A stretch of DNA of 64,000 nucleotides from an uncultured Helicobacteraceae bacterium. GTDB taxonomy: Bacteria > Campylobacterota > Campylobacteria > Campylobacterales > Helicobacteraceae. Location: assembly GCA_944323885.1 (NCBI GenBank), contig CALUUD010000002.1, forward strand, positions 248,001 through 312,000. Direction: 5' to 3'. The position numbers and the translations under genes are program-made. Positions 1 to 64,000 of this stretch are shown here, in pieces (position 1 is the first letter of the stretch; every line of letters begins with the position of its first letter). The notes below the pieces were generated by a model. The model did no database searches, was not told the origin of the DNA, and saw only the letters and a program-made list of their open reading frames with translations.

Positions 1-766
1 ATTCTGGATTTTCTCCAGCTATAATTAGTCTTGCTAAATAATATATTGCAGCATTTTCGTCACTTCCTCTTATACTCTTTATCATTGCAGATATTAAATC
101 ATAATGAGTAGAATCTTCACTTACGCCCTCATTTAATGATATTGGGCGTAGTTGTTTTAAATTTTCTATACTTGTATCATTTTTTGCTAAATCAAGCAAA
201 TTAAGCATAGCTCTTGCATCACCATTACTTGTATTTACTATATATTGTTTAGATTCTTTATCAATTTTTATATTATTTTTTTCAATAACATTTTCTAAAA
301 TATTCATTAATTCTATTTTTAGCAATGGTTGAAATTCAAATATTATAGATCTAGATCTAATGGCATTTGTTAGGCTTGAATATGGGTTATATGTAGATGC
401 ACCAATTATTATTGCATCAAAATTTTCCATTATAGGCAATAATACTTCTTGTTGATTTTTATTTAGTCTATGTATTTCATCAATAAATATTATAGGTTTT
501 ATTAATGTATCTTTATATTTTGATATCTTTTGTCTTAAATCATCTATTTTTATTGAGGTTGCATTAAATTCTAAAAATTCACATCCAAGCTCTTTTGCCA
601 TTATTTTAGCAAGTGAAGTTTTCCCTACACCAGGTGGTCCATAAAAAAAGCAATGTAGTAAATTATTGCTTTTTATCATATTTGATATTGGCTTATTATT
701 TCCTATTAAATGTGTCTGTCCTATAAATTCATTGATATTTTTTGGACGATTTTCTAATGCAAGCAT
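1..766 (-). CDS. rarA: Replication-associated recombination protein RarA (MgsA), AAA+ ATPase; C-terminus outside window
   Basis: About 255 residues are visible from an ATG at 766, and the gene runs off the left edge. It begins MLALENRPKNINEFIGQTHL, typical of the RarA/WHIP clamp-loader-like family. A Walker A motif (GPPGVGKTS) lies near residue 45 and a Walker B motif (IIFIDEIHRL) near residue 95. RarA-family proteins act at stalled replication forks together with RecA and SSB. The ATG overlaps the hspR stop by one base (TAATG), so it is translationally coupled to hspR. From memory, the cbpA-hspR-helicase order is the same in H. pylori. The family call is firm; its regulation as the tail of a heat-shock operon is inferred. 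Confidence 0.9.
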   Translation of the reverse strand, partial: MLALENRPKNINEFIGQTHLIGNNKPISNMIKSNNLLHCFFYGPPGVGKTSLAKIMAKELGCEFLEFNATSIKIDDLRQKISKYKDTLIKPIIFIDEIHRLNKNQQEVLLPIMENFDAIIIGASTYNPYSSLTNAIRSRSIIFEFQPLLKIELMNILENVIEKNNIKIDKESKQYIVNTSNGDARAMLNLLDLAKNDTSIENLKQLRPISLNEGVSEDSTHYDLISAMIKSIRGSDENAAIYYLARLIIAGENPE

Positions 767-1125
767 TACTTTTTAAATATAATTACTTCGTATGAATTTC
801 GCTTTACTGAAATACTATTTTTCTTATTATTTTGTTTATCTATTGACCCTTGAAGCTCTTCTATAGTGGAATCTAATTCATCTAACTTATCTTTTAACCT
901 TAATATTATATCAACTCCTGCTAAATTTACACCCAAATCTCTTGTTAGTCTAAGTATAGTCTTAATTTTATCTATATCTTTTTGTGAATAAAGCCTCATT
1001 TTGCCATCTGTTCTTCCTGGCTCTATTAATCCTTCTTTTTCATATTGTCTTAGAGTTTGAGGATGTATAGATAAGATTCTTGCTACTACACTTATTAGAA
1101 AAACAGGTTCTTCATAGCTATGCAT
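766..1125 (-). CDS. hspR: HspR, MerR-family heat-shock repressor
   Basis: This is a 119-residue protein with a MerR-type winged helix at about residues 10-75 (VARILSIHPQTLRQYEKEG, then LIEPGRTDGKMRLYSQKD) and a C-terminal coiled coil. HspR in H. pylori and actinobacteria represses chaperone genes by binding HAIR inverted repeats and responds to DnaK availability. It lies 9 bp downstream of cbpA and overlaps rarA by one base, which gives a three-gene operon. I looked for the CTTGAGT-N7-ACTCAAG HAIR motif upstream of cbpA and did not find it, so autoregulation by the standard operator is not supported by this sequence. The ATG at 1125 is the only sensible start. Confidence 0.9.
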   Translation of the reverse strand: MHSYEEPVFLISVVARILSIHPQTLRQYEKEGLIEPGRTDGKMRLYSQKDIDKIKTILRLTRDLGVNLAGVDIILRLKDKLDELDSTIEELQGSIDKQNNKKNSISVKRNSYEVIIFKK

Positions 1126-1134
1126 TTTTGCTCC

Positions 1135-2013
1135 TTATTCTGGCAATTTTTCTTGCATTAATTTTGCCAATTCTTTGTCAATTGTATCACAAGAAGGTAA
1201 AACAACATTTATATTAAGTAATAAATCACCAATTTTATTGGTTTTTCTATCTTTTAACCCTTGTTCTTTTATGCGTAATTTTTGATTATTTTTTATATTT
1301 TTTGGAATTGTTAATGTAACTTCTTTATATGGTGTATTTACTTTAGTTTTTCCACCAAAGATGGCTATTTTAAGTGGTATATCTATAGTTTTATACAAGA
1401 TATTATCTTTAATTTCATATTCATTTGATTTAGCAACTATAACTTTTAGTAATAGATTTCCGGTTCTACCTTGAGTTTTTTTGCCTTTATTTGCAATTCT
1501 GAGTGTTTCATTATTCTTAATCCCTGCTGGAATTTTTATATCAAATTCTAAACCATTATTATTATAATGATAACTTCCACCAAGTAATGCACTTTCAAAT
1601 GGAATTGTTATTTGATCGTTTATATCTAATGATGGTTCATTAAATCCACCAAAATTCCCAAATCCACTAAATCCATTAAATCCACCAAAATTCCCACCGC
1701 TAAATCCACCTTTATTGCTTCCAAATATTGATGCCAAGATATCATCAATATTTACATTTTGATTATTTCTTGCAAAATCACTAAAATTTTGCCCTCCAAA
1801 CATACTATCACCGAATTGATCATACTGAGCTCTTTTGTTTTCATCACTTAATATTTCATATGCCGCATTTATTTCTTTAAATTTTTCTTCAGCATTTTTT
1901 TCTTTATTTATATCGGGGTGGTATTGTCTAGCTAGTTTTCTATATGCTTTTTTTATATCTTCGCTAGAGGCATTTTGTGAAACCCCTAGTGTATCATAAA
2001 GACTTTTATTCAT
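1135..2013 (-). CDS. cbpA: CbpA/DnaJ-family co-chaperone
   Basis: The protein has 292 residues. A J domain occupies residues 4-68, with the HPD motif inside [20 protein letters not shown] Gly/Phe-rich stretch follows at about 85-125 ([16 protein letters not shown]), then the two beta-rich substrate-binding domains. The DnaJ cysteine zinc finger is absent, which separates CbpA from DnaJ. CbpA stimulates DnaK ATPase and is also a nucleoid protein in E. coli. It is the first gene of the cbpA-hspR-rarA operon and is transcribed away from the exbB-like gene, with 175 bp of AT-rich DNA between them. Confidence 0.92.
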
Positions 2014-2188
2014 TATATTGATCCTTAATTTGTTGTTATGTATAATTTGTTAAAATAATAATTTAGTGTAATTGTATCATAAAAGTTAAATAGATATACT
2101 AAAGTTTTTATGCAAAATTAATTTAATGTAAATTTTATTTTAGCTAGAATCTACAACAGTTTATTTACACAATTATAAGGTTGGCTAA

Positions 2189-2626
2189 GTGTTATTAAAA
2201 GATATAGTAGATTATGGCTGTATAGGACTTCTTGCCCTTTTAAGTATTATTGTCTTAAGTCTTATTTTAGAAAGATTATATATTTATAAGAAAATTGATG
2301 TGTTAAGTTATGATGATAAAAAATCATTAGAGATAGATTTAACAAATAATCTCACTTTAATAGCTACTATAGGTTCAAATGCTCCATATATTGGTCTTCT
2401 TGGCACTGTCGGTGGCATTATGCTTACATTTATGGAAATTGGTAGTAATGATATGGTAAATACTAGTGCAATTATGACGGGATTGGCTCTTGCTCTAAAG
2501 GCTACTGCAATGGGCTTAATTGTTGCTATACCTGCTATTGTAGCTTATAATTTACTACTTAGGAAAAGTGAGGTTTTGCTACTTAAATGGGATTTAGCTC
2601 ATCAAAAAAATGATTATGTGATTTGA
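2189..2626 (+). CDS. exbB: ExbB/TolQ/MotA-family proton-channel protein
   Basis: The protein has 145 residues. The start is GTG at 2189, preceded by AAGG at 2177-2180. It has three membrane segments, at about 10-27, 58-78 and 98-122. Between the last two is the family signature APYIGLLGTVGGIMLTF, followed by ALALKATAMGLIVAIPA, the channel-lining region. ExbB with ExbD converts proton motive force into movement of TonB or a TonB-like partner. It is a short ExbB without the extended N-terminus of enterobacterial ExbB. exbD follows 25 bp downstream. No tonB gene is present in the window, so the energised partner is unknown; the long coiled-coil protein two genes on is a candidate by context only. 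Confidence 0.9.
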   Translation: MLLKDIVDYGCIGLLALLSIIVLSLILERLYIYKKIDVLSYDDKKSLEIDLTNNLTLIATIGSNAPYIGLLGTVGGIMLTFMEIGSNDMVNTSAIMTGLALALKATAMGLIVAIPAIVAYNLLLRKSEVLLLKWDLAHQKNDYVI

Positions 2627-2651
2627 TATAATTTATCTCAAGGAAGCAGTA

Positions 2652-3044
2652 TTGAAAAAAATAGATTCTCTAAATCTTGTTCCTTTTATTGATATTGTTT
2701 TGGTTTTGCTTGTTATTGTTTTAACAAGTGCTACATTTATATCTAGAAGTCATATTGATATTGATATTCCAAAAGTTGATAATGCAAATAGTAATTCAAG
2801 TAAGGTAAATAAAGAAGATACTGTTATTACAATTAATAAAAATGGAGATTTTTTTGTTAATGATAAAATATTTAATTTATCTGAATTAGAATCTTTTATC
2901 TCCACATTGCCAAAAGATTCTAGTATTGTTATAAATGGTGATAAAGAGAGTAATTTTAATAGTTTTGTTACTATTATGAATATGTTACAAAAATTGGAAT
3001 ATCAAAATCTATTTGTTCTTGTTAATGAGGAAGATAAAAAATAA
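2652..3044 (+). CDS. exbD: ExbD/TolR-family biopolymer transport protein
   Basis: The protein has 130 residues and a TTG start at 2652 with an AGGA ribosome-binding site at 2641-2644. It has a single N-terminal membrane span at about residues 9-28, with the conserved aspartate in LVPFIDIVLVLLVIVL, then a periplasmic domain. The aspartate is the proton-carrying residue in ExbD/TolR. The pattern VITINKNGDFFVNDKIF is the usual ExbD beta-strand region. It is co-transcribed with exbB and the following small membrane gene, 12 bp away. Family assignment is firm; the transported substrate is not determined by the sequence. Confidence 0.9.
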   Translation: MKKIDSLNLVPFIDIVLVLLVIVLTSATFISRSHIDIDIPKVDNANSNSSKVNKEDTVITINKNGDFFVNDKIFNLSELESFISTLPKDSSIVINGDKESNFNSFVTIMNMLQKLEYQNLFVLVNEEDKK

Positions 3045-3056
3045 AAAGGTGCTAAT

Positions 3057-3233
3057 ATGTTCCCTGCTAATTATAATTTAGGACTTATTTTTTCTGCTGT
3101 TATAACCATGGCAGTTATAGTAATAATGATTAGAATCTATCTAAATATTATAAATAAAAGAGGTAGTATCAATAAGCCTGATTGGATGAGTGATAGTGAA
3201 TTTGAAGATAAATTTGGTAAAAAGCAAAAATAA
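3057..3233 (+). CDS. Small single-span membrane protein, unknown function
   Basis: A 58-residue reading frame starts at ATG 3057, 12 bp after exbD, and ends at TAA 3231-3233, 14 bp before the next gene. An AAAAAGGTG ribosome-binding site lies just upstream. The protein begins MFPANYNLGL. It has one hydrophobic span at about residues 8-31 (IFSAVITMAVIVIMI is its core), then a positively charged stretch (NKRGSINK) and an acidic/basic C-terminal tail. By the positive-inside rule the tail is probably cytoplasmic. I do not recognise a family. Its position in a tightly packed operon between exbD and a MotA-like protein suggests an accessory subunit of that membrane complex. Confidence 0.7.
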   Translation: MFPANYNLGLIFSAVITMAVIVIMIRIYLNIINKRGSINKPDWMSDSEFEDKFGKKQK

Positions 3234-3247
3234 ACTAAAGAGTAGAG

Positions 3248-5170
3248 ATGATTAATATAGTTCTTATAGTTTTTATGATAGCTCTAGCTAGTTTTGATAT
3301 TTTAAGTATTAAAACTACAAGTCACAAAGACTTTAGATCAAGTATCATTATACTTGGTATTTTAGGTGTTTTAAGTGGAATTTTTATTGCGTTATTTGAT
3401 TTTGATATAGAGAATGTGAATAATTTTGTATCTATTATTATTTTTGAGTTAAAAAATGCATCTTATACATTAATTGTTAGTCTTATTCTTGTTTTAATAA
3501 TTAATATATATTATAAATTTGCTAATTTTAAAAAGGATAAGAATTTAGATTTTGCATCTTTGCAAACACATAAGTTGGATAAATTAGATGAGCTTGTTAA
3601 ATTAAATACTATAAATAATGACATAAAAGAGACTATTGTTGATGTTAAGAATAATTTAAATCAATCAATAGAATCCATATTGCAATTGATTACTAAAATC
3701 ATTGAAGATAATAAAACAAATTTTGATCTATTGCGTGACTCTAATATTGCTAATACAAAATCAATTATTGAATACAATAAAATTAATCTAAATGATATCA
3801 ATAATATAAATATCAGGCAAGCTGATTTATTAAAAGATGTAAATATGAATCTAAAGAATTTAATAGATTGTAATAATAGTTTTAAGGATAATTTTAATTC
3901 AAATATTCAAGATTTATCTAACAATATTAATAAAACTTTAAATAGTGAGATATCTAGCTTAATATCAAATTTTACAAATACGATTAATCTATATTTTAGT
4001 GAGAATTTTAAACGATTTAATAAAGGTGTGGATAATCTATTAGAGTGGCAGGATCAATATAAGAGTATTGTTGTAAATTCACAAAAAATTATTGATAATC
4101 AAAATAAATTATTAGAAAAAATAAATTCTGTTATAGCAAATATCTTAAAGCGTGATGAAAATATGTCACATTTATATGTTGATGTTTCGAATATTATGAA
4201 AGAATATAAAAATCAAAATATAAATTTAAATAAAAAGCTTCAAACTATGGATAATATTGGTGTAAATGCAGAAAACTCATTAAAATCTATGAATGAATTA
4301 TTTTGTGAATTAAATTCAAATATACAAAAAACAAATAAAAACTTAATGAATAATGCAAAATCAATTATTGATAATATCTTTATAAAGACGCTAAAACAAT
4401 TTGAAGTTCAAAATAAATTAATGATGGATTCTATGAATTCTGCAAGTAAGTCTATTTCGTCTATCATAGAATCTTCTGTAAAAAATATAGATTCTATTAA
4501 TTTATCTTTAACTAACAAGCTTCAATCATCAATAAAAGAAGTTGATAATCTTGGTATTATGATTATGCAAAACAATAAAGATGTATATGATAGTTATCAA
4601 AAATTAAGCAATAGTGTAGAGCTTAGTTTAAGTGCAATTAGTCAAAATACTAGTGATGTAATGAATGATATTAATAAAAATGGAATAGAGCATTTGCAAA
4701 ATATGGCAAAATTGTATTTTGATGATATTTCAGATTTTCAGCATAAATTATTAAATGATATTTCTAATTCCATAAATATAAATCAATCAATGCTAGATTC
4801 AAGGATTAATGAACTTGTTAATAAATATTTAGAAACTTTAGAACAAATAACAACATCAAATATTAAATCACAAAAAGAGTTAAATCATGTAAATATAGAA
4901 GAAATAAAAATTTTAAATAGTGAGGTTTCTAACTATATAAAAGAAAATGCATTATCTTTAAATAAAACAAATATAGAGATTTTGAATATTGTTGAATTTT
5001 TACAAAAAGAGCTTGAAGATTCTATGAAAAAAAGTAATTTATTGCAAAATAGTGCAAGAAACAATATTGTTGAGATAGAAAATATGCTTCATAAATCAAG
5101 TGAAAGTTTTAAAAATGATTATGAGTGGTTTTTAAGGCGTATTAGAGATATTATAGGTCAAAGAATGTAA
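3248..5170 (+). CDS. MotA/TolQ/ExbB-like membrane protein with very long coiled-coil tail
   Basis: The protein has 640 residues. Three predicted membrane spans lie at about 2-20, 32-51 and 71-90. The second and third carry a degenerate proton-channel pattern: GILGVLSGIFIALF (compare the family pattern GLLGTVxGMxxAF), then ELKNASYTLIVSLILVLIIN. The remaining 540 or so residues are Asn/Ile/Lys/Ser-rich, almost without proline or glycine, and read as a long coiled coil. The overall plan is like ZorA or other MotA-type motors with tails, but no ZorB-like OmpA protein is nearby; ExbD may be the periplasmic partner. The ATG at 3248 follows AGAG at 3240-3243. Membrane topology and coiled coil are clear, homology to MotA is probable, and function is unknown. 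Confidence 0.7.
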   Translation: MINIVLIVFMIALASFDILSIKTTSHKDFRSSIIILGILGVLSGIFIALFDFDIENVNNFVSIIIFELKNASYTLIVSLILVLIINIYYKFANFKKDKNLDFASLQTHKLDKLDELVKLNTINNDIKETIVDVKNNLNQSIESILQLITKIIEDNKTNFDLLRDSNIANTKSIIEYNKINLNDINNINIRQADLLKDVNMNLKNLIDCNNSFKDNFNSNIQDLSNNINKTLNSEISSLISNFTNTINLYFSENFKRFNKGVDNLLEWQDQYKSIVVNSQKIIDNQNKLLEKINSVIANILKRDENMSHLYVDVSNIMKEYKNQNINLNKKLQTMDNIGVNAENSLKSMNELFCELNSNIQKTNKNLMNNAKSIIDNIFIKTLKQFEVQNKLMMDSMNSASKSISSIIESSVKNIDSINLSLTNKLQSSIKEVDNLGIMIMQNNKDVYDSYQKLSNSVELSLSAISQNTSDVMNDINKNGIEHLQNMAKLYFDDISDFQHKLLNDISNSININQSMLDSRINELVNKYLETLEQITTSNIKSQKELNHVNIEEIKILNSEVSNYIKENALSLNKTNIEILNIVEFLQKELEDSMKKSNLLQNSARNNIVEIENMLHKSSESFKNDYEWFLRRIRDIIGQRM

Positions 5171-5183
5171 TCTGTCTAATTTT

Positions 5184-6473
5184 ATGGCTTTATTAATTTT
5201 TATTATTACATTATTGCTTATATATTTTCGTCCATTTGGTATTCCCATATGGGTATTTAGCATACTTGGTAGTTTATGTGCTTACTTATTTGGTATTGTA
5301 AATTTAAATGATATTTATTTTGTGTGGAATATGACATGGGATAGCTCTTTTACACTAATTGGACTTATTATATTTACTATTTCATTAGAGAGAATAGGTT
5401 TTTTTAATTTTCTTGCCAATTATATAATAAAGCTTTCAATGAATAAAGATTATATTAGTGTAAGAAAATTTTATATTTTAATAGTGTTTTTTAGCTTTAT
5501 TGTAAGTGCACTTTTTAGCAACGATGGTGCAATATTAATTTTAACTCCACTTATAATAGCACTTTTTAATACATTTGATTTAAAACAAGATTTTATAAAA
5601 TCTAAATACATAATGATACTTTTTTTGCTAGTAGTTAGTTTTGTAGCTGATTTTGGTTCAAATCTGTTTGTTTTTTCAAATCTTACAAATATTATTACAG
5701 CACACGCATTCTCAATACCATTTTTATCTTTTTTTTCTTATATGTTGTTGCCACAAATTTTTGTTTTATTTTCTACTTTAATTGCTTTTTGGATATTATT
5801 TATGCGAAGACTTCCAAAATATATTCACTTTAGTGTAATAGATTGCAATATTCCTTCAAAATTTAGTTTGTTTATTTGTTTCATTTTAATTATCACTTTA
5901 GTCTTTGGAATTATGTTTGGAGATATGTTTGAGATACCTATTAGCTTTATAGTATTATTTGTTGGATTTATTTCATCATTAATTTCAATAATGCAAAAAA
6001 AGAGTTCAATTAAGCATATTCTATCAGATTCTCCATTTAGTGTAGTTGTTTTTAGTGTAGGTCTTTTTATTGTTGTTTATAGTTTGAAATATGTAGGTAT
6101 TATAGATATGCTGCAAAATATAATTAATGAAATATATAATCAATCAGAACTTAAACAGATTCTTTTTGTTGCATTTGGTTCAGGCATTGGCTCAAGTATT
6201 ATTAATAATCTTCCTATGGTTATGCTTGGTGATCTAGCTTTAAAAGAAGCAAATAGTTATCTTATTTATGCACATTTACTTGGTTGTAATATAGGTTCTA
6301 AACTAACTCCTATTGGCTCTCTTGCTACACTTTTATGGCTTGTTAGTTTAAAACGTTATAATATAAATATAAGTTTTTTTTATTATGCTAAAATTGCATC
6401 TTTTGTCACTATTGTCGTTTTGTTTTCTGCATCAATTGGGCTATATTTTAGTCTATTTATTTTGTATTTTTAA
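5184..6473 (+). CDS. arsB: ArsB/NhaD (ion transporter superfamily) membrane permease, probably arsenite efflux
   Basis: The protein has 429 residues, about 11-12 membrane spans and no soluble domain. Family motifs are SNDGAILILTPLIIAL (about residue 111), SIINNLPMVMLGDLAL (about 335), and GCNIGSKLTPIGSLATLLWL (about 367), which closely matches the ArsB signature. ArsB exports arsenite or antimonite using the proton gradient. No arsR or arsC is adjacent, so the substrate is less certain than the fold. It begins 13 bp after the coiled-coil gene with no strong ribosome-binding site at the ATG, so it may depend on read-through from that operon. Confidence 0.82.
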   Translation: MALLIFIITLLLIYFRPFGIPIWVFSILGSLCAYLFGIVNLNDIYFVWNMTWDSSFTLIGLIIFTISLERIGFFNFLANYIIKLSMNKDYISVRKFYILIVFFSFIVSALFSNDGAILILTPLIIALFNTFDLKQDFIKSKYIMILFLLVVSFVADFGSNLFVFSNLTNIITAHAFSIPFLSFFSYMLLPQIFVLFSTLIAFWILFMRRLPKYIHFSVIDCNIPSKFSLFICFILIITLVFGIMFGDMFEIPISFIVLFVGFISSLISIMQKKSSIKHILSDSPFSVVVFSVGLFIVVYSLKYVGIIDMLQNIINEIYNQSELKQILFVAFGSGIGSSIINNLPMVMLGDLALKEANSYLIYAHLLGCNIGSKLTPIGSLATLLWLVSLKRYNINISFFYYAKIASFVTIVVLFSASIGLYFSLFILYF

Positions 6474-6562
6474 TAAATAATATATTTAGTGTTATGCAAA
6501 GTTTTTTAATGCTTGATTTATGATAATGACAATATGAAATGTAATTAAATATAGTTGTGTGT

Positions 6563-7750
6563 ATGAATTCGTATAATTTACTTTTATGGCTTAATTTTTT
6601 CGTTGCTGATGTAAGGGATGGACTTGGCCCATATCTTGGTATTTTCTTGCAATCTCATGGGTTTAAAGAGGGTATGATTGGTGTTATTGGAAGTATTGCT
6701 TCATTAACTGCTTTAGTATTTAGTATACCTCTTGGAATATTAGTTGATAAAACACGACATAAGCGTATGTTTGTAGCACTTTGTATTATTCTAATTATAT
6801 CTATTACAAGTATTAATTATTTTTATACTTATTTTATTTTTACTTTAGTAGCACAAGTTGTAATTGCATTGTGTGCAGTATTTTTAGCACCTGCTTTCGC
6901 TGCAATCACACTTGGTATTGTGGGTTTAAATAATTATGCATATCAAGTAGCAAAAAATGAAGCATATAAACATGCAGGGACAGCATTTAGTGCTGCTTTA
7001 AGTTTTGTATTCGCACTTTATTATGGTATTGCTTCAATATTTATTATTACTGCTCTTATGGGAATATTTTCACTTATAATTTTGTATTTTATTAAAGAAA
7101 GTGATATAAATCATAAAATTGCAAGTGGGTATAATGGTAGTAAACCACTTTCATTCAATTTGGTATTTAAAAATCCAAGCATTTGGCTTTTGGGATTCAT
7201 TATGTTTTGCTTTCATTTAAGTAATGCTTCTATGTTACCCTTACTTAGTCAAAGAGCACATTCAATGGGGATAGATTCTAGTGGTGCATATGCTGCAGCA
7301 ACCATTATTATTGCACAAATTAGTATGATTTTTGTTTCTATTGTTTGTGGAATATTGTTGCGTAATAATAATTATAGATTTTATATTATTTTAATGTCTT
7401 TATGCTTTATAGGACTTATTTTGCGTGGTATTATTGCAGCTTGCTTTACAGGAATAGGTTCTATGATATTGGTCCAGATTTTAGATGGTATTGGCGCAGG
7501 AATTAGTGGGGTGATTCTGCCAATACTTATTGCATTTATGCTCAATAAAAGTGGACATATTAATGCAGGTTTTGCTCTTGTGATGATGCTTGGTGGAATT
7601 GGTGGAGCATTAAGTGGAACGCTTGGGGGAGTTGTAGCTGAGGTATATGGTTATTTTTGGTCTTATTTTATACTTGCTTTTGTAGCTTTTATAGGGTTTA
7701 TTATTTGGATTATTTACTCAAGAAAATATTTATTTTTATTTAAAATATAA
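6563..7750 (+). CDS. Major facilitator superfamily transporter
   Basis: The protein has 395 residues from the ATG at 6563; a GTG two codons upstream is also possible. It has about 12 hydrophobic spans. The loop between spans 2 and 3 carries the MFS pattern GILVDKTRHKR (compare GxLaDrxGrkr). The N-terminal DVRDGLGPYLGIFL and the second-half LDGIGAGISGVILPIL resemble a group of uncharacterised MFS permeases, some annotated as drug or sugar transporters. No regulator or catabolic gene is attached. The substrate cannot be read from the sequence. Neither start has a good ribosome-binding site. Confidence 0.82.
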   Translation: MNSYNLLLWLNFFVADVRDGLGPYLGIFLQSHGFKEGMIGVIGSIASLTALVFSIPLGILVDKTRHKRMFVALCIILIISITSINYFYTYFIFTLVAQVVIALCAVFLAPAFAAITLGIVGLNNYAYQVAKNEAYKHAGTAFSAALSFVFALYYGIASIFIITALMGIFSLIILYFIKESDINHKIASGYNGSKPLSFNLVFKNPSIWLLGFIMFCFHLSNASMLPLLSQRAHSMGIDSSGAYAAATIIIAQISMIFVSIVCGILLRNNNYRFYIILMSLCFIGLILRGIIAACFTGIGSMILVQILDGIGAGISGVILPILIAFMLNKSGHINAGFALVMMLGGIGGALSGTLGGVVAEVYGYFWSYFILAFVAFIGFIIWIIYSRKYLFLFKI

Positions 7751-7883
7751 GGTTTATCTTAATTTTTTGTATATTTAATTGTTAAAGTATGCAGGAAAGA
7801 TTTTATAATATTAAAATATAATACAAACTTTGTTTAATCATTGTTGATAAGTTGTGCATTTATTGTAAATTGAAAGGAAATAT

Positions 7884-9875
7884 ATGGCATCACGAGCAAC
7901 GCAAGTTGAAATTTTAGTTTTAGATTTTGGGAGTCAATATACCCAGCTTATTGCTAGGCGTTTGCGTGAATATGGAGTTTATACAGAAATTGTTCCTTAT
8001 TTTGAAAAGCTAGATTCTATTAAATCTAAAAATCCAAAAGGGATTATCCTTAGTGGGGGTCCTGCAAGTGTATATGAAGAGGGGGCATATAAACCTGATG
8101 AAAAAATATTTGATTTAGGTATTCCTATCCTTGGTATTTGTTATGGGATGCAATACATTGCTCATCATTTTGGTGGTTCTGTGATTAGGGCTGAAGCACA
8201 AGAATTTGGTAAGGCAAAGCTAGAATTATTGAGAGAAAAATTTATCACTTCTTGTGAGGATTTGGAAGTTTTGCATCAAGTATGGGAAGAAAGCTTTATT
8301 GCAAGGCATGATTTTATGGATGCTAAGACTATTAAGATGATTGTAAAAAATGTCAAAAATACTTTGCGAAGTGCTCAAAAAATCTATATGCTACAAAAGC
8401 AAGATGCTATTTTGGGGTTTTGTATCATTAATAAAGAACATTTTGAATGCTATGGTATTGATAAGGCACAGAATCTCAAAGATATGTGTGAGGAGTTTTT
8501 GGATTTTATTATTGTTAACAAAATCATTGAGAGTGATGTGATTTTATCAAGATGGGATAAAAATGATAAAAATGGATTGGATGCTTATCAAGAGATTGGC
8601 TTTGAGATTACTGGGCAAAAAGGGGAGTTGGTAGAGCTAGCATTGGATATCAAGAAAAAGGTGCTAAAACAAGATCTTTTCATGGGGGTAAAACAAGATT
8701 CTATCGTGTGGATGAGTCATGCAGATAAGGTGGAGAAAATCCCACAAAGTTTTATAGAGCTTGCCAAAAGTGGCAATACACATTACTGTGCAATTGCAGA
8801 TTTAAATAGAAAAATCTATGCAATTCAATTTCACCCTGAAGTGGTGCATAGCGAGTGTGGGGGAGAAATACTCAAAAATTTTGCACTCTCTATCTGTAAG
8901 TGTCAAACCAATTGGAATATGCACAATTTCGCAGAATCAGAAATCGCAAAACTGTGCGAAATTGCCAAAGATGGCAAGGTGCTTTGTGCTGTGAGTGGAG
9001 GAGTGGATTCTAGTGTGGTGGCAACCTTGCTTTATCGTGCTATTGGTGATAGAGTTATCCCTGTGTTTGTCGATCATGGATTACTTAGGGCTGATGAGAG
9101 AGAAGCAGTGGAGGCAATGTTTAGAGAAAATTTGGGTGTGCCACTTATCACTGTGGATGCAAAAGAGATTTTTTTAGGAAAGCTAAAGGGCGTGCGAGAT
9201 CCAGAAATGAAGCGAAAAATCATCGGAGAGACATTTATCGAAGTTTTTGAAGCTGAAGCTAAAAAACACAATGCTAATGGAGAGATTAGATTCCTAGCCC
9301 AAGGCACACTCTATCCTGATGTGATTGAATCTGTGAGTGTCAAAGGGCCAAGTAAGACAATTAAGTCTCATCACAATGTGGGGGGATTGCCTGATTGGAT
9401 GAAGTTTGAGTTGATTGAGCCATTGCGCGAGCTATTCAAAGATGAGGTTAGGGCACTTGGAAGAGAGCTTGGTATGCCAGAATCTATGCTGATGCGACAT
9501 CCTTTCCCAGGGCCAGGACTGGCAATAAGGATCATGGGAGAGGTGAATGAGGAGGATTTGGAGTTACTTAGAAAGGCAGATCGTATCTTTCTCCAAGAGC
9601 TTCATAACAGTGGGTATTATGACAAAGTATGGCAGGCATTTTGTGTGCTTCTAAATGTCAAGAGTGTGGGAGTAATGGGGGATAATCGCACTTATGACAA
9701 TACGATTTGTGTGAGAGCTGTAGAAGCGCTCGATGGGATGACAGCGACTTTCGCTCATCTTCCTCATGACTTGCTAGAGAGAATCTCCAATCGCATTATT
9801 AATGAAGTGGAGGGGATCAATCGCGTAGTGTATGACATCACAAGCAAACCACCAGGCACGATCGAGTGGGAGTAA
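7884..9875 (+). CDS. guaA: GMP synthase (glutamine-hydrolysing) with a GNAT-like insertion in the glutaminase domain
   Basis: GuaA makes GMP from XMP, ATP and glutamine. The class I glutaminase nucleophile is Cys86 in ILGICYGMQ, and the His-Glu pair is at 317-319 (FHPEV). The ATP pyrophosphatase P-loop SGGVDSS is at 371-377, and the C-terminus KPPGTIEWE is canonical. The protein is 663 residues against about 510-525 usually. The excess, about residues 116-264, lies between EFGKAKLEL and [19 protein letters not shown]. It reads like a GNAT acetyltransferase ([37 protein letters not shown]) whose acetyl-CoA loop RGxGxG is missing. An AAAGGAA ribosome-binding site precedes ATG 7884. The 3-prime half is visibly richer in G and C than neighbouring genes. 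All synthetase catalytic motifs are intact, so the enzyme is probably active. Confidence 0.95.
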
Positions 9876-9886
9876 GGAGGTGTATT

Positions 9887-11833
9887 ATGGCAAAAAAAGA
9901 AGCACAAACAGATTTATGGGTATATGAACTTTTAAAGGAAGCAAATCTAAATCTAACTTATCAAGGTTCTAATATTAAAGAACTAAATGAAGCCTTAAGC
10001 ACTGCCTCAAAAAAAGGGACAAATAAACAAGGATATCCTGAATATTGTGGTGTAGTTAGAGATTTTGTAATTGTGATTGAAAATAAGGCAGATGTAAGCA
10101 AACATATAAGGTGTGATGACAAAAATCTTATTTCACAAGAGCAAAAAGATGTAGAAAATTATGCACTCAATGGTGCTTTATGGTATGCAAAGCAAATTAT
10201 TAAAAATCAAAATACTTATAAAAAAGTTTTTGCTATTGCTGTAAGTGGAGATAGTAAAAAACATAGAATCACGCCTTTATTTGTAGATAATGGAGCATTG
10301 ATAAAAGAGCCTTTAGAAGACATTGAAACTTTTATGCTTTTAAATGAGCAAAATATAGAAGAATATTATAAAAGAGAGGTTTTACAAGAAGAATCTGGTA
10401 AGCAAAAAACAAAAGAAGAGATTGAAAGAATTGCTGCCACTTTACATGAAGATTTAAGAAATTATGGGGCTTTAGATGACAGAAATAAACCATTAGTAGT
10501 AGCTGGAATTTTACTTGCATTAGATGAAATGAGAGCTAAAAATTTGGGTTTAGACTATCTTAATAATGATGAAATTGATACAGATGGCAGTAAAATTTAT
10601 GAGCTTATTAAATCAAATCTTAAGCGTTCTCATCTTGCTCCTCAAATCAAATATGATAAGGTTCTAACACAATTTTCTGTAATTAAAGATACTAAAAAGA
10701 TTAACGAGCTTTGTGAAATCACTGATAAAAAGGGCTTAAAAATCAATTGCACCCCTTTAAAACATTATGCAAAATTTATTAAAGAAAATATTTTTGATTC
10801 TATTCATGCTATAAAGAATTCCAATGATTATTTGGGGATATTTTATAGCGAGTTTATGCGTTTTAGCGGTGGCGATGGACAGACTTTGGGTATTGTGCTT
10901 ACGCCTACGCATATTACAGAGTTATTTTGTGATTTGATAAATTTAAAAGCTAGTGACAAAGTGCTTGATCCATGTTGCGGAACAGGTAGCTTTTTAATTA
11001 CTGCTATGGATTATATGTTATTACAAGCAAAAAATGAAAGACAAAAAGAAGAGATTAAAAAGAATCAGCTTTTTGGCTTTGAATTGCAATCTTTTATGTT
11101 TGCTGTTGCTACTGCAAACATGGTTTTAAGGGGAGATGGTAAGAGTAATTTGTATGATGAAGATTTTTTAAAGCAAAATCCCTTAAACCTCCAAGAAAAT
11201 TTTATGGCAAATATAGGTTTTATGAATCCACCTTATTCTCAAGGTAAGATTGATAAAAACTTAACTGAAATTGCATTTACCGAACATCTTTTAAATTCTA
11301 TTTTAAAAGATGGAAAAGTCGTTGTGATAGTCCCGCAGTCTGCTATGACAGGTAAAAACAAAGAAGAAAAAGCTATTAAGAAAAATATTTTAAAGCATCA
11401 CACTTTAGAGGGTGTAATAACTTTAAATAAAAACACTTTTTATAGTGTAGGGACTAATCCTTGTATAGCTGTCTTTACCGCAGGAGTGCCTCATAGCAAA
11501 GATAAGATCTGTAAGTTTATTAATTTTGAAGATGATGGCTTTGAAGTACAAAAACATAAAGGTTTGGTTGAAACTATACATGCCAAGGATAAAAAAGCGT
11601 ATTTATTAAAGGTTTGGCATGATGAGCTGGAGTCCCCAAGTAAATTTTGCGTAAAAACCACTATAGAAGCAGATGATGAATGGTTACATAGTTTTTATTA
11701 TTTTAATGATGAGATTCCAACTCATGAAGAGTTTGAAAAAACAATGGCAGATTATCTTACTTTTGAATTCAATATGATAACACATGGTAGAGGTTATCTG
11801 TTTGGGTTAGAGGGTGAAAAAGATGCAGAATGA
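9887..11833 (+). CDS. BcgI-like fused restriction nuclease / N6-adenine DNA methyltransferase (A subunit)
   Basis: The protein has 648 residues. The start is ATG 9887 because AAGGAGG lies at 9874-9880; an upstream in-frame codon would add seven residues inside guaA. The N-terminal domain has a PD-(D/E)xK-type site: Pro51-Glu52, Asp59, Glu65-Asn-Lys67. A helical linker follows. The gamma-class N6-adenine methyltransferase core has motif I DPCCGTGSF at 361-369 and motif IV NPPY at 447-450. Nuclease plus methyltransferase in one chain with a separate specificity subunit is the type IIB (BcgI) plan. No separate HsdR gene is present, which fits. It overlaps the S gene by 11 nt. Architecture is confident; the cleavage pattern is inference. 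Confidence 0.8.
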   Translation: MAKKEAQTDLWVYELLKEANLNLTYQGSNIKELNEALSTASKKGTNKQGYPEYCGVVRDFVIVIENKADVSKHIRCDDKNLISQEQKDVENYALNGALWYAKQIIKNQNTYKKVFAIAVSGDSKKHRITPLFVDNGALIKEPLEDIETFMLLNEQNIEEYYKREVLQEESGKQKTKEEIERIAATLHEDLRNYGALDDRNKPLVVAGILLALDEMRAKNLGLDYLNNDEIDTDGSKIYELIKSNLKRSHLAPQIKYDKVLTQFSVIKDTKKINELCEITDKKGLKINCTPLKHYAKFIKENIFDSIHAIKNSNDYLGIFYSEFMRFSGGDGQTLGIVLTPTHITELFCDLINLKASDKVLDPCCGTGSFLITAMDYMLLQAKNERQKEEIKKNQLFGFELQSFMFAVATANMVLRGDGKSNLYDEDFLKQNPLNLQENFMANIGFMNPPYSQGKIDKNLTEIAFTEHLLNSILKDGKVVVIVPQSAMTGKNKEEKAIKKNILKHHTLEGVITLNKNTFYSVGTNPCIAVFTAGVPHSKDKICKFINFEDDGFEVQKHKGLVETIHAKDKKAYLLKVWHDELESPSKFCVKTTIEADDEWLHSFYYFNDEIPTHEEFEKTMADYLTFEFNMITHGRGYLFGLEGEKDAE

Positions 11834-12960
11834 CCTAGCTGGTGTAGAGTGGAGAGAATTTAAGATTGGTGAGATTTTTCATATTTCTGGGACTATTACA
11901 ACACATCCAAGTGGGTTATTGGCGGGAGGCAAAACTCCTCGTATCACTTGTGCAGCTACAAATAACGGATTAGATAATGTTTACAAAAATTTGCCTACAG
12001 AGAAAGGTGGTATTTTAAGTATCGATAGTGCAACTATAGGTTTTGTGGCCTATCAAGAAAATGATTTTATTGCAACAGATCATGTAGAAAAAAATTTCGT
12101 TACAGAACGGTAGTTTTATGAATCGTTATATAGGTTTATTTCTGAAGCAGTGTATAGACAATTCTGTTTGTGGTAAATATGGTTATGGCTATAAATTTTC
12201 ACAAACTAGAATAAAAAAACAAATTATTATGCTTCCCATAGACTCCAAGGGTAATCCAAACTGGCAGTTTATGGAAAACTATATGAAAAATATAGAACAG
12301 AAATATATTAAGAATATTGTAGATTATTATAATAAGAAGCTATTAGATAATCCGCGAGGTAAACTAGCCCTTAATCATTCTGCTAAAGATAGAAACATTT
12401 TCATTGAGGATAGTCTCATGAAAATCGCACGAGAAAATTTAAAATTAGAAAACATAAAGTGGAAAGAATTTGTTGTAGGTGAAATATTTGAAGTGAGAGC
12501 CACGCTTAGTGGTATTGATAAGAATAAATTAAATGGCAAAAAAGGTAATTATCCTTATCTTACAAGAAGTGATAAAATTAATGGCATAGATAGTTTTATT
12601 GCCAAACAAGATGCTTATCATTATGATAAAGCAAATGTGATTACAATAGGTCTAGATACTCAAACGGCATTCTACCAAAGCAATAAATTTTATACAGGAC
12701 AAAATATCCAAATCTTAACATATAAAGAACTTAATAAATACAATGCACTTTTTATAATTATCTTACTTAAAAAACTTATGGAAAAATTTAGTTGGGGTGG
12801 GAATGGAGCAACGCTTACAAGATTAAAAAGAGGAAAAATTATTTTACCTATAGATTCTAAAGGTAATCCACATTATGTTTTTATGGAAGCCTATATGAGA
12901 GCGATAGAAAAAAAACATCTAGAGAAAATTGTAGCTTTTTATCGCTCTAAAATTGCCTAG
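11823..12960 (+). pseudogene. Restriction specificity subunit (two TRDs), interrupted by a frameshift in an A7 run
   Basis: The first 96 or so codons start at ATG 11823, with GAGGG upstream, and end at a TAG at 12111. The rest is in the +1 frame, with an ATG at 12118, to the TAG ending at 12960. Removing one A from the seven As at 12088-12094 joins the parts as ...DHVEK-ISLQNGSFMNRYIGLFL..., matching the HsdS/BcgI-B pattern. The restored protein is about 378 residues with two target-recognition halves, each starting (I/V)(K/E)W(K/R)EF(K/V)(I/V)GEIF. Each half ends with a conserved LPIDSKGNP...FME.YM..IE.K helix block (about 12230 and 12843). As written the subunit is broken. It could be an off-phase switch, a fixed mutation or a consensus error. 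Confidence 0.75.
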
Positions 12961-13030
12961 TTTTATCGCTACTTCTTTCTATGGTTTTATCAAGTTTAAT
13001 TACACTTAAAAATAGTTAAAAGAGAGAATA

Positions 13031-13675
13031 ATGAAGAGATTATTTAATCAACCTCTAAATATCTGCGGTTTAAGTCTACTTTCTTGCCTTGAAGATTCAA
13101 GTATTTCTTTGGCATTTTTTGATCCTCAATATCGAGGAGTGCTTGACAGGATGAAGTATGGCAATGAGGGGGAGAGACAAAAGGGGCGAAGTGAGTTAGT
13201 ACAGATGAGTGAAGAGGTGATTATAAATTTCATCTCTGAAATTCATAGAGTGCTAAAATCAAGTGCCTATCTAATGCTTTGGATTGACAAGTTTCACCTA
13301 TGCGAAGGGGTGCAAAAGTGGCTAGAGGATACGAGTTTTCAAAGCGTAGATCTCATTACTTGGGATAAGGGAAAAATGGGAATGGGCTATCGCACAAGAA
13401 GGCAGAGTGAGTATTTGCTTGTTTTGCAAAAAAAGCCCATTAAAGCCAAAGGTACTTGGAATTTGCATAATATCCGAGATGTATGGAGTGAAAAACTCTC
13501 AAAAGAAGAGCTGAAAGCTCACCCTCACTCTAAGCCCAAAGGGCTTCAAAAAGCTTTGATTCTTGCTTGCACGCAAAATGGGGATATCGTGTTAGATCCT
13601 GCAGCAGGAAGCTTTAGTGTGTTTGAGTGTTGCAAAGAGCTTGAGCGTAATTTTTTGGGGACAAATTTGAAATAG
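13031..13675 (+). CDS. Orphan beta-class DNA adenine/cytosine-N4 methyltransferase
   Basis: The protein has 214 residues. Motif IV, DPQY, comes early (about residue 31, [20 protein letters not shown]) and motif [10 protein letters not shown], comes late (about residue 192), the order of beta-class enzymes. The central [25 protein letters not shown] is the conserved segment after the catalytic loop. DPQY in place of the more common DPPY is seen in some family members. Its base composition is richer in G and C than the flanks, as in guaA, suggesting separate acquisition. It has its own ribosome-binding site (AAGAGAG before ATG 13031) and no partner nuclease gene of obvious kind, although the next gene is a candidate. 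Recognition sequence unknown. Confidence 0.82.
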
Positions 13676-13790
13676 ATTATCTATAGATTTTTTAGCTATA
13701 TAAATATATGGTTAATTATTTTATATTATTATATAATTGAGCAATTTTTGTTGTCATATGTTGATTATTTAATAAAAAAGAAAGTTATAG

Positions 13791-14693
13791 ATGGATAAAT
13801 ACACTTTTAGGCAATTTATTAATGATGTCTTAAGCTCATCATCAAAACCACTTACATTTATGGAAATTTGGCAAAGTGGGGTAGAAAAGGGGTTGCATAA
13901 AAGATTAAATAGTATTGGTAAAACTCCTTGGCAAAATATTGCAGCTTTACTCTATATGGATATAAAAAATAAAGATTCTATATTTTATATTTATTCTAAA
14001 CAGCCTACTACTTTCTATATAAAAAACCAAAATATAGTAGAATCTATAAAATCATATAAAGAAATACCAGTAAATAAGCAATTAAAATATAATAAAAAAG
14101 AACGAGATTTACACCCACTATTAGTAGAATTTCTATATCATCATCTTAATCTTTATTGTAAAACTATTTATCATGAAAAGAGTATAAAAGGAAAGAATGG
14201 GCAAGATAAATGGATTCACCCTGAGATTGTTGGGGTTTATTTTCCATTTATTCAGAATTATGAAAAAGAAACATTAAGTTTTTTAAAGCACAACTACAAG
14301 TTTTCATTTAAGCTTTATGCCTTTGAATTAAAAGTAAAAATTCATTGGAATAATTTAAAAGAATCATATTTTCAGGCTGTTTCTAATTCAAGTTTTGCAA
14401 ATGAAGGGTATTTAGTAATATTTGATGATTTTGATGATGAAATATTAGAAGAACTTAGAAGATTGAATTCTTGTTTTGGTATAGGTGTAATAAAACTAGA
14501 AGAAAATGTATTTAATAGTAAAATTCTTATACCATCACATAAAAGAGAACTTGATGTCAAAACTATTGATATGCTAGTTAGTAAAAATAAAAACTTTAGA
14601 GATTTTATTAAAGCAATTAATAGTGATTTAGAAATAGGAGAAGAAGATCGTATTGTTAAAAAGAATTACGATCAAATAAGTAGTTTAAATTAA
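13791..14693 (+). CDS. HrgA-like protein: HARE-HTH domain plus probable PD-(D/E)xK nuclease core
   Basis: The protein has 300 residues. Residues 1-80 match the HARE-HTH winged helix (FINDVLSSSSKPLTFMEIW, then GKTPWQNIAALLYMDI), often found in restriction and chromatin-linked proteins. Residues about 105-240 contain HPLLVEFLYHHL, HPEIVGVYFPF and FELKVKI, consistent with a nuclease-like Glu...Asp/Glu...Glu-x-Lys arrangement. I relate it to HrgA/COG2958 proteins, which in Helicobacter occur at restriction-modification loci, but this rests on memory. It sits after an orphan methyltransferase, so it could be its cognate endonuclease or a modification-dependent one. The start ATG 13791 follows AAAGTTATAG, a weak ribosome-binding site. 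Confidence 0.6.
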   Translation: MDKYTFRQFINDVLSSSSKPLTFMEIWQSGVEKGLHKRLNSIGKTPWQNIAALLYMDIKNKDSIFYIYSKQPTTFYIKNQNIVESIKSYKEIPVNKQLKYNKKERDLHPLLVEFLYHHLNLYCKTIYHEKSIKGKNGQDKWIHPEIVGVYFPFIQNYEKETLSFLKHNYKFSFKLYAFELKVKIHWNNLKESYFQAVSNSSFANEGYLVIFDDFDDEILEELRRLNSCFGIGVIKLEENVFNSKILIPSHKRELDVKTIDMLVSKNKNFRDFIKAINSDLEIGEEDRIVKKNYDQISSLN

Positions 14694-14712
14694 TATTTTA
14701 TAGAGGTAATTG

Positions 14713-15288
14713 ATGGGTCCAATACTTATAACTCCATTTGATTTTGATTACAATTTAAATAAATATGGTTGTAATATAAAAAAAGAAGATGCTAGATCTG
14801 ATAATAGTATAAAATCACCAAATACTATATTTTTTGTTGGTGGTTTAGCCGATTCTTGCACAAGAGCATTATTTAATCATTTTGCAAAGTTTAATAATAA
14901 TGATTTTTCAAAATTTTATGCTACATTTGATGCTGTTCCTCATATACCAAATATATTGCAAGAGAATAACTATATAGTAGCTCATAGTTGGGGTGCATCT
15001 AGCATAATAAAAACACTAGCTAATGTTAATAAGAATATTAAATATTTATTGACATTAGATTCTGTTGCTTACACAAAACCAAATCCAATTACTTGTGTTT
15101 CTTACTGGGAAAATATTTATATAAAAAATCACTTTTCATTTGATCCTGCAAATATTGTTGCTTTAGTAGGACATCCTCAAGGTTATATAAAATTTGCAAA
15201 TAATAATATCGCATTGGGTAGGCCAAATACTCATACTAGTATTAGAAATATGTTAAAAGCTAGTAAATATTCTTATTTATTCTCATAA
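14713..15288 (+). CDS. Small alpha/beta hydrolase (lipase/esterase-like), unknown substrate
   Basis: The protein has 191 residues from ATG 14713, chosen over an adjacent TTG because AGAGG lies at 14702-14706. A nucleophile elbow AHSWGAS (Gly/Ala-x-Ser-x-Gly type) is near residue 95, an acid is plausible in LLTLDSVAY (about 115), and a histidine in RPNTHTSIRNML near the C-terminus completes a Ser-Asp-His order. The N-terminal FFVGGLADSC supplies an oxyanion-like loop. There is no signal peptide or membrane span, so it is cytosolic unless exported by a dedicated system. It follows the HrgA-like gene by 19 bp, so the two are probably co-transcribed. Whether it belongs to the restriction locus functionally is unknown. 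Confidence 0.6.
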   Translation: MGPILITPFDFDYNLNKYGCNIKKEDARSDNSIKSPNTIFFVGGLADSCTRALFNHFAKFNNNDFSKFYATFDAVPHIPNILQENNYIVAHSWGASSIIKTLANVNKNIKYLLTLDSVAYTKPNPITCVSYWENIYIKNHFSFDPANIVALVGHPQGYIKFANNNIALGRPNTHTSIRNMLKASKYSYLFS

Positions 15289-15410
15289 ATTATTAAATTT
15301 ATAATTTTATTTTATTATGGCATTGAGTTTTATGTTTTAAATCATGTAAAATTGTATTTGTATGACATAACTATTTAGTTGTGTTATTTATTTTTTATAA
15401 AGGATTAACT

Positions 15411-15974
15411 ATGAGAAAAATTTTAGCTATTTGTTTATTTTTTGCTGGTACTGTTTATGCAGCTAGTATAGATGAAAATAGTGTAAAAATAGAGTTTGAG
15501 GGTTATAAGACTCCCGATATGGTTGGCACAAAAGGTTCATTTAAGAATGCAAAGTTGACATTTGGTAAAGATAAGTCATCTATAAGTACTCAACTAAAAG
15601 GTGCTAGGGCTGTTTTATCTCCAAGTGATATAGATATGGGTGATGATAATGGAATTATTACTACAAATATAGTTGAAACTTTTTTTAAGGTTTTAAATTC
15701 AAAGTCTGATATCAAAGTGAGTTTTGAAAATGTAGTTGATGGCAAAGATAAGGGTGTTATTAGCGCTAAAGTTACTATTGGAAAACAAAGTGATATTGTG
15801 CCAATGATGTATGAAATAAAAGATGGAAAATTTATGGCAAATGGACAGCTTGATATAAATACTTTTTCTAATGGCTCTAAAGCTCTTAAAGCATTGAGTG
15901 ATGTAGCAGCTGGTCATATGGGAATTAGTTGGTCTATTGTTGATATAATGTTTAGTGCAGACTTAGTTAAATAA
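15411..15974 (+). CDS. YceI-family periplasmic lipid-binding protein
   Basis: The protein has 187 residues from ATG 15411, with AAAGGA at 15399-15404; an upstream in-frame codon gives an implausible leader. A signal peptide is clear: MRKILAICLFFAGTVYA, with cleavage probably before ASIDEN. The mature part is a lipocalin-like beta barrel of the YceI family (KIEFEGYKTPDMVGTKGSF, then ITTNIVETFF, then GQLDINTFSNGSKAL). YceI proteins bind isoprenoid-type lipids in the periplasm. The gene is monocistronic, with a hairpin terminator downstream. Confidence 0.85.
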   Translation: MRKILAICLFFAGTVYAASIDENSVKIEFEGYKTPDMVGTKGSFKNAKLTFGKDKSSISTQLKGARAVLSPSDIDMGDDNGIITTNIVETFFKVLNSKSDIKVSFENVVDGKDKGVISAKVTIGKQSDIVPMMYEIKDGKFMANGQLDINTFSNGSKALKALSDVAAGHMGISWSIVDIMFSADLVK

Positions 15975-15991
15975 ATATAAACTTATTTGTT

Positions 15992-16024
15992 AGAAAGATT
16001 TCTAGTATTAGAATCTTTCTTTTC
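15992..16024 (+). terminator. Rho-independent-type terminator after the YceI gene
   Basis: The arms AGAAAGATT(T)CTA and TAGAATCTTTCT form a 12-bp stem with one bulged T and a GTAT loop, followed by TTTTC. It begins 18 bp after the stop codon of the YceI gene. Confidence 0.7.
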
Positions 16025-16096
16025 TTGATTTTTGTTTTATTTTTTACCTACCTATTTTAGTTATATTTATCACTATTATTTAAAAAAGGGTTTATA

Positions 16097-16549
16097 ATGA
16101 TGGAATTATTAGGAGCAATAAATTTAGATTCCTACATGGGTGATTGGTATGAAATGGCAAGAAAACCTGCATTTTTTCAGAATAATTGCAAATCATCAAA
16201 GGCAACATATATAATAGAATATAAAGATGGAAAACCTGTAATAAAAGTAATCAATAGTTGTATAAAAAATAATGGTAAGACTTCTAGTATAGAGGGTAAA
16301 GCCATTATAAAAAGTGGACGTGCTTTATCTGTAAAATTTAGTATTTTTATGAATATATTTAATAAACCAAATTATGAAATTATATTTATAGATATTGAAT
16401 ACAAGGTAGCTATTATTGGGTCACCAGATAAAAAGTATTTATGGATACTTTCTCGTGAAATACTTCCTAGAGATAAGACTATATTTTTACTTGATATTGC
16501 AAAAGAAAGAGGTTTTGATATCAGTGATATTATATTTGATGAATATTAA
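16097..16549 (+). CDS. Lipocalin-family protein (Blc-like), no signal peptide
   Basis: The protein has 150 residues. It carries the lipocalin GxW motif in LDSYMGDWYEMARKPAFFQ and the second conserved block YEIIFIDIEYKVAIIGSPDKKYLWILSR in short form. Bacterial lipocalin Blc is an outer-membrane lipoprotein binding lysophospholipids, but this copy has no signal sequence or lipobox, so it is predicted cytoplasmic. Some Campylobacterota and other bacteria have such short forms. An AAAAAAGGG ribosome-binding site precedes ATG 16097. It converges with the glycosyltransferase gene, whose stop is 2 bp beyond. Confidence 0.82.
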   Translation: MMELLGAINLDSYMGDWYEMARKPAFFQNNCKSSKATYIIEYKDGKPVIKVINSCIKNNGKTSSIEGKAIIKSGRALSVKFSIFMNIFNKPNYEIIFIDIEYKVAIIGSPDKKYLWILSREILPRDKTIFLLDIAKERGFDISDIIFDEY

Positions 16550-16551
16550 CT

Positions 16552-17529
16552 TTATTTTGTAAATAATAATTTTATTTTTTTGTATATAAATCTAACATAC
16601 TTATGAATACCAAGTTTATGAAGATATTTTTCAATAATATCTCTTTTATAAGAATAAAATGCTCTATAAGTATTTCTTTGTATCCTAGGATCTAATTGTA
16701 TATCTTTTATCAATTTTGGTAAAAAATCATTTATTAATTTTTGACTTTGCCATTTTTTATCTATGCCGCAATGTTCACCTCTTCCATCATGGCCTCTGTT
16801 TACTGATAGTGGCTTTATTGGGTAGATTGTATATCTATTTTGCTTAAACATATTGTAACATACAATAACATCGCCATATTTTTTTCCTTTTTCTAGCATA
16901 TCTTTCAAAATTACAAGCATATGTCTTGAAATTGTATTGAATTTTTCTACCTCTTCTTTATTCTCTAAAAATAAATTAATATCTTTTATTTCAAAATCTA
17001 TATCTTTATATCTATCTTTCCATAGCCCAGCACCCCAGGGAGAAAATATTTGTATTATATATACTTCGTGTGGATATTTTTTGTATGCTATGTTTTTGTA
17101 GTGTGTATGTGAAGCAATGGACATAATTCTTTTATCATCTTTATAAAATTCTAGAGCATTATTCATATATTCTAAAAACCTATTTGATACTAAAATGTCA
17201 TCTTCAAAAATAATCAATCTATCATATTTGCTAAATATATAATCCATAGCATCTTTTATAGAATCAAAGCTTCCTTTATTTGTTTCCCAAAAAATACCTT
17301 CTACTTTTTTAAAATATTGTCTATTATTCAGCTCTATTATATATTGCCTTACTTTATTTATTATATCTTGATGTTCTTCTTTATATGCGTTATCTGATAC
17401 TATATATACATTTGTGTGTTTTGCTAATTTATTATTCTTTAGATACTTTATAGCATTTTGAAGACAATCTAATCTATCATACACTGTTATTAAAACTGGG
17501 GATAAATTATTAATATTTAACTTTTCCAT
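16552..17529 (-). CDS. GT-A fold glycosyltransferase (GT2/GNT-I-like)
   Basis: The protein has 325 residues. The N-terminal SPVLITVYDRLDCLQNAIKYL is the nucleotide-sugar binding start of a GT-A fold. An acidic motif IIFEDDILV near residue 115 is the metal/nucleotide site, and FSPWGAGLWKDRYK near 190 resembles the acceptor region of sugar transferases in O-antigen loci. There is no membrane span, so it is likely cytoplasmic or peripheral. It is separated from the WbqC gene upstream by about 750 bp without genes, so it probably has its own promoter. Donor and acceptor are unknown. Confidence 0.78.
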   Translation of the reverse strand: MEKLNINNLSPVLITVYDRLDCLQNAIKYLKNNKLAKHTNVYIVSDNAYKEEHQDIINKVRQYIIELNNRQYFKKVEGIFWETNKGSFDSIKDAMDYIFSKYDRLIIFEDDILVSNRFLEYMNNALEFYKDDKRIMSIASHTHYKNIAYKKYPHEVYIIQIFSPWGAGLWKDRYKDIDFEIKDINLFLENKEEVEKFNTISRHMLVILKDMLEKGKKYGDVIVCYNMFKQNRYTIYPIKPLSVNRGHDGRGEHCGIDKKWQSQKLINDFLPKLIKDIQLDPRIQRNTYRAFYSYKRDIIEKYLHKLGIHKYVRFIYKKIKLLFTK

Positions 17530-18285
17530 GTATTGAGCCTTATTATTAAGCTAGAATGTAATTTTGTTTCTAGGTAATATATAATTATACTGTTATGTTT
17601 TAGTATATTTAATTATGTATCATTGTTATTTTTTAATGTACTATATTATTATAATAATTAATATGTTTGAACAGTTTCTTCATATAACCATCACTACTTA
17701 GTGTATAGTATCTTATAACTCTATAATTATTATAATGTATAAAAATTTATAGATTTTTAAATACAAATTTTATATCCACATGTCATTTATAAATTTATAT
17801 ATCAAATTACTAATATTTATTGTAGGCCAATACCAACTTAATCTATAATCTTAGGTTTTTTAGCTGTAATTACAGAACAATAACTCTAAGCTTTTAACTT
17901 TTTCTAGTATCAAGCAATTGTTATTTCTTGATTAGTAACTTTTATTATATTATATTTTATAAATACAAAATTATAGTATATTATATACTCTATTTTATAA
18001 AAGTGGATAAGCTAAAAGTAATCCATACACATAACCACTGCAGCCAGAATTTGGATCAAAATAAACACAATTTATATTTAACTCTAATTGATTATGTAGT
18101 ATATGCGCATTGTCTGGTTCCATAAATCAGGTGTTTAAGTTATAAAAATAATTACATCGATTTCATTTTTTTATAATAATATTGTTATGTAGTAAATCTT
18201 TTGCACTATTATAACAAAAACTAAGTATGGCAGTATTATTAGCTATAGAATTTGTTTAATAATAGATTCTATGTTTATTGCTTGT
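17530..18285. other. Gene-poor, very AT-rich stretch between glycan genes
   Basis: No convincing reading frame, RNA gene or strong hairpin is seen in these 756 bp. A 65-codon plus-strand frame at 17928-18125 contains a KVIHTHNH segment, faintly reminiscent of a glycosyltransferase 4 motif. That would fit a nearly erased glycosyltransferase remnant, but the evidence is weak. Confidence 0.4.
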
Positions 18286-19020
18286 TTATAGAAATTTTTT
18301 AGAGCTTATTTGGTATTGTAATAAAAGATTTGTGATTTCATTTTTATTATTAAATGCAATAACATCAATAATACTTAGATTTGGTATAAAGGTGTTATCA
18401 AATTGTTTGTATTTCATAGTTTGATTTACTTGTAAAAAATTTAATTCAATATTTTGATTTATGAAATCATTTTCACTATAAAGCACTGCTCCTCCAATTG
18501 AATTTATGTATTTTTTTGCATGCATAGCCTTGCATATTGCTATAACTTTATCTTGTGATTTTAAGTCATGATTAATTGGCAAAGTAGAAGAAATGAAAAT
18601 ATTTGTATCTATTCCTAGATATATACAAATTTTCATTATTGAATGGTAAATAAAATCAAATAAATTATCTTTTGGGTATATGATTATTGATTCTAATAAT
18701 GTCATTAAATCATCATGATAAGGTGCTTTTTTATACGCAAAGTGTATAGAATCTAGTAGTTTTTCTTTATTAAAATTTTGGCTTATATATCGCTCATTTA
18801 TATGTAAATAATCAGAATCTTTTTTTAATGCAATTGAAAATATACAAGGCTTATGATTTTGTAAAAAGCTATTTTTATTTACAAAATATTTTGTAGAATA
18901 CTTAATATTATCATAAATTACAAAATTATCTACTGCATTGATAAGCTGAAAATAACCAATATATGGCAAAAAATATGGCTGCATTATTGCTAGACTTTGA
19001 TTTTTTGGAGTGTATTTCAT
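18286..19020 (-). CDS. WbqC-family protein
   Basis: The protein has 244 residues from ATG 19020. AAGGAG lies 8 nt before this ATG, while an in-frame GTG three codons upstream would abut the ribosome-binding site. The N-terminus LAIMQPYFLPYIGYFQLINAVDNFVIYDNIKY is the WbqC signature. WbqC proteins occur in O-antigen and amino-sugar loci. Their reaction is not settled; transfer or activation of acyl/amino groups on dTDP-sugars has been suggested. It is the last gene of the minus-strand operon headed by the acyltransferase at 22793, with 95 bp to the preceding gene and an independent ribosome-binding site. Confidence 0.85.
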   Translation of the reverse strand: MKYTPKNQSLAIMQPYFLPYIGYFQLINAVDNFVIYDNIKYSTKYFVNKNSFLQNHKPCIFSIALKKDSDYLHINERYISQNFNKEKLLDSIHFAYKKAPYHDDLMTLLESIIIYPKDNLFDFIYHSIMKICIYLGIDTNIFISSTLPINHDLKSQDKVIAICKAMHAKKYINSIGGAVLYSENDFINQNIELNFLQVNQTMKYKQFDNTFIPNLSIIDVIAFNNKNEITNLLLQYQISSKKFL

Positions 19021-19115
19021 GCTATGCACTCCTTTTTTTGTTGTTTTGAATGTAATAATTGTTTAGCAATGTATAGCATAATTAAAAATTTTATAAATGG
19101 AGGAGAATAGATCAT

Positions 19116-20615
19116 TTAACCCCCCCCCCGTAATATAACTTTGCTTTTTAAATGATTAATATTTTGATTATTTGCAAATCTCAATTCTAGGAATTCATTA
19201 TCTTTAAATAATAAAATATTGTTTTCATAATTTTCTACTATTTCATAGTTATTTATTTCATTTTGTAGTGATTTTAAAAATTTATTTTTTATTTTTTTTA
19301 TTTCTAACACTTTAAACTCTCCTAAATTTGTTATTATTTTTGCTGCGATATTTTCTATTCCAAATGCATTAATTGTGCGTATTAACTTCTTATTGCTACT
19401 ATTTATTGGTATTTTTATTTCTTTTGGTCTAGAGTAGTAGCTTTCTTTATATTGCTTTGTTTGTATTTCTTTGAAGTTATTATCCATAGCTAACTTAAAT
19501 GCCATTGCTTCTGCTTTAAAGCATAGTTTATATAAAAGTGATAATGATAAATTTTTAATTGGTATTTCAATATGTGCTAGAATTTGGCCTCTATCTATTT
19601 CATCATCCATAGTATGAACGCTTACACCAGCTTTCTTATTGAATAAAATTGCCCCATTAATTGGATTTTTACCTCTTAATTGTGGAAGTAGTGAAGGGTG
19701 GATATTGATAAATTTTTGGTAAGGTTTTTTTAGTAGTGATACAGGCAATATATAAGGACAACCATTTGAAACCAATAGTTCAAAATCACTACTTTTTATT
19801 TCATTTAATAATTGCTCATTATTATCAAATAATATAATATTTGATAATTTTATATGTTTATGTGCATAAGAATCTTTTAATATAAGTATTTTCTCTATTT
19901 TTAGATTTGATCTTAAAATTTCATTTAGCACATTAAGCCTATTTCCTATAAAAACAACCCTTATTTGTTTGTTTTTATTTTCAATATTTGGAAAAAATGC
20001 AGGAGAGCTAGTAGAATCTTTTATTGATACAATATTATTTTTTATTTCTATGGTATTATTTTTTAAGCGGGTATATATTTGTTCAATCATTGGAATTTGC
20101 ATTGCCAATACACTTTCATAACTTTTAAATTCACTTGCTTTAATTATGCTCTGCATAATGATTGGACCAGTATCTATGCCTTCATCTATAAAATGTGCAG
20201 TATTTCCAAGTAAGAAGGCCTTTGATTTTAATGCTTTATCAATGCTTTTATTTCCAGCAAATAATGGTAGTATAGAAGGATGGAAATTGATGATTTTATT
20301 TTGATATATTTTTAGTATCTCTCCTACCAAAATTAATCTACCAAAACAAAAACATTGTGTTATTTGTAATTTATTAAAATATTTAAGCATTATACTACTT
20401 AGGTATTTATTTCTCTCCTTTTTAATTAGCCCTAATTTGTCATAGTCAATTTCTATTAATTCGATATTTTTACTTTTAGCGTAGTTTTGTAATATTTTAA
20501 GCGGTGGATTATCAAATATTATTAATTTTGTAGATTCTAACACCTTAGAATCTTTTTGAAATAGTTTTATAAGGCGTGATGCATTGCCTGATACATAAAA
20601 TGCAATTTTAAGCAC
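19116..20615 (-). CDS. Tandem formyltransferase-like protein (PurN-like half plus Fmt-like half)
   Basis: The protein has 499 residues from GTG 20615, chosen because GAGG lies 6 nt upstream and the protein then starts MLKIAFYVSGNASRLIKLF, like PurN. Residues 1-200 carry a formyl-transfer core (INFHPSILPLFAGNKSID, then HFIDEGIDTGPI). Residues about 215-400 carry a second core (INIHPSLLPQLRGKNPI, then VHTMDDEIDRGQIL) like methionyl-tRNA or sugar N-formyltransferases. Both retain the His and Asp of the N10-formyl-THF site; the usual Asn differs in each half and should be checked. Next to a DegT aminotransferase this suggests N-formylation of an amino sugar. The last codons lie in a G10 tract, giving an RGGG-stop tail. 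The start overlaps the DegT stop by 8 nt. Confidence 0.72.
   Translation of the reverse strand: MLKIAFYVSGNASRLIKLFQKDSKVLESTKLIIFDNPPLKILQNYAKSKNIELIEIDYDKLGLIKKERNKYLSSIMLKYFNKLQITQCFCFGRLILVGEILKIYQNKIINFHPSILPLFAGNKSIDKALKSKAFLLGNTAHFIDEGIDTGPIIMQSIIKASEFKSYESVLAMQIPMIEQIYTRLKNNTIEIKNNIVSIKDSTSSPAFFPNIENKNKQIRVVFIGNRLNVLNEILRSNLKIEKILILKDSYAHKHIKLSNIILFDNNEQLLNEIKSSDFELLVSNGCPYILPVSLLKKPYQKFINIHPSLLPQLRGKNPINGAILFNKKAGVSVHTMDDEIDRGQILAHIEIPIKNLSLSLLYKLCFKAEAMAFKLAMDNNFKEIQTKQYKESYYSRPKEIKIPINSSNKKLIRTINAFGIENIAAKIITNLGEFKVLEIKKIKNKFLKSLQNEINNYEIVENYENNILLFKDNEFLELRFANNQNINHLKSKVILRGGG
19120..19129. repeat. C10 tract (G10 in the gene) at the 3-prime end of the formyltransferase gene
   Basis: Ten Cs on the plus strand. 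With 10 Gs the protein ends RGGG-stop. With 11 it would continue with LNDLFSSIYKIFNYAIHC. With 9 it would end RGGVK. Tracts of this length are classic slipped-strand sites in Helicobacter. Confidence 0.9.
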
Positions 20616-21630
20616 AATACACCTCATATTTATGAAAATTAGATGTAATACAATATGAATTTCTTGCATTGTAAGTTTCATTTAAGCTTCCCCCCCCCCA
20701 TTTAATTATTTCAATGATTCTATTCATATCATTTATTTCATATCTTTGATCAATGGGTATTGCTACTAAGCTATCTCTTAGATGAATCTCAAATGAATTT
20801 TTATTGCACCATTTTTCTAGATCTTGCCAGTATGTCGCTATAAATATTTTGTTTTTAATTAGATATTGTCTTAATTTATTATCTCCAATGTATGGATATA
20901 TCATTGGTATTTCATTTTGCCCTAAAAATGATTTTATGGAATTTTTTAGAATGTTATTTAGGTGATTATAATTTTGCACTCGTTTTTGTTTTATTTTTTT
21001 GTAATTTATGGAGTGAAGTAGTGTTTTTGTCAGGTTTGACATTTTTCTAATAGTTTTAGAATCTAGTGATTTTTCAGAATCTAAAAAATATTTATAGCCA
21101 TATTCTGCACCCTCTTCAATTCGTGAAAATAAATATTTTGCCCTTTTTATACTAGAATCTTGTTTTACCCCTTTTAATGTGCTTTTTGTATCATATAAAA
21201 TTCCTCCATCGCTTACTCCTATGAATTTTCTAGGTGAATAAAAACACATTTTTGTCTTTTTTGCAAAAAAGCTTTGTGCATTATCAATTATTATATTTTT
21301 ATATTTTTTTGTAATTTCTTTTACATTGTGAGAATTTATTCCAAAATAGTCATTATAAATTATCCAATTATTATTTTTGCATTCTAGTTTTGGGCTTAAA
21401 TCTTCATTAATTGAATAAAATTTAATATTACAATGCATTTCTTTTATCGCATCTAGCACACTTTTGCAAGTAAAATATGGAATATATATTTCTTTTATGT
21501 TGTGTGTTTTTATTAGTAGCTTTATTGCACTTCTTGCTGATTGTAAATGCAGGGCATTTTTGTGTGGATATGAGTTTGTATTATTAAGTTCAAGTGCAAA
21601 GTAACCACCTATTTCTTGATATTTATTCAT
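20608..21630 (-). CDS. DegT/DnrJ/EryC1-type PLP aminotransferase, phase-variable C-terminus
   Basis: The protein has 340 residues in the present tract state. PLP-fold features include HLQSARSAIKLLIKTHN near the start, a DNAQSFFA aspartate region near 140 and the internal-aldimine lysine in SPRKFIGVSDGGILYD (about 160). Such enzymes aminate keto-sugar nucleotides. A G10 tract encodes Gly312-Gly314. With 9 or 11 Gs the protein would end after 315 or 317 residues instead of 340. The long form stops at 20608 and overlaps the formyltransferase GTG (20615). The ATG at 21630 overlaps the GNAT fragment stop by 8 nt (ATGAATAA). The fold is divergent from standard WecE, and substrate is inferred from neighbours. 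Confidence 0.78.
   Translation of the reverse strand: MNKYQEIGGYFALELNNTNSYPHKNALHLQSARSAIKLLIKTHNIKEIYIPYFTCKSVLDAIKEMHCNIKFYSINEDLSPKLECKNNNWIIYNDYFGINSHNVKEITKKYKNIIIDNAQSFFAKKTKMCFYSPRKFIGVSDGGILYDTKSTLKGVKQDSSIKRAKYLFSRIEEGAEYGYKYFLDSEKSLDSKTIRKMSNLTKTLLHSINYKKIKQKRVQNYNHLNNILKNSIKSFLGQNEIPMIYPYIGDNKLRQYLIKNKIFIATYWQDLEKWCNKNSFEIHLRDSLVAIPIDQRYEINDMNRIIEIIKWGGGSLNETYNARNSYCITSNFHKYEVYCA
20690..20699. repeat. C10 tract (G10 in the gene) near the 3-prime end of the DegT gene
   Basis: Ten Cs follow the codon for Trp311 in the minus-strand gene. 10 Gs give 340 residues, 9 give 315, 11 give 317. Confidence 0.9.
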
Positions 21631-21826
21631 AAATATCCTTTATCATCAGTTTTCTTTGTTCTTTGAAATTAAGATTTATGTATAGTTGTAGTGCTCTTAT
21701 ATTATTACTACTTACAAAAAGATCAAGTTTTTTTATATTTTTCTTTAATAGCTGTAGCTCCATTGTTCTTATAAGTTCTTTTGCTATGGAAGTAGTCGCA
21801 TTATCTTTTATCATAAGACCCCCCAT
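21623..21826 (-). pseudogene. C-terminal half of a GNAT acetyltransferase, out of frame with its N-terminal half
   Basis: Sixty-seven codons end ...LDLFVSSNNIRALQLYINLNFKEQ..., the typical closing part of a GNAT domain (variable strand, then N..A...Y...F). The N-terminal half of the same domain is the C-terminus of the gene upstream. The two frames overlap at a G6 run (21819-21824), and five Gs would join them. As written this half has a possible start at ATG 21826 but no ribosome-binding site, and alone it would lack the acetyl-CoA site. Its stop overlaps the DegT start by 8 nt, so in a repaired state it would couple translation into DegT. Confidence 0.7.
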
Positions 21827-22793
21827 TGCTATATGAAAATATTTTTCCTTGAAATTTTTCTAATACTGCAATTTGATTTAGATGTGCTATTTTTTGATTG
21901 AATTCATTTTTTATAAAGAAATGACAAAGTCCCACTATATTTTCTTCTTTTTTATTTTTTGCAAGCAGTAAATAGCATTGTTTGTTATTTAGATATTTTT
22001 GTAGTTCATTAAATTTGTCATCAAAAAAAGATTCTTTTATATAAATATCCTTAAATGATGCACTATAGGCTAATTTTATTAAAGTTTTTATGTCATTTTT
22101 ATATGGAGTGATATTTTTTTGGCATTTATGATTTTTATCATGCACATGCCCTATATTTTTATTATTTGATGATTTGTGTGATATTATTTGTTTATAAAAT
22201 TTTAGATTCCCCCCCCCCATAGAGGTATTTTTTATATGTTGCTTGAATTCTAATTCTAAGTCTAGAATCTTTTTATTTCTATTACCAATTTTTTTTGCAG
22301 GAATTCCAGCAAATATTTCAAAATCACTAATACTGCTTTTTAATAAACTATAAGCACCAAGGACACTTCCAATCCCACATACTACACCTGGTAGTATTGT
22401 TGCATTTGTGCATATTTGTGTGTGTTTATTTAGGATAACTTTTTCATATTTTGTATTACAGAAATTAGGATCTATTATTGGGCTTATTAATGCATTTCCA
22501 CTAAAGTCATCATTGCTTGCAAATATTGTTGCTTTTGGAGATATGGTGCAAAATTCTTTAATTTCTATACCACTTTTGCCACCATATAATGCTACGAATG
22601 CAGAAATATGAATAAAATTCTCTAATTTTATAGCACCACTTAAAATGCTAAAATCATCAATTCTTATATTATCTCCAAATTCCATTAAATGTGTGTTATA
22701 TAGACTAGCTTTTTTTGATATAAGTATATTTTTTGGATTATTAGGGATTTTGATTTGTAATTTTTTTAATTGTTTAATACTTAGATAAGACAT
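21801..22793 (-). CDS. Left-handed beta-helix acyltransferase fused through a G10 tract to the N-terminal half of a GNAT domain
   Basis: The protein has 330 residues. Residues 1-190 are a hexapeptide-repeat acyltransferase of the WbbJ/MaaB kind (FGDNIRIDDFSILSG, KVILNKHTQICTNATILPG, FEIFAGIPAKKIGNRNKK), probably O- or N-acetylating a sugar with acetyl-CoA. Met192-Gly195 are encoded by ATG and the G10 tract. Residues 196-330 are the first half of a GNAT domain (ITPYKNDIKTLIKLAY, LLLAKNKKEENIVGLCHFFI, LNQIAVLEKFQGK), which then shifts out of frame at a G6 run and ends SYDKR. With 9 or 11 Gs the protein would be the helix domain alone, 196 or 200 residues. It is the first gene of the minus operon, downstream of the inverted-repeat region. 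Confidence 0.75.
   Translation of the reverse strand: MSYLSIKQLKKLQIKIPNNPKNILISKKASLYNTHLMEFGDNIRIDDFSILSGAIKLENFIHISAFVALYGGKSGIEIKEFCTISPKATIFASNDDFSGNALISPIIDPNFCNTKYEKVILNKHTQICTNATILPGVVCGIGSVLGAYSLLKSSISDFEIFAGIPAKKIGNRNKKILDLELEFKQHIKNTSMGGGNLKFYKQIISHKSSNNKNIGHVHDKNHKCQKNITPYKNDIKTLIKLAYSASFKDIYIKESFFDDKFNELQKYLNNKQCYLLLAKNKKEENIVGLCHFFIKNEFNQKIAHLNQIAVLEKFQGKIFSYSNGGSYDKR
21819..21824. repeat. C6 run (G6 in the gene) at the frame break inside the GNAT domain
   Basis: AATGGGGGGTCT on the minus strand. Five Gs would read AAT GGG GGT CTT ATG and join the two GNAT halves in one frame. Confidence 0.8.
22209..22218. repeat. C10 tract (G10 in the gene) between acyltransferase and GNAT domains
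   Basis: Ten Cs on the plus strand. On the minus strand they read ATGGGGGGGGGGAAT. 10 Gs fuse the two domains; 9 or 11 Gs stop translation 1 to 5 codons after the tract. Confidence 0.9.
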
Positions 22794-22826
22794 CAGACGC
22801 TTCTATGATAAAATATTTTTAGTTAT

Positions 22827-23090
22827 AAAATAACAATTTTCAAACTTAAATTATTTTTTATATTGTTAAAATTAATAAATAAATCAAGTTATGCATATGT
22901 AATAATCAGGTAGTATAGTTATTAGGGTGTCTAAGAAATGAGATATAATACTACGACTTATTGGAATATATATTATATTAAGTATAATTGACTATAATTA
23001 TTGAATTGTTTTGTTATACAAATAAGTTATAATAAAATTTATTTAAAGGGTATACAATTCAATAAGTTTAAGTTTGAAAATTGTTATTTT
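22827..23090. repeat. Perfect 24-bp inverted repeats bracketing a 216-bp promoter-like segment between divergent operons
   Basis: The left arm at 22827-22850 is the exact reverse complement of the right arm at 23067-23090, and the match ends at both sides. The 216 bp between hold four TATAAT boxes in plus orientation (22944, 22983, 22993, 23028) and one clear one in minus orientation (about 22972). The segment fills most of the 327-bp gap between the start of the minus operon (22793) and the start of the plus operon (23121). This geometry fits a site-specific invertible promoter, but no recombinase gene is in the window and inversion itself cannot be seen from one sequence. Confidence 0.75.
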
Positions 23091-23120
23091 CAATTCAATT
23101 AAAATATTGCGGGAATATTG

Positions 23121-24311
23121 ATGCTAAGGCTTGGTTTTATTGGTGGTAGTATAGATTCTGCTATAGGATATACACATTATATTGCTGCTCGTATGGATAA
23201 TAAGTTTAGCATCGATGCTGCTTGTTTTAGTAAAAATAACGATATAAACTTGAATACAGCAAATCTATGGAGTAGTGATAATCCAATTAGGATTTATAAT
23301 AACTATTTAGATTTATTGAATGCTGAACATAATAGACTTGATGCAATATGTATCCTTACGCCTACAACTTTACATAAGCAAATTGTAATTGATTCATTAA
23401 ACCTTAATTATCCTGTTATTTGTGAAAAGACACTTTGTGTGAATTTAGATGAAGCCAAAGATATTAGTATTGCATTAAATAGTAATAATGAAAGAAAATT
23501 TTTATCCGTAATTTATAATTATACGGGTTATCCTATCTTGCGTGAATTAAAAGCTATGATAGCCAATAATGAGTTTGGTAAGATTTTTCAGATCAATGTT
23601 GAGATGCCGCAGGAGAGTTTTATCTCTACTACTAATGAAGGAATGCCAAAAGTACCTCAATCATGGAGATTAAGTGATGGTTTAATACCAACTATTTCTC
23701 TAGATTTAGGAATTCATTGTCATAATTTAATCTATTTCCTAGTTGGTAAAAGAGCTTTATGTGTATATGGTGATCACTCAAATTATGGACATTTTGATAA
23801 TATTGTTGATAATGTTAATGTTATTGCTAAATACGAGGATGATATAACGGTTAATATGTGGTTTTCAAAATGTGCACTTGGTTATAGGAATGGTTTAAAA
23901 ATAAAAGTTTTTGGAGAAAAATTAAGTGCTACATGGATTCAGACAAATCCTGAAGAAATTTATATTAATACACAATATGGTGATAGAATTATTAAAGATA
24001 GAGCTTCCCCAGGTATCACTATTGCGTCGCATAAGCGATATAATCGTTTTAAAGCTGGACATCCACAAGGTTTTGTAGAAGCTTTTGCTAATTATTATTA
24101 TGATGTTTATTTTTGTCTACAAGATTTTATTTCTCTAAGAAATTCTAAATATACTTTATCAGGAAAAGAATCATTGAATAAAGATTATGTATCAGATTTT
24201 GATTATATATTTGGTTTACAAGAGTCTTTAGAAGGATTACTTTTCTTTGAAAGTATAGTACGATCAGTTAATGAAAAAAGACAAATAATTGTTGATTATG
24301 ATAAAATATGA
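23121..24311 (+). CDS. Gfo/Idh/MocA-family oxidoreductase
   Basis: The protein has 396 residues from ATG 23121; a TTG codon directly before it is also in frame, and GCGGGA is the nearest ribosome-binding site. The N-terminal NAD(P) fold has an altered glycine loop (LGFIGGSIDSAIGYTHY), and the catalytic-lysine region is VICEKTLCVN near residue 98. The C-terminal domain carries ISLDLGIHCHNLIYFLVG. Such enzymes oxidise or reduce sugar nucleotides or inositols. It is the first gene of the plus operon that continues with FkbM, two radical SAM proteins and ATP-grasp. Substrate is unknown; a sugar nucleotide is likely by context. Confidence 0.83.
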   Translation: MLRLGFIGGSIDSAIGYTHYIAARMDNKFSIDAACFSKNNDINLNTANLWSSDNPIRIYNNYLDLLNAEHNRLDAICILTPTTLHKQIVIDSLNLNYPVICEKTLCVNLDEAKDISIALNSNNERKFLSVIYNYTGYPILRELKAMIANNEFGKIFQINVEMPQESFISTTNEGMPKVPQSWRLSDGLIPTISLDLGIHCHNLIYFLVGKRALCVYGDHSNYGHFDNIVDNVNVIAKYEDDITVNMWFSKCALGYRNGLKIKVFGEKLSATWIQTNPEEIYINTQYGDRIIKDRASPGITIASHKRYNRFKAGHPQGFVEAFANYYYDVYFCLQDFISLRNSKYTLSGKESLNKDYVSDFDYIFGLQESLEGLLFFESIVRSVNEKRQIIVDYDKI

Positions 24312-24320
24312 GGAATTACT

Positions 24321-25634
24321 ATGAATGCACTTAAAGTATATTCTACTGAAAATCTACATGCTTTAGATTTTTTTGTAGACTTTATTAATTTAGATTCTAA
24401 CCCCAAAATCATTAAACGCTATATTTTTGGACATAATCAATATTCAAAAAGTATAATTAACAGTCTTGTATCATATGATATTAGAATAGATGGTATTATT
24501 GATGATTTTACAGATAATAAATATTACCAAGTAGCACATAACTATAAAATTCCAATTATAAAATTAGTTGATTTGTGTTCTCATAGTTGTAATAATATTG
24601 ATAATATTGATTTATTATCTGTAAAAGTAGTAGTAGTAGTAACTTCGCAAACTAAAAAAGCATTTCAGAAACTTCAAGCTTTGCAAGTTAATTTTAATTT
24701 TTTGGATTTTATTGATTATTTTGCTATACAGAGAGTATCAAGAGAATTTTCCCAGAAAAATTGTAAAAATAATACTAAATTTAAAGATGTCACTTTTTTA
24801 GAACTTGAATTTTTTGATTCTTTTAAACAATCGCAAGTGCAAAAAGATGTTAGCACCTGGGAAGATTTTAGAAGCGATTATAAAGAGAATAAAGTTCGTT
24901 ATGAAAAGATATTTGAAATATTAGCTGATATGGAGTCTATGAGCCAATTTGAAAAAATTATTAATTTTCGATTAAATCAAGATTATTCATTTATGAAAAA
25001 TTTTGATTATAGGCCAAGTGAACAATACTTTGAAGATTTTTATAATATTGCAAATATTAAATATTTCTTTGATATTGGTGCTTATAGGGGTGAAACAAGC
25101 TTAGAATTTGCAAAGCGATGCGAATCATATAAGAAAATTTATTATTTTGAGCCAGAAAGACAAAATTTTATTATTGCACAAAATATATTGGAAAATAATC
25201 TTTCTAATATTCAAGGATTTAACATAGCTCTTTCAGATAGAGATGGAGAAGTATTTTTTTGTAGTGATACCACTTCAAGCCATATGATAGATAACAGTAA
25301 TGAAACATTGAGAGGTGATGATCATGATGTAGTTACTTTGCAAAAGCTTGATACATTGATGCGTAATAGACAAATATTATTAGATGATACTTCACTAAAT
25401 AGGGGGGGGGTATTTGTAAAAATTGATATTGAAAGTGCTGAACTATCTGCACTTTATGGAATGGAAGAATTTATTTCCACATATACACCAGTAATAGCAA
25501 TATGTGTATATCATAGTTTTGATGATTTATGGAAGATACCAGAGATGCTTTTATCTATAAATAAACAATATAAGATTTATTTTAGACATTATTCATCTGG
25601 ATTAACTGAGAGTGTAATGTTTTTTGTGCCATAA
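24321..25634 (+). CDS. FkbM-family methyltransferase with N-terminal Rossmann-like domain, G8 tract inside
   Basis: The protein has 437 residues. Residues 1-140 resemble the PglD-type nucleotide-sugar binding fold (IFGHNQYSKSIINSL, then GIIDDF). Residues about 245-437 are a class I SAM methyltransferase of the FkbM family: FFDIGAYRGETSLEFAK is motif I, YYFEPERQNFIIAQN follows, and VFVKIDIESAELSALYGMEE is the conserved late block. FkbM enzymes O-methylate sugars or small molecules. A G8 run at 25402-25409 falls at about residue 361, immediately before that late block, so loss or gain of one G would truncate the enzyme and destroy activity. The present frame is on. Spacing to the previous gene is 9 bp, with AGGAAT as ribosome-binding site. 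Confidence 0.82.
   Translation: MNALKVYSTENLHALDFFVDFINLDSNPKIIKRYIFGHNQYSKSIINSLVSYDIRIDGIIDDFTDNKYYQVAHNYKIPIIKLVDLCSHSCNNIDNIDLLSVKVVVVVTSQTKKAFQKLQALQVNFNFLDFIDYFAIQRVSREFSQKNCKNNTKFKDVTFLELEFFDSFKQSQVQKDVSTWEDFRSDYKENKVRYEKIFEILADMESMSQFEKIINFRLNQDYSFMKNFDYRPSEQYFEDFYNIANIKYFFDIGAYRGETSLEFAKRCESYKKIYYFEPERQNFIIAQNILENNLSNIQGFNIALSDRDGEVFFCSDTTSSHMIDNSNETLRGDDHDVVTLQKLDTLMRNRQILLDDTSLNRGGVFVKIDIESAELSALYGMEEFISTYTPVIAICVYHSFDDLWKIPEMLLSINKQYKIYFRHYSSGLTESVMFFVP
25402..25409. repeat. G8 tract inside the FkbM methyltransferase gene
   Basis: Eight Gs encode part of Arg-Gly-Gly-Val in the current on frame. A one-base change would remove the last 75 or so residues. Confidence 0.9.
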
Positions 25635-25673
25635 ATAATTGCATTATTTATTAATATTATATAAGGAATATTT

Positions 25674-26762
25674 ATGAAAGCTGAGTTTAGACAACCATAT
25701 AGTAAAGACAGAAAGCCATTAATAGATTTGTTGCCACTTAAACAACCCCTTACAATGTACATTGATCCAAGCAGTTCTTGTAATTTTAAGTGTAAATTTT
25801 GTTTTCAATCAAATAAGGATGCAGTGAAGAAAATGAATCTATCACAAATGAAACTTGATACTTTTAATAAAATAGTTGAACAACTTAAAGAGTTTGATAG
25901 TCCTATTAAAATGATTCATTTACATGGATTTGGAGAGCCATTATTAAATAAGAACTTTACTAATATGGTATCATTGTTAAAACAATCTAATGTAGTAGAA
26001 CGTATAGCAACAACTAGTAATGCGAGCTTACTTTCTTATGAATTAACTCATAAAATTGTTGAATCTAAATTAGATCAGATACACTTTAGTATTTATGGAT
26101 TAGATAATCTTAATTATAAAGTATTCTCTAATCAGACAATCGATTTTTCTAAAGTAGTTTCAAATATTAAATATTTTTATTTATATAAAACTGAGTATGC
26201 CAATAAAACAGGTCATAATTGTCATGTTCATATAAAAATGAATAAAGATTATTTTAGTAAAAGTGATCAACAAAGATTTCTTGATATTTTTGGAGATTAT
26301 GCAGATACTATATTTCTTGATGGTGTTGCAAATATTTGGCCTGGTATTGATGTTACTGATTCTCTTTCTATAAATCTTAGTAAAGATAAAAAAGAAGAAA
26401 ATGGTGTTATAACACATCAATATGGACATGAATTATCTGATATGAGAAAAATATGTCCAAATATTTTTTATCAAATTTTAATTCATAGCAATGGTGACAT
26501 AAGTCCATGTTGTGCAGATTATCAAGGTGCAATAAAACTTGGAAATATTAACACACACAATATAAGAGAAATATGGACTAATTCAAATACTAACACCAAT
26601 TTTTGTAGTAATCTTTTATCACTTCGTAGAATTCATATACAAGGTGGGCGAGATAGTATAGATGTCTGTAAATCGTGTCAGTATCCAGAACAAGCTTCTA
26701 CAACAACGCTTCATGAGTATAAGAGTCGATTGGAGGCAATATATTTTAATACAAGGTTATAA
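25674..26762 (+). CDS. Radical SAM protein with SPASM-type C-terminal Fe-S domain
   Basis: The protein has 362 residues. The radical SAM cluster motif is SCNFKCKFC at about residues 36-44, followed by HLHGFGEPLLN (the GGEP-like motif). The C-terminal part has a SPASM-like set: CPN near 262, GDISPCCADYQG near 278 and CKSCQY near 335. These enzymes use an S-adenosylmethionine radical. SPASM members modify peptides, sugars or nucleosides and bind auxiliary clusters. An AAGGAATATTT ribosome-binding site precedes ATG 25674. A second radical SAM gene starts 3 bp after its stop, so the two are almost certainly made together. Confidence 0.85.
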   Translation: MKAEFRQPYSKDRKPLIDLLPLKQPLTMYIDPSSSCNFKCKFCFQSNKDAVKKMNLSQMKLDTFNKIVEQLKEFDSPIKMIHLHGFGEPLLNKNFTNMVSLLKQSNVVERIATTSNASLLSYELTHKIVESKLDQIHFSIYGLDNLNYKVFSNQTIDFSKVVSNIKYFYLYKTEYANKTGHNCHVHIKMNKDYFSKSDQQRFLDIFGDYADTIFLDGVANIWPGIDVTDSLSINLSKDKKEENGVITHQYGHELSDMRKICPNIFYQILIHSNGDISPCCADYQGAIKLGNINTHNIREIWTNSNTNTNFCSNLLSLRRIHIQGGRDSIDVCKSCQYPEQASTTTLHEYKSRLEAIYFNTRL

Positions 26763-26765
26763 TTG

Positions 26766-27788
26766 ATGGAAGATTACAAACTGTATTCAAAAAATAAAGA
26801 CATACCATTATATAAAACGGCCGGATTATTTTATTGGGATAAGTTTTTTGATTATGGGCACAAAAATATTCAGGATATTTTGTATCTTTTTAAAAATATG
26901 GATGATAAGTCATTACAGAAAAGAATTTTTAAACAATTTGTTGGTATTTTTAATCTTGAAACAAGTGGTTTTTGTAATAGGGTATGCTCTTATTGTCCTG
27001 TATCAATATATAGAAGAAATGATAAGACTAAGGTTATAGATTCTTATATTTTTAATAAAATAATAAAAAATTTAGAGTATTTAGAGTTTAATTCAAGTAT
27101 TTGTTTAAATTATTATAATGAACCATTACTTGATCCACATATTATAGAGAGAGTTAAAGAAATTAAAATAGCCACAAATGGATTTATTCATTTTAACTCA
27201 AATGGTGATTACCTAAATATTGATATTTTAGAATCTTTAATTGATGCCGGATTAAATAAAATAAATATTACATTACATACTTTACCAAATGAATTTTATT
27301 CAGATGAGCAATCATTAGAAAAGATTAAAAAATTCTATAATAAATTAAATCTTGCTATGCCACAATATACAATTAATTCACAATCTAGCATTACAACAGA
27401 AATTAAGATAAATAGTTTTATATTATGTGTTAATACTGTAAATTGGAGTAAAATTGGTAATGATAGGGGTGGAACAATTAAACAGTTAAGTATCTCTAAT
27501 AGAACAAATCCATGTGTTCGTGTTTTTAGAGAGATTTTTTTTGATTTTTTAGGATATTCTTATTTATGTTGCAATATATTTCCAGATAAAAATAATGCAT
27601 TAGGAAGTATTACAAATCAAACAATAGAAGAAATTTATGCTAAAAATTATTTGTGGAGAAAAATATTGTTTTCATATTCTGATAAGCCGAAACCCTGTTC
27701 AACTTGTAATGATGATTCTATGTGTAGTAAAGATGATCAAATGCAAAGAGAGCAAATATTAAAAATGATTATAAAAGATATTCACTAA
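26766..27788 (+). CDS. Second radical SAM/SPASM-like protein
   Basis: The protein has 340 residues from ATG 26766; TTG at 26763 is also in frame. An N-terminal extension of about 65 residues precedes the cluster motif FCNRVCSYCPVSIYRR, then NYYNEPLLD replaces the GGEP loop. Late cysteines occur in LCCNIFPD and PCSTCNDDSMC, consistent with an auxiliary cluster. It is clearly a relative, not a copy, of the gene before it, and the two may act in sequence or as a heterodimer. The substrate is unknown. Its place in a sugar-modification operon suggests sugar deoxygenation, dehydration or epimerisation, but the sequence cannot decide this. Confidence 0.8.
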   Translation: MEDYKLYSKNKDIPLYKTAGLFYWDKFFDYGHKNIQDILYLFKNMDDKSLQKRIFKQFVGIFNLETSGFCNRVCSYCPVSIYRRNDKTKVIDSYIFNKIIKNLEYLEFNSSICLNYYNEPLLDPHIIERVKEIKIATNGFIHFNSNGDYLNIDILESLIDAGLNKINITLHTLPNEFYSDEQSLEKIKKFYNKLNLAMPQYTINSQSSITTEIKINSFILCVNTVNWSKIGNDRGGTIKQLSISNRTNPCVRVFREIFFDFLGYSYLCCNIFPDKNNALGSITNQTIEEIYAKNYLWRKILFSYSDKPKPCSTCNDDSMCSKDDQMQREQILKMIIKDIH

Positions 27789-27842
27789 TATATTAATATT
27801 ATCTAATATCAAATTATATATGATGGGATTATAGTAATTGTT

Positions 27843-29108
27843 ATGAAGAAACTTCTTATTGTAGGTGGAAAATTTTCCGATATTCCAACCATTAAATCTG
27901 CCAGAATGCTTGGCTATTATGTTATCACAAGTGGTAATAATCCATCTGATTTAGGGCACAATTTTTCTGATGAAACTATTTTATGTGATTATTCTGACAA
28001 AGATGCCATATTGGAATTATCTAAAGATTTAAAAATAGATGCTATTATGAGCTCATGTGATGATGTGTCATTGTTGACTTGTAGTTATATTTCAGACTAT
28101 TTAGGGATTGGTAATTTTGATAATTTTGAAATTTCAAAAACTATTCATTATAAGGATTTATGGCGTGAATTTTTATATAAAAATAGTTTAAATTCACCAA
28201 AGGCAAAAGGTTTTAGTAATGTAGATGATGCAATTAGTAATATACCTCGTATTTTTAAAGATTCTAAAATTATCATTAAACCTGTAGATTTTGCCACTGG
28301 CAAAGGAGTAAATGTATCTTTTGCTAACAAACCATTGTATGATATAGTAAGTGTTGCTATGCAAAATTCAAAAAGTGGGCGTATTATTGTTGAGGAATTT
28401 ATAGATGGAAGCAATCATGGATTTAGTACAATTTTACAAGATCAAAAGGTTGTGTTTTATTTTTATGATGATGAACAACATGACTTTAATCCTTTTTCAG
28501 TATCTGGTACAACAACAAGTCAATGTTTTACATCAGAAGTAGTAGAGGATATTATTAATCAGATAGAAACAATTGCTAGAATTTTAAATCTTAAAAATGG
28601 AGTATTTCATACACAAATTATTTTACATACTAATAAGGCAGGCAATAAAGTTCCTTATATAGTAGAAGCATGTAGGAGAATGGGTGGAGATTTGTATTCA
28701 GAATTTGTATCTCAAGTATGCAATATAGACTATCCAAGTCTTTGTATTCAAGCACATCAATCATTTATTCAATATATTTTTCAGGCACGAGCAGACAAAG
28801 TATTAGATATTAATATAAAAATAGATACCCCAAAGATATATCAAGGAGGATTAATAAAGTATAATATAAAAAAGAAGTATTTTGCAAGACAGTGTATCAT
28901 GAGTAGAAGAAAAGGGATGATTAAAAGTATAGATTTATCTTTACTTGAAAATGCATTAACTGATAGTTTAGTGTGGGCAAAACAGAATGATTCAATAGAT
29001 GATATTTTAAAGTATAAAGCAGGTATAGTTTTTTTGGAAGATTGTAGTATTAATTCTTTGTATGATAAAATTAATTTACTGCCAAACTGTATAAATTTAA
29101 CATCCTAA
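27843..29108 (+). CDS. ATP-grasp ligase (carbamoyl-phosphate-synthase-like fold)
   Basis: The protein has 421 residues. It starts with a preATP-grasp Rossmann fold (KKLLIVGGKFSDIPTIKSAR), continues with the ATP-binding region (IIIKPVDFATGKGVNVSF, then IIVEEFIDGSNHGFSTI) and has the metal site in PYIVEACRRMGGD near residue 280. Such enzymes join a carboxylate to an amine, thiol or hydroxyl with ATP, for example an amino acid to an amino sugar. It is 54 bp after the radical SAM pair and closes the plus operon, converging with the AddB-like gene by 4 bp of overlap. Confidence 0.85.
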   Translation: MKKLLIVGGKFSDIPTIKSARMLGYYVITSGNNPSDLGHNFSDETILCDYSDKDAILELSKDLKIDAIMSSCDDVSLLTCSYISDYLGIGNFDNFEISKTIHYKDLWREFLYKNSLNSPKAKGFSNVDDAISNIPRIFKDSKIIIKPVDFATGKGVNVSFANKPLYDIVSVAMQNSKSGRIIVEEFIDGSNHGFSTILQDQKVVFYFYDDEQHDFNPFSVSGTTTSQCFTSEVVEDIINQIETIARILNLKNGVFHTQIILHTNKAGNKVPYIVEACRRMGGDLYSEFVSQVCNIDYPSLCIQAHQSFIQYIFQARADKVLDINIKIDTPKIYQGGLIKYNIKKKYFARQCIMSRRKGMIKSIDLSLLENALTDSLVWAKQNDSIDDILKYKAGIVFLEDCSINSLYDKINLLPNCINLTS

Positions 29109-31255
29109 TACATATTACATAAATATTTATAGTCACAATAATGACATATTGAGTTGTTATTTGTTTTTTCAAATTCTATATCTTTTGTTTTTAGTGATTC
29201 TATTGTTGTTTTTAATAAAACTTCTTGTTCTTTTTCTTGTATAGAATCCATACAATATTGTTTATTGCTCAATATATCATAGTACATTGCTTCTATATTA
29301 TAATTTTTATATATATTACTAATTGCTTTTTTATATACTAATAATTGTAAATAACCCTCATTGTTAATATTAAAATTATTTTTAACTTTATAATCAATAA
29401 TATATAGTTTATCTTTATATTTATCAATCCTATCAATCCTGCCTATAAAATCAAATCCAAATATCTCATATTTAAAATTAAATTCTTTATGTAAAATTTC
29501 TCTACCATTTTGAATCATATTATGATTTTCATTTATAAATGGTTCTAGTTTATAAAGAAGCGATTCTAAGTCCAATCTATCCAATAGATTTATCTCTCGT
29601 TTTTTAATTTCATTTTTAAATGATTCTATACAAAAGTTATTATTTAGGTCTTTTAATATATTATGCACCATATTTCCAATAAATGCATTATCATTGACAT
29701 TTTCATTTGTTGCTAATTTTTCAATATTTGAAAAATAAAATTTTCTTTTGCAATTGATAAAGTCTTTTATTTTTGTTACAGATAGAATCTTTTCTTTATA
29801 ATCTCCATAAATTACATCTTCTACATATTCTTTTTCATTATTTTTTGGAAAAAAGCTCCACAAATTTTCACCATCAATTGCATTACTTGCATTTAGTCCT
29901 AAATCATCTATCAAACTTGAGTGAATGATATTTGATGAAAATCCAATACAAACTTCATTTGCATTATTTATTAGATTTATATAGTAATGTCTTTGCAAGT
30001 TTTCTTTATCACTTATTGTAGGAAGATTTATTTTTCTTCTTATATTAGAATTTAGAAATAAATCATCATTATTTATTTTTGGAATAAAATCATCATTAAA
30101 ATCTACTATTATTACCTTATCAAATTCTATACCCCTTGTCTCTAATATTCCTACAACTTTTACTTTTCCTCCACTTGTGTCATCTATATTTTTGATATTT
30201 TTTACTACAAAATCTAATATATCTTTATATTCCAACTTTTCAAAAATATTTTCAAATTTTAATAGCTCTAGTAGCTCATCTTTTATATTTTTGTCTATAT
30301 TATTTATATTGTCTAAGATGTTTTGTAGCTTTGATTTTTTAGAATCTATTACTAGATTTTCTTTTAGATATTCTATTTTTGAGATTACATTAGTATTTTC
30401 CAAACCCATTGCATAATTAAGATTTTTTGCTTTATCAAATAACTTTAAATATTTTTTAAAATCTTCACTAGGGAGCACAACTATAATATTTTCATATCCT
30501 TTTTTTAGCCATTCATTAATCTTTGCAATTACAAGCAATGCTTGATTAATTCTCATAGAAAATGAGTAAAGTGATATTTTTGGTTTTTTTATATTTATTT
30601 TTATTGTATCAATTATTTTATTTGTGTTGATATTAATAGTATATTGATTGTATGTCTTAAAATTTTTACCAAAAAGTTTATTAAATATGAATTCGTTATA
30701 TTTACTACATTCAAATATAATATTTACATTTGTGATATTTGATATTGATTTTATAATATTAAAATCTTTATTACTTATCAATCCATCAATGTATATATTT
30801 ATATTACTATAGTATTTTAGATATGCATTATTTAATCTATATGAAGTAGGATTATCATATAATTTTAATTCTTCCAATCTTTGCTTATATGTATCATATA
30901 TTTTATTGATAATCCTTAGATGATCTTCATAATCTCCATATGTATCACTGATATCTATATCTTTTATGTTTATTAATGCAGATTCTATCTCATCAAAAAA
31001 ATTAAATAAAAATGATGAATTTTCTAAGAATCTTAAAAATGTGCTATCAAACCCAATTTTTTCTACTTCAAACTTATCAATAATATCCCATAATATAATT
31101 TTTCTTATATATTTTGGTATTTTTGTTTTTTTATCTACTATTATTGCCTCTTGCAGTAGATTTTTAATAGTCGTAGCATCTGGTAGTATATTTGACTTAT
31201 AATTTATATAAAAATTATTTAACGCCCTATTTGTAGGGAATACAAATAGATTCAT
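29105..31255 (-). CDS. addB: AddB-like PD-(D/E)xK nuclease / inactive helicase subunit
   Basis: The protein has 716 residues. The N-terminal two-thirds is a UvrD-like fold without a Walker A motif at the start (MNLFVFPTNRALNNFY), with a late conserved VGILETRGIEFDKVIIVDFNDDF near residue 395. The C-terminal nuclease has GRIDRIDKYKDKLYIIDYKV, the Asp...Asp-x-Lys site, near residue 620. Cysteines in FINCKRKFYF and in the terminal CHYCDYKYLC are placed to hold the AddB iron-sulphur staple. AddAB resects double-strand breaks for RecA loading. addA is not in the window. The ATG overlaps the tkt stop (ATGA). The protein is shorter than Bacillus AddB, as in other Campylobacterota. Confidence 0.75.
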   Translation of the reverse strand: MNLFVFPTNRALNNFYINYKSNILPDATTIKNLLQEAIIVDKKTKIPKYIRKIILWDIIDKFEVEKIGFDSTFLRFLENSSFLFNFFDEIESALINIKDIDISDTYGDYEDHLRIINKIYDTYKQRLEELKLYDNPTSYRLNNAYLKYYSNINIYIDGLISNKDFNIIKSISNITNVNIIFECSKYNEFIFNKLFGKNFKTYNQYTININTNKIIDTIKINIKKPKISLYSFSMRINQALLVIAKINEWLKKGYENIIVVLPSEDFKKYLKLFDKAKNLNYAMGLENTNVISKIEYLKENLVIDSKKSKLQNILDNINNIDKNIKDELLELLKFENIFEKLEYKDILDFVVKNIKNIDDTSGGKVKVVGILETRGIEFDKVIIVDFNDDFIPKINNDDLFLNSNIRRKINLPTISDKENLQRHYYINLINNANEVCIGFSSNIIHSSLIDDLGLNASNAIDGENLWSFFPKNNEKEYVEDVIYGDYKEKILSVTKIKDFINCKRKFYFSNIEKLATNENVNDNAFIGNMVHNILKDLNNNFCIESFKNEIKKREINLLDRLDLESLLYKLEPFINENHNMIQNGREILHKEFNFKYEIFGFDFIGRIDRIDKYKDKLYIIDYKVKNNFNINNEGYLQLLVYKKAISNIYKNYNIEAMYYDILSNKQYCMDSIQEKEQEVLLKTTIESLKTKDIEFEKTNNNSICHYCDYKYLCNMY

Positions 31256-33144
31256 AAAAGGCTTTTGGCTCTATTTATTATATTTTCTATATTAAAACCA
31301 AAATGATTAAACAAAATCTCGCCTTTTGCAGATTTCCCAAAATTATTCATTGATATTACATCATCTGCAAATCTATACCATTCAAATCCTCTTGATGCCT
31401 CTATTGCTAAAACTTTAATATTTTTATTAAATAATGATTCTATAAATTCTTTATCTTGTTTGATTAATAAATCATAACAAGGCACACTTATTACTTTTGT
31501 TTCTATGTTGTTTTTTTCTAATTCTTTTGCACACTCTATAGCAAGATGAACTTCACTTCCACTAGCACACAATATTATTTTTGGATTTTTAGAATCTTTT
31601 GCTATATAAGCACCTTTGCTGCAATCAATATTTACATTATCTAATAATGGTAAATTTTGTCTACTCAATACAAATACACTTGGATTATTTGCCTTTAGTG
31701 CCATCTTCCAGCATTCTATATTTTCATTTGCATCTGCTGGTCTAAATACATATAAATTAGGCATAGCTCTAAAGTGAGAAAGTTGCTCTATTGGTTGGTG
31801 TGTTGCGCCATCTTCTCCAACACCAATACTATCATGTGTAAAGATAAAGAAATTTTTTAAATGACTAATACTTGCTATTCTAAGTGCTGTACTCATATAA
31901 TCACTAAATACAAAGAATGTAGCACAATATGGTAAAAAAATACCATATACACTAAATGCATTTATAATTGCTCCCATAGCATGCTCTCTTATACCAAAGT
32001 GTAGATTTGCTCCATTTGGGAAATCGCCACTATTTTTTATTGTTGTATTGTTTGATGGTGCAAGATCTGCGCTTCCACCAATAAATCCTTTTAAGGCATC
32101 TGATATTGCATTTATAATTTCACCATTTGATACTCTTGTTGCAACTCCATGATTAAAAGTTGGATATTTTATAGAATCAAAATTTGGATTTAATAATTCA
32201 TTTAATAAGTCTTTTTTATTAGATTTTTCTAATTTATTAAGCCATATTGTATAGTGCATATCACCAGTTTCAATGCAAGATTCAAATGCTAATTTTACAT
32301 CTTCTGGTATATAAAATTCACCACTAAATCCAACTTCATCTTTTGCTTTTTTTACAATATCACTTCCAAGTGGTGCCCCATGGCTTTTATGGCTACCTTC
32401 TAGCTCAAGTGCACCTTTTGCTATCTTTGTTTTTGCTATGATCAAAAAAGGTTTTGTAGATTTTTTTGCTAATTCTATTGCATTATCTATATCTATGAAG
32501 TTATGTCCATCTATTTGAATTGTATTAAATCCGCAAGATTCAAATCGTTTTTTTATATCTTCATCAAATGATATTTTTGTATCACCCTCTATAGTAATGT
32601 CATTGCTATCATATATGATTATTAGATTATTTAGGTTATGCAATCCAGCAAGTGAACATGCCTCATAACTTATACCTTCTTGCAAGTCACCATCCCCGCA
32701 TATGCAATATACTTTGTGATTTATCAAATCTTCACCAAGTAAAGTTTTTGCATATTTTGAAGCCATAGCAAAACCAACTGCATTTGCAACACCTTGCCCA
32801 AGCGGCCCTGTAGTCATTTCTACACCATGAGTAAGTCCATATTCTGGATGACCAGGTGTTATAGAATCAAGTGATCTAAAGTTTTTTAAATCATCAATTG
32901 AAATATCATATCCACATAAATGTAAAAAACTATAAAGTAGAGCAGAGCAGTGACCACCACTAAAAATTAATCTATCTCTATTTATCCATTTTGATTGTTT
33001 TGGATTATGAATGATGTGTTTTGATAATATTGTAAGAACATCAGAAAGCCCCATTGGTGCACCAGGATGACCACTATTTGCCTTTTGCACCATATCAACA
33101 GATAAAAATTTTAATGTATTTGACATCTTTGTTTCTAGATTCAT
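31252..33144 (-). CDS. tkt: Transketolase
   Basis: The protein has 630 residues. The thiamine diphosphate motif GDGDLQEGISYEA lies near residue 150. NSGHPGAPMG at the start and HFGIREHAMGAI, then TFFVFSDYM, in the middle are transketolase signatures. It transfers two-carbon units in the pentose phosphate pathway, feeding ribose 5-phosphate and erythrose 4-phosphate synthesis. The stop overlaps the addB start, an arrangement I recall being similar in H. pylori. A second ATG at codon 7 is an alternative start; GGAAT lies upstream of the first. Confidence 0.95.
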   Translation of the reverse strand: MNLETKMSNTLKFLSVDMVQKANSGHPGAPMGLSDVLTILSKHIIHNPKQSKWINRDRLIFSGGHCSALLYSFLHLCGYDISIDDLKNFRSLDSITPGHPEYGLTHGVEMTTGPLGQGVANAVGFAMASKYAKTLLGEDLINHKVYCICGDGDLQEGISYEACSLAGLHNLNNLIIIYDSNDITIEGDTKISFDEDIKKRFESCGFNTIQIDGHNFIDIDNAIELAKKSTKPFLIIAKTKIAKGALELEGSHKSHGAPLGSDIVKKAKDEVGFSGEFYIPEDVKLAFESCIETGDMHYTIWLNKLEKSNKKDLLNELLNPNFDSIKYPTFNHGVATRVSNGEIINAISDALKGFIGGSADLAPSNNTTIKNSGDFPNGANLHFGIREHAMGAIINAFSVYGIFLPYCATFFVFSDYMSTALRIASISHLKNFFIFTHDSIGVGEDGATHQPIEQLSHFRAMPNLYVFRPADANENIECWKMALKANNPSVFVLSRQNLPLLDNVNIDCSKGAYIAKDSKNPKIILCASGSEVHLAIECAKELEKNNIETKVISVPCYDLLIKQDKEFIESLFNKNIKVLAIEASRGFEWYRFADDVISMNNFGKSAKGEILFNHFGFNIENIINRAKSLL

Positions 33145-33278
33145 AGTATTGTTGTATTCCTTTTAATGTAAATATCATTTATATTTATAAGCGACAAATT
33201 ATCATACAAAATAAATTAAATATAGATAATTTATTGATAGATCGCTTACATTTATAAATGCAATTTGCAAATAAAAAA

Positions 33279-34601
33279 TTACCCACCAATTCTTTTTTTT
33301 GCTTTTTTAATTGAACTTAAAAGATACTCTATATCATCAAAATTATGACTATAGTGTAGGCTAACTCTTAGCCAAGATGGTTTTAGATGTGGATTTTTAC
33401 TTAATTCATTTATATCTTTTATAGATTCTTTATTTAATAAATCATGTCCATATGATCCAGCACAACTACAACCAGCCCTTACTTGTATATTGTATTTATA
33501 TGATAGTTCATATGCTAAATCATATGGAGATATAGAATCTATATTGAAACTAATTGTTGGTATCCTATCTGAATCATTGCTTATACCATATATGTTTATA
33601 CCTTGTATATCTTTTAATTCATTTATGAAAATATTACTTAATATTTTTTCTCTTTTATTTATAAAATCAATCCCAATTTCATTTCTATATTTGAATGCAA
33701 GAGTAGCTTTTAATAACCCAAGTATAGGTGGTGTCCCTACATCTTCTCTAGATTCTATATCATCTATATAATAGTGTGAATCTTTTGATGCATATTTTAT
33801 GCTACCACCAGCACCAAATGTAGGTGGTATATTTATATCAAGATACTTATTTCTAATACTTAAGATTCCACAACTACCAATGCCACCTAGAATCTTATGT
33901 GGGGATATGAATGCTATATCAAATATATTTGAATCTATATTTTTATGGGGTGCAATTGATGCTAGATCAAATGCTATGCTTACATTATATTGCTTTAAAA
34001 GTTTTGATATTTCTTCATATGGCATTATAATACCACTTACATTTGAGGCTATATTTATTGAGGCTAATATCTCTCTATCTTTATTGTTATCTAGCACTTT
34101 TTGTAGATATCCAATATCTATTAATTCACCCTTTAAAGGTATTCTTATGCATTCACATATGCTCTCTCTTAGGCTTATTTCATTTGAATGATGTTCATAT
34201 GGTCCAATTATTACTATTGGTTTATCTATATTTGTATTTTTTATTCTTTGTTTTAGTTTTGGTGAAGCATAGATTCCAAAAATTTCTTGATATTTCTTCA
34301 TAGCTCCTGTTGCCCCAAATCCACTTGGAATAATAATAAAATCTTCTTCTAAGTTTAAAAAATCTTTGATTTTTGTTTTTGCTTCTTTATATATGTTTGA
34401 TATTAAATTTGCATGTTTTGATGTATTTGAATGAGTATTTGCATATATTGGTAGTATAGAATCTAGTCTTTCTTTTATTGTCTTAGATTCCAATCCACTT
34501 GCTGTCCAATCAAAGTAATATGTATCTTTTTTTAATATAATATCATTCCTGCTAAATTCCAATATATCATCACAATTAATTAATGTTCTAAAAAAATCCA
34601 T
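33279..34601 (-). CDS. NifS-like aminotransferase class V (cysteine desulfurase/selenocysteine-lyase-like)
   Basis: The protein has 440 residues. The PLP lysine is in FISPHKILGGIGSCGIL near residue 233. The aspartate and histidine of the cofactor pocket are in FDLASIAPHKN and GPYEHHSNEI. The C-terminal RAGCSCAGSYGHDLL holds the cysteine positioned like that of SufS-type desulfurases. H. pylori has a separate true NifS beside NifU and a second 440-residue NifS-like protein (HP0405 from memory), and this one matches the latter in length. Physiological substrate not established. Single gene, divergent from the AAA gene. Confidence 0.78.
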   Translation of the reverse strand: MDFFRTLINCDDILEFSRNDIILKKDTYYFDWTASGLESKTIKERLDSILPIYANTHSNTSKHANLISNIYKEAKTKIKDFLNLEEDFIIIPSGFGATGAMKKYQEIFGIYASPKLKQRIKNTNIDKPIVIIGPYEHHSNEISLRESICECIRIPLKGELIDIGYLQKVLDNNKDREILASINIASNVSGIIMPYEEISKLLKQYNVSIAFDLASIAPHKNIDSNIFDIAFISPHKILGGIGSCGILSIRNKYLDINIPPTFGAGGSIKYASKDSHYYIDDIESREDVGTPPILGLLKATLAFKYRNEIGIDFINKREKILSNIFINELKDIQGINIYGISNDSDRIPTISFNIDSISPYDLAYELSYKYNIQVRAGCSCAGSYGHDLLNKESIKDINELSKNPHLKPSWLRVSLHYSHNFDDIEYLLSSIKKAKKRIGG

Positions 34602-34679
34602 TTATAAATCCAAATATTAAAGATAAATAACAACTAATTTAGGTTAGCATTTTACTAAATACTATTTTAGGACTTACTT

Positions 34680-36413
34680 TTGAAGCATTATATTGATTTT
34701 ATAAATTCAAACAATTTATCTAAAAATAAGCTTATTAAAAGCCTTGATTGTTCATTAAATGAGGCAAAGATATTACAATTTTTATCTCGTGCTTTACTTG
34801 ATAATCAAAATAGTTTTTTAGTGATAAATTTAATAGAACAGGTATTTGGTGCAAAGGGTGTGGATGTTACAAAATATTTGCAATATATAAAATCATTACT
34901 TCATTTAGAATATATCACCATTAATAGCGATATGTATTCAAATGATATTGTTTTGCTTGAGCTTTTAAATTACCACATTAGTCTTAGCTCTAGTTTTTTA
35001 AGAATTTTAGAAAATGGTGAAAACAACTTTAATTTACCAAAAATGATAGCTTATCAAGATGATTTAGATTACCTTAAAGACGAGTTTGTAAGAGTGAATC
35101 TTATGCAAAAATTAGCTTATATGAGGCGTATTTCAAAAGTAGAATCTAAAACCTATTCACAAATATTATCAAATTTGAACTCTATTAAAAGTTGTATCAA
35201 TAAGAGACTTGAAATAACACAAAAACGATTAAATATTATTTCTTTTTTAAAGCCTTTTAATCTTAATGAAGAAGAAAAAATTATATTTTTTGCACTTTTA
35301 AAAGAGGAATATTATGCAGAAAATGAAAGAGCAAGGGAGATTAATTCTCTTATTGAATTAATTAGTAATGATGATTATTCAAAATTAAGTAATAAATATA
35401 TTTTTGATGAAAAAAGTGCTCTTATAAAAAATGGTTTGATAGATTATGATGAAGATATATTAAGTCCATTTGGTGGAATAATAAATAAGAGTTTTTATAT
35501 TCCAGCAAATATATTGCAGCAGTTAATACACCCAAAAGCCTCAAGAAAGTCAAATAAGGTTGTAATAGATTCTATTATGAAAAGCCAAGATATATTTCAT
35601 ATCTTATTTCCAAAAGAAACATTAAATCAAATAATACTCCCAGATAAAACAAAAGAAGTTTTAAATTTACTTATCAAACAGCTAGATTCTAGTGTTACAA
35701 ATAGGTTAAAGCAATGGGGTATAAAAGATAACACTAGAGGTATTGATGCAAAGATTATATTTTATGGATACCCAGGCACAGGGAAAACAATGGCAGCTTA
35801 TGCACTATCAAATGCCTTAAAAAAGCCTATATTAAGCCTTGATTGTTCAAAAATATTATCTATGTATGTTGGTGAGAGTGAAAAAAATGTAAAAAGAATC
35901 TTTGATACTTATAAAAATATAACACAAGATATTAAAAAAGATGCTATTTTGCTACTTGATGAAGCAGATCAATTTTTAAGTCAAAGAAGTGTTTTGGGTA
36001 ATGATAGTGTAGATAAAATGTATAATCAAATGCAGAATATTTTTCTAGAACAAATAGAAAAATTTGATGGAATCTTAATTGCAACAACAAATATCATTGA
36101 CAACATAGATGCTGCATTTTCTAGACGATTTAATTATAAAATTGAATTTTCTAAACCAAGTAGAATTCACAGAAAAGAAATATGGAAAAATATGTTACCA
36201 AAAAATGCAAAATATAGTAATGATTTTGATATAGAAAGTTTGTCATCTTATGAAATTACAGGTGGGCAGATTAAAATTATTATTAAAAATGTTGCATATA
36301 AGGTAGCAACTATGGATGATCCTGTATTTAGTAATCAAGATTTTATTGATGAAATAAATAGAGAATTAAATAGTAATTTTGAGGGTTTTAGAGCTTTAGG
36401 ATTCTTAAAATAA
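34680..36413 (+). CDS. AAA+ ATPase (FtsH/spastin-like AAA module) with a long helical N-terminal region
   Basis: The protein has 577 residues from TTG 34680. Residues 1-340 are helical and without a recognised domain. The AAA module has Walker A GYPGTGKT at 363-370, Walker B AILLLDEADQF near 420, an arginine-finger region DAAFSRRFNYKIEF near 480, and a small C-terminal lid. It resembles single-module AAA proteins of Campylobacterota annotated only as ATP-binding. A role in protein remodelling is plausible but unsupported by neighbours: a NifS-like gene lies on one side and dps on the other. The start has GGACTT as a weak ribosome-binding site. Confidence 0.78.
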   Translation: MKHYIDFINSNNLSKNKLIKSLDCSLNEAKILQFLSRALLDNQNSFLVINLIEQVFGAKGVDVTKYLQYIKSLLHLEYITINSDMYSNDIVLLELLNYHISLSSSFLRILENGENNFNLPKMIAYQDDLDYLKDEFVRVNLMQKLAYMRRISKVESKTYSQILSNLNSIKSCINKRLEITQKRLNIISFLKPFNLNEEEKIIFFALLKEEYYAENERAREINSLIELISNDDYSKLSNKYIFDEKSALIKNGLIDYDEDILSPFGGIINKSFYIPANILQQLIHPKASRKSNKVVIDSIMKSQDIFHILFPKETLNQIILPDKTKEVLNLLIKQLDSSVTNRLKQWGIKDNTRGIDAKIIFYGYPGTGKTMAAYALSNALKKPILSLDCSKILSMYVGESEKNVKRIFDTYKNITQDIKKDAILLLDEADQFLSQRSVLGNDSVDKMYNQMQNIFLEQIEKFDGILIATTNIIDNIDAAFSRRFNYKIEFSKPSRIHRKEIWKNMLPKNAKYSNDFDIESLSSYEITGGQIKIIIKNVAYKVATMDDPVFSNQDFIDEINRELNSNFEGFRALGFLK

Positions 36414-36455
36414 AAATAAATGATTTATTTGTATTATTTTTTTAGTATTTTATGT

Positions 36456-36494
36456 TATGATATTATTATCTAAATAATAATTTTTATTATTTAG
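36456..36494 (+). promoter_or_regulatory. dps promoter with Fur-like operator
   Basis: A TATGAT -10 box lies at 36456-36461. Just downstream, arms CTAAATAATAA (36470-36480) and TTATTATTTAG (36484-36494) form a perfect inverted repeat. It contains TAATAATTTTTATTA (36475-36489), one mismatch from the H. pylori Fur consensus TAATAATnATTATTA as I remember it. The position at +1 to +25 would suit repression. A PerR operator is an alternative. Confidence 0.55.
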
Positions 36495-36529
36495 TAAAAA
36501 TTCAATTTTATTATTTTTGGAGGTTAATA

Positions 36530-36967
36530 ATGTCAAAAGTGATCCAAATTTTACAACAAATTCAAGCTGATAGTTTAGTATTTTATACTAAGTTGCATAA
36601 TTTGCATTGGAATGTAGAAGGATTGATGTTTAAACCAATTCATGAGGCTACAGAAAAAATATATGATGAGTTTGCCGATGTTTTTGATGATGTTGCAGAA
36701 AGAATAATTCAATTAGGTGGAAGTCCATATGTTATGCTATCAGATATTATAAAAAATGCAAAAATTAAAGAGGAATCTGCAACTAAATTCCAATCAGCTC
36801 AAGTATTAAAAATTATTCTTGATGATTTTGAATATTTTATGAAATTATTCAAAGAGTTATCAGATGAGGCAGATAATGCCAAAGATAAAGTAACAGCAGA
36901 TTATGCAAATGGAATTTTATCTAATTTAGAAAAAGAAATTTGGATGCTTAAAGTCCAATTAAAATAA
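36530..36967 (+). CDS. dps: Dps-family ferritin-like protein (NapA)
   Basis: The protein has 145 residues with a four-helix ferritin fold. Ferroxidase ligands at the dimer interface are visible in FYTKLHNLHWNVEGLMF (two His) and in HEATEKIYDEFADVFDDVAE (Asp/Glu). Dps stores iron, detoxifies hydrogen peroxide and protects DNA; the H. pylori homologue is the neutrophil-activating protein. A strong GGAGG (36520-36524) precedes ATG 36530. A hairpin terminator follows the stop. Confidence 0.95.
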   Translation: MSKVIQILQQIQADSLVFYTKLHNLHWNVEGLMFKPIHEATEKIYDEFADVFDDVAERIIQLGGSPYVMLSDIIKNAKIKEESATKFQSAQVLKIILDDFEYFMKLFKELSDEADNAKDKVTADYANGILSNLEKEIWMLKVQLK

Positions 36968-36984
36968 ATACAAAATCTTCTTAC

Positions 36985-37021
36985 TTTAGATATTCTTAAT
37001 TATATTTTAAGAATATCTAAA
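36985..37021. terminator. Hairpin between dps and hisD
   Basis: Perfect 15-bp arms TTTAGATATTCTTAA (36985-36999) and its complement (37007-37021) enclose a 7-nt loop, 18 bp after the dps stop. It is AT-rich without a long U run, so termination efficiency is uncertain. Confidence 0.6.
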
Positions 37022-37073
37022 ATTATCTTCATATAATATCATTTTTAAACTTCCAATTATTTTAGGATAAAAA

Positions 37074-38369
37074 ATGCAAATCTTAAATACAAAAGATTCT
37101 GATTTTAATATTAAATTTGATGAATTATTAAATCGTGGTAATATGGATATAGAAGGTGTTTCAAATATCGTAAAAGATATTTTAAATGATATCAAGGCAA
37201 ATGGGACTAAAGCTGTTTTGTCCCATGTAGCAAAATTTGATCATTGGAATCCTATTAGCTTCGATGATCTTATTGTTGATAAGAAATTACTGCAACAATC
37301 ATATAATAATTTATCACTAGAACTAAGAAATGCTTTAAAAAATGCTTTTAATAGAATTAGTGCTTTTCATGAAAAACAAAAAAGTAAATCTTGGATTGAT
37401 TTTGAAGATAATGGCACTATGTTAGGTGTAAAAATTACTCCTATAAATCGCGCAGGATTATATATACCAGGTGGTAAAGCTTCTTATCCTAGTTCTTTAT
37501 TAATGAATGCAATTCCTGCTATTGTAGCTGGGGTAAAAGAAATTATAGTGTGTACTCCTACACCAAATAATCAACCAAATAATTTACTTCTTGCTGCTGC
37601 ACATATATGTGGATTAGAGTATATTTATAAAGTTGGTGGTGCTAGTGCAATTGGTTTTATGGCTTATGGTAGCAAAAATCTAAAAAAAGTAGATGTCATA
37701 ACTGGACCAGGTAATATTTATGTTGCAACTGCAAAAAAATTTGTATTTGGTGATGTTAATATTGATATGATTGCTGGTCCTAGTGAGATAGGAATTATTG
37801 CTGATAAAAATGCAAATCCTACATATGTAGCATTAGATTTATTATCACAAGCAGAACATGATGAAATGGCTAGTTCAATTTTGATTACAGATGATTACAA
37901 TTTGGCACAAAAAGTAAATATTGAAATTGAAAATGAATTAAAAAAACTTAATAGATATGAAATAGCATCAAAATCTATTAATACAAGAGCTTGTATTATA
38001 GTTAGCCATTCATTACAAGAATCTATACAATTAATGAATTGTATTGCACCTGAACATCTAGAAATATTATGTGAAAATCCACATAGTATACTTCCATTTA
38101 TCAATAATGCAGGAGCTATATTTTTGGGAGAAAATACACCAGAACCAATTGGTGACTATATAGCAGGGCCAAATCATACACTGCCAACAGGTGGTAGTGC
38201 TAGATTTTTTTCTCCACTTAGCGTAGATCATTTTATAAAGAAGAGTTCTATTATTAGTTTTTCAAAAGAAGCAGTAGATTCTCTTGGAAATGATTGCTGT
38301 ATTTTAGCAAAAAGTGAAGGTCTTGAGGCACATATGAAATCTATCAAAGCTAGATTAGGAGGTAAATAA
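37074..38369 (+). CDS. hisD: Histidinol dehydrogenase
   Basis: The protein has 431 residues, the normal family length. Signatures include GLYIPGGKASYPSSLLMNAIPA (about 130), VDVITGPGNIYVATAKKFVFG (about 205) and the zinc/catalytic segment LLSQAEHDEMASS (about 260). It oxidises L-histidinol to histidine in two NAD steps. No other his gene is in the window, so the pathway is dispersed. The gene ends in TAATG, overlapping the next start by one base. Its presence separates this organism from H. pylori, which I recall lacks histidine synthesis. Confidence 0.95.
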   Translation: MQILNTKDSDFNIKFDELLNRGNMDIEGVSNIVKDILNDIKANGTKAVLSHVAKFDHWNPISFDDLIVDKKLLQQSYNNLSLELRNALKNAFNRISAFHEKQKSKSWIDFEDNGTMLGVKITPINRAGLYIPGGKASYPSSLLMNAIPAIVAGVKEIIVCTPTPNNQPNNLLLAAAHICGLEYIYKVGGASAIGFMAYGSKNLKKVDVITGPGNIYVATAKKFVFGDVNIDMIAGPSEIGIIADKNANPTYVALDLLSQAEHDEMASSILITDDYNLAQKVNIEIENELKKLNRYEIASKSINTRACIIVSHSLQESIQLMNCIAPEHLEILCENPHSILPFINNAGAIFLGENTPEPIGDYIAGPNHTLPTGGSARFFSPLSVDHFIKKSSIISFSKEAVDSLGNDCCILAKSEGLEAHMKSIKARLGGK

Positions 38370-38617
38370 TGGAATTTGATGATATGTTTAGTGGGGATCC
38401 AGTAGAGCATTTAGTAAAAATACTTCAAAATGCTTCACCGCAAGCTATACAAAATGCAATTGAGGAGCTATTTTGTGATTATGCAATTTTAGAGATAGCT
38501 GTAGAGGAAGGTATAAAAAAAGATAGTGATATAAGATTTAATTATAAAGATAGAATAAATATTGCAAAGCAAGATTTAGCAATTAAGCTTATGTCAGATA
38601 TTTTAAGTCAAGAATAA
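38369..38617 (+). CDS. DUF2018 family protein (HP0242-like)
   Basis: The protein has 82 residues, all helical: DDMFSGDPVEHLVKILQ, then AIEELFCDYAILE, then IAKQDLAIKLMSDIL. It matches the small Campylobacterota family that includes H. pylori HP0242, known structurally as an intertwined helical dimer of unknown function. A strong AGGAGG lies at 38357-38362 inside hisD and the start overlaps the hisD stop, so the two are coupled. Confidence 0.85.
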   Translation: MEFDDMFSGDPVEHLVKILQNASPQAIQNAIEELFCDYAILEIAVEEGIKKDSDIRFNYKDRINIAKQDLAIKLMSDILSQE

Positions 38618-38778
38618 GTGTGATTAATTAGTTTTTGATAGAAATGTATTAATTTAGGTATTCAAGATTTAATGTAAATTTTAATTTATTTTATAAAAAT
38701 ATTAGTTTTATTAATGTGCTTATAATATATAAAGATTAGATATAATCTGTGGTTTATCTAAATATATTTGGATTGTAA

Positions 38779-39654
38779 ATGAAAGGTATAATTTTAGCCG
38801 GTGGTAGTGGAACAAGACTTTATCCTACTACTCAAGTAATCACAAAACAACTTTTGCCAATTTATGATAAACCAATGATTATGTATCCTTTGTCGGTATT
38901 AATGATAGCAGGCATTAGAGAGTTTTTAATTATTGTAACAAGAAGAGATATTGAACGATTTAAATATCTTTTAGGAAATGGTGATCTATTTGGTATTAAA
39001 ATAGATTATAAGATTCAAGATGAACCAAATGGTTTAGCTGAAGCATTTATTTTAGGTGAAGAATTTATAAAAGGTGATTCTGTTAGTCTGATACTTGGGG
39101 ATAATATATTTTATGGTCAAGGTTTTAAAAATTTATTATCTGAGTGTATTACTTTAGATTCTAAAAGTGGTGGAGCAATAATATTTGCATATCCTGTAAA
39201 AGATCCAAATAGATTTGGTGTTGTTGAGTTTGATGATAATTTTAATGTAATAAGCCTGGAGGAAAAACCAGACATACCAAAGAGTAATTATGCCGTAACT
39301 GGACTTTACTTTTATGATAATAATGTTATTGATATTTCAAAATCAATAAAACCTAGCAATAGAGGCGAATTAGAAATTACCGATGTTAATCTTGAATATC
39401 TAAAAAAGAAAAAGTTAAAGACAAAAGTATTAGGCAGAGGATTTACATGGCTTGATACAGGAACTCCAGAATCTATGATAGAAGCTAGTAACTTTGTATC
39501 TATGATTGAAAATAGGCAAAATTATAAAATTGCATGTCTTGAAGAGATTGCTTATGTTAATGGTTGGATTGATGATTCTATATTGCAAAAAAGCATAGAT
39601 AAATTATCTAAGAGCGAGTATGGAAAGTATTTGTCTGATTTATTAAATGATTAG
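38779..39654 (+). CDS. rmlA: Glucose-1-phosphate thymidylyltransferase
   Basis: The protein has 291 residues. The nucleotidyltransferase signature LAGGSGTRLYPTTQVITKQL is at the N-terminus, with DKPMIMYPLS, then LILGDNIFYGQG, then EKPDIPKSNYAVTGLYFYD. It makes dTDP-glucose from dTTP and glucose 1-phosphate, the entry to deoxy and amino sugars of surface glycans. rmlB, rmlC and rmlD are not adjacent. The aminotransferases, formyltransferase and WbqC of this window could use dTDP-sugars derived from it. ATG 38779 has GATTGTAA upstream and no strong ribosome-binding site. Confidence 0.93.
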   Translation: MKGIILAGGSGTRLYPTTQVITKQLLPIYDKPMIMYPLSVLMIAGIREFLIIVTRRDIERFKYLLGNGDLFGIKIDYKIQDEPNGLAEAFILGEEFIKGDSVSLILGDNIFYGQGFKNLLSECITLDSKSGGAIIFAYPVKDPNRFGVVEFDDNFNVISLEEKPDIPKSNYAVTGLYFYDNNVIDISKSIKPSNRGELEITDVNLEYLKKKKLKTKVLGRGFTWLDTGTPESMIEASNFVSMIENRQNYKIACLEEIAYVNGWIDDSILQKSIDKLSKSEYGKYLSDLLND

Positions 39655-39731
39655 ATGGGTTTTTATTGTAAACTAATTATTATTTTAGAATAATCAAGCA
39701 TATAAAAGAAAATATAAGGCAATAATATATT

Positions 39732-40751
39732 ATGAAAATAAATAATTTTAATTCAGATGAAAAAATTTTACGATATACAAATAAGATTGATTATTTTTTA
39801 AATTCTCATAAAACTTTAATTGTTACAGAACTGGATCTTACAAATAAATGCAATCATAGATGTCCTGGATGTTGTGGTCATAATGAAAATAATGCAGAAT
39901 TAAGCAAAGAGCAAGTTGAAATAGTGGTAGAAAATTTGAGAGCTATGGATAATAAAGGTGTGATTTTAAGTGGAGGAGGGGAGCCTACAATTAGCCCACA
40001 TTTTGAATATGCTATAAAGTTATTAAAAAATGCTGGGCAAAATATAGGTCTTAACTCTCATGGTATGAATTTAGATGATAATAAATGTGAGCTAATAGCT
40101 AATAATCTTGAATATTTTAGAATCTCACTTGATGCAGGAAGTGAAGAGATGTATTACAAGATTCATGGAATGAAAGCTCATCATTTTGCAAAAACATTAG
40201 AGAATATAGAAAAATTTGCAAAAACAAAGCAAAGGCTTGGTAGTAAGATAAGTTTTGGTGTTGGATTTTTAACAAGCTCACTTACAGAGTGTGACATGGA
40301 ATCTTTTGTAAAAATAGTAAAAGATAGAGGAGCGGATTTTGCTCAGTTTAGACCATTTACTGGTGATACACTAGATATTACACCAAAATTAGAAGAATTA
40401 AGAGCCAAATATGAAGATTCTAATTTTAAAATTGTTGCAAGTTATCAAAAATACAAAGAGATGCATGATATAAGCCATAGAGGATATAATAAATGCCATG
40501 GTATGTTTTTTAGCACCGTAATTAGTGCAGATTTTAAGGTATGGGCTTGTTTGCATTTTAGGCAAAGTGAAAAACATTTTTTAGGAGATCTAAGGGAGCA
40601 AAGTTTAGAAGATATTTGGAGAGGAAGTAGAATAAGGGAAGTTTATAATTCTATTGATTGTGCTACTTGCCCTATTTTATGTAGAAATGATAGTTTTAAT
40701 AGAACTTTAAATAAATTAAGTCTTGATATTACAAATAGTGAGTTTTTGTAA
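39732..40751 (+). CDS. Radical SAM/SPASM protein in a sugar cluster
   Basis: The protein has 339 residues. The cluster motif is KCNHRCPGCC near residue 40 and GGGEPTISPHFEYAI is the GGEP motif near 82. Late cysteines are in KCHGMFFSTVIS, WACLHFR and CATCPILC, a SPASM-like set with GDLREQSLEDIW. It is a different lineage from the two at 25.7-27.8 kb. Only 2 bp separate it from the truncated DUF1796 gene, so it is part of an rmlA-radical SAM-DUF1796-DegT cluster. Substrate unknown. Confidence 0.85.
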   Translation: MKINNFNSDEKILRYTNKIDYFLNSHKTLIVTELDLTNKCNHRCPGCCGHNENNAELSKEQVEIVVENLRAMDNKGVILSGGGEPTISPHFEYAIKLLKNAGQNIGLNSHGMNLDDNKCELIANNLEYFRISLDAGSEEMYYKIHGMKAHHFAKTLENIEKFAKTKQRLGSKISFGVGFLTSSLTECDMESFVKIVKDRGADFAQFRPFTGDTLDITPKLEELRAKYEDSNFKIVASYQKYKEMHDISHRGYNKCHGMFFSTVISADFKVWACLHFRQSEKHFLGDLREQSLEDIWRGSRIREVYNSIDCATCPILCRNDSFNRTLNKLSLDITNSEFL

Positions 40752-40753
40752 TT

Positions 40754-41020
40754 ATGAAACAATTTATAAAATCACGATTAGAAAAGTATCCTAATTTATT
40801 TAGGATTGTAAAATTTATAAGATGGCTTCCTAGTGATATTGATTTATTTATTAGAGTTTGGATTTATAGAATTTTTCATTTTAGAGAGATTATTCATGCT
40901 GATGTTGTAATTAGTATTGGCAATCACTGTCAAGCTACTTATTATATGGATTATTATAAGTTAAGAAAATTTAGTTCTCCAATTGACTGGATGAAATACT
41001 ATAGTCTAGATTCTGTTTAA
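40754..41020 (+). pseudogene. Truncated DUF1796 (papain-like cysteine peptidase-like) gene
   Basis: Only 88 residues remain. The segment VVISIGNHCQATYYMDYY, followed by KFSSPIDWMKYYSLDSV, is the N-terminal signature of DUF1796 proteins, including the putative nucleophile Cys, but the family is normally about 200 residues or more. The frame stops at TAA 41018. In the next frame the sequence continues for only a few plausible codons (FNVLNDRY, then stop) before the DegT gene, so a frameshift plus a deletion is likely. It is tightly linked to the radical SAM gene upstream. The remnant may still be translated but should be inactive. Confidence 0.7.
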
Positions 41021-41047
41021 TGTTTTAAATGATAGGTATTAAAAAAC

Positions 41048-42118
41048 ATGACAATAAATGTAAATAAGCCATATTTACCAAGTAGAGATAATTACATTAA
41101 ATACATTGATAGAATTTGGAAAAATAATCATCTTACAAATTTTGGCCCTCTTAGCTTAGAGCTAGAAAATAGATTAAAAGAATATTTGGGTGTAGATAAT
41201 ATACTATTAGTTAGTAATGGCACTTTAGCATTACAGATTGCATATAAGGTTTTGGGGATAAAAAATGAAGTCATAACTAGTCCATTTTCTTTTGTTGCAA
41301 CTACTAGTACTCTTATTTGGGAACACATTAAGCCAAAATTTTGTGATATTGATAGATATAGTTTTTGCATTGATGTTAATAAAATAGAAAGTTTAATTTC
41401 TGATGATACTGGTGCTATTTTGCCTGTTCATACATTTGGCAATGCTTGCAATATTGATAAATTACAAGATATTGTAACTAAACATAATATTAAACTTATC
41501 TTTGATGCAGCACATGCCTTTGGTGTTAAATATGATAATAAAAGTATATTTTGTTATGGTGATATTTCAACAATTAGTTTTCATGCAACAAAGTTATTTC
41601 ATAGTGTTGAAGGTGGTGCTTTGGTATTTAGAGATTCTAGCCATCTAGATTATGCAAAGAGTATTATTAATTTTGGTTTGAAAAATAATATTCCAGAGTT
41701 TCTGGGTATTAATGCCAAAAATAGCGAGTTCCATGCTGCAATGGGATTATGTGTATTGGATGATATTGATTATATTATGGATGAGAGAAAAAATATTTGG
41801 GAATACTATTACAATAATTTAAAAGATGATTATGAGATGCAGGTATTGAATAAAAATGTCACAAATAATTATCATTATTTCCCAATTTTATTTGAAACTC
41901 AAGATGAACTTTTAGATTGTGTGTTTAAATTAAATCAGAAGGATATCTTTCCAAGGAGGTATTTTTATCCTAGTTTAGATAAGCTCCCATATTTTGATAC
42001 AAGCTTTAATTGTAATATATCACAATCTATAGCAAGTCGAATCTTGTGTCTTCCTTTATATGTTGGGCTTAGTAGAGAAATTCAAGATTTAATAATTGAT
42101 ATTTTAAAATTTAAATAA
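41048..42118 (+). CDS. DegT/DnrJ/EryC1/StrS aminotransferase
   Basis: The protein has 356 residues. It starts NKPYLPSRDNYIKYIDRIWKN, typical of sugar aminotransferases. The PLP aspartate is in FDAAHAFGVKY near 155 and the lysine in STISFHATKLFHSVEGGAL near 185. The C-terminal RRYFYPSLDKLPY is the substrate-site block. It transfers an amino group to a keto-sugar nucleotide (VioA/FdtB-like). A complete PLP site makes it more standard than the DegT at 20.6 kb. It follows the truncated DUF1796 gene by 27 bp and has only AGGT as a weak ribosome-binding site. Confidence 0.9.
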   Translation: MTINVNKPYLPSRDNYIKYIDRIWKNNHLTNFGPLSLELENRLKEYLGVDNILLVSNGTLALQIAYKVLGIKNEVITSPFSFVATTSTLIWEHIKPKFCDIDRYSFCIDVNKIESLISDDTGAILPVHTFGNACNIDKLQDIVTKHNIKLIFDAAHAFGVKYDNKSIFCYGDISTISFHATKLFHSVEGGALVFRDSSHLDYAKSIINFGLKNNIPEFLGINAKNSEFHAAMGLCVLDDIDYIMDERKNIWEYYYNNLKDDYEMQVLNKNVTNNYHYFPILFETQDELLDCVFKLNQKDIFPRRYFYPSLDKLPYFDTSFNCNISQSIASRILCLPLYVGLSREIQDLIIDILKFK

Positions 42119-42179
42119 TTTATATTTCAAAAATAAAAAATATAATATATTTAATTTATTTTTAAATTTTGCATTTATA

Positions 42180-42208
42180 ATTTTAAGCATCTTAAAGATG
42201 CTTAAAAT
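42180..42208. terminator. Hairpin between convergent DegT and porin genes
   Basis: Perfect 12-bp arms (42180-42191 and 42197-42208) with a 5-nt loop sit directly after the porin stop. The stem ends in A/T-rich pairs on both sides, so it could serve both strands. There is no long U run. Confidence 0.6.
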
Positions 42209-43516
42209 TTAGAATCTATATTCAGCAATTAAGAAGGCGTGGCTTCTATCATTCGATATATTTCCTAGATTTGGATTTGCCCATTCTCCTAGTCCTGTTC
42301 TTTCATATGGTTTTGAAATATCATTAAAATACTCCAACTTTAATCCTAAATTAACTTGAGCATTTACTTGATATCCTAAACTTAATGTTAAACTCTGTTC
42401 ATCACTATTTTTTGATGTTGTCACTCTTCCTAGTACTTCCCAGTTAAAATCACCTATACCTTGACCAAGATATAACCATCCAGTAAATGCATTATAGCTA
42501 TTAACATCATTTAATGCCCAAGCATCATAACCCATAAAGGTAGAAGTTCCAGCACTAGCAGTCCATACATCAAGTTTTGATTTGTTACCGTGTCTACCTA
42601 TACCACTATTTCCATTTGGATTACCAAAATTTTTCCAAATACCAGCACCAAAGTTCCAAATATCATAAGACATATCTTCTTGTGCTATTATTATTGTACT
42701 TAGCTTTTTATCTGTCCCATTTCTATATATATTGCCTTCTTTTAGATGAGATAACACAAATAATGAATAAATACTAGTTTTTGCACTAAATGAATTATTT
42801 TTATAATTATAGAATATATCTAAACCTGGTGCTATATAATCATTTCTATGATACCATACTTGTGGCTTTAACCCAAACTCATCAAATTTCATATCAAGTG
42901 AAGCTGTAGCAAAATATCTATTATAATCACTAATGCCACCCTTGCCAACATAATAAAAATCATTAAACCACTGATTTGCAGCCAGACCCCTTCTATTTAC
43001 AAAGTTTGCCTGAAATTTGATATTATCATTCCCAATCCATATATGTCCACCTTCGCTAGTTCCGCTAAACCAATCAAGTCCATGATCTTCATATCTTCCA
43101 GCTTTTATTCCAAGATCTATATTTTTATATCTATATTGATATCCTAGATATGCTGTCGATAGTATATAATACCTATAGCCAATCTCTTCATTGCTTTCAT
43201 TTCCCAATGATCTTCTTGCTGTACCATTAATATATGCATAGCTAGCTTGATATGGATCCCATACAGGAGCTGATAGCATTCCACCTAGCCCATATGTGAA
43301 TCCTTCTATGAAGCTACCCTTAACATTTGCTTCTAAAGCAATACTTGCAAAACTATCTGTTGGATATTTTCCGGTAGCTGAATTTTCTTTAGTATTATTG
43401 AATCCAACTTTACTAAATGCGTATGCTCCTCCATAAAAATCATAATCAAACGCATTTAAGCTGCTAGCACTTATTATAGCCCCTACTACACTTATAATAA
43501 CTTTATCTTTCATCAT
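42209..43516 (-). CDS. Outer-membrane porin (Campylobacterota Hof/OprD-like beta-barrel)
   Basis: The protein has 435 residues. The signal peptide is MMKDKVIISVVGAIISASSL, with cleavage before NAFDYDF or FDYDF. The mature protein is rich in alternating aromatic strands and glycine (YDFYGGAYAFSKVGF, FTYGLGGMLSAPVW, IWIGNDNIKFQANFVN). It ends HAFLIAEYRF, the outer-membrane insertion signal with terminal Phe. An AAGGGA ribosome-binding site lies 5 nt before the first of two ATGs. The substrate specificity is not readable. A terminator-like hairpin follows. Confidence 0.85.
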   Translation of the reverse strand: MMKDKVIISVVGAIISASSLNAFDYDFYGGAYAFSKVGFNNTKENSATGKYPTDSFASIALEANVKGSFIEGFTYGLGGMLSAPVWDPYQASYAYINGTARRSLGNESNEEIGYRYYILSTAYLGYQYRYKNIDLGIKAGRYEDHGLDWFSGTSEGGHIWIGNDNIKFQANFVNRRGLAANQWFNDFYYVGKGGISDYNRYFATASLDMKFDEFGLKPQVWYHRNDYIAPGLDIFYNYKNNSFSAKTSIYSLFVLSHLKEGNIYRNGTDKKLSTIIIAQEDMSYDIWNFGAGIWKNFGNPNGNSGIGRHGNKSKLDVWTASAGTSTFMGYDAWALNDVNSYNAFTGWLYLGQGIGDFNWEVLGRVTTSKNSDEQSLTLSLGYQVNAQVNLGLKLEYFNDISKPYERTGLGEWANPNLGNISNDRSHAFLIAEYRF

Positions 43517-43624
43517 TTATTTCCCTTATGATTTTTTTATGACAAAAATGCCATCTCAAATTATAACTTTATAAAATAATAAAATATTTAATTTGCTGCA
43601 TTTTTTTAAATATTCAATATGAAT

Positions 43625-44539
43625 TTATAAAAAACTGATAGTTTTATATTGCCGAATCAGCGTATAAAATAGATATTTAATTACTATTAGTAACATTATA
43701 GATGTAATAAAAATAATTATCCAATTTTGTATATTTATATGGTTTAGAATGTAATTAGCAATATTATTTGTGTATATATGCATTATATAGAAGAATATTG
43801 AGTATTTTCCAAAGTAGTTTAATTTTATAAATTTACTATATCTATAAAATAAAATCATTAAAAAAGTGCAAAAAAGTAATGAGAATATTAAATTGTTAAT
43901 CCAAGTAAAATTTCTATATTCTAAAATATTTGTCTCTATAAAAATATAGCAAAATACTATTATTCCTATCCATATGTGTAATTTGTGACTAATATATTCA
44001 ATTTTATTAAATAATAGATATCCAGATATGGTAAAGATAGAAGCTACAATTCCAATATCAATGACAAAAGGTAAGTTAATATTGTATCGTAGGATAAGTG
44101 TGATTGATATAATATATGGAATAAATATAATTTTGTTATACTTTAAAACAAAAAATGCAAATATTTTTGCAAAAAATAGACTTGGTAAAAACCATAATAT
44201 TAAAGCATAGCTATTTTTTAAATGTTCATAATCCATATAAAATAATAAACCATATAATAGATTTACAGTTTCGATATTTCTATTTAGTAGTAGATCTTTA
44301 ATTGTTTCTATACTGATACCTAAAATCCCAAATATTATATATACTTGTATTAATTTTGTGTTGTTCTTAATAAATTGATAACTGCTTTTATTGATATTAA
44401 TAAAAAATCCACCAATAAAGAAAAACAATGGCATATGCCATAAATATATAAAATTTGAAAATGGATTTGCTATATGACCTAATATAACACATAAAATGCC
44501 AAAACCTTTTAAATTATCAACAAAACTAATTCTATTCAT
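43625..44539 (-). CDS. Acyltransferase family 3 membrane O-acyltransferase
   Basis: The protein has 304 residues and about 9-10 membrane spans. The start NRISFVDNLKGFGILCVILGHIA holds the family histidine, and FIYLWHMPLFFFIGGFF follows. These enzymes move acetyl groups across the inner membrane onto surface sugars. Its ATG overlaps the end of the upstream glycosyltransferase gene by 8 nt, so it is the last gene of a glycosyltransferase operon (47640 to 43625). Confidence 0.87.
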   Translation of the reverse strand: MNRISFVDNLKGFGILCVILGHIANPFSNFIYLWHMPLFFFIGGFFININKSSYQFIKNNTKLIQVYIIFGILGISIETIKDLLLNRNIETVNLLYGLLFYMDYEHLKNSYALILWFLPSLFFAKIFAFFVLKYNKIIFIPYIISITLILRYNINLPFVIDIGIVASIFTISGYLLFNKIEYISHKLHIWIGIIVFCYIFIETNILEYRNFTWINNLIFSLLFCTFLMILFYRYSKFIKLNYFGKYSIFFYIMHIYTNNIANYILNHINIQNWIIIFITSIMLLIVIKYLFYTLIRQYKTISFL

Positions 44540-45569
44540 TTAATAAATAAGCTTCTTTCATATTTTTATATCTCTGATTAAAGTCTATTTTTAATGCATT
44601 ATTATGAAAGTAAACATATTGGTTGTTCATTATTGCGATTGCATTTTTTAAGTCATCTATATCATCATTTTTAAATATTATTCCACTTTTATATGGTGTT
44701 ATTAATTCTTCTGTGCTACCCACATTTGAACTTGCAATAACACCAACTCCACATAATAATGCTTCATCTACTACCAATCCCCAAGGTTCACTTTTTGATG
44801 GTAGTATTAATGCTATGTGTTTTTTTATGATATTTGGCAATTCATTATTATCGATATATTCTAAAAAATGTATATTACTAGGATAATTTTTATTTAGTTT
44901 CCCACCAATAATATTTAATTCAAATTTTAATTCTCTAAATGCATTTATTAGTAATTGTATATTTTTTTCATCTGAGATTCTGCCAATATATAAGAAAGAT
45001 CCTTTTTTTGGATTGTATGTATTATTTCTATTATCTATATAAAAAATATTAGGAATACCAACACCATTTGCAATAAAAATTTTTTTATTTTTATTAATCT
45101 TTAAAATTAATTCTCTATGCGACCCTCCCCCAGCACAAATTATTGAATCATTAAATGATAGAAATATTTTTTTAGCTATTAATTTTATTGTAGTTAATTT
45201 GCTTTCAATAATGCTAGATTCTATTATTGTTGCTTTTTTGGAATATTTTTTGAAAAATTTACTAAAAATTAATGCTACCCAAAAATGTGGCAAATCCCAT
45301 CCACCCACAATAATTTTTTTAAAATTTATATTTTTTAATATAAATATTAATTTATAGATACTTTTTATTTTATTTATTTTCTCAAATTCACATTCTTGTA
45401 AAAATAAATAATCAAACTCCATATTCCTATCTACAAAATCACTATTCCTTTGAATACTATGTTTGCCTATGTAGATTACCAATATTCTATGATTTTTACT
45501 TATTTCATTAAAAATATTTACTTTATAAAAGCTTGGGAGATGAGTAATATATATAGCTTCATAATTCAT
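44532..45569 (-). CDS. Glycosyltransferase family 4
   Basis: The protein has 345 residues with a GT-B fold. The N-terminal EAIYITHLPSFYKVNIFNEI and the donor-binding C-terminal half (SFLYIGRISDEKNIQLLINAF, then LPSKSEPWGLVVDEALLCG with the E-x7-E motif) are typical. It likely adds a hexose or amino sugar to a lipid-linked or LPS glycan. It lies 2 bp after the GT2 gene and overlaps the acyltransferase by 8 nt. Confidence 0.87.
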   Translation of the reverse strand: MNYEAIYITHLPSFYKVNIFNEISKNHRILVIYIGKHSIQRNSDFVDRNMEFDYLFLQECEFEKINKIKSIYKLIFILKNINFKKIIVGGWDLPHFWVALIFSKFFKKYSKKATIIESSIIESKLTTIKLIAKKIFLSFNDSIICAGGGSHRELILKINKNKKIFIANGVGIPNIFYIDNRNNTYNPKKGSFLYIGRISDEKNIQLLINAFRELKFELNIIGGKLNKNYPSNIHFLEYIDNNELPNIIKKHIALILPSKSEPWGLVVDEALLCGVGVIASSNVGSTEELITPYKSGIIFKNDDIDDLKNAIAIMNNQYVYFHNNALKIDFNQRYKNMKEAYLLNE

Positions 45570-45571
45570 TA

Positions 45572-46360
45572 TTATTTCCTTAATATTAGTGATTTTGTAT
45601 AGAATTTCAATAGGCTATATAAATATACACAATGTAATAGTATAGGATTTGCTATTTTATTATCTATTCTATTTTGATGATATTCTTTTAATATTTCTTT
45701 TATTTTTCCTGTTCCTATACCACCTTCTTTCCATCTTGAGATAAAAATATTTTTATATAGCAATTTTAGATTAGCTCTATCCTTATATGCTCTTAGAAGT
45801 TGCTCATAGTCCATACTATATATTTTATCAAGCCTAAATAAGCCATATTTTGCAAAAAAATGTTTGGATGTAAATAATGCTTGATGTGGTATGCTCATTT
45901 TCCATAATAATGAATTAATTGGAAAGTTTTTATAATCTTTAGAAAAATATAATATTTTGTTGTATTTATCATTACTTACTCTTTTTATTCTACCAAGTAC
46001 TAAATCATAGTTTTTATCTATACCATTAAACATTTCTTCTATACAGTGTGGATTATCTAAGATGTCACTTGCTCCTTGAAAATTTATATAATCCCCAGTT
46101 GATAATTCTATACCTTTATTGAATGCATCAGAAATACCATTATCTTTTTGGCTTATGAACATATCTATATTATGTTTTAGATATTTTGGTTTTGAATGTA
46201 TATATTTTTGTATTGTCTCTATACTTCCATCTGTGCTCCCTCCATCTACTATTATATATTCTATATTATTGTATGTTTGATTTAGTATAGATTCTATTGT
46301 GTTTACTATATTTTCTTTATCATTATAGATTGCTGTTATTATGCTTATTTTTGGTTGCAT
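45572..46360 (-). CDS. Glycosyltransferase family 2
   Basis: The protein has 262 residues with a GT-A fold: KISIITAIYNDKENIVNTIESIL, then YIIVDGGSTDGS and the metal motif region NGISDAFNKGIELSTGDYINF. No membrane anchor is present. It overlaps the upstream GT4 gene by 16 nt and the downstream GT4 is 2 bp away, so the glycan operon is compact. Donor and acceptor are unknown. Confidence 0.9.
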   Translation of the reverse strand: MQPKISIITAIYNDKENIVNTIESILNQTYNNIEYIIVDGGSTDGSIETIQKYIHSKPKYLKHNIDMFISQKDNGISDAFNKGIELSTGDYINFQGASDILDNPHCIEEMFNGIDKNYDLVLGRIKRVSNDKYNKILYFSKDYKNFPINSLLWKMSIPHQALFTSKHFFAKYGLFRLDKIYSMDYEQLLRAYKDRANLKLLYKNIFISRWKEGGIGTGKIKEILKEYHQNRIDNKIANPILLHCVYLYSLLKFYTKSLILRK

Positions 46361-47640
46361 ATTTCACCTTTGTATAGCTTTATTAATTCTTTGTAATAAT
46401 GTGAGTTATTTAGTTCTAATTTATTTTGTTGTTTTTTTATATTTTTAAACTCTTCATTATAATTATCTAGTGTATTTATAATTACTCGTTTTAGATCATT
46501 TTTCTTTATATCAAAACACTTTCCACCAAATCTATCATTAGTTTCTTTTAATGCCCCGATATTACTTGAAATAGGGATTACGCCAGATAAGATAGATTCA
46601 ATAATACTAAGACCAAATGTTTCATACCAAAGAGATGGTAATACGCTTATTTTTGTTTTACTTAGTATTTCTTTTAGTTGTTTTGGCGTCAAATGTGCTA
46701 TGAATTCATATGGTCTATTATCATTTTTGTAATCTTTAAATAATTTTTCTGCAAGCTGTTTGTATTCTTCTTTTTTGTCACCATTTCCTATAATAAGTAA
46801 TTTATAGTTTCTAAATTTATATTCATTTATTAATTCCCTAAAAGCCTTTATTAAAATAGGTATATTTTTTTCTATGCTAATTCTTCCAAAGAATATTATG
46901 ATATTTTCTTTATTTTCTATTTTTATTTCATTATTATAAAAATTAGAATCTATAGGATTTGTGATAACTTTAAGTTTTGATTGATTATAACCATCTTCTA
47001 TGTGCTTTTGCATTTGAAAATTGCTAACAAAAATAATCTTATCAAATAAATTTTGTTCTTTTAAAAATATTCCTTGATAAAACAATGTCCTAATGGCTTT
47101 AATCATTGAATACATTCTTCCTCTTCTATCACAATTTTTAAAAGCAATCTTTAGTTTATTAGATCTAATACAAGATTCACATATTTCATTTTTATGATAA
47201 TTATAAAAACAAGAATTTGCACACACTCCAAATACATGTTGTGTATAAACAAGCTTTACTTTATTATTATTTTTTTTGTATTTTTTAATTGCAAATAATA
47301 CACTAGGGCTAAGTCTTGATAAGTAGTTTTGTGTGTGTATGATATCTGGTTTTATTTCATTTAAAACTCTTGATAATGTTTTATAGTTTTTTGTATTAAA
47401 TATATATTTTATTGCGCCAATAATTTTATTATAATCTTGATAATCATCTAAAATAGTGTGTTGCAGTGAATTTTTTATTTCTTTATCACAACTTGCTGTA
47501 TAGATTAAAAAATCATCACATTTGCTTGTTATTTCAATTGTATTTCTAAATACACTTTCTGCCCCACCTTGAAAACTATCACTTGCTAAATGTAGAACTT
47601 TTAATTTTGAAGTTTGGTCTTTTATAAAGTTATTATGCAA
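46345..47640 (-). CDS. Glycosyltransferase family 4
   Basis: The protein has 431 residues. N-terminal LKVLHLASDSFQGGAESVFRN, then DIIHTQNYLSRLSP, then a cysteine-rich loop (CANSCFYNYHKNEICESCIRSNK, shown in part) common in this subgroup. Next come IIFFGRISIEKNIPILIKAF and LPSLWYETFGLSIIESILSG (E-x7-E). It is first in the glycan operon. The 350 bp upstream contain the presumed promoter. Confidence 0.87.
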   Translation of the reverse strand: MHNNFIKDQTSKLKVLHLASDSFQGGAESVFRNTIEITSKCDDFLIYTASCDKEIKNSLQHTILDDYQDYNKIIGAIKYIFNTKNYKTLSRVLNEIKPDIIHTQNYLSRLSPSVLFAIKKYKKNNNKVKLVYTQHVFGVCANSCFYNYHKNEICESCIRSNKLKIAFKNCDRRGRMYSMIKAIRTLFYQGIFLKEQNLFDKIIFVSNFQMQKHIEDGYNQSKLKVITNPIDSNFYNNEIKIENKENIIIFFGRISIEKNIPILIKAFRELINEYKFRNYKLLIIGNGDKKEEYKQLAEKLFKDYKNDNRPYEFIAHLTPKQLKEILSKTKISVLPSLWYETFGLSIIESILSGVIPISSNIGALKETNDRFGGKCFDIKKNDLKRVIINTLDNYNEEFKNIKKQQNKLELNNSHYYKELIKLYKGEICNQK

Positions 47641-47991
47641 ATCATAATCCTTGCTTGCATAAATTTACTATTTGCGATTGTATTTGAGCTATCTTAGTGC
47701 AACTATTAAACATTAATAAATAATATTTAAAATAACACATCTATGTAATCTCCTTTAAAATTATGTCATGTATCTTTAATATAGTTTTTACATTAAAACA
47801 TCAGATATTTTTTAAATATTATTTGATAAATCCTACCTAAAAGTATTGCATTGAGTAATTATTGATTGAAACAATCTATTACTTAATTTTCAATATTAAT
47901 TATTGTGATAATTAATATTGATTGCATTCTGTATCCATAAAATACCTTTTGTTTAGCATTTTATATGCTTATTTTATAAAAATTCCTTAAA
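47641..47991. other. Intergenic region with a perfect 13-bp hairpin
   Basis: These 351 bp show no gene. Arms at 47891-47903 and 47908-47920 (CAATATTAATTAT and its complement) with a TGTG loop form a perfect hairpin, possibly the terminator of the methyltransferase pseudogene or a regulatory palindrome for the glycosyltransferase operon. Confidence 0.55.
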
Positions 47992-48908
47992 TTAATTCAC
48001 CTGATATACTGCTACAACTGTGTGTCCATGAATATTTGGTTGTATTTTTATAAATTGTTTTCCAATTATTCCTAATTTATTTATAATTTTTCTTTTTATA
48101 CTTATATCAATTAATTTTGGCTTCAAAAATATATTTGCCCATTTTGTAGATTTATAAAAATCTATATGTTCATTTTGCAAATTCTCATGATATATTTCTA
48201 ATAGTTTTATATCAAAGATTTGCTCTATTTTCTTTAGACATTTATCACTAAATCGTGAAATATGATGAGGTGGCATATTTAATATACCATTAGTGCATTT
48301 TGAAATGAATGAATCTTCTCTTGGTACTACAATAATTAATAAACTATGCTGCCCTCCCTATGTAGACATTTTATTTGTGATTCTATAAAGCTATATGGAT
48401 TACTTGTGTGCTCTAATACTTGAAAGCTGCAAGATATGTTAAATTTAGATTGATTATATTTTGAATATTCTTCTATACTAGTGTTTTGTATATTTATTCC
48501 ATTTTTTATAGCCATTTCTTTGGCATCACTACTTAATTCTAGCCCTGTGTAATTGTCTTTATTTGGAATAAATGCACTAAATGTAGCTTTTCCACAGCCA
48601 ATTTCTAATATTTTTGTGTCACTATTAATAAATTTCTTTGCAAAATGATATTCATTTTTTTCTGCCATATAATACCATTGAAATTTGTTTAATGTGTTGT
48701 AAAAATCATTATCTCCAGTTGGTATTTCACCATTATCAAGTGTGAAAAATAATAGATCACAGTTATTGCAGTGATTGTATATAACATCACTTTTTATAAT
48801 ATTTTCTACATTAATATTAAATGCTTTCTTATATAAACTTATAAGTTTATATGCACTAACCCTTTCTATTGTATTAATATTTTTACTATGACATAGAATT
48901 CATTTCAT
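47992..48908 (-). pseudogene. Class I SAM methyltransferase, broken by a stop at codon 3 and a frameshift
   Basis: An AAAAGGAG ribosome-binding site precedes ATG 48908, but codon 3 is TGA. Beyond it the same frame reads on as a methyltransferase: a cysteine pair in YNHCNNCDLLFF, then GDNDFYNTLNKFQWYYMAEK, then motif I ILEIGCGKATFSAF and SFQVLEHTSNPYSF. It stops after CLHREGSIVY. One extra G in the AGGGAGGG at about 48339-48346 would continue as RGGQHSLLIIVVPRED and on to 47992. The restored protein would be about 300 residues, of the methyltransferase type found in glycan loci with an N-terminal zinc-binding motif. Two separate lesions make sequencing error unlikely as the sole cause. Confidence 0.78.
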
Positions 48909-49167
48909 TGCTTCTCCTTTTATTTTTTATATTCTACCTTTGTTGTAAAAATTTTATATCTTCATTTGTAAATTTTTTATAATATTTTTTAATTTATGAT
49001 TGTTAAAATATTAATTTACTTATAATCAGGCAATATAATTATGATTTACATGTTTTTATTGTATAGATTGAAGTGTGTATTTTGTTAGTTATATTGAACA
49101 TATATTAAATATTAATTACTTAATTTGATATAATCAAAGGATTATATCAAATTACAATATCTTATAT
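48909..49167. other. Intergenic between methyltransferase pseudogene and actP
   Basis: The 259 bp are AT-rich. Near the actP stop, TGATATAATCAAAGGATTATATCA (49118-49141) has 10-bp complementary arms, TGATATAATC and GATTATATCA, around a short AAAG loop. This is a probable actP terminator. Confidence 0.5.
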
Positions 49168-50814
49168 TTAGTGATTTGATGCTTGACTAGCTCCAATTCC
49201 ACTATTTGCTCTAAAATCTTGTGCTGCAAAACTTTCTCTATCTATTTTTGCTCTCTTGCTATTATCTGTTATTGAAAATAACCATATTAACAAAAATGTA
49301 ACTGGCATTGAAAAAATAGCTGGGTGATCATATGGGAAAATTGCTTGCTCAAAGCCAAAACTTTTAACCCAAATGCTTGGACTTAAAATAACAAGTATTA
49401 ATACAAGTGCTAAGCCTATACTTCCACCAATTACAGCTCCTCTTGTTGTTAATTTCTTCCAATAGATGCAAAGTAATAATATAGGAAAATTTACACTTGC
49501 AGCAATAGCAAATGCTAATCCAACCGTGAATGCTACATTTTGGTTTTCAAATATAATACCAAGCAATATGGCAACAATTCCTATAGATATGGTTGCAATC
49601 TTTGTTACTCTCATTTCTAATTTTGGGTCACAAGATCCATTTTTGCATACATTGACAAATAAATCATGGCTTATTGCACTAGCACCAGATATCGCAAGAC
49701 CTGATACTACAGCCAAAATAGTAGCAAATGCTACTGCAGATATAAATCCTAAGAAATAATCTCCGCCAATAGCCTTTGCAAGTATTACAGCCACCATATT
49801 TCCACCGCCTTTTAGCGTTCCATCTGTATTTGTAAATTCTGGGTTTCCAAGAAGCATAACAATTGCGCCAAAGCCTATAATGAAAGTCAATATATAAAAA
49901 TATCCAATTAATCCTGTTGCATAAAATACGGATTTTCTAGCTTCTTTTGCATCTTTTACAGTGAAAAATCTCATCAAAATATGAGGAAGTCCAGCAGTTC
50001 CAAACATAAGTGCAAGACCAAGTGATATTGATGATATTGTATCTTTTACAAAACTACCTGGCTTCATAATAGCTTCACCTTTTGGATGATGTTCTATTGC
50101 TTGTGAAAAATAATAATTGAGGTCAAATTTTGTTAGATATAAAATCATAAATGCCATAAAAGTTGAACCTGCAAGAAGTAATATAGCTTTGATAATTTGT
50201 ACCCAGGTAGTTGCGTGCATTCCACCAAATACAACATAGCATATCATTAAGATTCCAACTAAAATTACAGCTAATGCATATGGAAGTCCAAATAATACTT
50301 CTATTAGCTGTCCTGCACCAACCATTTGAGCTATTAGATAAAATACAATTACACTAAGAGCGCTAATAGCTGATAGTATTCTAATTGGTTTTGCATTTAA
50401 TCTATATGCTGTGATGTCTGCAAATGTATATTTTCCTAAATTTCTAAATTTTTCTGCAATTAAAAATAATATTACAGGCCATCCAACAAGAAAACCAAGC
50501 GAATATAATAATCCATCAAATCCATTGCTAAATACAAGTGCAGTAATTCCAAGGAAACTTGCTGCACTCATATAGTCACCAGCAATTGCAATACCATTCT
50601 GCACACCAGTTATATTCCCACCAGCTGTATAAAATCCACTTGATGTTTTTGATTTCTTATTTGAATAATATGTTATAAACAAAGTCACACCAACAAAAAT
50701 CATAAACATTGTTATGGCTACTATATTAAGTGGTGCTTTTTGTGTATCATCTAAATCAAAGCTAGCACTAAATGTAGTATTTATAATTAATAGAATTAGT
50801 GTGTATTTTTTCAT
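49168..50814 (-). CDS. actP: Cation/acetate symporter ActP
   Basis: The protein has 548 residues, a sodium:solute symporter with about 13 spans and an N-terminal signal-like segment. It has [20 protein letters not shown] near 84 and the family motif [20 protein letters not shown] near 365. ActP takes up acetate and related short acids. It is translated together with the small DUF485 protein upstream (ATGA overlap), the standard yjcH-actP pair. No acs gene is nearby. Confidence 0.92.
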
Positions 50815-51167
50815 TTTCTCTCCTTTGTATAGTCAGGATTGGTTAATTTTCCATCACTTATAATTCCACATTGCTGCATTTCTTCTAAAATTTCATTTTG
50901 TTTTCTATCAAAATGTTTATTTGTAACATAAGCATAGATTCCAGTTGTTGCTATGCTTATTATAATTATTGAAATTCCACTTATAATTCCAAGGGTTATA
51001 CTACTTGGTCCTATTTTATAACCTAATACTTCTGGAAACATACCAACACAAAATATAAATATGTAATATATAATCATAACTATTAATGAAAGTGTTAATG
51101 AAAATTTATTTTTAGATTGATTGAATTTATCAAACTTATCCATTGTATGTTTAATATTATTTTTCAT
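50811..51167 (-). CDS. yjcH: DUF485 membrane protein (YjcH-like)
   Basis: The protein has 118 residues with two membrane spans at about 24-44 and 56-79 ([21 protein letters not shown] is the first). It is the usual partner of ActP in an operon, function not established. The C-terminus is extended by about 30 charged residues after the second span compared with E. coli YjcH. An AGAGGT-like ribosome-binding site precedes ATG 51167. Confidence 0.88.
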
Positions 51168-51410
51168 CTTTACCTCTTTATTAAATTATCCTTGATTATC
51201 TTTTAGGATAGTTGCATTCTATAATTTATGATATGTAATATGTGTTTTATATATTTATATTAATAATATATTATTACATATAGTAACATTTATAGAATAA
51301 AAATGAGAAAATAAGTAGCATTATATATTTTTCAATATTAGATTTTTGACATTCTTCTTGGTTGTTATTTATTAACTTTAAAAATATTAAGATGAAGTAG
51401 TAATGTAAAT
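51168..51410. other. Intergenic, AT-rich; holds the yjcH promoter region
   Basis: The 243 bp between the DUF485 gene and the glycosyltransferase gene end contain only low-complexity AT-rich sequence. No hairpin stronger than a few base pairs was noticed. Confidence 0.4.
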
Positions 51411-52637
51411 TTAACTTTTTTTATTACTTATTATATTTTGATATTGTTTTATGTATTGTTTTGCAATTACCGTTGAATCAAATTTTAAAGCCTTTTGTCT
51501 TGCATTATCTCCACAATCATTCTCTAACACCCAATCTATACCATTTGCTAAATCATCTACATCGTAACTTTTTGCTAGATAGCCATTTATTTTGTGATCA
51601 ATCATGTCGTTATTTCCACCAATATTAAATGCAACAACCGGGGTGCCACATGATAAAGATTCCATAATTGCATTGCTTAGGTTTTCTGCTAGACTAGGTA
51701 CAATGAATACATCTGATGCATTATATATTAATTTTAATGTTATATCATCATTTAAGTGTCCCATATATATGGTCTCTATATTTTCTATAGTTTCACCATG
51801 ACTTGAGCCAAATATTATTAATCTTATATTTTTATGTTTGATTTTTTTTATTGCAGTTATTAATTCATTGTAACCTTTTCTATCTATTTGTGTTGCATTA
51901 ATTGCACCAAATGTGATATTCTTTTTTGTTTTATTTAGTCCTAGAATTTCTTTTGCTATATCTTTATTCATTGGTTTAAATATTTCTGTATCAATTGGGT
52001 TTGGTAGATTTATTATTTTTTTATCTTTTAGTAGTGTAGATTCTTTTGCACAATTTGTTATCCATCTGCTTAATCCATTTATTGTTAAATTAAGTTTTTT
52101 ATATGTCTCTTTTTTTGCTTTAAATGTCCAATAACTGATATCATATTTAAAATTTGAATTTAATAGTGGACATCGATTGCAATGGTTTTTAACGCCTACA
52201 CAGGTGGATGCCACATAGTGGCATCCACCTGTGTAGGCGTTAGCATCGTGCAAGCTCCAAATCATTGGTATATTAATTTTTGTTAAATCTTTTATATTTA
52301 AAAAACCATTATTTATCCAGTGAATATGTATAATATCTGGTTTTATTTCATTAATTTTTTTTATTAGTGTTTTATTACTAAGTGTATTTGGTGAAAATAT
52401 ATCTTTGTGTCGTTTTGGATATAACATAAGTGGCAATGTTGCAAGGGCTGGACGAAGTTTTTCCATTATTTTTTGAGGTTTTGTATTTGCTAGCCTTATT
52501 ACACTAGGTAAATCTGTTGTTTTATTTTGAACTAGCATTAAAGATTCTATATTTTGTTCTAACAAAGCTTTGTGTAGTCTTAGTGCAGCTCTACCTGCTC
52601 CACCAGAATCTTGTGATATTAGATGTAATACTTTCAT
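51411..52637 (-). CDS. Glycosyltransferase family 4 with an internal palindrome
   Basis: The protein has 408 residues from ATG 52637 (GGAG 6 nt upstream; the in-frame TTG 12 bases earlier overlaps that site). MKVLHLISQDSGGAGRAALRLH is the N-terminus. The subgroup motif HDANAYTGGCHYVASTC with CNRCPLL follows at about 130-160, resembling colanic-type WcaC/GT4 enzymes. The donor half has AINATQIDRKGYNELITAI and VPSLAENLSNAIMESLSCG. The motif region is encoded by a perfect 25-bp inverted repeat with codons much richer in G and C than the rest of the gene. It is a single gene away from the other glycan loci. Confidence 0.85.
   Translation of the reverse strand: MKVLHLISQDSGGAGRAALRLHKALLEQNIESLMLVQNKTTDLPSVIRLANTKPQKIMEKLRPALATLPLMLYPKRHKDIFSPNTLSNKTLIKKINEIKPDIIHIHWINNGFLNIKDLTKINIPMIWSLHDANAYTGGCHYVASTCVGVKNHCNRCPLLNSNFKYDISYWTFKAKKETYKKLNLTINGLSRWITNCAKESTLLKDKKIINLPNPIDTEIFKPMNKDIAKEILGLNKTKKNITFGAINATQIDRKGYNELITAIKKIKHKNIRLIIFGSSHGETIENIETIYMGHLNDDITLKLIYNASDVFIVPSLAENLSNAIMESLSCGTPVVAFNIGGNNDMIDHKINGYLAKSYDVDDLANGIDWVLENDCGDNARQKALKFDSTVIAKQYIKQYQNIISNKKS
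52190..52242. repeat. Perfect 25-bp inverted repeat with 3-nt loop inside the glycosyltransferase gene
   Basis: The left arm at 52190-52214 is the exact reverse complement of the right arm at 52218-52242, and the loop is ATA. The arms begin TAACGCCTACACAGG on the plus strand and end CTGTGTAGGCGTTA. They lie wholly inside the coding sequence and encode ANAYTGGCH and VASTCVGVK. Confidence 0.95.
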
Positions 52638-52813
52638 AAAATTCTCCAAAAATATATTTTGCTGATTATTTTTTTTAAGATATTATCTTTAATTTACAAA
52701 TATAGTTTCAAGGTTAGTTATAACCTTATATCAATGATAATTTACGCATAAAATATAATTAAAAAATAAAATATTTTTAAAATACTAATATTGCATCTCT
52801 AGGATGAAATGAA

Positions 52814-54223
52814 TTATATTTCTACTACATACTCCCATATTACACCATCTTTGGTATCCATTAGGTGGATATTTTTGCTTTTTAGCTCATCTCTTATCTT
52901 ATCGCTTAAGGCATAATCTTTTCTTTCTTTTGCCTCTTTTCTTTCTTGTATTTTTTTCTCTATATATATTTTTGTCTCATCATCAACACCAAGATGAAAA
53001 TATTCTATAGGATCTTTTTTGCCAATACCTAAAATTTCATTTATAAAAATTATATTTGATATAGCAAGTTGTTTATTTTTTAAATCTTTTGGATTTTTAT
53101 CTAGTAATTCATTATATTTTGATAACATAGAATCTAGTATAGATAATGCAATCGATATGTTTAAATCATCATTCAAAGCATCTAAAAATGTATTTCTAAA
53201 TTCTTCATCTATAATATTAGATTCTATTCCTAATACTCGTTTTTTTAGCCTATATAGCCTATCTAGTCTTTTTTTAGTATTTAATACATCTTCATGTGAA
53301 AAATTAAGTGGTGATCTATAATGAAGACTTAATAGATAATATCTTAATACTTCTCCATCATATATTTTTAATGCATCCTTTATAAAAAAACTATTTCCAA
53401 GACTTTTGCTCATTTTTTCTCCATCAATGGTCACAAAACCATTATGAATCCAATACTTTGCCAATTCTCTATTATTTGCACACCTACTTTGTGAAGCTTC
53501 ATTTTCATGATGTGGAAAAAATAAGTCTGCACCACCTGCATGTATATCAATAGAAAATTCACCATCTTTGTATGCCAAATGTTCTTCAATCATAGCAGAA
53601 CATTCTAAATGCCATCCAGGACGACCACGACCAAATGGAGAATCATATGCTATATCATCGTCTTTATCAAATATCTTCCATAAAGCAAAATCTCTTATGT
53701 CTTCTTTTTGTTCATTTTCACCTATACGACTAATTTGTGATTCTAGATTCTGTCTATTTGATAACTGACCATATTTTAAATCTGTTTTTACTCTCATATA
53801 TATATCATTGTTTGCTGTTTTATATGCCTTGCCTTTATCTAATAATACTTGAATCATATTAAACATAGCATCAAGATTCTGTGTTGCACGAGGTTCTATA
53901 TTTGGTTTTAATATATTTAATGCATTCATATCATTTAGATAGCTATTTATGTATGTAGATGTTATTTTATCTATACTTTGATCTATCTCTTTGCTTTTTT
54001 TTATGATTTTGTCATCTATATCTGTAAAATTTCTTACAAATATGACTTTATAATTATTTTTTAGCAATACTCTATGTAATAAGTCAAATGTTATTGCACT
54101 TCTTGCATGACCTAAATGAGCATTATCATATACAGTTGGACCGCATAGATATATTTTTACTATATCTGGTTTTATTGGTATGAATTTAGTTTTTTCTTTT
54201 TTTACGCTATCATAAATCAACAT
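52814..54223 (-). CDS. cysS: Cysteinyl-tRNA synthetase
   Basis: The protein has 469 residues from ATG 54223, chosen because GGAGG lies 6 nt upstream; a longer frame inside murJ is possible. The HIGH motif is in CGPTVYDNAHLGHARS and KMSKS in GEKMSKSLGNSF. The zinc-site cysteine and histidines are in GRPGWHLECSAMIEEHL and FPHHENE. It charges tRNA-Cys. The start overlaps the murJ stop by 14 nt, and murJ-cysS is the order I recall in H. pylori. Confidence 0.95.
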   Translation of the reverse strand: MLIYDSVKKEKTKFIPIKPDIVKIYLCGPTVYDNAHLGHARSAITFDLLHRVLLKNNYKVIFVRNFTDIDDKIIKKSKEIDQSIDKITSTYINSYLNDMNALNILKPNIEPRATQNLDAMFNMIQVLLDKGKAYKTANNDIYMRVKTDLKYGQLSNRQNLESQISRIGENEQKEDIRDFALWKIFDKDDDIAYDSPFGRGRPGWHLECSAMIEEHLAYKDGEFSIDIHAGGADLFFPHHENEASQSRCANNRELAKYWIHNGFVTIDGEKMSKSLGNSFFIKDALKIYDGEVLRYYLLSLHYRSPLNFSHEDVLNTKKRLDRLYRLKKRVLGIESNIIDEEFRNTFLDALNDDLNISIALSILDSMLSKYNELLDKNPKDLKNKQLAISNIIFINEILGIGKKDPIEYFHLGVDDETKIYIEKKIQERKEAKERKDYALSDKIRDELKSKNIHLMDTKDGVIWEYVVEI

Positions 54224-55661
54224 AGAAACCTCCAAAGTCAAATAAATATTTTAAAATACCTAATATTATTGCTTCAATTATTAAAGTTAAAATAAGAATC
54301 ATAAATAATTTTTTAGAATTAATTATATATCTAAATTTACTATATCCAAATGCTTTTATTGTCAGTATTAATAAAACAAATCCACTTAATGAAGATGAAA
54401 ATGCAAGTCCAACTGCCCCAAAAGAATGCATTAAAATTAATGAAAAAAATACCCCACATATCAAAGAGATTGCTGATATTTTTGCTGCTATGTTTTGTCT
54501 TTTTTGAGAATATAACCAAAGAGAAAATATCCTAGCAAGCCCAAAAGGTATTAATCCTATTAAATATGCCATAAATACATTTGCAACTATTATTGTATCA
54601 CTTCTTTGAAACTTACCCCTTTCAAATAAGATCCAAATTATTTCATTTTTTAATACTATTCCTCCAACTACACATATTCCAAGAGTAAAAGCAAGCAACC
54701 AAAATGACTTTTTTAGTAGTTGTAATGCTTTAGCTTCATTATTGTTTTTAATCATTTTTGCGACCATTGGAAATAATGCAGTTGATGTTGCAATTGCAAA
54801 AAGTGCAAGTGGTAGTTGAAAGATTCTATTTGCATAGTATAAATATGACACAGATCCAATCACTAAAAATGATGCAAGTAGTGTATCAATAAATGATGCT
54901 ATTTGAGCAGTTGAACTTCCAAGCAATGCAGGAAAAAATTGCTTTAAAAAGCTGTGTAAATCATTTTTTAGTATATTTATTTTTGATTTTTTTTTATTTG
55001 TTAATATGAGTTTTAAATCTAGGATTCCAACTAAAAATAATCTAAAAAACTTAAGATTATATAATGAATAACAATGTAGTAGAATCTGTGCTATTCCACC
55101 TACTAAAACACTATAACTTAATATATATACTATTGTATATGCATCTTTATCTTTTGCAAATATTAGTGCTAGTATCATTGATATGTTTAATAATGCTGTA
55201 TTATATGCACTAACCCAAAAATTATTTTTATACTGCAAAAGAGAACTAAAGAAATTTGCACAAAAGATTAGACTTAAATACCAAAAGTTTATGGCTACTA
55301 TTGGTTTTGCAAGCTCTATAGTATAATCATCAAATCCATATGCTAATAGCTTTGTAAAAAATCCGCTAAAAATATATACAATAATACTAAGTAAAATTAA
55401 AAATATAAAAAATATTGCAAATATACAAACACTAATAAGCCCCTTTTTTCTTGCATTTATAAAAGTAGGCAAGAAGCTTTGAGTAAATGCGCCTTCAGAA
55501 AATATCCTTCTAAAAAGATTTGGTAATTTAAAGGCAATAAAAAATATATCACTATATATACCAGCTCCAAGTGTATTTGCCATCAATAAGTCTCTAATAA
55601 AACCAAAGATTCTAGAACATAAAATCCCGCTACTATTTGTGTAGAAAGCTTTTTTAAACAA
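54210..55661 (-). CDS. murJ: Lipid II flippase MurJ (MviN)
   Basis: The protein has 483 residues and about 13-14 membrane spans. It starts FKKAFYTNSSGILCSRIFGFIRDLLMANTLG, the MurJ signature, followed by FFIAFKLPNLFRRIFSEGAF. MurJ exports lipid-linked peptidoglycan precursor across the inner membrane. It is co-transcribed with cysS and divergent from the DUF342 gene. Confidence 0.93.
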   Translation of the reverse strand: MFKKAFYTNSSGILCSRIFGFIRDLLMANTLGAGIYSDIFFIAFKLPNLFRRIFSEGAFTQSFLPTFINARKKGLISVCIFAIFFIFLILLSIIVYIFSGFFTKLLAYGFDDYTIELAKPIVAINFWYLSLIFCANFFSSLLQYKNNFWVSAYNTALLNISMILALIFAKDKDAYTIVYILSYSVLVGGIAQILLHCYSLYNLKFFRLFLVGILDLKLILTNKKKSKINILKNDLHSFLKQFFPALLGSSTAQIASFIDTLLASFLVIGSVSYLYYANRIFQLPLALFAIATSTALFPMVAKMIKNNNEAKALQLLKKSFWLLAFTLGICVVGGIVLKNEIIWILFERGKFQRSDTIIVANVFMAYLIGLIPFGLARIFSLWLYSQKRQNIAAKISAISLICGVFFSLILMHSFGAVGLAFSSSLSGFVLLILTIKAFGYSKFRYIINSKKLFMILILTLIIEAIILGILKYLFDFGGFYVDL

Positions 55662-55734
55662 GTTTTTAAGCCTTATTTTTTAAAATTTTAGATTTGGATT
55701 CTATAATAAATTTAATCAAAACTAAGGGCTTATA

Positions 55735-57513
55735 TTGCAAACAAAAGTTATTTATGATGTTTATGATGTAAATGAAATCTTAAAAGAAGTCTCATTAAAA
55801 GCAAAAACAGATATTAATAATTTAGAGATTAGCTTAAAATCATTTAAAACATATATAAAAAAATATGATACTTTTAGATTATTAAATACTAATGAAAATA
55901 TCGATGATGATTTATTGTTTGAAAATAAAGATTTTGATTTTAAACAAAGTTATGATTTTAGTGTAAGATATAAGCCACAAAATAGATTGTTTGATGTGAT
56001 AATTAATGATGATTCTGTAGTGCTTCATTTAAAAAATGGTTTTATTGCTCCTAAGAGTGAATCTAAGATTGATGATTTTATCAATGAGATACATTCTATC
56101 CAAGTTCAATATGGTGTTTTTTTAAGAAATTTAGATATTCAAAAAGAAAAAATTATCAATAATCTGCAAGATGTAATTAGTAATGATATATTTATTACTA
56201 TTTATGAATGTATTAATTTTAAGAGTAAGAAAGGCGGCTTTCTTGAAGTCTTGATAAAAGATTTTAATGCATTAAAAAATAATATTATTGCTTTAAAAGA
56301 GAATACTAAAATAGCAAAATTTATCAAACAACAAGATGGGAAAAGTGGTAGAAATGTATTTGGGAAATATACAGAAGTTACAAATTCTAAGGTCTCATTG
56401 CCACAATTTAGTAGTGATTTTATGATAAATGAAAATGATGATTGCTTTGAATATTTTAATACCAAAAGTGGTTTTGTATTACATAATAAAAATAGCTTTA
56501 GTTTCAAAAATGAACTTATTTTGAAAAATATACGAAATAGAGATAATTATAATTTTATTGGTGATGCAGATTCTGATACAAAAATTATAATTGGTACAGA
56601 TAGAGAGTTTGATGATGCTATATGTGATGGAATTAATGTAGTTGCAAATAATATTTTGATAAATGGAAATATAGGTGAAGGAGTAAAAATAATTTCTAAT
56701 ACAATAGAATTAAATGGTCAAAGCCATAAAGATTCTATAATCATTGCAAAAGACGCCAAAATAAATGTCCATAAAGGCAGTGTAATTGCTGATAATATTT
56801 TCATTAAAAACATTGAAAATGGTAGTGTAGAATGTAGTAACTTAGAATCTATCATTGTAAATGGTGCCAATTTAGTATCAAAAAATATAGAGATTAATGA
56901 GCTTTATTCTAATTCTCAAATACAATTTTCAAATAAATGTATTATTAATAATGTAAAAGGTGGAGGCAATAAAATTATTTTTACACCATTTGGTAATGTT
57001 TTAGTAAAAAAACAAATACAATCATTAAAAGATGAATTAAATTCTATTATTGCTAAGCAAAATATATTACAAAAGAAAATATCAAGTTTGGTTTATAAGT
57101 ATAATCAATTTCATTCAACAGCAAAAGAATTAAAAGGGATGATAGAAAATAGTAAAAAAAATAATAGTGAAATTCCAAGTTATATTAATGAAAATTATGA
57201 TTATTTTTTAAAAATTATTGAATTTATAAAATCATTAAAAATAAAAAATATGAATTTAGAAAAAATAAAGAGTAAATATTCTAAAAAAATACAAGATTTG
57301 CAACATGAAGTTTTTGATGCTGAATTAATATGCAAAAGTGGCTGGCTAAAATATAATGATGTTATATTTGAATTAATAGAACCAAAAATGCATATATCAC
57401 AAGCTATAATAAAAGGTATTGGTAGATATTATTTTGATCTTGATAATAGGAAGATTGTACATCAAAATATTTTTATAAATACAGATGAAAAAATTGATAA
57501 TTATGGATTTTAA
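55735..57513 (+). CDS. DUF342 / FapA-family polymerase-like protein
   Basis: The protein has 592 residues from TTG 55735 with AAGGG at 55724-55728. Residues about 150-420 hold the FapA beta-helix region (KFIKQQDGKSGRNVFGKY, then IGEGVKIISNTIELNG, then NVHKGSVIADNIFIKNIENG). Residues about 430-520 form a coiled coil. FapA-like proteins are conserved next to ruvA and murJ in Helicobacter and are suspected of a role in cell shape, motility or membrane association, without a known reaction. It ends directly at the ruvA ATG. Confidence 0.8.
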   Translation: MQTKVIYDVYDVNEILKEVSLKAKTDINNLEISLKSFKTYIKKYDTFRLLNTNENIDDDLLFENKDFDFKQSYDFSVRYKPQNRLFDVIINDDSVVLHLKNGFIAPKSESKIDDFINEIHSIQVQYGVFLRNLDIQKEKIINNLQDVISNDIFITIYECINFKSKKGGFLEVLIKDFNALKNNIIALKENTKIAKFIKQQDGKSGRNVFGKYTEVTNSKVSLPQFSSDFMINENDDCFEYFNTKSGFVLHNKNSFSFKNELILKNIRNRDNYNFIGDADSDTKIIIGTDREFDDAICDGINVVANNILINGNIGEGVKIISNTIELNGQSHKDSIIIAKDAKINVHKGSVIADNIFIKNIENGSVECSNLESIIVNGANLVSKNIEINELYSNSQIQFSNKCIINNVKGGGNKIIFTPFGNVLVKKQIQSLKDELNSIIAKQNILQKKISSLVYKYNQFHSTAKELKGMIENSKKNNSEIPSYINENYDYFLKIIEFIKSLKIKNMNLEKIKSKYSKKIQDLQHEVFDAELICKSGWLKYNDVIFELIEPKMHISQAIIKGIGRYYFDLDNRKIVHQNIFINTDEKIDNYGF

Positions 57514-58062
57514 ATGATAGCTGGACTTATTGGAAATGTATTTAGTAAAAATGGTAATAGTGTTTTATTTAATGTTAATGGTGTAGTTTATGAAGTATTT
57601 ATGTCATTGAATTCTATATCAAATATAAAAGATAATGAGATGTTGTTAACAACTCAGATAACGCGTGAAGATGGAGTTTTTTTATATGGTTTTTTAGATA
57701 AAAGTGAAAAAGATTTATTTGATACACTAATAAAGATAAATGGTATTGGACCAAAGGTGGCAATGGCAATTTGTAGCTCATTTAACCCAAGTGAGTTTAT
57801 AAATATAGCTTACAATAATGATTTTATGAGTTTAAAAAAAGTTCCAGGAATTGGTGAAAAAATGGCAAAAAGGATTATAGTAGAGCTTAGTGGAAAATTA
57901 GATTTAATAGATAGCTACTCTTTGCCGCAGTATAAAAGTCAGGCTATTGAAGCCTTGGAATCTCTTGGATTTAAGAGAAGTGAATTTATTAAAATTATTG
58001 AAGATTCTAATCTCTCAAATACTCAAGATATTATAAAAGATACTCTAAAGAGATTAAAGTAG
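57514..58062 (+). CDS. ruvA: Holliday junction branch migration protein RuvA
   Basis: The protein has 182 residues, slightly short for the family. The N-terminal OB fold starts MIAGLIGNVFSKNGNSVLF. Two helix-hairpin-helix motifs, FDTLIKINGIGPKVAMAIC and LKKVPGIGEKMAKRIIVEL, bind junction DNA. The C-terminal domain that contacts RuvB is present (AIEALESLGFKRSEF). The start follows the DUF342 stop with no gap. It converges with flgL, whose stop is 2 bp away. Confidence 0.95.
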   Translation: MIAGLIGNVFSKNGNSVLFNVNGVVYEVFMSLNSISNIKDNEMLLTTQITREDGVFLYGFLDKSEKDLFDTLIKINGIGPKVAMAICSSFNPSEFINIAYNNDFMSLKKVPGIGEKMAKRIIVELSGKLDLIDSYSLPQYKSQAIEALESLGFKRSEFIKIIEDSNLSNTQDIIKDTLKRLK

Positions 58063-58064
58063 AG

Positions 58065-60617
58065 TTATCTTAAAAAATCTACAAGTGACATTTGATTTAT
58101 TTTGCTTGTAGATGCAAGAACGGCATTATAATTGTTTGTTAATTGTGAAAATTTATTATAAGTGTCTGCTATATCTGTGCCTATAGTGTCATTTTTAAGA
58201 GATTCTACTTGGACTTTTAATACTTCATTTCTTTTTATACTATCTTCAAAAGCTCTACCATATGAACCATTTAATGCCATGTTTTTTTCTATATGATCAC
58301 TTAAGTGGTCAAATAATAATATTGAATTTTGTATACCTATATTTCTTAGATCTGCATTATAGTTATCACCTAGTGCATCTGGGCGATATATGCCTTTTCT
58401 TACAGCTTCAATCATGTTATCTAGCTGTTTAAAGAAGTTTATATGTGGTTTATCAATTACTAATGCATTATTTGCATTAAATGTAAGCGATGGAGATTCT
58501 TTTTTAATGCCTTCTTTTGAAAAATCATCACTATTATTGCTATATATCATAAATTGCATTTTTGTAGTAGATCTTATATTGTCCTTTATTTCTATTTGTC
58601 CTTCTTGATTGATAAATACATTTACATTACTATTTGCCATATCAAGTAATTTTTCATAAGCTTTTTTTCCCATCTCGCTTAATCCATCATCATTATTGCC
58701 TTGTGCATTCAAAAATTCTTGTGTTTGTTGATTTGAATAATTTAATGTTATTGTTATTGCATCTAATAATTGCTTATATGTTACATCATCTGCTTTTGTA
58801 ACACTTATTTCTGGTGGTCTATCATGTGGATTATAAAGTGGAATTCTGTAATTTCCATCTCCTTGATTTTTATTTGGCAAAATAAGGAATGCCCCATCAT
58901 TGTTAAATTCAATTTTTGCTTGGACATCAATTCCATTGTGATCTTTTAGCTTGATCATATATGTTTCACCTACTAAACTTTTATTTGCAGCTTCACTTAG
59001 TTTTGTATCATTGCTTGCATATTCACCAGTTATTGCATTCATTTGTGATATATTTGATTTTAATGATGATCCTGTATTTAAAAAATAAACTTTGTCATAG
59101 TTGTTTTGAAAACTATCTCTTATTGCTTTTCTTTCAATACCATCATTATCAAGTGTCTTAAGTGTTATTTGAAATCCACTTGGACCATTAAATGGTGGTT
59201 CTTTTTCGTCGTTTTCAAGACTAATTACATTGTAATCAATTATATTAATTTTTCCATTTGAAATTTCAGCTTTAATATTTCCACCAAAGTTTTTTTCTAT
59301 AGATTTTAATAAATCATCGATGGTATTGTTTTGTACATCAATATAAAATGGTTCCTTGACTATATCTATAATATTTCCATTTCTATTATTTGGTAATTTT
59401 CCACTTATTTCAATTTTATCTGCTTCTACCCCAAGTATGTCACTTAATTTTGTATCTCTTTTTGCGTATTTATTATCTTTTGTTATAAATTCTGTAGGAA
59501 GTGTAGTAAATCTTGTATCATAATTATTTTTTATACCACTAATTTGTGATAGACTAAAATCTCCAATATAAGCAGACTTTTGAAAACTAGTCACTTTGGC
59601 TCCAATCTGATTTAGTAAACTTATATCATCTACATCTTTATCTGCTGCAATTAAGTGAAAATCAATATTTGATCCACCAGGTTTTGTTTCTGAAATTTCT
59701 ATTTGCCCCCAAGCATTTACCTTGACATCTACCACCTGATTTTGCATAGTATTACCAAATGCATCTCCAATCTTTTTTAATAAATCACTTACTCTTGTTG
59801 CACTCTCTTCATTTTCATATGCCACATCAAGTACAAATTTTTCCTTAAATGATGTTCCATCTGGTCTTTTACCCCTTAGGTAAAAATATGCTTTAGAATC
59901 ATTTGTTGTATCATTATCATTATCTCCAATTAAGTCTCTTAGGGTATCTTGACTATTTATAAAAACCTCACTTGATACATTTGTTTTATTGTTTTTATCC
60001 ATAATGCTTGGATAAAGTTTTGATAGGTTTAGTTTTTGTATATTTGTAGTTATAGTTTTATGTTTATCTAAATCTCTACTTAAAAATAATTCTTTACCAT
60101 TGATGTTATATGCACTTTTCATATCTGGAGCGATAAGTGCTTCAAGTTTTTCATCATTGCCATTATAAGTTCCATCATCATTAAATGGTTTTATATTAAC
60201 TCTGCTTCCTGCAAAAATATATTCTCCACCAATTGATGTATTTGCAATAGATAGTATATGATCTCTTATCCTTTGCATATCATTTGCAATAGCTTCTCTT
60301 GAAGTTACAGAATGTATATCATTTCCTGCATGTATTAATTTTGTTTTAAAATCATCAAGTGCTTTTGATATTTCACTTAGTGACTTATCTGTATGTAGCG
60401 TATTTGTATTTGCATCATTTGCAATATCTATAGACTGATTCAATCCATGAATATCGTATTCTAATTTTAGATTCTGATTAAAAATACTGCTATCTTCGTA
60501 TCCATACTTTATTTTTAATCCAGAAGCAATTTTTGTATTTGCATTATTTATTTTATTTTGAAGTGTGTTTTGATAGTAATCCATTTGATTATATTTTGTA
60601 CCAAATGTTACACGCAT
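58065..60617 (-). CDS. flgL: Flagellar hook-filament junction protein FlgL (HAP3)
   Basis: The protein has 850 residues. The flagellin-like N-terminus MRVTFGTKYNQMDYYQNTLQ and TKIASGLKIKYGYEDSSIFNQ, and the C-terminus DIADTYNKFSQLTNNYNAVLAS, make the conserved coiled coil. The large middle region with repeated NGNIIDIVKEPFY- and EISETKPGG-type blocks is an expansion characteristic of Helicobacter and Campylobacter FlgL, against about 300 residues in E. coli. It joins hook and filament and is exported by the flagellar type III system. A sigma-54-type promoter lies 38-55 bp upstream. Confidence 0.9.
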   Translation of the reverse strand: MRVTFGTKYNQMDYYQNTLQNKINNANTKIASGLKIKYGYEDSSIFNQNLKLEYDIHGLNQSIDIANDANTNTLHTDKSLSEISKALDDFKTKLIHAGNDIHSVTSREAIANDMQRIRDHILSIANTSIGGEYIFAGSRVNIKPFNDDGTYNGNDEKLEALIAPDMKSAYNINGKELFLSRDLDKHKTITTNIQKLNLSKLYPSIMDKNNKTNVSSEVFINSQDTLRDLIGDNDNDTTNDSKAYFYLRGKRPDGTSFKEKFVLDVAYENEESATRVSDLLKKIGDAFGNTMQNQVVDVKVNAWGQIEISETKPGGSNIDFHLIAADKDVDDISLLNQIGAKVTSFQKSAYIGDFSLSQISGIKNNYDTRFTTLPTEFITKDNKYAKRDTKLSDILGVEADKIEISGKLPNNRNGNIIDIVKEPFYIDVQNNTIDDLLKSIEKNFGGNIKAEISNGKINIIDYNVISLENDEKEPPFNGPSGFQITLKTLDNDGIERKAIRDSFQNNYDKVYFLNTGSSLKSNISQMNAITGEYASNDTKLSEAANKSLVGETYMIKLKDHNGIDVQAKIEFNNDGAFLILPNKNQGDGNYRIPLYNPHDRPPEISVTKADDVTYKQLLDAITITLNYSNQQTQEFLNAQGNNDDGLSEMGKKAYEKLLDMANSNVNVFINQEGQIEIKDNIRSTTKMQFMIYSNNSDDFSKEGIKKESPSLTFNANNALVIDKPHINFFKQLDNMIEAVRKGIYRPDALGDNYNADLRNIGIQNSILLFDHLSDHIEKNMALNGSYGRAFEDSIKRNEVLKVQVESLKNDTIGTDIADTYNKFSQLTNNYNAVLASTSKINQMSLVDFLR

Positions 60618-60654
60618 AATAAATCCTAAAATAATTGATATTTAAATGTAATAA

Positions 60655-60672
60655 AGCAATTTAGATTCCAAA
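60655..60672 (-). promoter_or_regulatory. Sigma-54 (RpoN) promoter for flgL
   Basis: On the minus strand the sequence reads TTTGGAATCTAAATTGCT. The GG (-24) and GC (-12) elements are separated by exactly 10 nt, the diagnostic spacing. It lies 38 bp before the flgL ATG, as expected for a middle/late flagellar gene. Confidence 0.75.
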
Positions 60673-60692
60673 TCGGAATATTTTAAAAATAT

Positions 60693-61001
60693 TTATCTAT
60701 CTATATCAATTTTTTCTACTTGTTGTTCATAGGGAATATGTTTTTTATCCCATATTGTTATATGACTCTTTCTTGTATTTATTACATTATTTGATGGTAT
60801 ATTATCTTTGTTTCCCTTATTTATATATGTTTTAATTATCTCTCCATTTGGAAGAATATCTACTATATATTTTATGGTATTTGTTTTTGCATCGATAGCT
60901 ATAGCTTGATTTTCTTTTAAAATTTTACCTACATCTATAATTACATCTTTTGAATATACTGACATTGTTATCATTGCTACTATTACTATTTTTTTTATCA
61001 T
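60693..61001 (-). CDS. Small exported protein, unknown function
   Basis: The protein has 102 residues. A signal peptide is clear (MIKKIVIVAMITMSVYSK, cleaved about there). The mature part starts DVIIDVGKILKENQAIAID, then a beta-rich segment TIKYIVDILPNGEIIKTYI. No lipobox, cysteine or known domain is seen. It lies between ridA (divergent, 69 bp) and flgL (75 bp), so a link with motility is possible by position only. Ribosome-binding site AAGG before ATG 61001. Confidence 0.6.
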   Translation of the reverse strand: MIKKIVIVAMITMSVYSKDVIIDVGKILKENQAIAIDAKTNTIKYIVDILPNGEIIKTYINKGNKDNIPSNNVINTRKSHITIWDKKHIPYEQQVEKIDIDR

Positions 61002-61070
61002 TTATACCTTTGTAAAATATTTATTATTGTTATAATAATATCTTAAAATTTATTAACACAAAGGATTATT

Positions 61071-61448
61071 ATGAAAGTGATTTCTACAATAGATGCACCA
61101 GCAGCAATTGGTCCTTATTCTCAAGGAATTATTTTTGATAATATAATTTTTACATCAGGACAGATTCCACTAAGAGCAAATGGTGAGTTTTTAGATTCTA
61201 ATATAAAAGAACAAACAAAATTAGTATTAGAAAATTTATCAAATGTATTAAAAGCCGCAAATAGTAGCTTAGATAATGTAATAAAAACAACTGTATTTTT
61301 AGCAGATATGGCAGATTTTGCTTCTATGAATGAAGTATATGAAACTTATTTTAAAAATAATAAGCCAGCTCGAAGCACTGTGAGTGTAAAAGAGTTGCCA
61401 AGAAAAGCTCTAGTTGAGATAGAGTGTATAGCATTTATCAATAGGTAA
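61071..61448 (+). CDS. ridA: RidA-family enamine/imine deaminase
   Basis: The protein has 125 residues. It begins STIDAPAAIGPYSQGIIFDN and ends with the RidA signature RSTVSVKELPRKALVEIECIA, containing the catalytic arginine and glutamate. RidA hydrolyses reactive 2-aminoacrylate formed by PLP enzymes. An AAAGGA ribosome-binding site precedes ATG 61071. The 3-prime end overlaps the convergent AlgJ-like gene by 11 bp. Confidence 0.93.
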   Translation: MKVISTIDAPAAIGPYSQGIIFDNIIFTSGQIPLRANGEFLDSNIKEQTKLVLENLSNVLKAANSSLDNVIKTTVFLADMADFASMNEVYETYFKNNKPARSTVSVKELPRKALVEIECIAFINR

Positions 61449-62454
61449 GTGGTGGTTGGTATTTTTTTATATCATTGTGTGTATTAGTTAAGTATTCTTC
61501 TACATTATTTCTATCAATTAATATTCCAAATTTCTTTGGTATATTAATTGATGTATCATTAAAGATTCTAGCAAATATTAATTTTCCAATCTTTGGTTTA
61601 AAATGCCATCCTATATCATCAAAGTTATTTTTATTTGTGGTTATTTCATTTATCCCATAAAAGCTCCATACCTGTGCTTTTGTGTTATTTACCAATAATC
61701 TTATTAAATCAAAATATTGTTTTTCTATATTATGATATTCTTGAAATTTTTTATAGAATGTTGCTAGTTTTGGAAATATTATTATTATATCATTAGAATC
61801 TGCTAGCTTTGCTAGCTGTAATGTTTCATCTATATTTGCTTGGTAGTTTTTATATTGATTATCATCTCTTACTTTTTTATTTATATTATCAATTGTATAT
61901 GAATATAATTCATTATCTTTTTTAATGAATTCAAAATCTCTTTTTTGTCTTAAGAGTTTATTTGTTATATAGATTAAGCTTTCTTGAGTTGTTTTTGAAT
62001 TAAGATATAAATTTATATTTGATATTAGATTGTTATAGAAAAATCCTTCTTCTAGTCTATTTCCACCGGTAGAATGGTATTTATGTGTTTGTATGACATC
62101 AAATCCAGTAATAAAATTGTTCTTATTATTTTTTATTTTCTTTATTAAAAAAAGTGCTTCATTTAGGCTTTGGTTACTCATACCAAGATATATTAGGTGT
62201 TTGTTTAAGTAATGAGATACTAAGTTTGAATCAATTTGTTCGCTTCTTGATGTTCCAAGTAAATAATATGGTGCTTTTTGCAAGATTCTAGGTTTATACA
62301 AATAGGTCCATTGAGCATTTAATTGTTCCACAAATTTATTATTTGAATTTCTAATGCCAAAAGGATCTATTATATAATTGAAAGTATAGTTGATTGGAAT
62401 AACTAATATGGAAAATATAATAAAATTAAAAACAAACTTTTTTGATTTATCCAT
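61438..62454 (-). CDS. AlgJ/AlgX-like SGNH-type acetyltransferase partner (membrane anchored)
   Basis: The protein has 338 residues from ATG 62454 (AAGAG 7 nt upstream); a longer frame reaches into the MBOAT gene. One N-terminal membrane anchor (FVFNFIIFSILVIPINYTF) places the rest in the periplasm. YLLGTSRSEQIDSNLV near residue 65 fits the nucleophile block of the AlgJ/AlgX family. A later Asp/His pair is less clear (DDIGWHFKP near 295 is the best candidate). It probably receives acetyl groups from the MBOAT protein encoded upstream and acetylates a surface or periplasmic polymer. The MBOAT stop is 10 bp before the start. Confidence 0.72.
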   Translation of the reverse strand: MDKSKKFVFNFIIFSILVIPINYTFNYIIDPFGIRNSNNKFVEQLNAQWTYLYKPRILQKAPYYLLGTSRSEQIDSNLVSHYLNKHLIYLGMSNQSLNEALFLIKKIKNNKNNFITGFDVIQTHKYHSTGGNRLEEGFFYNNLISNINLYLNSKTTQESLIYITNKLLRQKRDFEFIKKDNELYSYTIDNINKKVRDDNQYKNYQANIDETLQLAKLADSNDIIIIFPKLATFYKKFQEYHNIEKQYFDLIRLLVNNTKAQVWSFYGINEITTNKNNFDDIGWHFKPKIGKLIFARIFNDTSINIPKKFGILIDRNNVEEYLTNTHNDIKKYQPPLTY

Positions 62455-62464
62455 TTTGATACTC

Positions 62465-63928
62465 TTAAAAATTAAAATACAAAAATCTTGTTGTTTTATT
62501 GATACCAAGCACTATAACACTAACATATATCATAATAAATGATGCTATTAAAAATTTTGCATTTGGCTTAAAATTACTTAATAAATTTATAGAGTTTTTA
62601 AAGGTAAATACAATAAAAGAAGATATTGTTATAAATACAATATTGATAGTAATATCTGTATTATTTAATGAATTGTTTATATTTGATATATTAAACATTC
62701 CTTTTAATAAAAGTAATGCACCACTAATATTTTCACTCCTAAAAAATATCCATGATATATTTACAAAATTAAAGGTTATAAATATACATAACATTTTATA
62801 TACAATACTATTTGGTGTATTTTTAAAGATATTTCTATAGATTCTATGCGTGACTAATGCAAATCCATGCAATATTCCCCATATAATAAATCCAAATCCA
62901 GCACCATGCCATATTCCACTTATAAATGCAACAACAAATAGATTTCTAAGTGTTATTATGTTGTTAATCTTATTTCCACCTAAAGGAATGTATAGATATT
63001 GTTTTAAAAATCTACCAAGTGTTATATGCCATCTTCTCCAGAAATCTGCAATATTTGTTGCTTTATATGGAGAGTTAAAGTTTATTGGTAGCTTTATTGA
63101 AAATAAAAGCGCAAGTCCAATTGCCATGTCACAATATCCACTAAAATCAAAATATAATTGAAATGTATATCCAAGACTTGTTGTCCAAGAGTGGATAAAG
63201 GTTAATTCAAATCCACTCTCAACTATGTCAAATCCGCTATTTACCCATTTTGATAAACTATCTGCAATGCAAACTTTCTTAAAAAGTCCTATGCTAAATA
63301 TAAATATTCCTTTTGCAATATTTTTATATATCATTGAGTTATTATTAAGCATTGTATGAAATTGAGGCATCATTTCTTTATGATAAACTATCGGACCTGC
63401 TATAAGTTGTGGAAAAAATGATACAAATAAACAATAATCAATAAAATTAATAGATATTTCATTTTTATCTTTTGCATTATAACAATCAATTAGAAATGAA
63501 ATTTGTTGAAATGTGATAAATGATAGAGCTAATGGTAACAAAATATGTGGAAGAGGTATATCAAAATCTAAATTTGTTAATTTAGCAAATATATTAAAAT
63601 TTTCTAGTAGAAAGTCCACATATTTAAAAGATACTAAAAGCCCTATATTAAATATTAATCCAAGTAGTAGATATATCTTATTATATCTATTATCCATCCC
63701 TATAATGAATTTATTTGTATATATTTCTTTTATTAAAAAATAGTTAATAATGATTGAAGATAATAATATGAGCACATAATCAATTTTAAAATATCCATAA
63801 AATATAAAACTAGCTATAATAAGGATTATTTTTGCACTTTGTTTATAATTAAGGTTTCTAACTATATAGAACAAAAATAAAACACTTGGTAAAAAAATAA
63901 ATATAAAAGTAAAAGAACTAAATAACAC
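62465..63928 (-). CDS. MBOAT-family O-acyltransferase (AlgI/PatA/DltB-like)
   Basis: The protein has 487 residues and about 11-12 membrane spans. It starts FSSFTFIFIFLPSVLFLFYI, with the conserved ISFLIDCYN and YFDFSGYCDMAIGLALLF near 260. The catalytic histidine is in GIWHGAGFGFIIWGILHGF near 345. It moves acyl groups across the inner membrane for alginate-, peptidoglycan- or teichoic-type O-acetylation. In Helicobacter an MBOAT/AlgX-like pair can serve peptidoglycan O-acetylation (PatA/PatB). The polymer here is not determined. Confidence 0.88.
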   Translation of the reverse strand: MLFSSFTFIFIFLPSVLFLFYIVRNLNYKQSAKIILIIASFIFYGYFKIDYVLILLSSIIINYFLIKEIYTNKFIIGMDNRYNKIYLLLGLIFNIGLLVSFKYVDFLLENFNIFAKLTNLDFDIPLPHILLPLALSFITFQQISFLIDCYNAKDKNEISINFIDYCLFVSFFPQLIAGPIVYHKEMMPQFHTMLNNNSMIYKNIAKGIFIFSIGLFKKVCIADSLSKWVNSGFDIVESGFELTFIHSWTTSLGYTFQLYFDFSGYCDMAIGLALLFSIKLPINFNSPYKATNIADFWRRWHITLGRFLKQYLYIPLGGNKINNIITLRNLFVVAFISGIWHGAGFGFIIWGILHGFALVTHRIYRNIFKNTPNSIVYKMLCIFITFNFVNISWIFFRSENISGALLLLKGMFNISNINNSLNNTDITINIVFITISSFIVFTFKNSINLLSNFKPNAKFLIASFIMIYVSVIVLGINKTTRFLYFNF

Positions 63929-64000
63929 GACAATCTCTTTATGTATTCAATTTTTATTTATTGTAGTTAATTTTTATTAAAATAAAAAGCTTTTTAAGAA

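Follow-up and report, generated by a model that had tools for sequence, protein, structure and literature searches.

To account for surface variation in Helicobacter and Campylobacter, slipped-strand changes in poly-G tracts are mostly invoked; in Escherichia coli the fimS element is inverted by FimB and FimE. XerH, a single-protein tyrosine recombinase of Helicobacter and Campylobacter, is known for the resolution of chromosome dimers at difH (PMC2731167, PMC3325230, PMC5241119). The H. pylori enzyme requires FtsK. It was able to recombine direct repeats of difH inserted at ureAB, a long way from the native site, so distance from the terminus does not preclude its action (PMC3325230). In the literature we searched (open-licence papers only), XerH was tested on direct repeats alone, with FtsK, and we found no description of inversion by it. 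Tyrosine-recombinase inversion of promoters for surface polysaccharides is represented by Mpi of Bacteroides fragilis (cited in PMC11892184). Xer-family recombinases drive inversion and surface variation at vpma and mba of Mycoplasma and Ureaplasma (PMC3599477), and housekeeping XerC/D inverts DNA at extra dif-like sites (pdif) on Acinetobacter plasmids (PMC9947245).

The locus described here shares with XerH/difH dimer resolution the half-site consensus, the 6-bp centre and the enzyme, but its sites are inverted, 250 bp apart and carry the centre TAACAA rather than CTGCAA; they lie in a promoter gap far from the chromosomal difH, and the predicted outcome is inversion. With Mpi and fimS it shares short inverted repeats around a promoter, a global, trans-acting tyrosine recombinase and an output in surface glycans; those systems, however, use dedicated invertases or regional regulators, whereas the candidate here is a housekeeping dimer-resolution enzyme acting on dif-like sites whose centres differ by locus. 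The vpma and mba systems belong to another Xer lineage with other sites, and their enzymes are specialized paralogues or candidates, not a shown dif-resolving XerH. The pdif inversions concern plasmid modules; they do not switch a promoter set between divergent glycan operons of a chromosome.

The window, i.e. the whole 64,000-nt stretch that was analysed (G000:C2:248001-312000), comes from a 1.449-Mb assembly in four contigs, G000, of an uncultured Helicobacteraceae bacterium. A first-pass annotation of this DNA had proposed an invertible promoter between two glycan operons. The proposal is supported by difH-like arms, a housekeeping XerH and reversed states at the glycan loci of relatives, although neither a flip of this particular segment nor an effect on expression has been shown. 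We put the probability that the locus is an invertible promoter driven by XerH at difH-like sites at about three in four, with flipping in the cell and the effect on transcription inferred from sequence.

Two perfect 24-bp arms, at 22827–22850 and 23067–23090, stand in inverted orientation, are 100% complementary and enclose 216 bp, as the annotation had stated. It had also judged the match to be far beyond chance, and this holds: among 300 first-order (dinucleotide) resamplings of the intergenic gap, the maximum length of a perfect inverted repeat was 9.8 bp on average and in no case above 14. The annotation would have been refuted had the arms belonged to a dispersed repeat unrelated to recombination. 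We reject that reading, because the arm is present only twice in the 1.449-Mb genome, with up to three mismatches allowed, and both copies are difH-like recombination sites. A DNA search of the genus with the intergenic gap returned the locus itself and one weak, AT-rich match only, and a contig search with the Gfo/Idh protein beside it returned only a Marinobacter homologue.

The working unit extends beyond the perfect arms. Each arm is the core of a 26-bp difH-like site (22821–22846 and 23071–23096), in which two half-sites of the TTTTCAA type flank the 6-bp centre TAACAA. The left site, on the plus strand, consists of the outer half AGTTATAAAA, the centre at 22831–22836 and the inner half TTTTCAAACT; the right site, on the minus strand, consists of the outer half GAATTGAAAA, the centre at 23081–23086 (TTGTTA on the plus strand) and the same inner half, TTTTCAAACT. 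In alignment with the published difH table, TTTAGTTATAAAA-TAACAA-TTTTCAAACTT is the left arm together with the bases just outside it, and GAATTGAAAA-TAACAA-TTTTCAAACTT is the right arm as read on the minus strand; difH of H. pylori is TTTAGTTATGAAAA-CTGCAC-TTTTCAAACTT (PMC2731167). The difH consensus of that work, TGAAAA-N6-TTTTCAAA, is matched by both arms, weakly in the outer half of the left one. The perfect 24 bp comprise four bases of the outer half (AAAA, those next to the centre), the centre, the inner half and three further bases (AAA), and identity ends within the outer halves. It covers part of one half, the centre and all of the other half, the stretch in which site-specific exchange needs identity.

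The two sites are not of equal quality. The right one has no mismatch to ATTGAAAA-N6-TTTTCAAACTT, and in a strict search (control, 0) it was one of just two such sequences in the genome, the other being the chromosomal difH at C2:483893. The latter has the centre CTGCAA, as it does in G001, G002 and G004, and some genomes of the family have a difH identical to one tabulated for H. pylori, TATGAAAACTGCACTTTTCAAACTT (PMC2731167), from which membership of Helicobacteraceae is inferred. The two TAACAA sites are extra to this separate difH and do not fill the role of a chromosomal dif. When scored by half-sites (TTGAAAA or TTTTCAA beside a 6-bp centre), the right site is complete; the left has a full inner half and matches difH in this and in its 6-bp spacing, but its outer half is weak and holds all three of its mismatches. 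This outer half resembles the left arm of H. pylori, AGTTATGAAAA, minus one G, and reads TAAAA where every other paired site but one has GAAAA. H. pylori XerH reads the five bases concerned, and difH mutations impaired recombination, so weakness or decay of the left site is possible. The pair could then be a once-active switch, such as that of G002 (below), frozen in one orientation by its damaged half-site: the missing G of GAAAA in AGTTATAAAA is in keeping with this, as is the finding that H. pylori XerH reads the five inner base pairs of each arm specifically (PMC5241119). Yet perfect identity over 24 bp should decay in an AT-rich gap without ongoing exchange or selection, and cooperative binding with the intact partner half may let one weak half be tolerated. 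We regard a frozen pair as unlikely, though not to be dismissed.

The annotation had found no invertase in the window and reasoned that the enzyme must act from elsewhere; it had advised a search of the genome for tyrosine and serine recombinases. The search bears it out. G000 encodes a single tyrosine recombinase (PF00589), about 11.2 kb to the left of the window. This 358-aa protein matches H. pylori XerH (PDB 5jjv) over its full length with an E-value of 4.5e-104 (the next best, XerA, scores 7e-24), and the regions of the R, K, H-x-x-R, H and Y motifs align. A serine invertase was rejected, there being no PF00239 protein in the genome. The housekeeping enzyme XerH probably doubles as a surface-variation switch. 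Some other enzyme, e.g. one of the Piv/IS110 kind, or RecA acting at the arms, might be invoked instead, since our recombinase search did not cover all kinds and left out the IS110 type; but the sites are difH-like, G000, G001, G002, G085 and G097 encode no PF00589 protein besides XerH, and RecA would have very little homology to work with in 24 bp. This idea has very little to recommend it. The assignment to XerH is less clean for G074, G083 and G088, because these, like others, have a second tyrosine recombinase; G089 and G091 are not included in these recombinase counts.

The arms enclose a segment of 18% GC (22851–23066) with TATAAT boxes where the annotation had placed them, four on the plus strand (22944, 22983, 22993 and 23028) and one on the minus strand (22977). 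These are promoters by consensus match only, without transcript data, and such boxes are common in DNA of 18% GC, which counts against reading them as promoters. With that reservation, the locus has the design of an inverton: inverted sites around a predicted promoter segment that adjoins genes. It lies, again as annotated, in the gap between divergent glycan operons, which runs from the start codon of the minus operon (ATG at 22793) to a plus-strand start at about 23118. The minus operon (16552–22793) encodes a hexapeptide-type acetyltransferase with a GNAT-like tail (21801–22793), a 340-aa protein resembling a DegT-type aminotransferase (20608–21630; no Pfam or NCBIfam match), a double formyltransferase (19116–20681), WbqC (18286–19029) and a putative glycosyltransferase (16552–17529; weak GNT-I match). 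The plus operon (23118–29108) encodes a Gfo/Idh dehydrogenase, an FkbM methyltransferase, two radical SAM/SPASM proteins and an ATP-grasp protein.

In the mechanism that we propose, the segment 22831–23086 would be a DNA switch. XerH would bind the two inverted difH-like sites and exchange strands inside the identical centre TAACAA, binding and cleavage both being inferred, and the promoter-bearing segment would be reversed, probably under licence from FtsK. As assembled, most –10 boxes face the plus operon, and the putative promoters would fire mainly rightward into the Gfo/Idh–FkbM–radical SAM genes; reversed, they would drive the acetyltransferase–formyltransferase–WbqC operon. The difference between TAACAA and the chromosomal CTGCAA should prevent recombination between switch and terminus. 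Neither reads nor a second strain of the species document the opposite orientation at this locus.

Genes of both operons also contain poly-C or poly-G tracts of 9–10 bases (19120–19129, 20690–20699, 22209–22218 and 25402–25410), of the sort usual in slipped-strand phase variation. Neighbouring ORFs look frame-shifted (e.g. 21801–22793 ends in a GNAT fragment that is continued at 21623–21826). Judging from these tracts, slipped-strand variation probably acts below the inversion switch.

A congener, G002, has an orthologous locus: on one side are genes for Gfo/Idh, FkbM and radical SAM proteins, on the other those for the formyltransferase and the acetyltransferase orthologue, and both sides are homologous at 70–79% DNA identity. 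Two difH-like sites in inverted orientation lie between them, separated by 178 bp and each with the centre TAGAAA. DNA homology to G000 spans the Gfo/Idh leader and stops at the difH-like site. The inner segments cannot be aligned either way (forward 62, reverse 73, shuffle mean 64), which rules out demonstrating a flip of the G000 locus by this comparison. That the pair was kept while both centres changed together is as expected if the sites must match in order to recombine. In another congener, G004, a pair 120 bp apart with the centre CTATTC lies upstream of an ACP-synthase III/SDR gene set.

The G002 pair also bears on whether the arms might simply be duplicated operators, leaders or promoter elements common to both operons, without any recombination. 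The arms are oriented alike and stand at similar distances from the downstream start codons, and gapped similarity between the two halves of the gap reaches past the perfect arms, as duplication would have it. But a conserved operator would do the opposite of what G002 shows, where the difH halves are retained and both centres changed; moreover the arms match difH down to its 6-bp spacing, have no copies elsewhere in the genome and match no Rfam family (an RNA element was rejected as well). We consider such a duplication very improbable.

Both orientations have been seen between sister species, not at the G000 locus but at three loci of homologous architecture. In the clearest of them, between G074 and G083, a 487-bp segment is reversed at 93% identity, while the flanks are co-linear (84–91% identical). 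The outer halves, CTATTGAAAA and GTATTGAAAA, are fixed in place and the inner halves, TTTTCAAATC and TTTTCAATAC, have swapped places, so the crossover fell within the 6-bp centre; after the flip, the majority of TATAAT boxes point in the plus rather than the minus direction. In G091, 600 bp are reversed relative to G089 with both flanks aligned, and 131/142 bp are reversed relative to G088 with respect to the right flank, the only one that can be aligned. Exchange has therefore occurred at these loci; its rate is not shown by such comparisons.

Paired sites of this kind recur. We surveyed 457 kb of fetched regions, mostly chosen for holding a difH-like site, from Helicobacteraceae and one other family of the Campylobacterales. 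Among close pairs (up to 2.5 kb), 18 are inverted and have centres that are reverse complements of each other, a single one is direct, and two are unmatched and low scoring; the 18 are not all independent, as they include orthologues and two pairings of one three-site locus. Resampled sequence gave no inverted pairs of matching design. Most pairs lie between divergent surface-glycan operons, and one is in hsdS. Neighbouring genes encode Glf and CDP-glycerol glycerophosphotransferase (G074, G083), a glycosyltransferase and UDP-GlcNAc 2-epimerase (G069), or cytidylyltransferases (G091, G088 and G460, the last from the other family). Centres vary by locus even inside one genome (TTATAG and TAAGAC in G074; TTACAA and TGAGAC in G079). 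The strict site, by comparison, mostly occurs once per genome across the order, with the centre CTATAA or near it. For single off-centre sites elsewhere in the order (e.g. L169, L171 and L173) the fetched flanks contained no second site, and these may be chance matches.

These pairs suggest a wider proposal, for which we hold the odds to be only slightly better than even: that in Helicobacteraceae and relatives XerH, an enzyme of the essential type that resolves chromosomes, is a shared master invertase. Many genomes would carry sets of inverted difH-like pairs, whose private 6-bp centres serve as addresses without cross-reaction, and which control surface-glycan promoters and, at some loci, coding shuffles (hsdS, TupA-like). 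Since the enzyme depends on FtsK, inversion would be linked to septation, and switching thereby coupled to cell division. If true, XerH inversion would give this host-associated family a second, division-linked surface-glycan switch; invertible loci would be predictable from assemblies by their dif-like half-sites and complementary centres, and the centres would provide a natural set of orthogonal XerH sites.

Sites inside coding sequence form a separate group of observations. In G060 (L162, 5248–7205), an inverted pair with the centre TTGTAG spans 1.9 kb, one site in hsdS and the other by a partial hsdS; this is probably a type I restriction system that switches its specificity. In G091 and G089 (L154, L156), sites with the centre TGGTAA lie within TupA-like ATP-grasp coding sequence, where they read IENGNFH; G089 has three sites, with segments reversed relative to G091 in shufflon-like fashion, and this looks like a coding shuffle.

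There are also elements that lie between difH-type sites whose centre is the chromosomal CTATAA (L084 and L085 on contig C15 of G083; L089 and L164 in G074). They carry plasmid-like genes (ParA-like), some beside flagellin genes, and are probable Xer-integrated mobile elements. The G000 arms might likewise be the attachment-site scar of a Xer-exploiting element (IMEX), given that such elements seem present in the family (the one on C15 has 35 kb between its sites); but integration leaves direct sites with the chromosomal centre, and here the sites are inverted, the centre TAACAA is private and no gene is enclosed. We rejected membership of this class on those grounds and give a scar almost no credence.

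Several contigs end at or near paired difH-like sites (C5, C29 and C31 of G085; C27 and C93 of G079), as expected if the sequenced culture held both orientations. A 150–200-bp piece of an invertible segment (L091, about 3593–3795) is repeated at many places in genomes of genus g6. Elsewhere in the window, at 52190–52242, there is a 25-bp perfect inverted repeat with a 3-nt loop (TAACGCCTACACAGGTGGATGCCAC).
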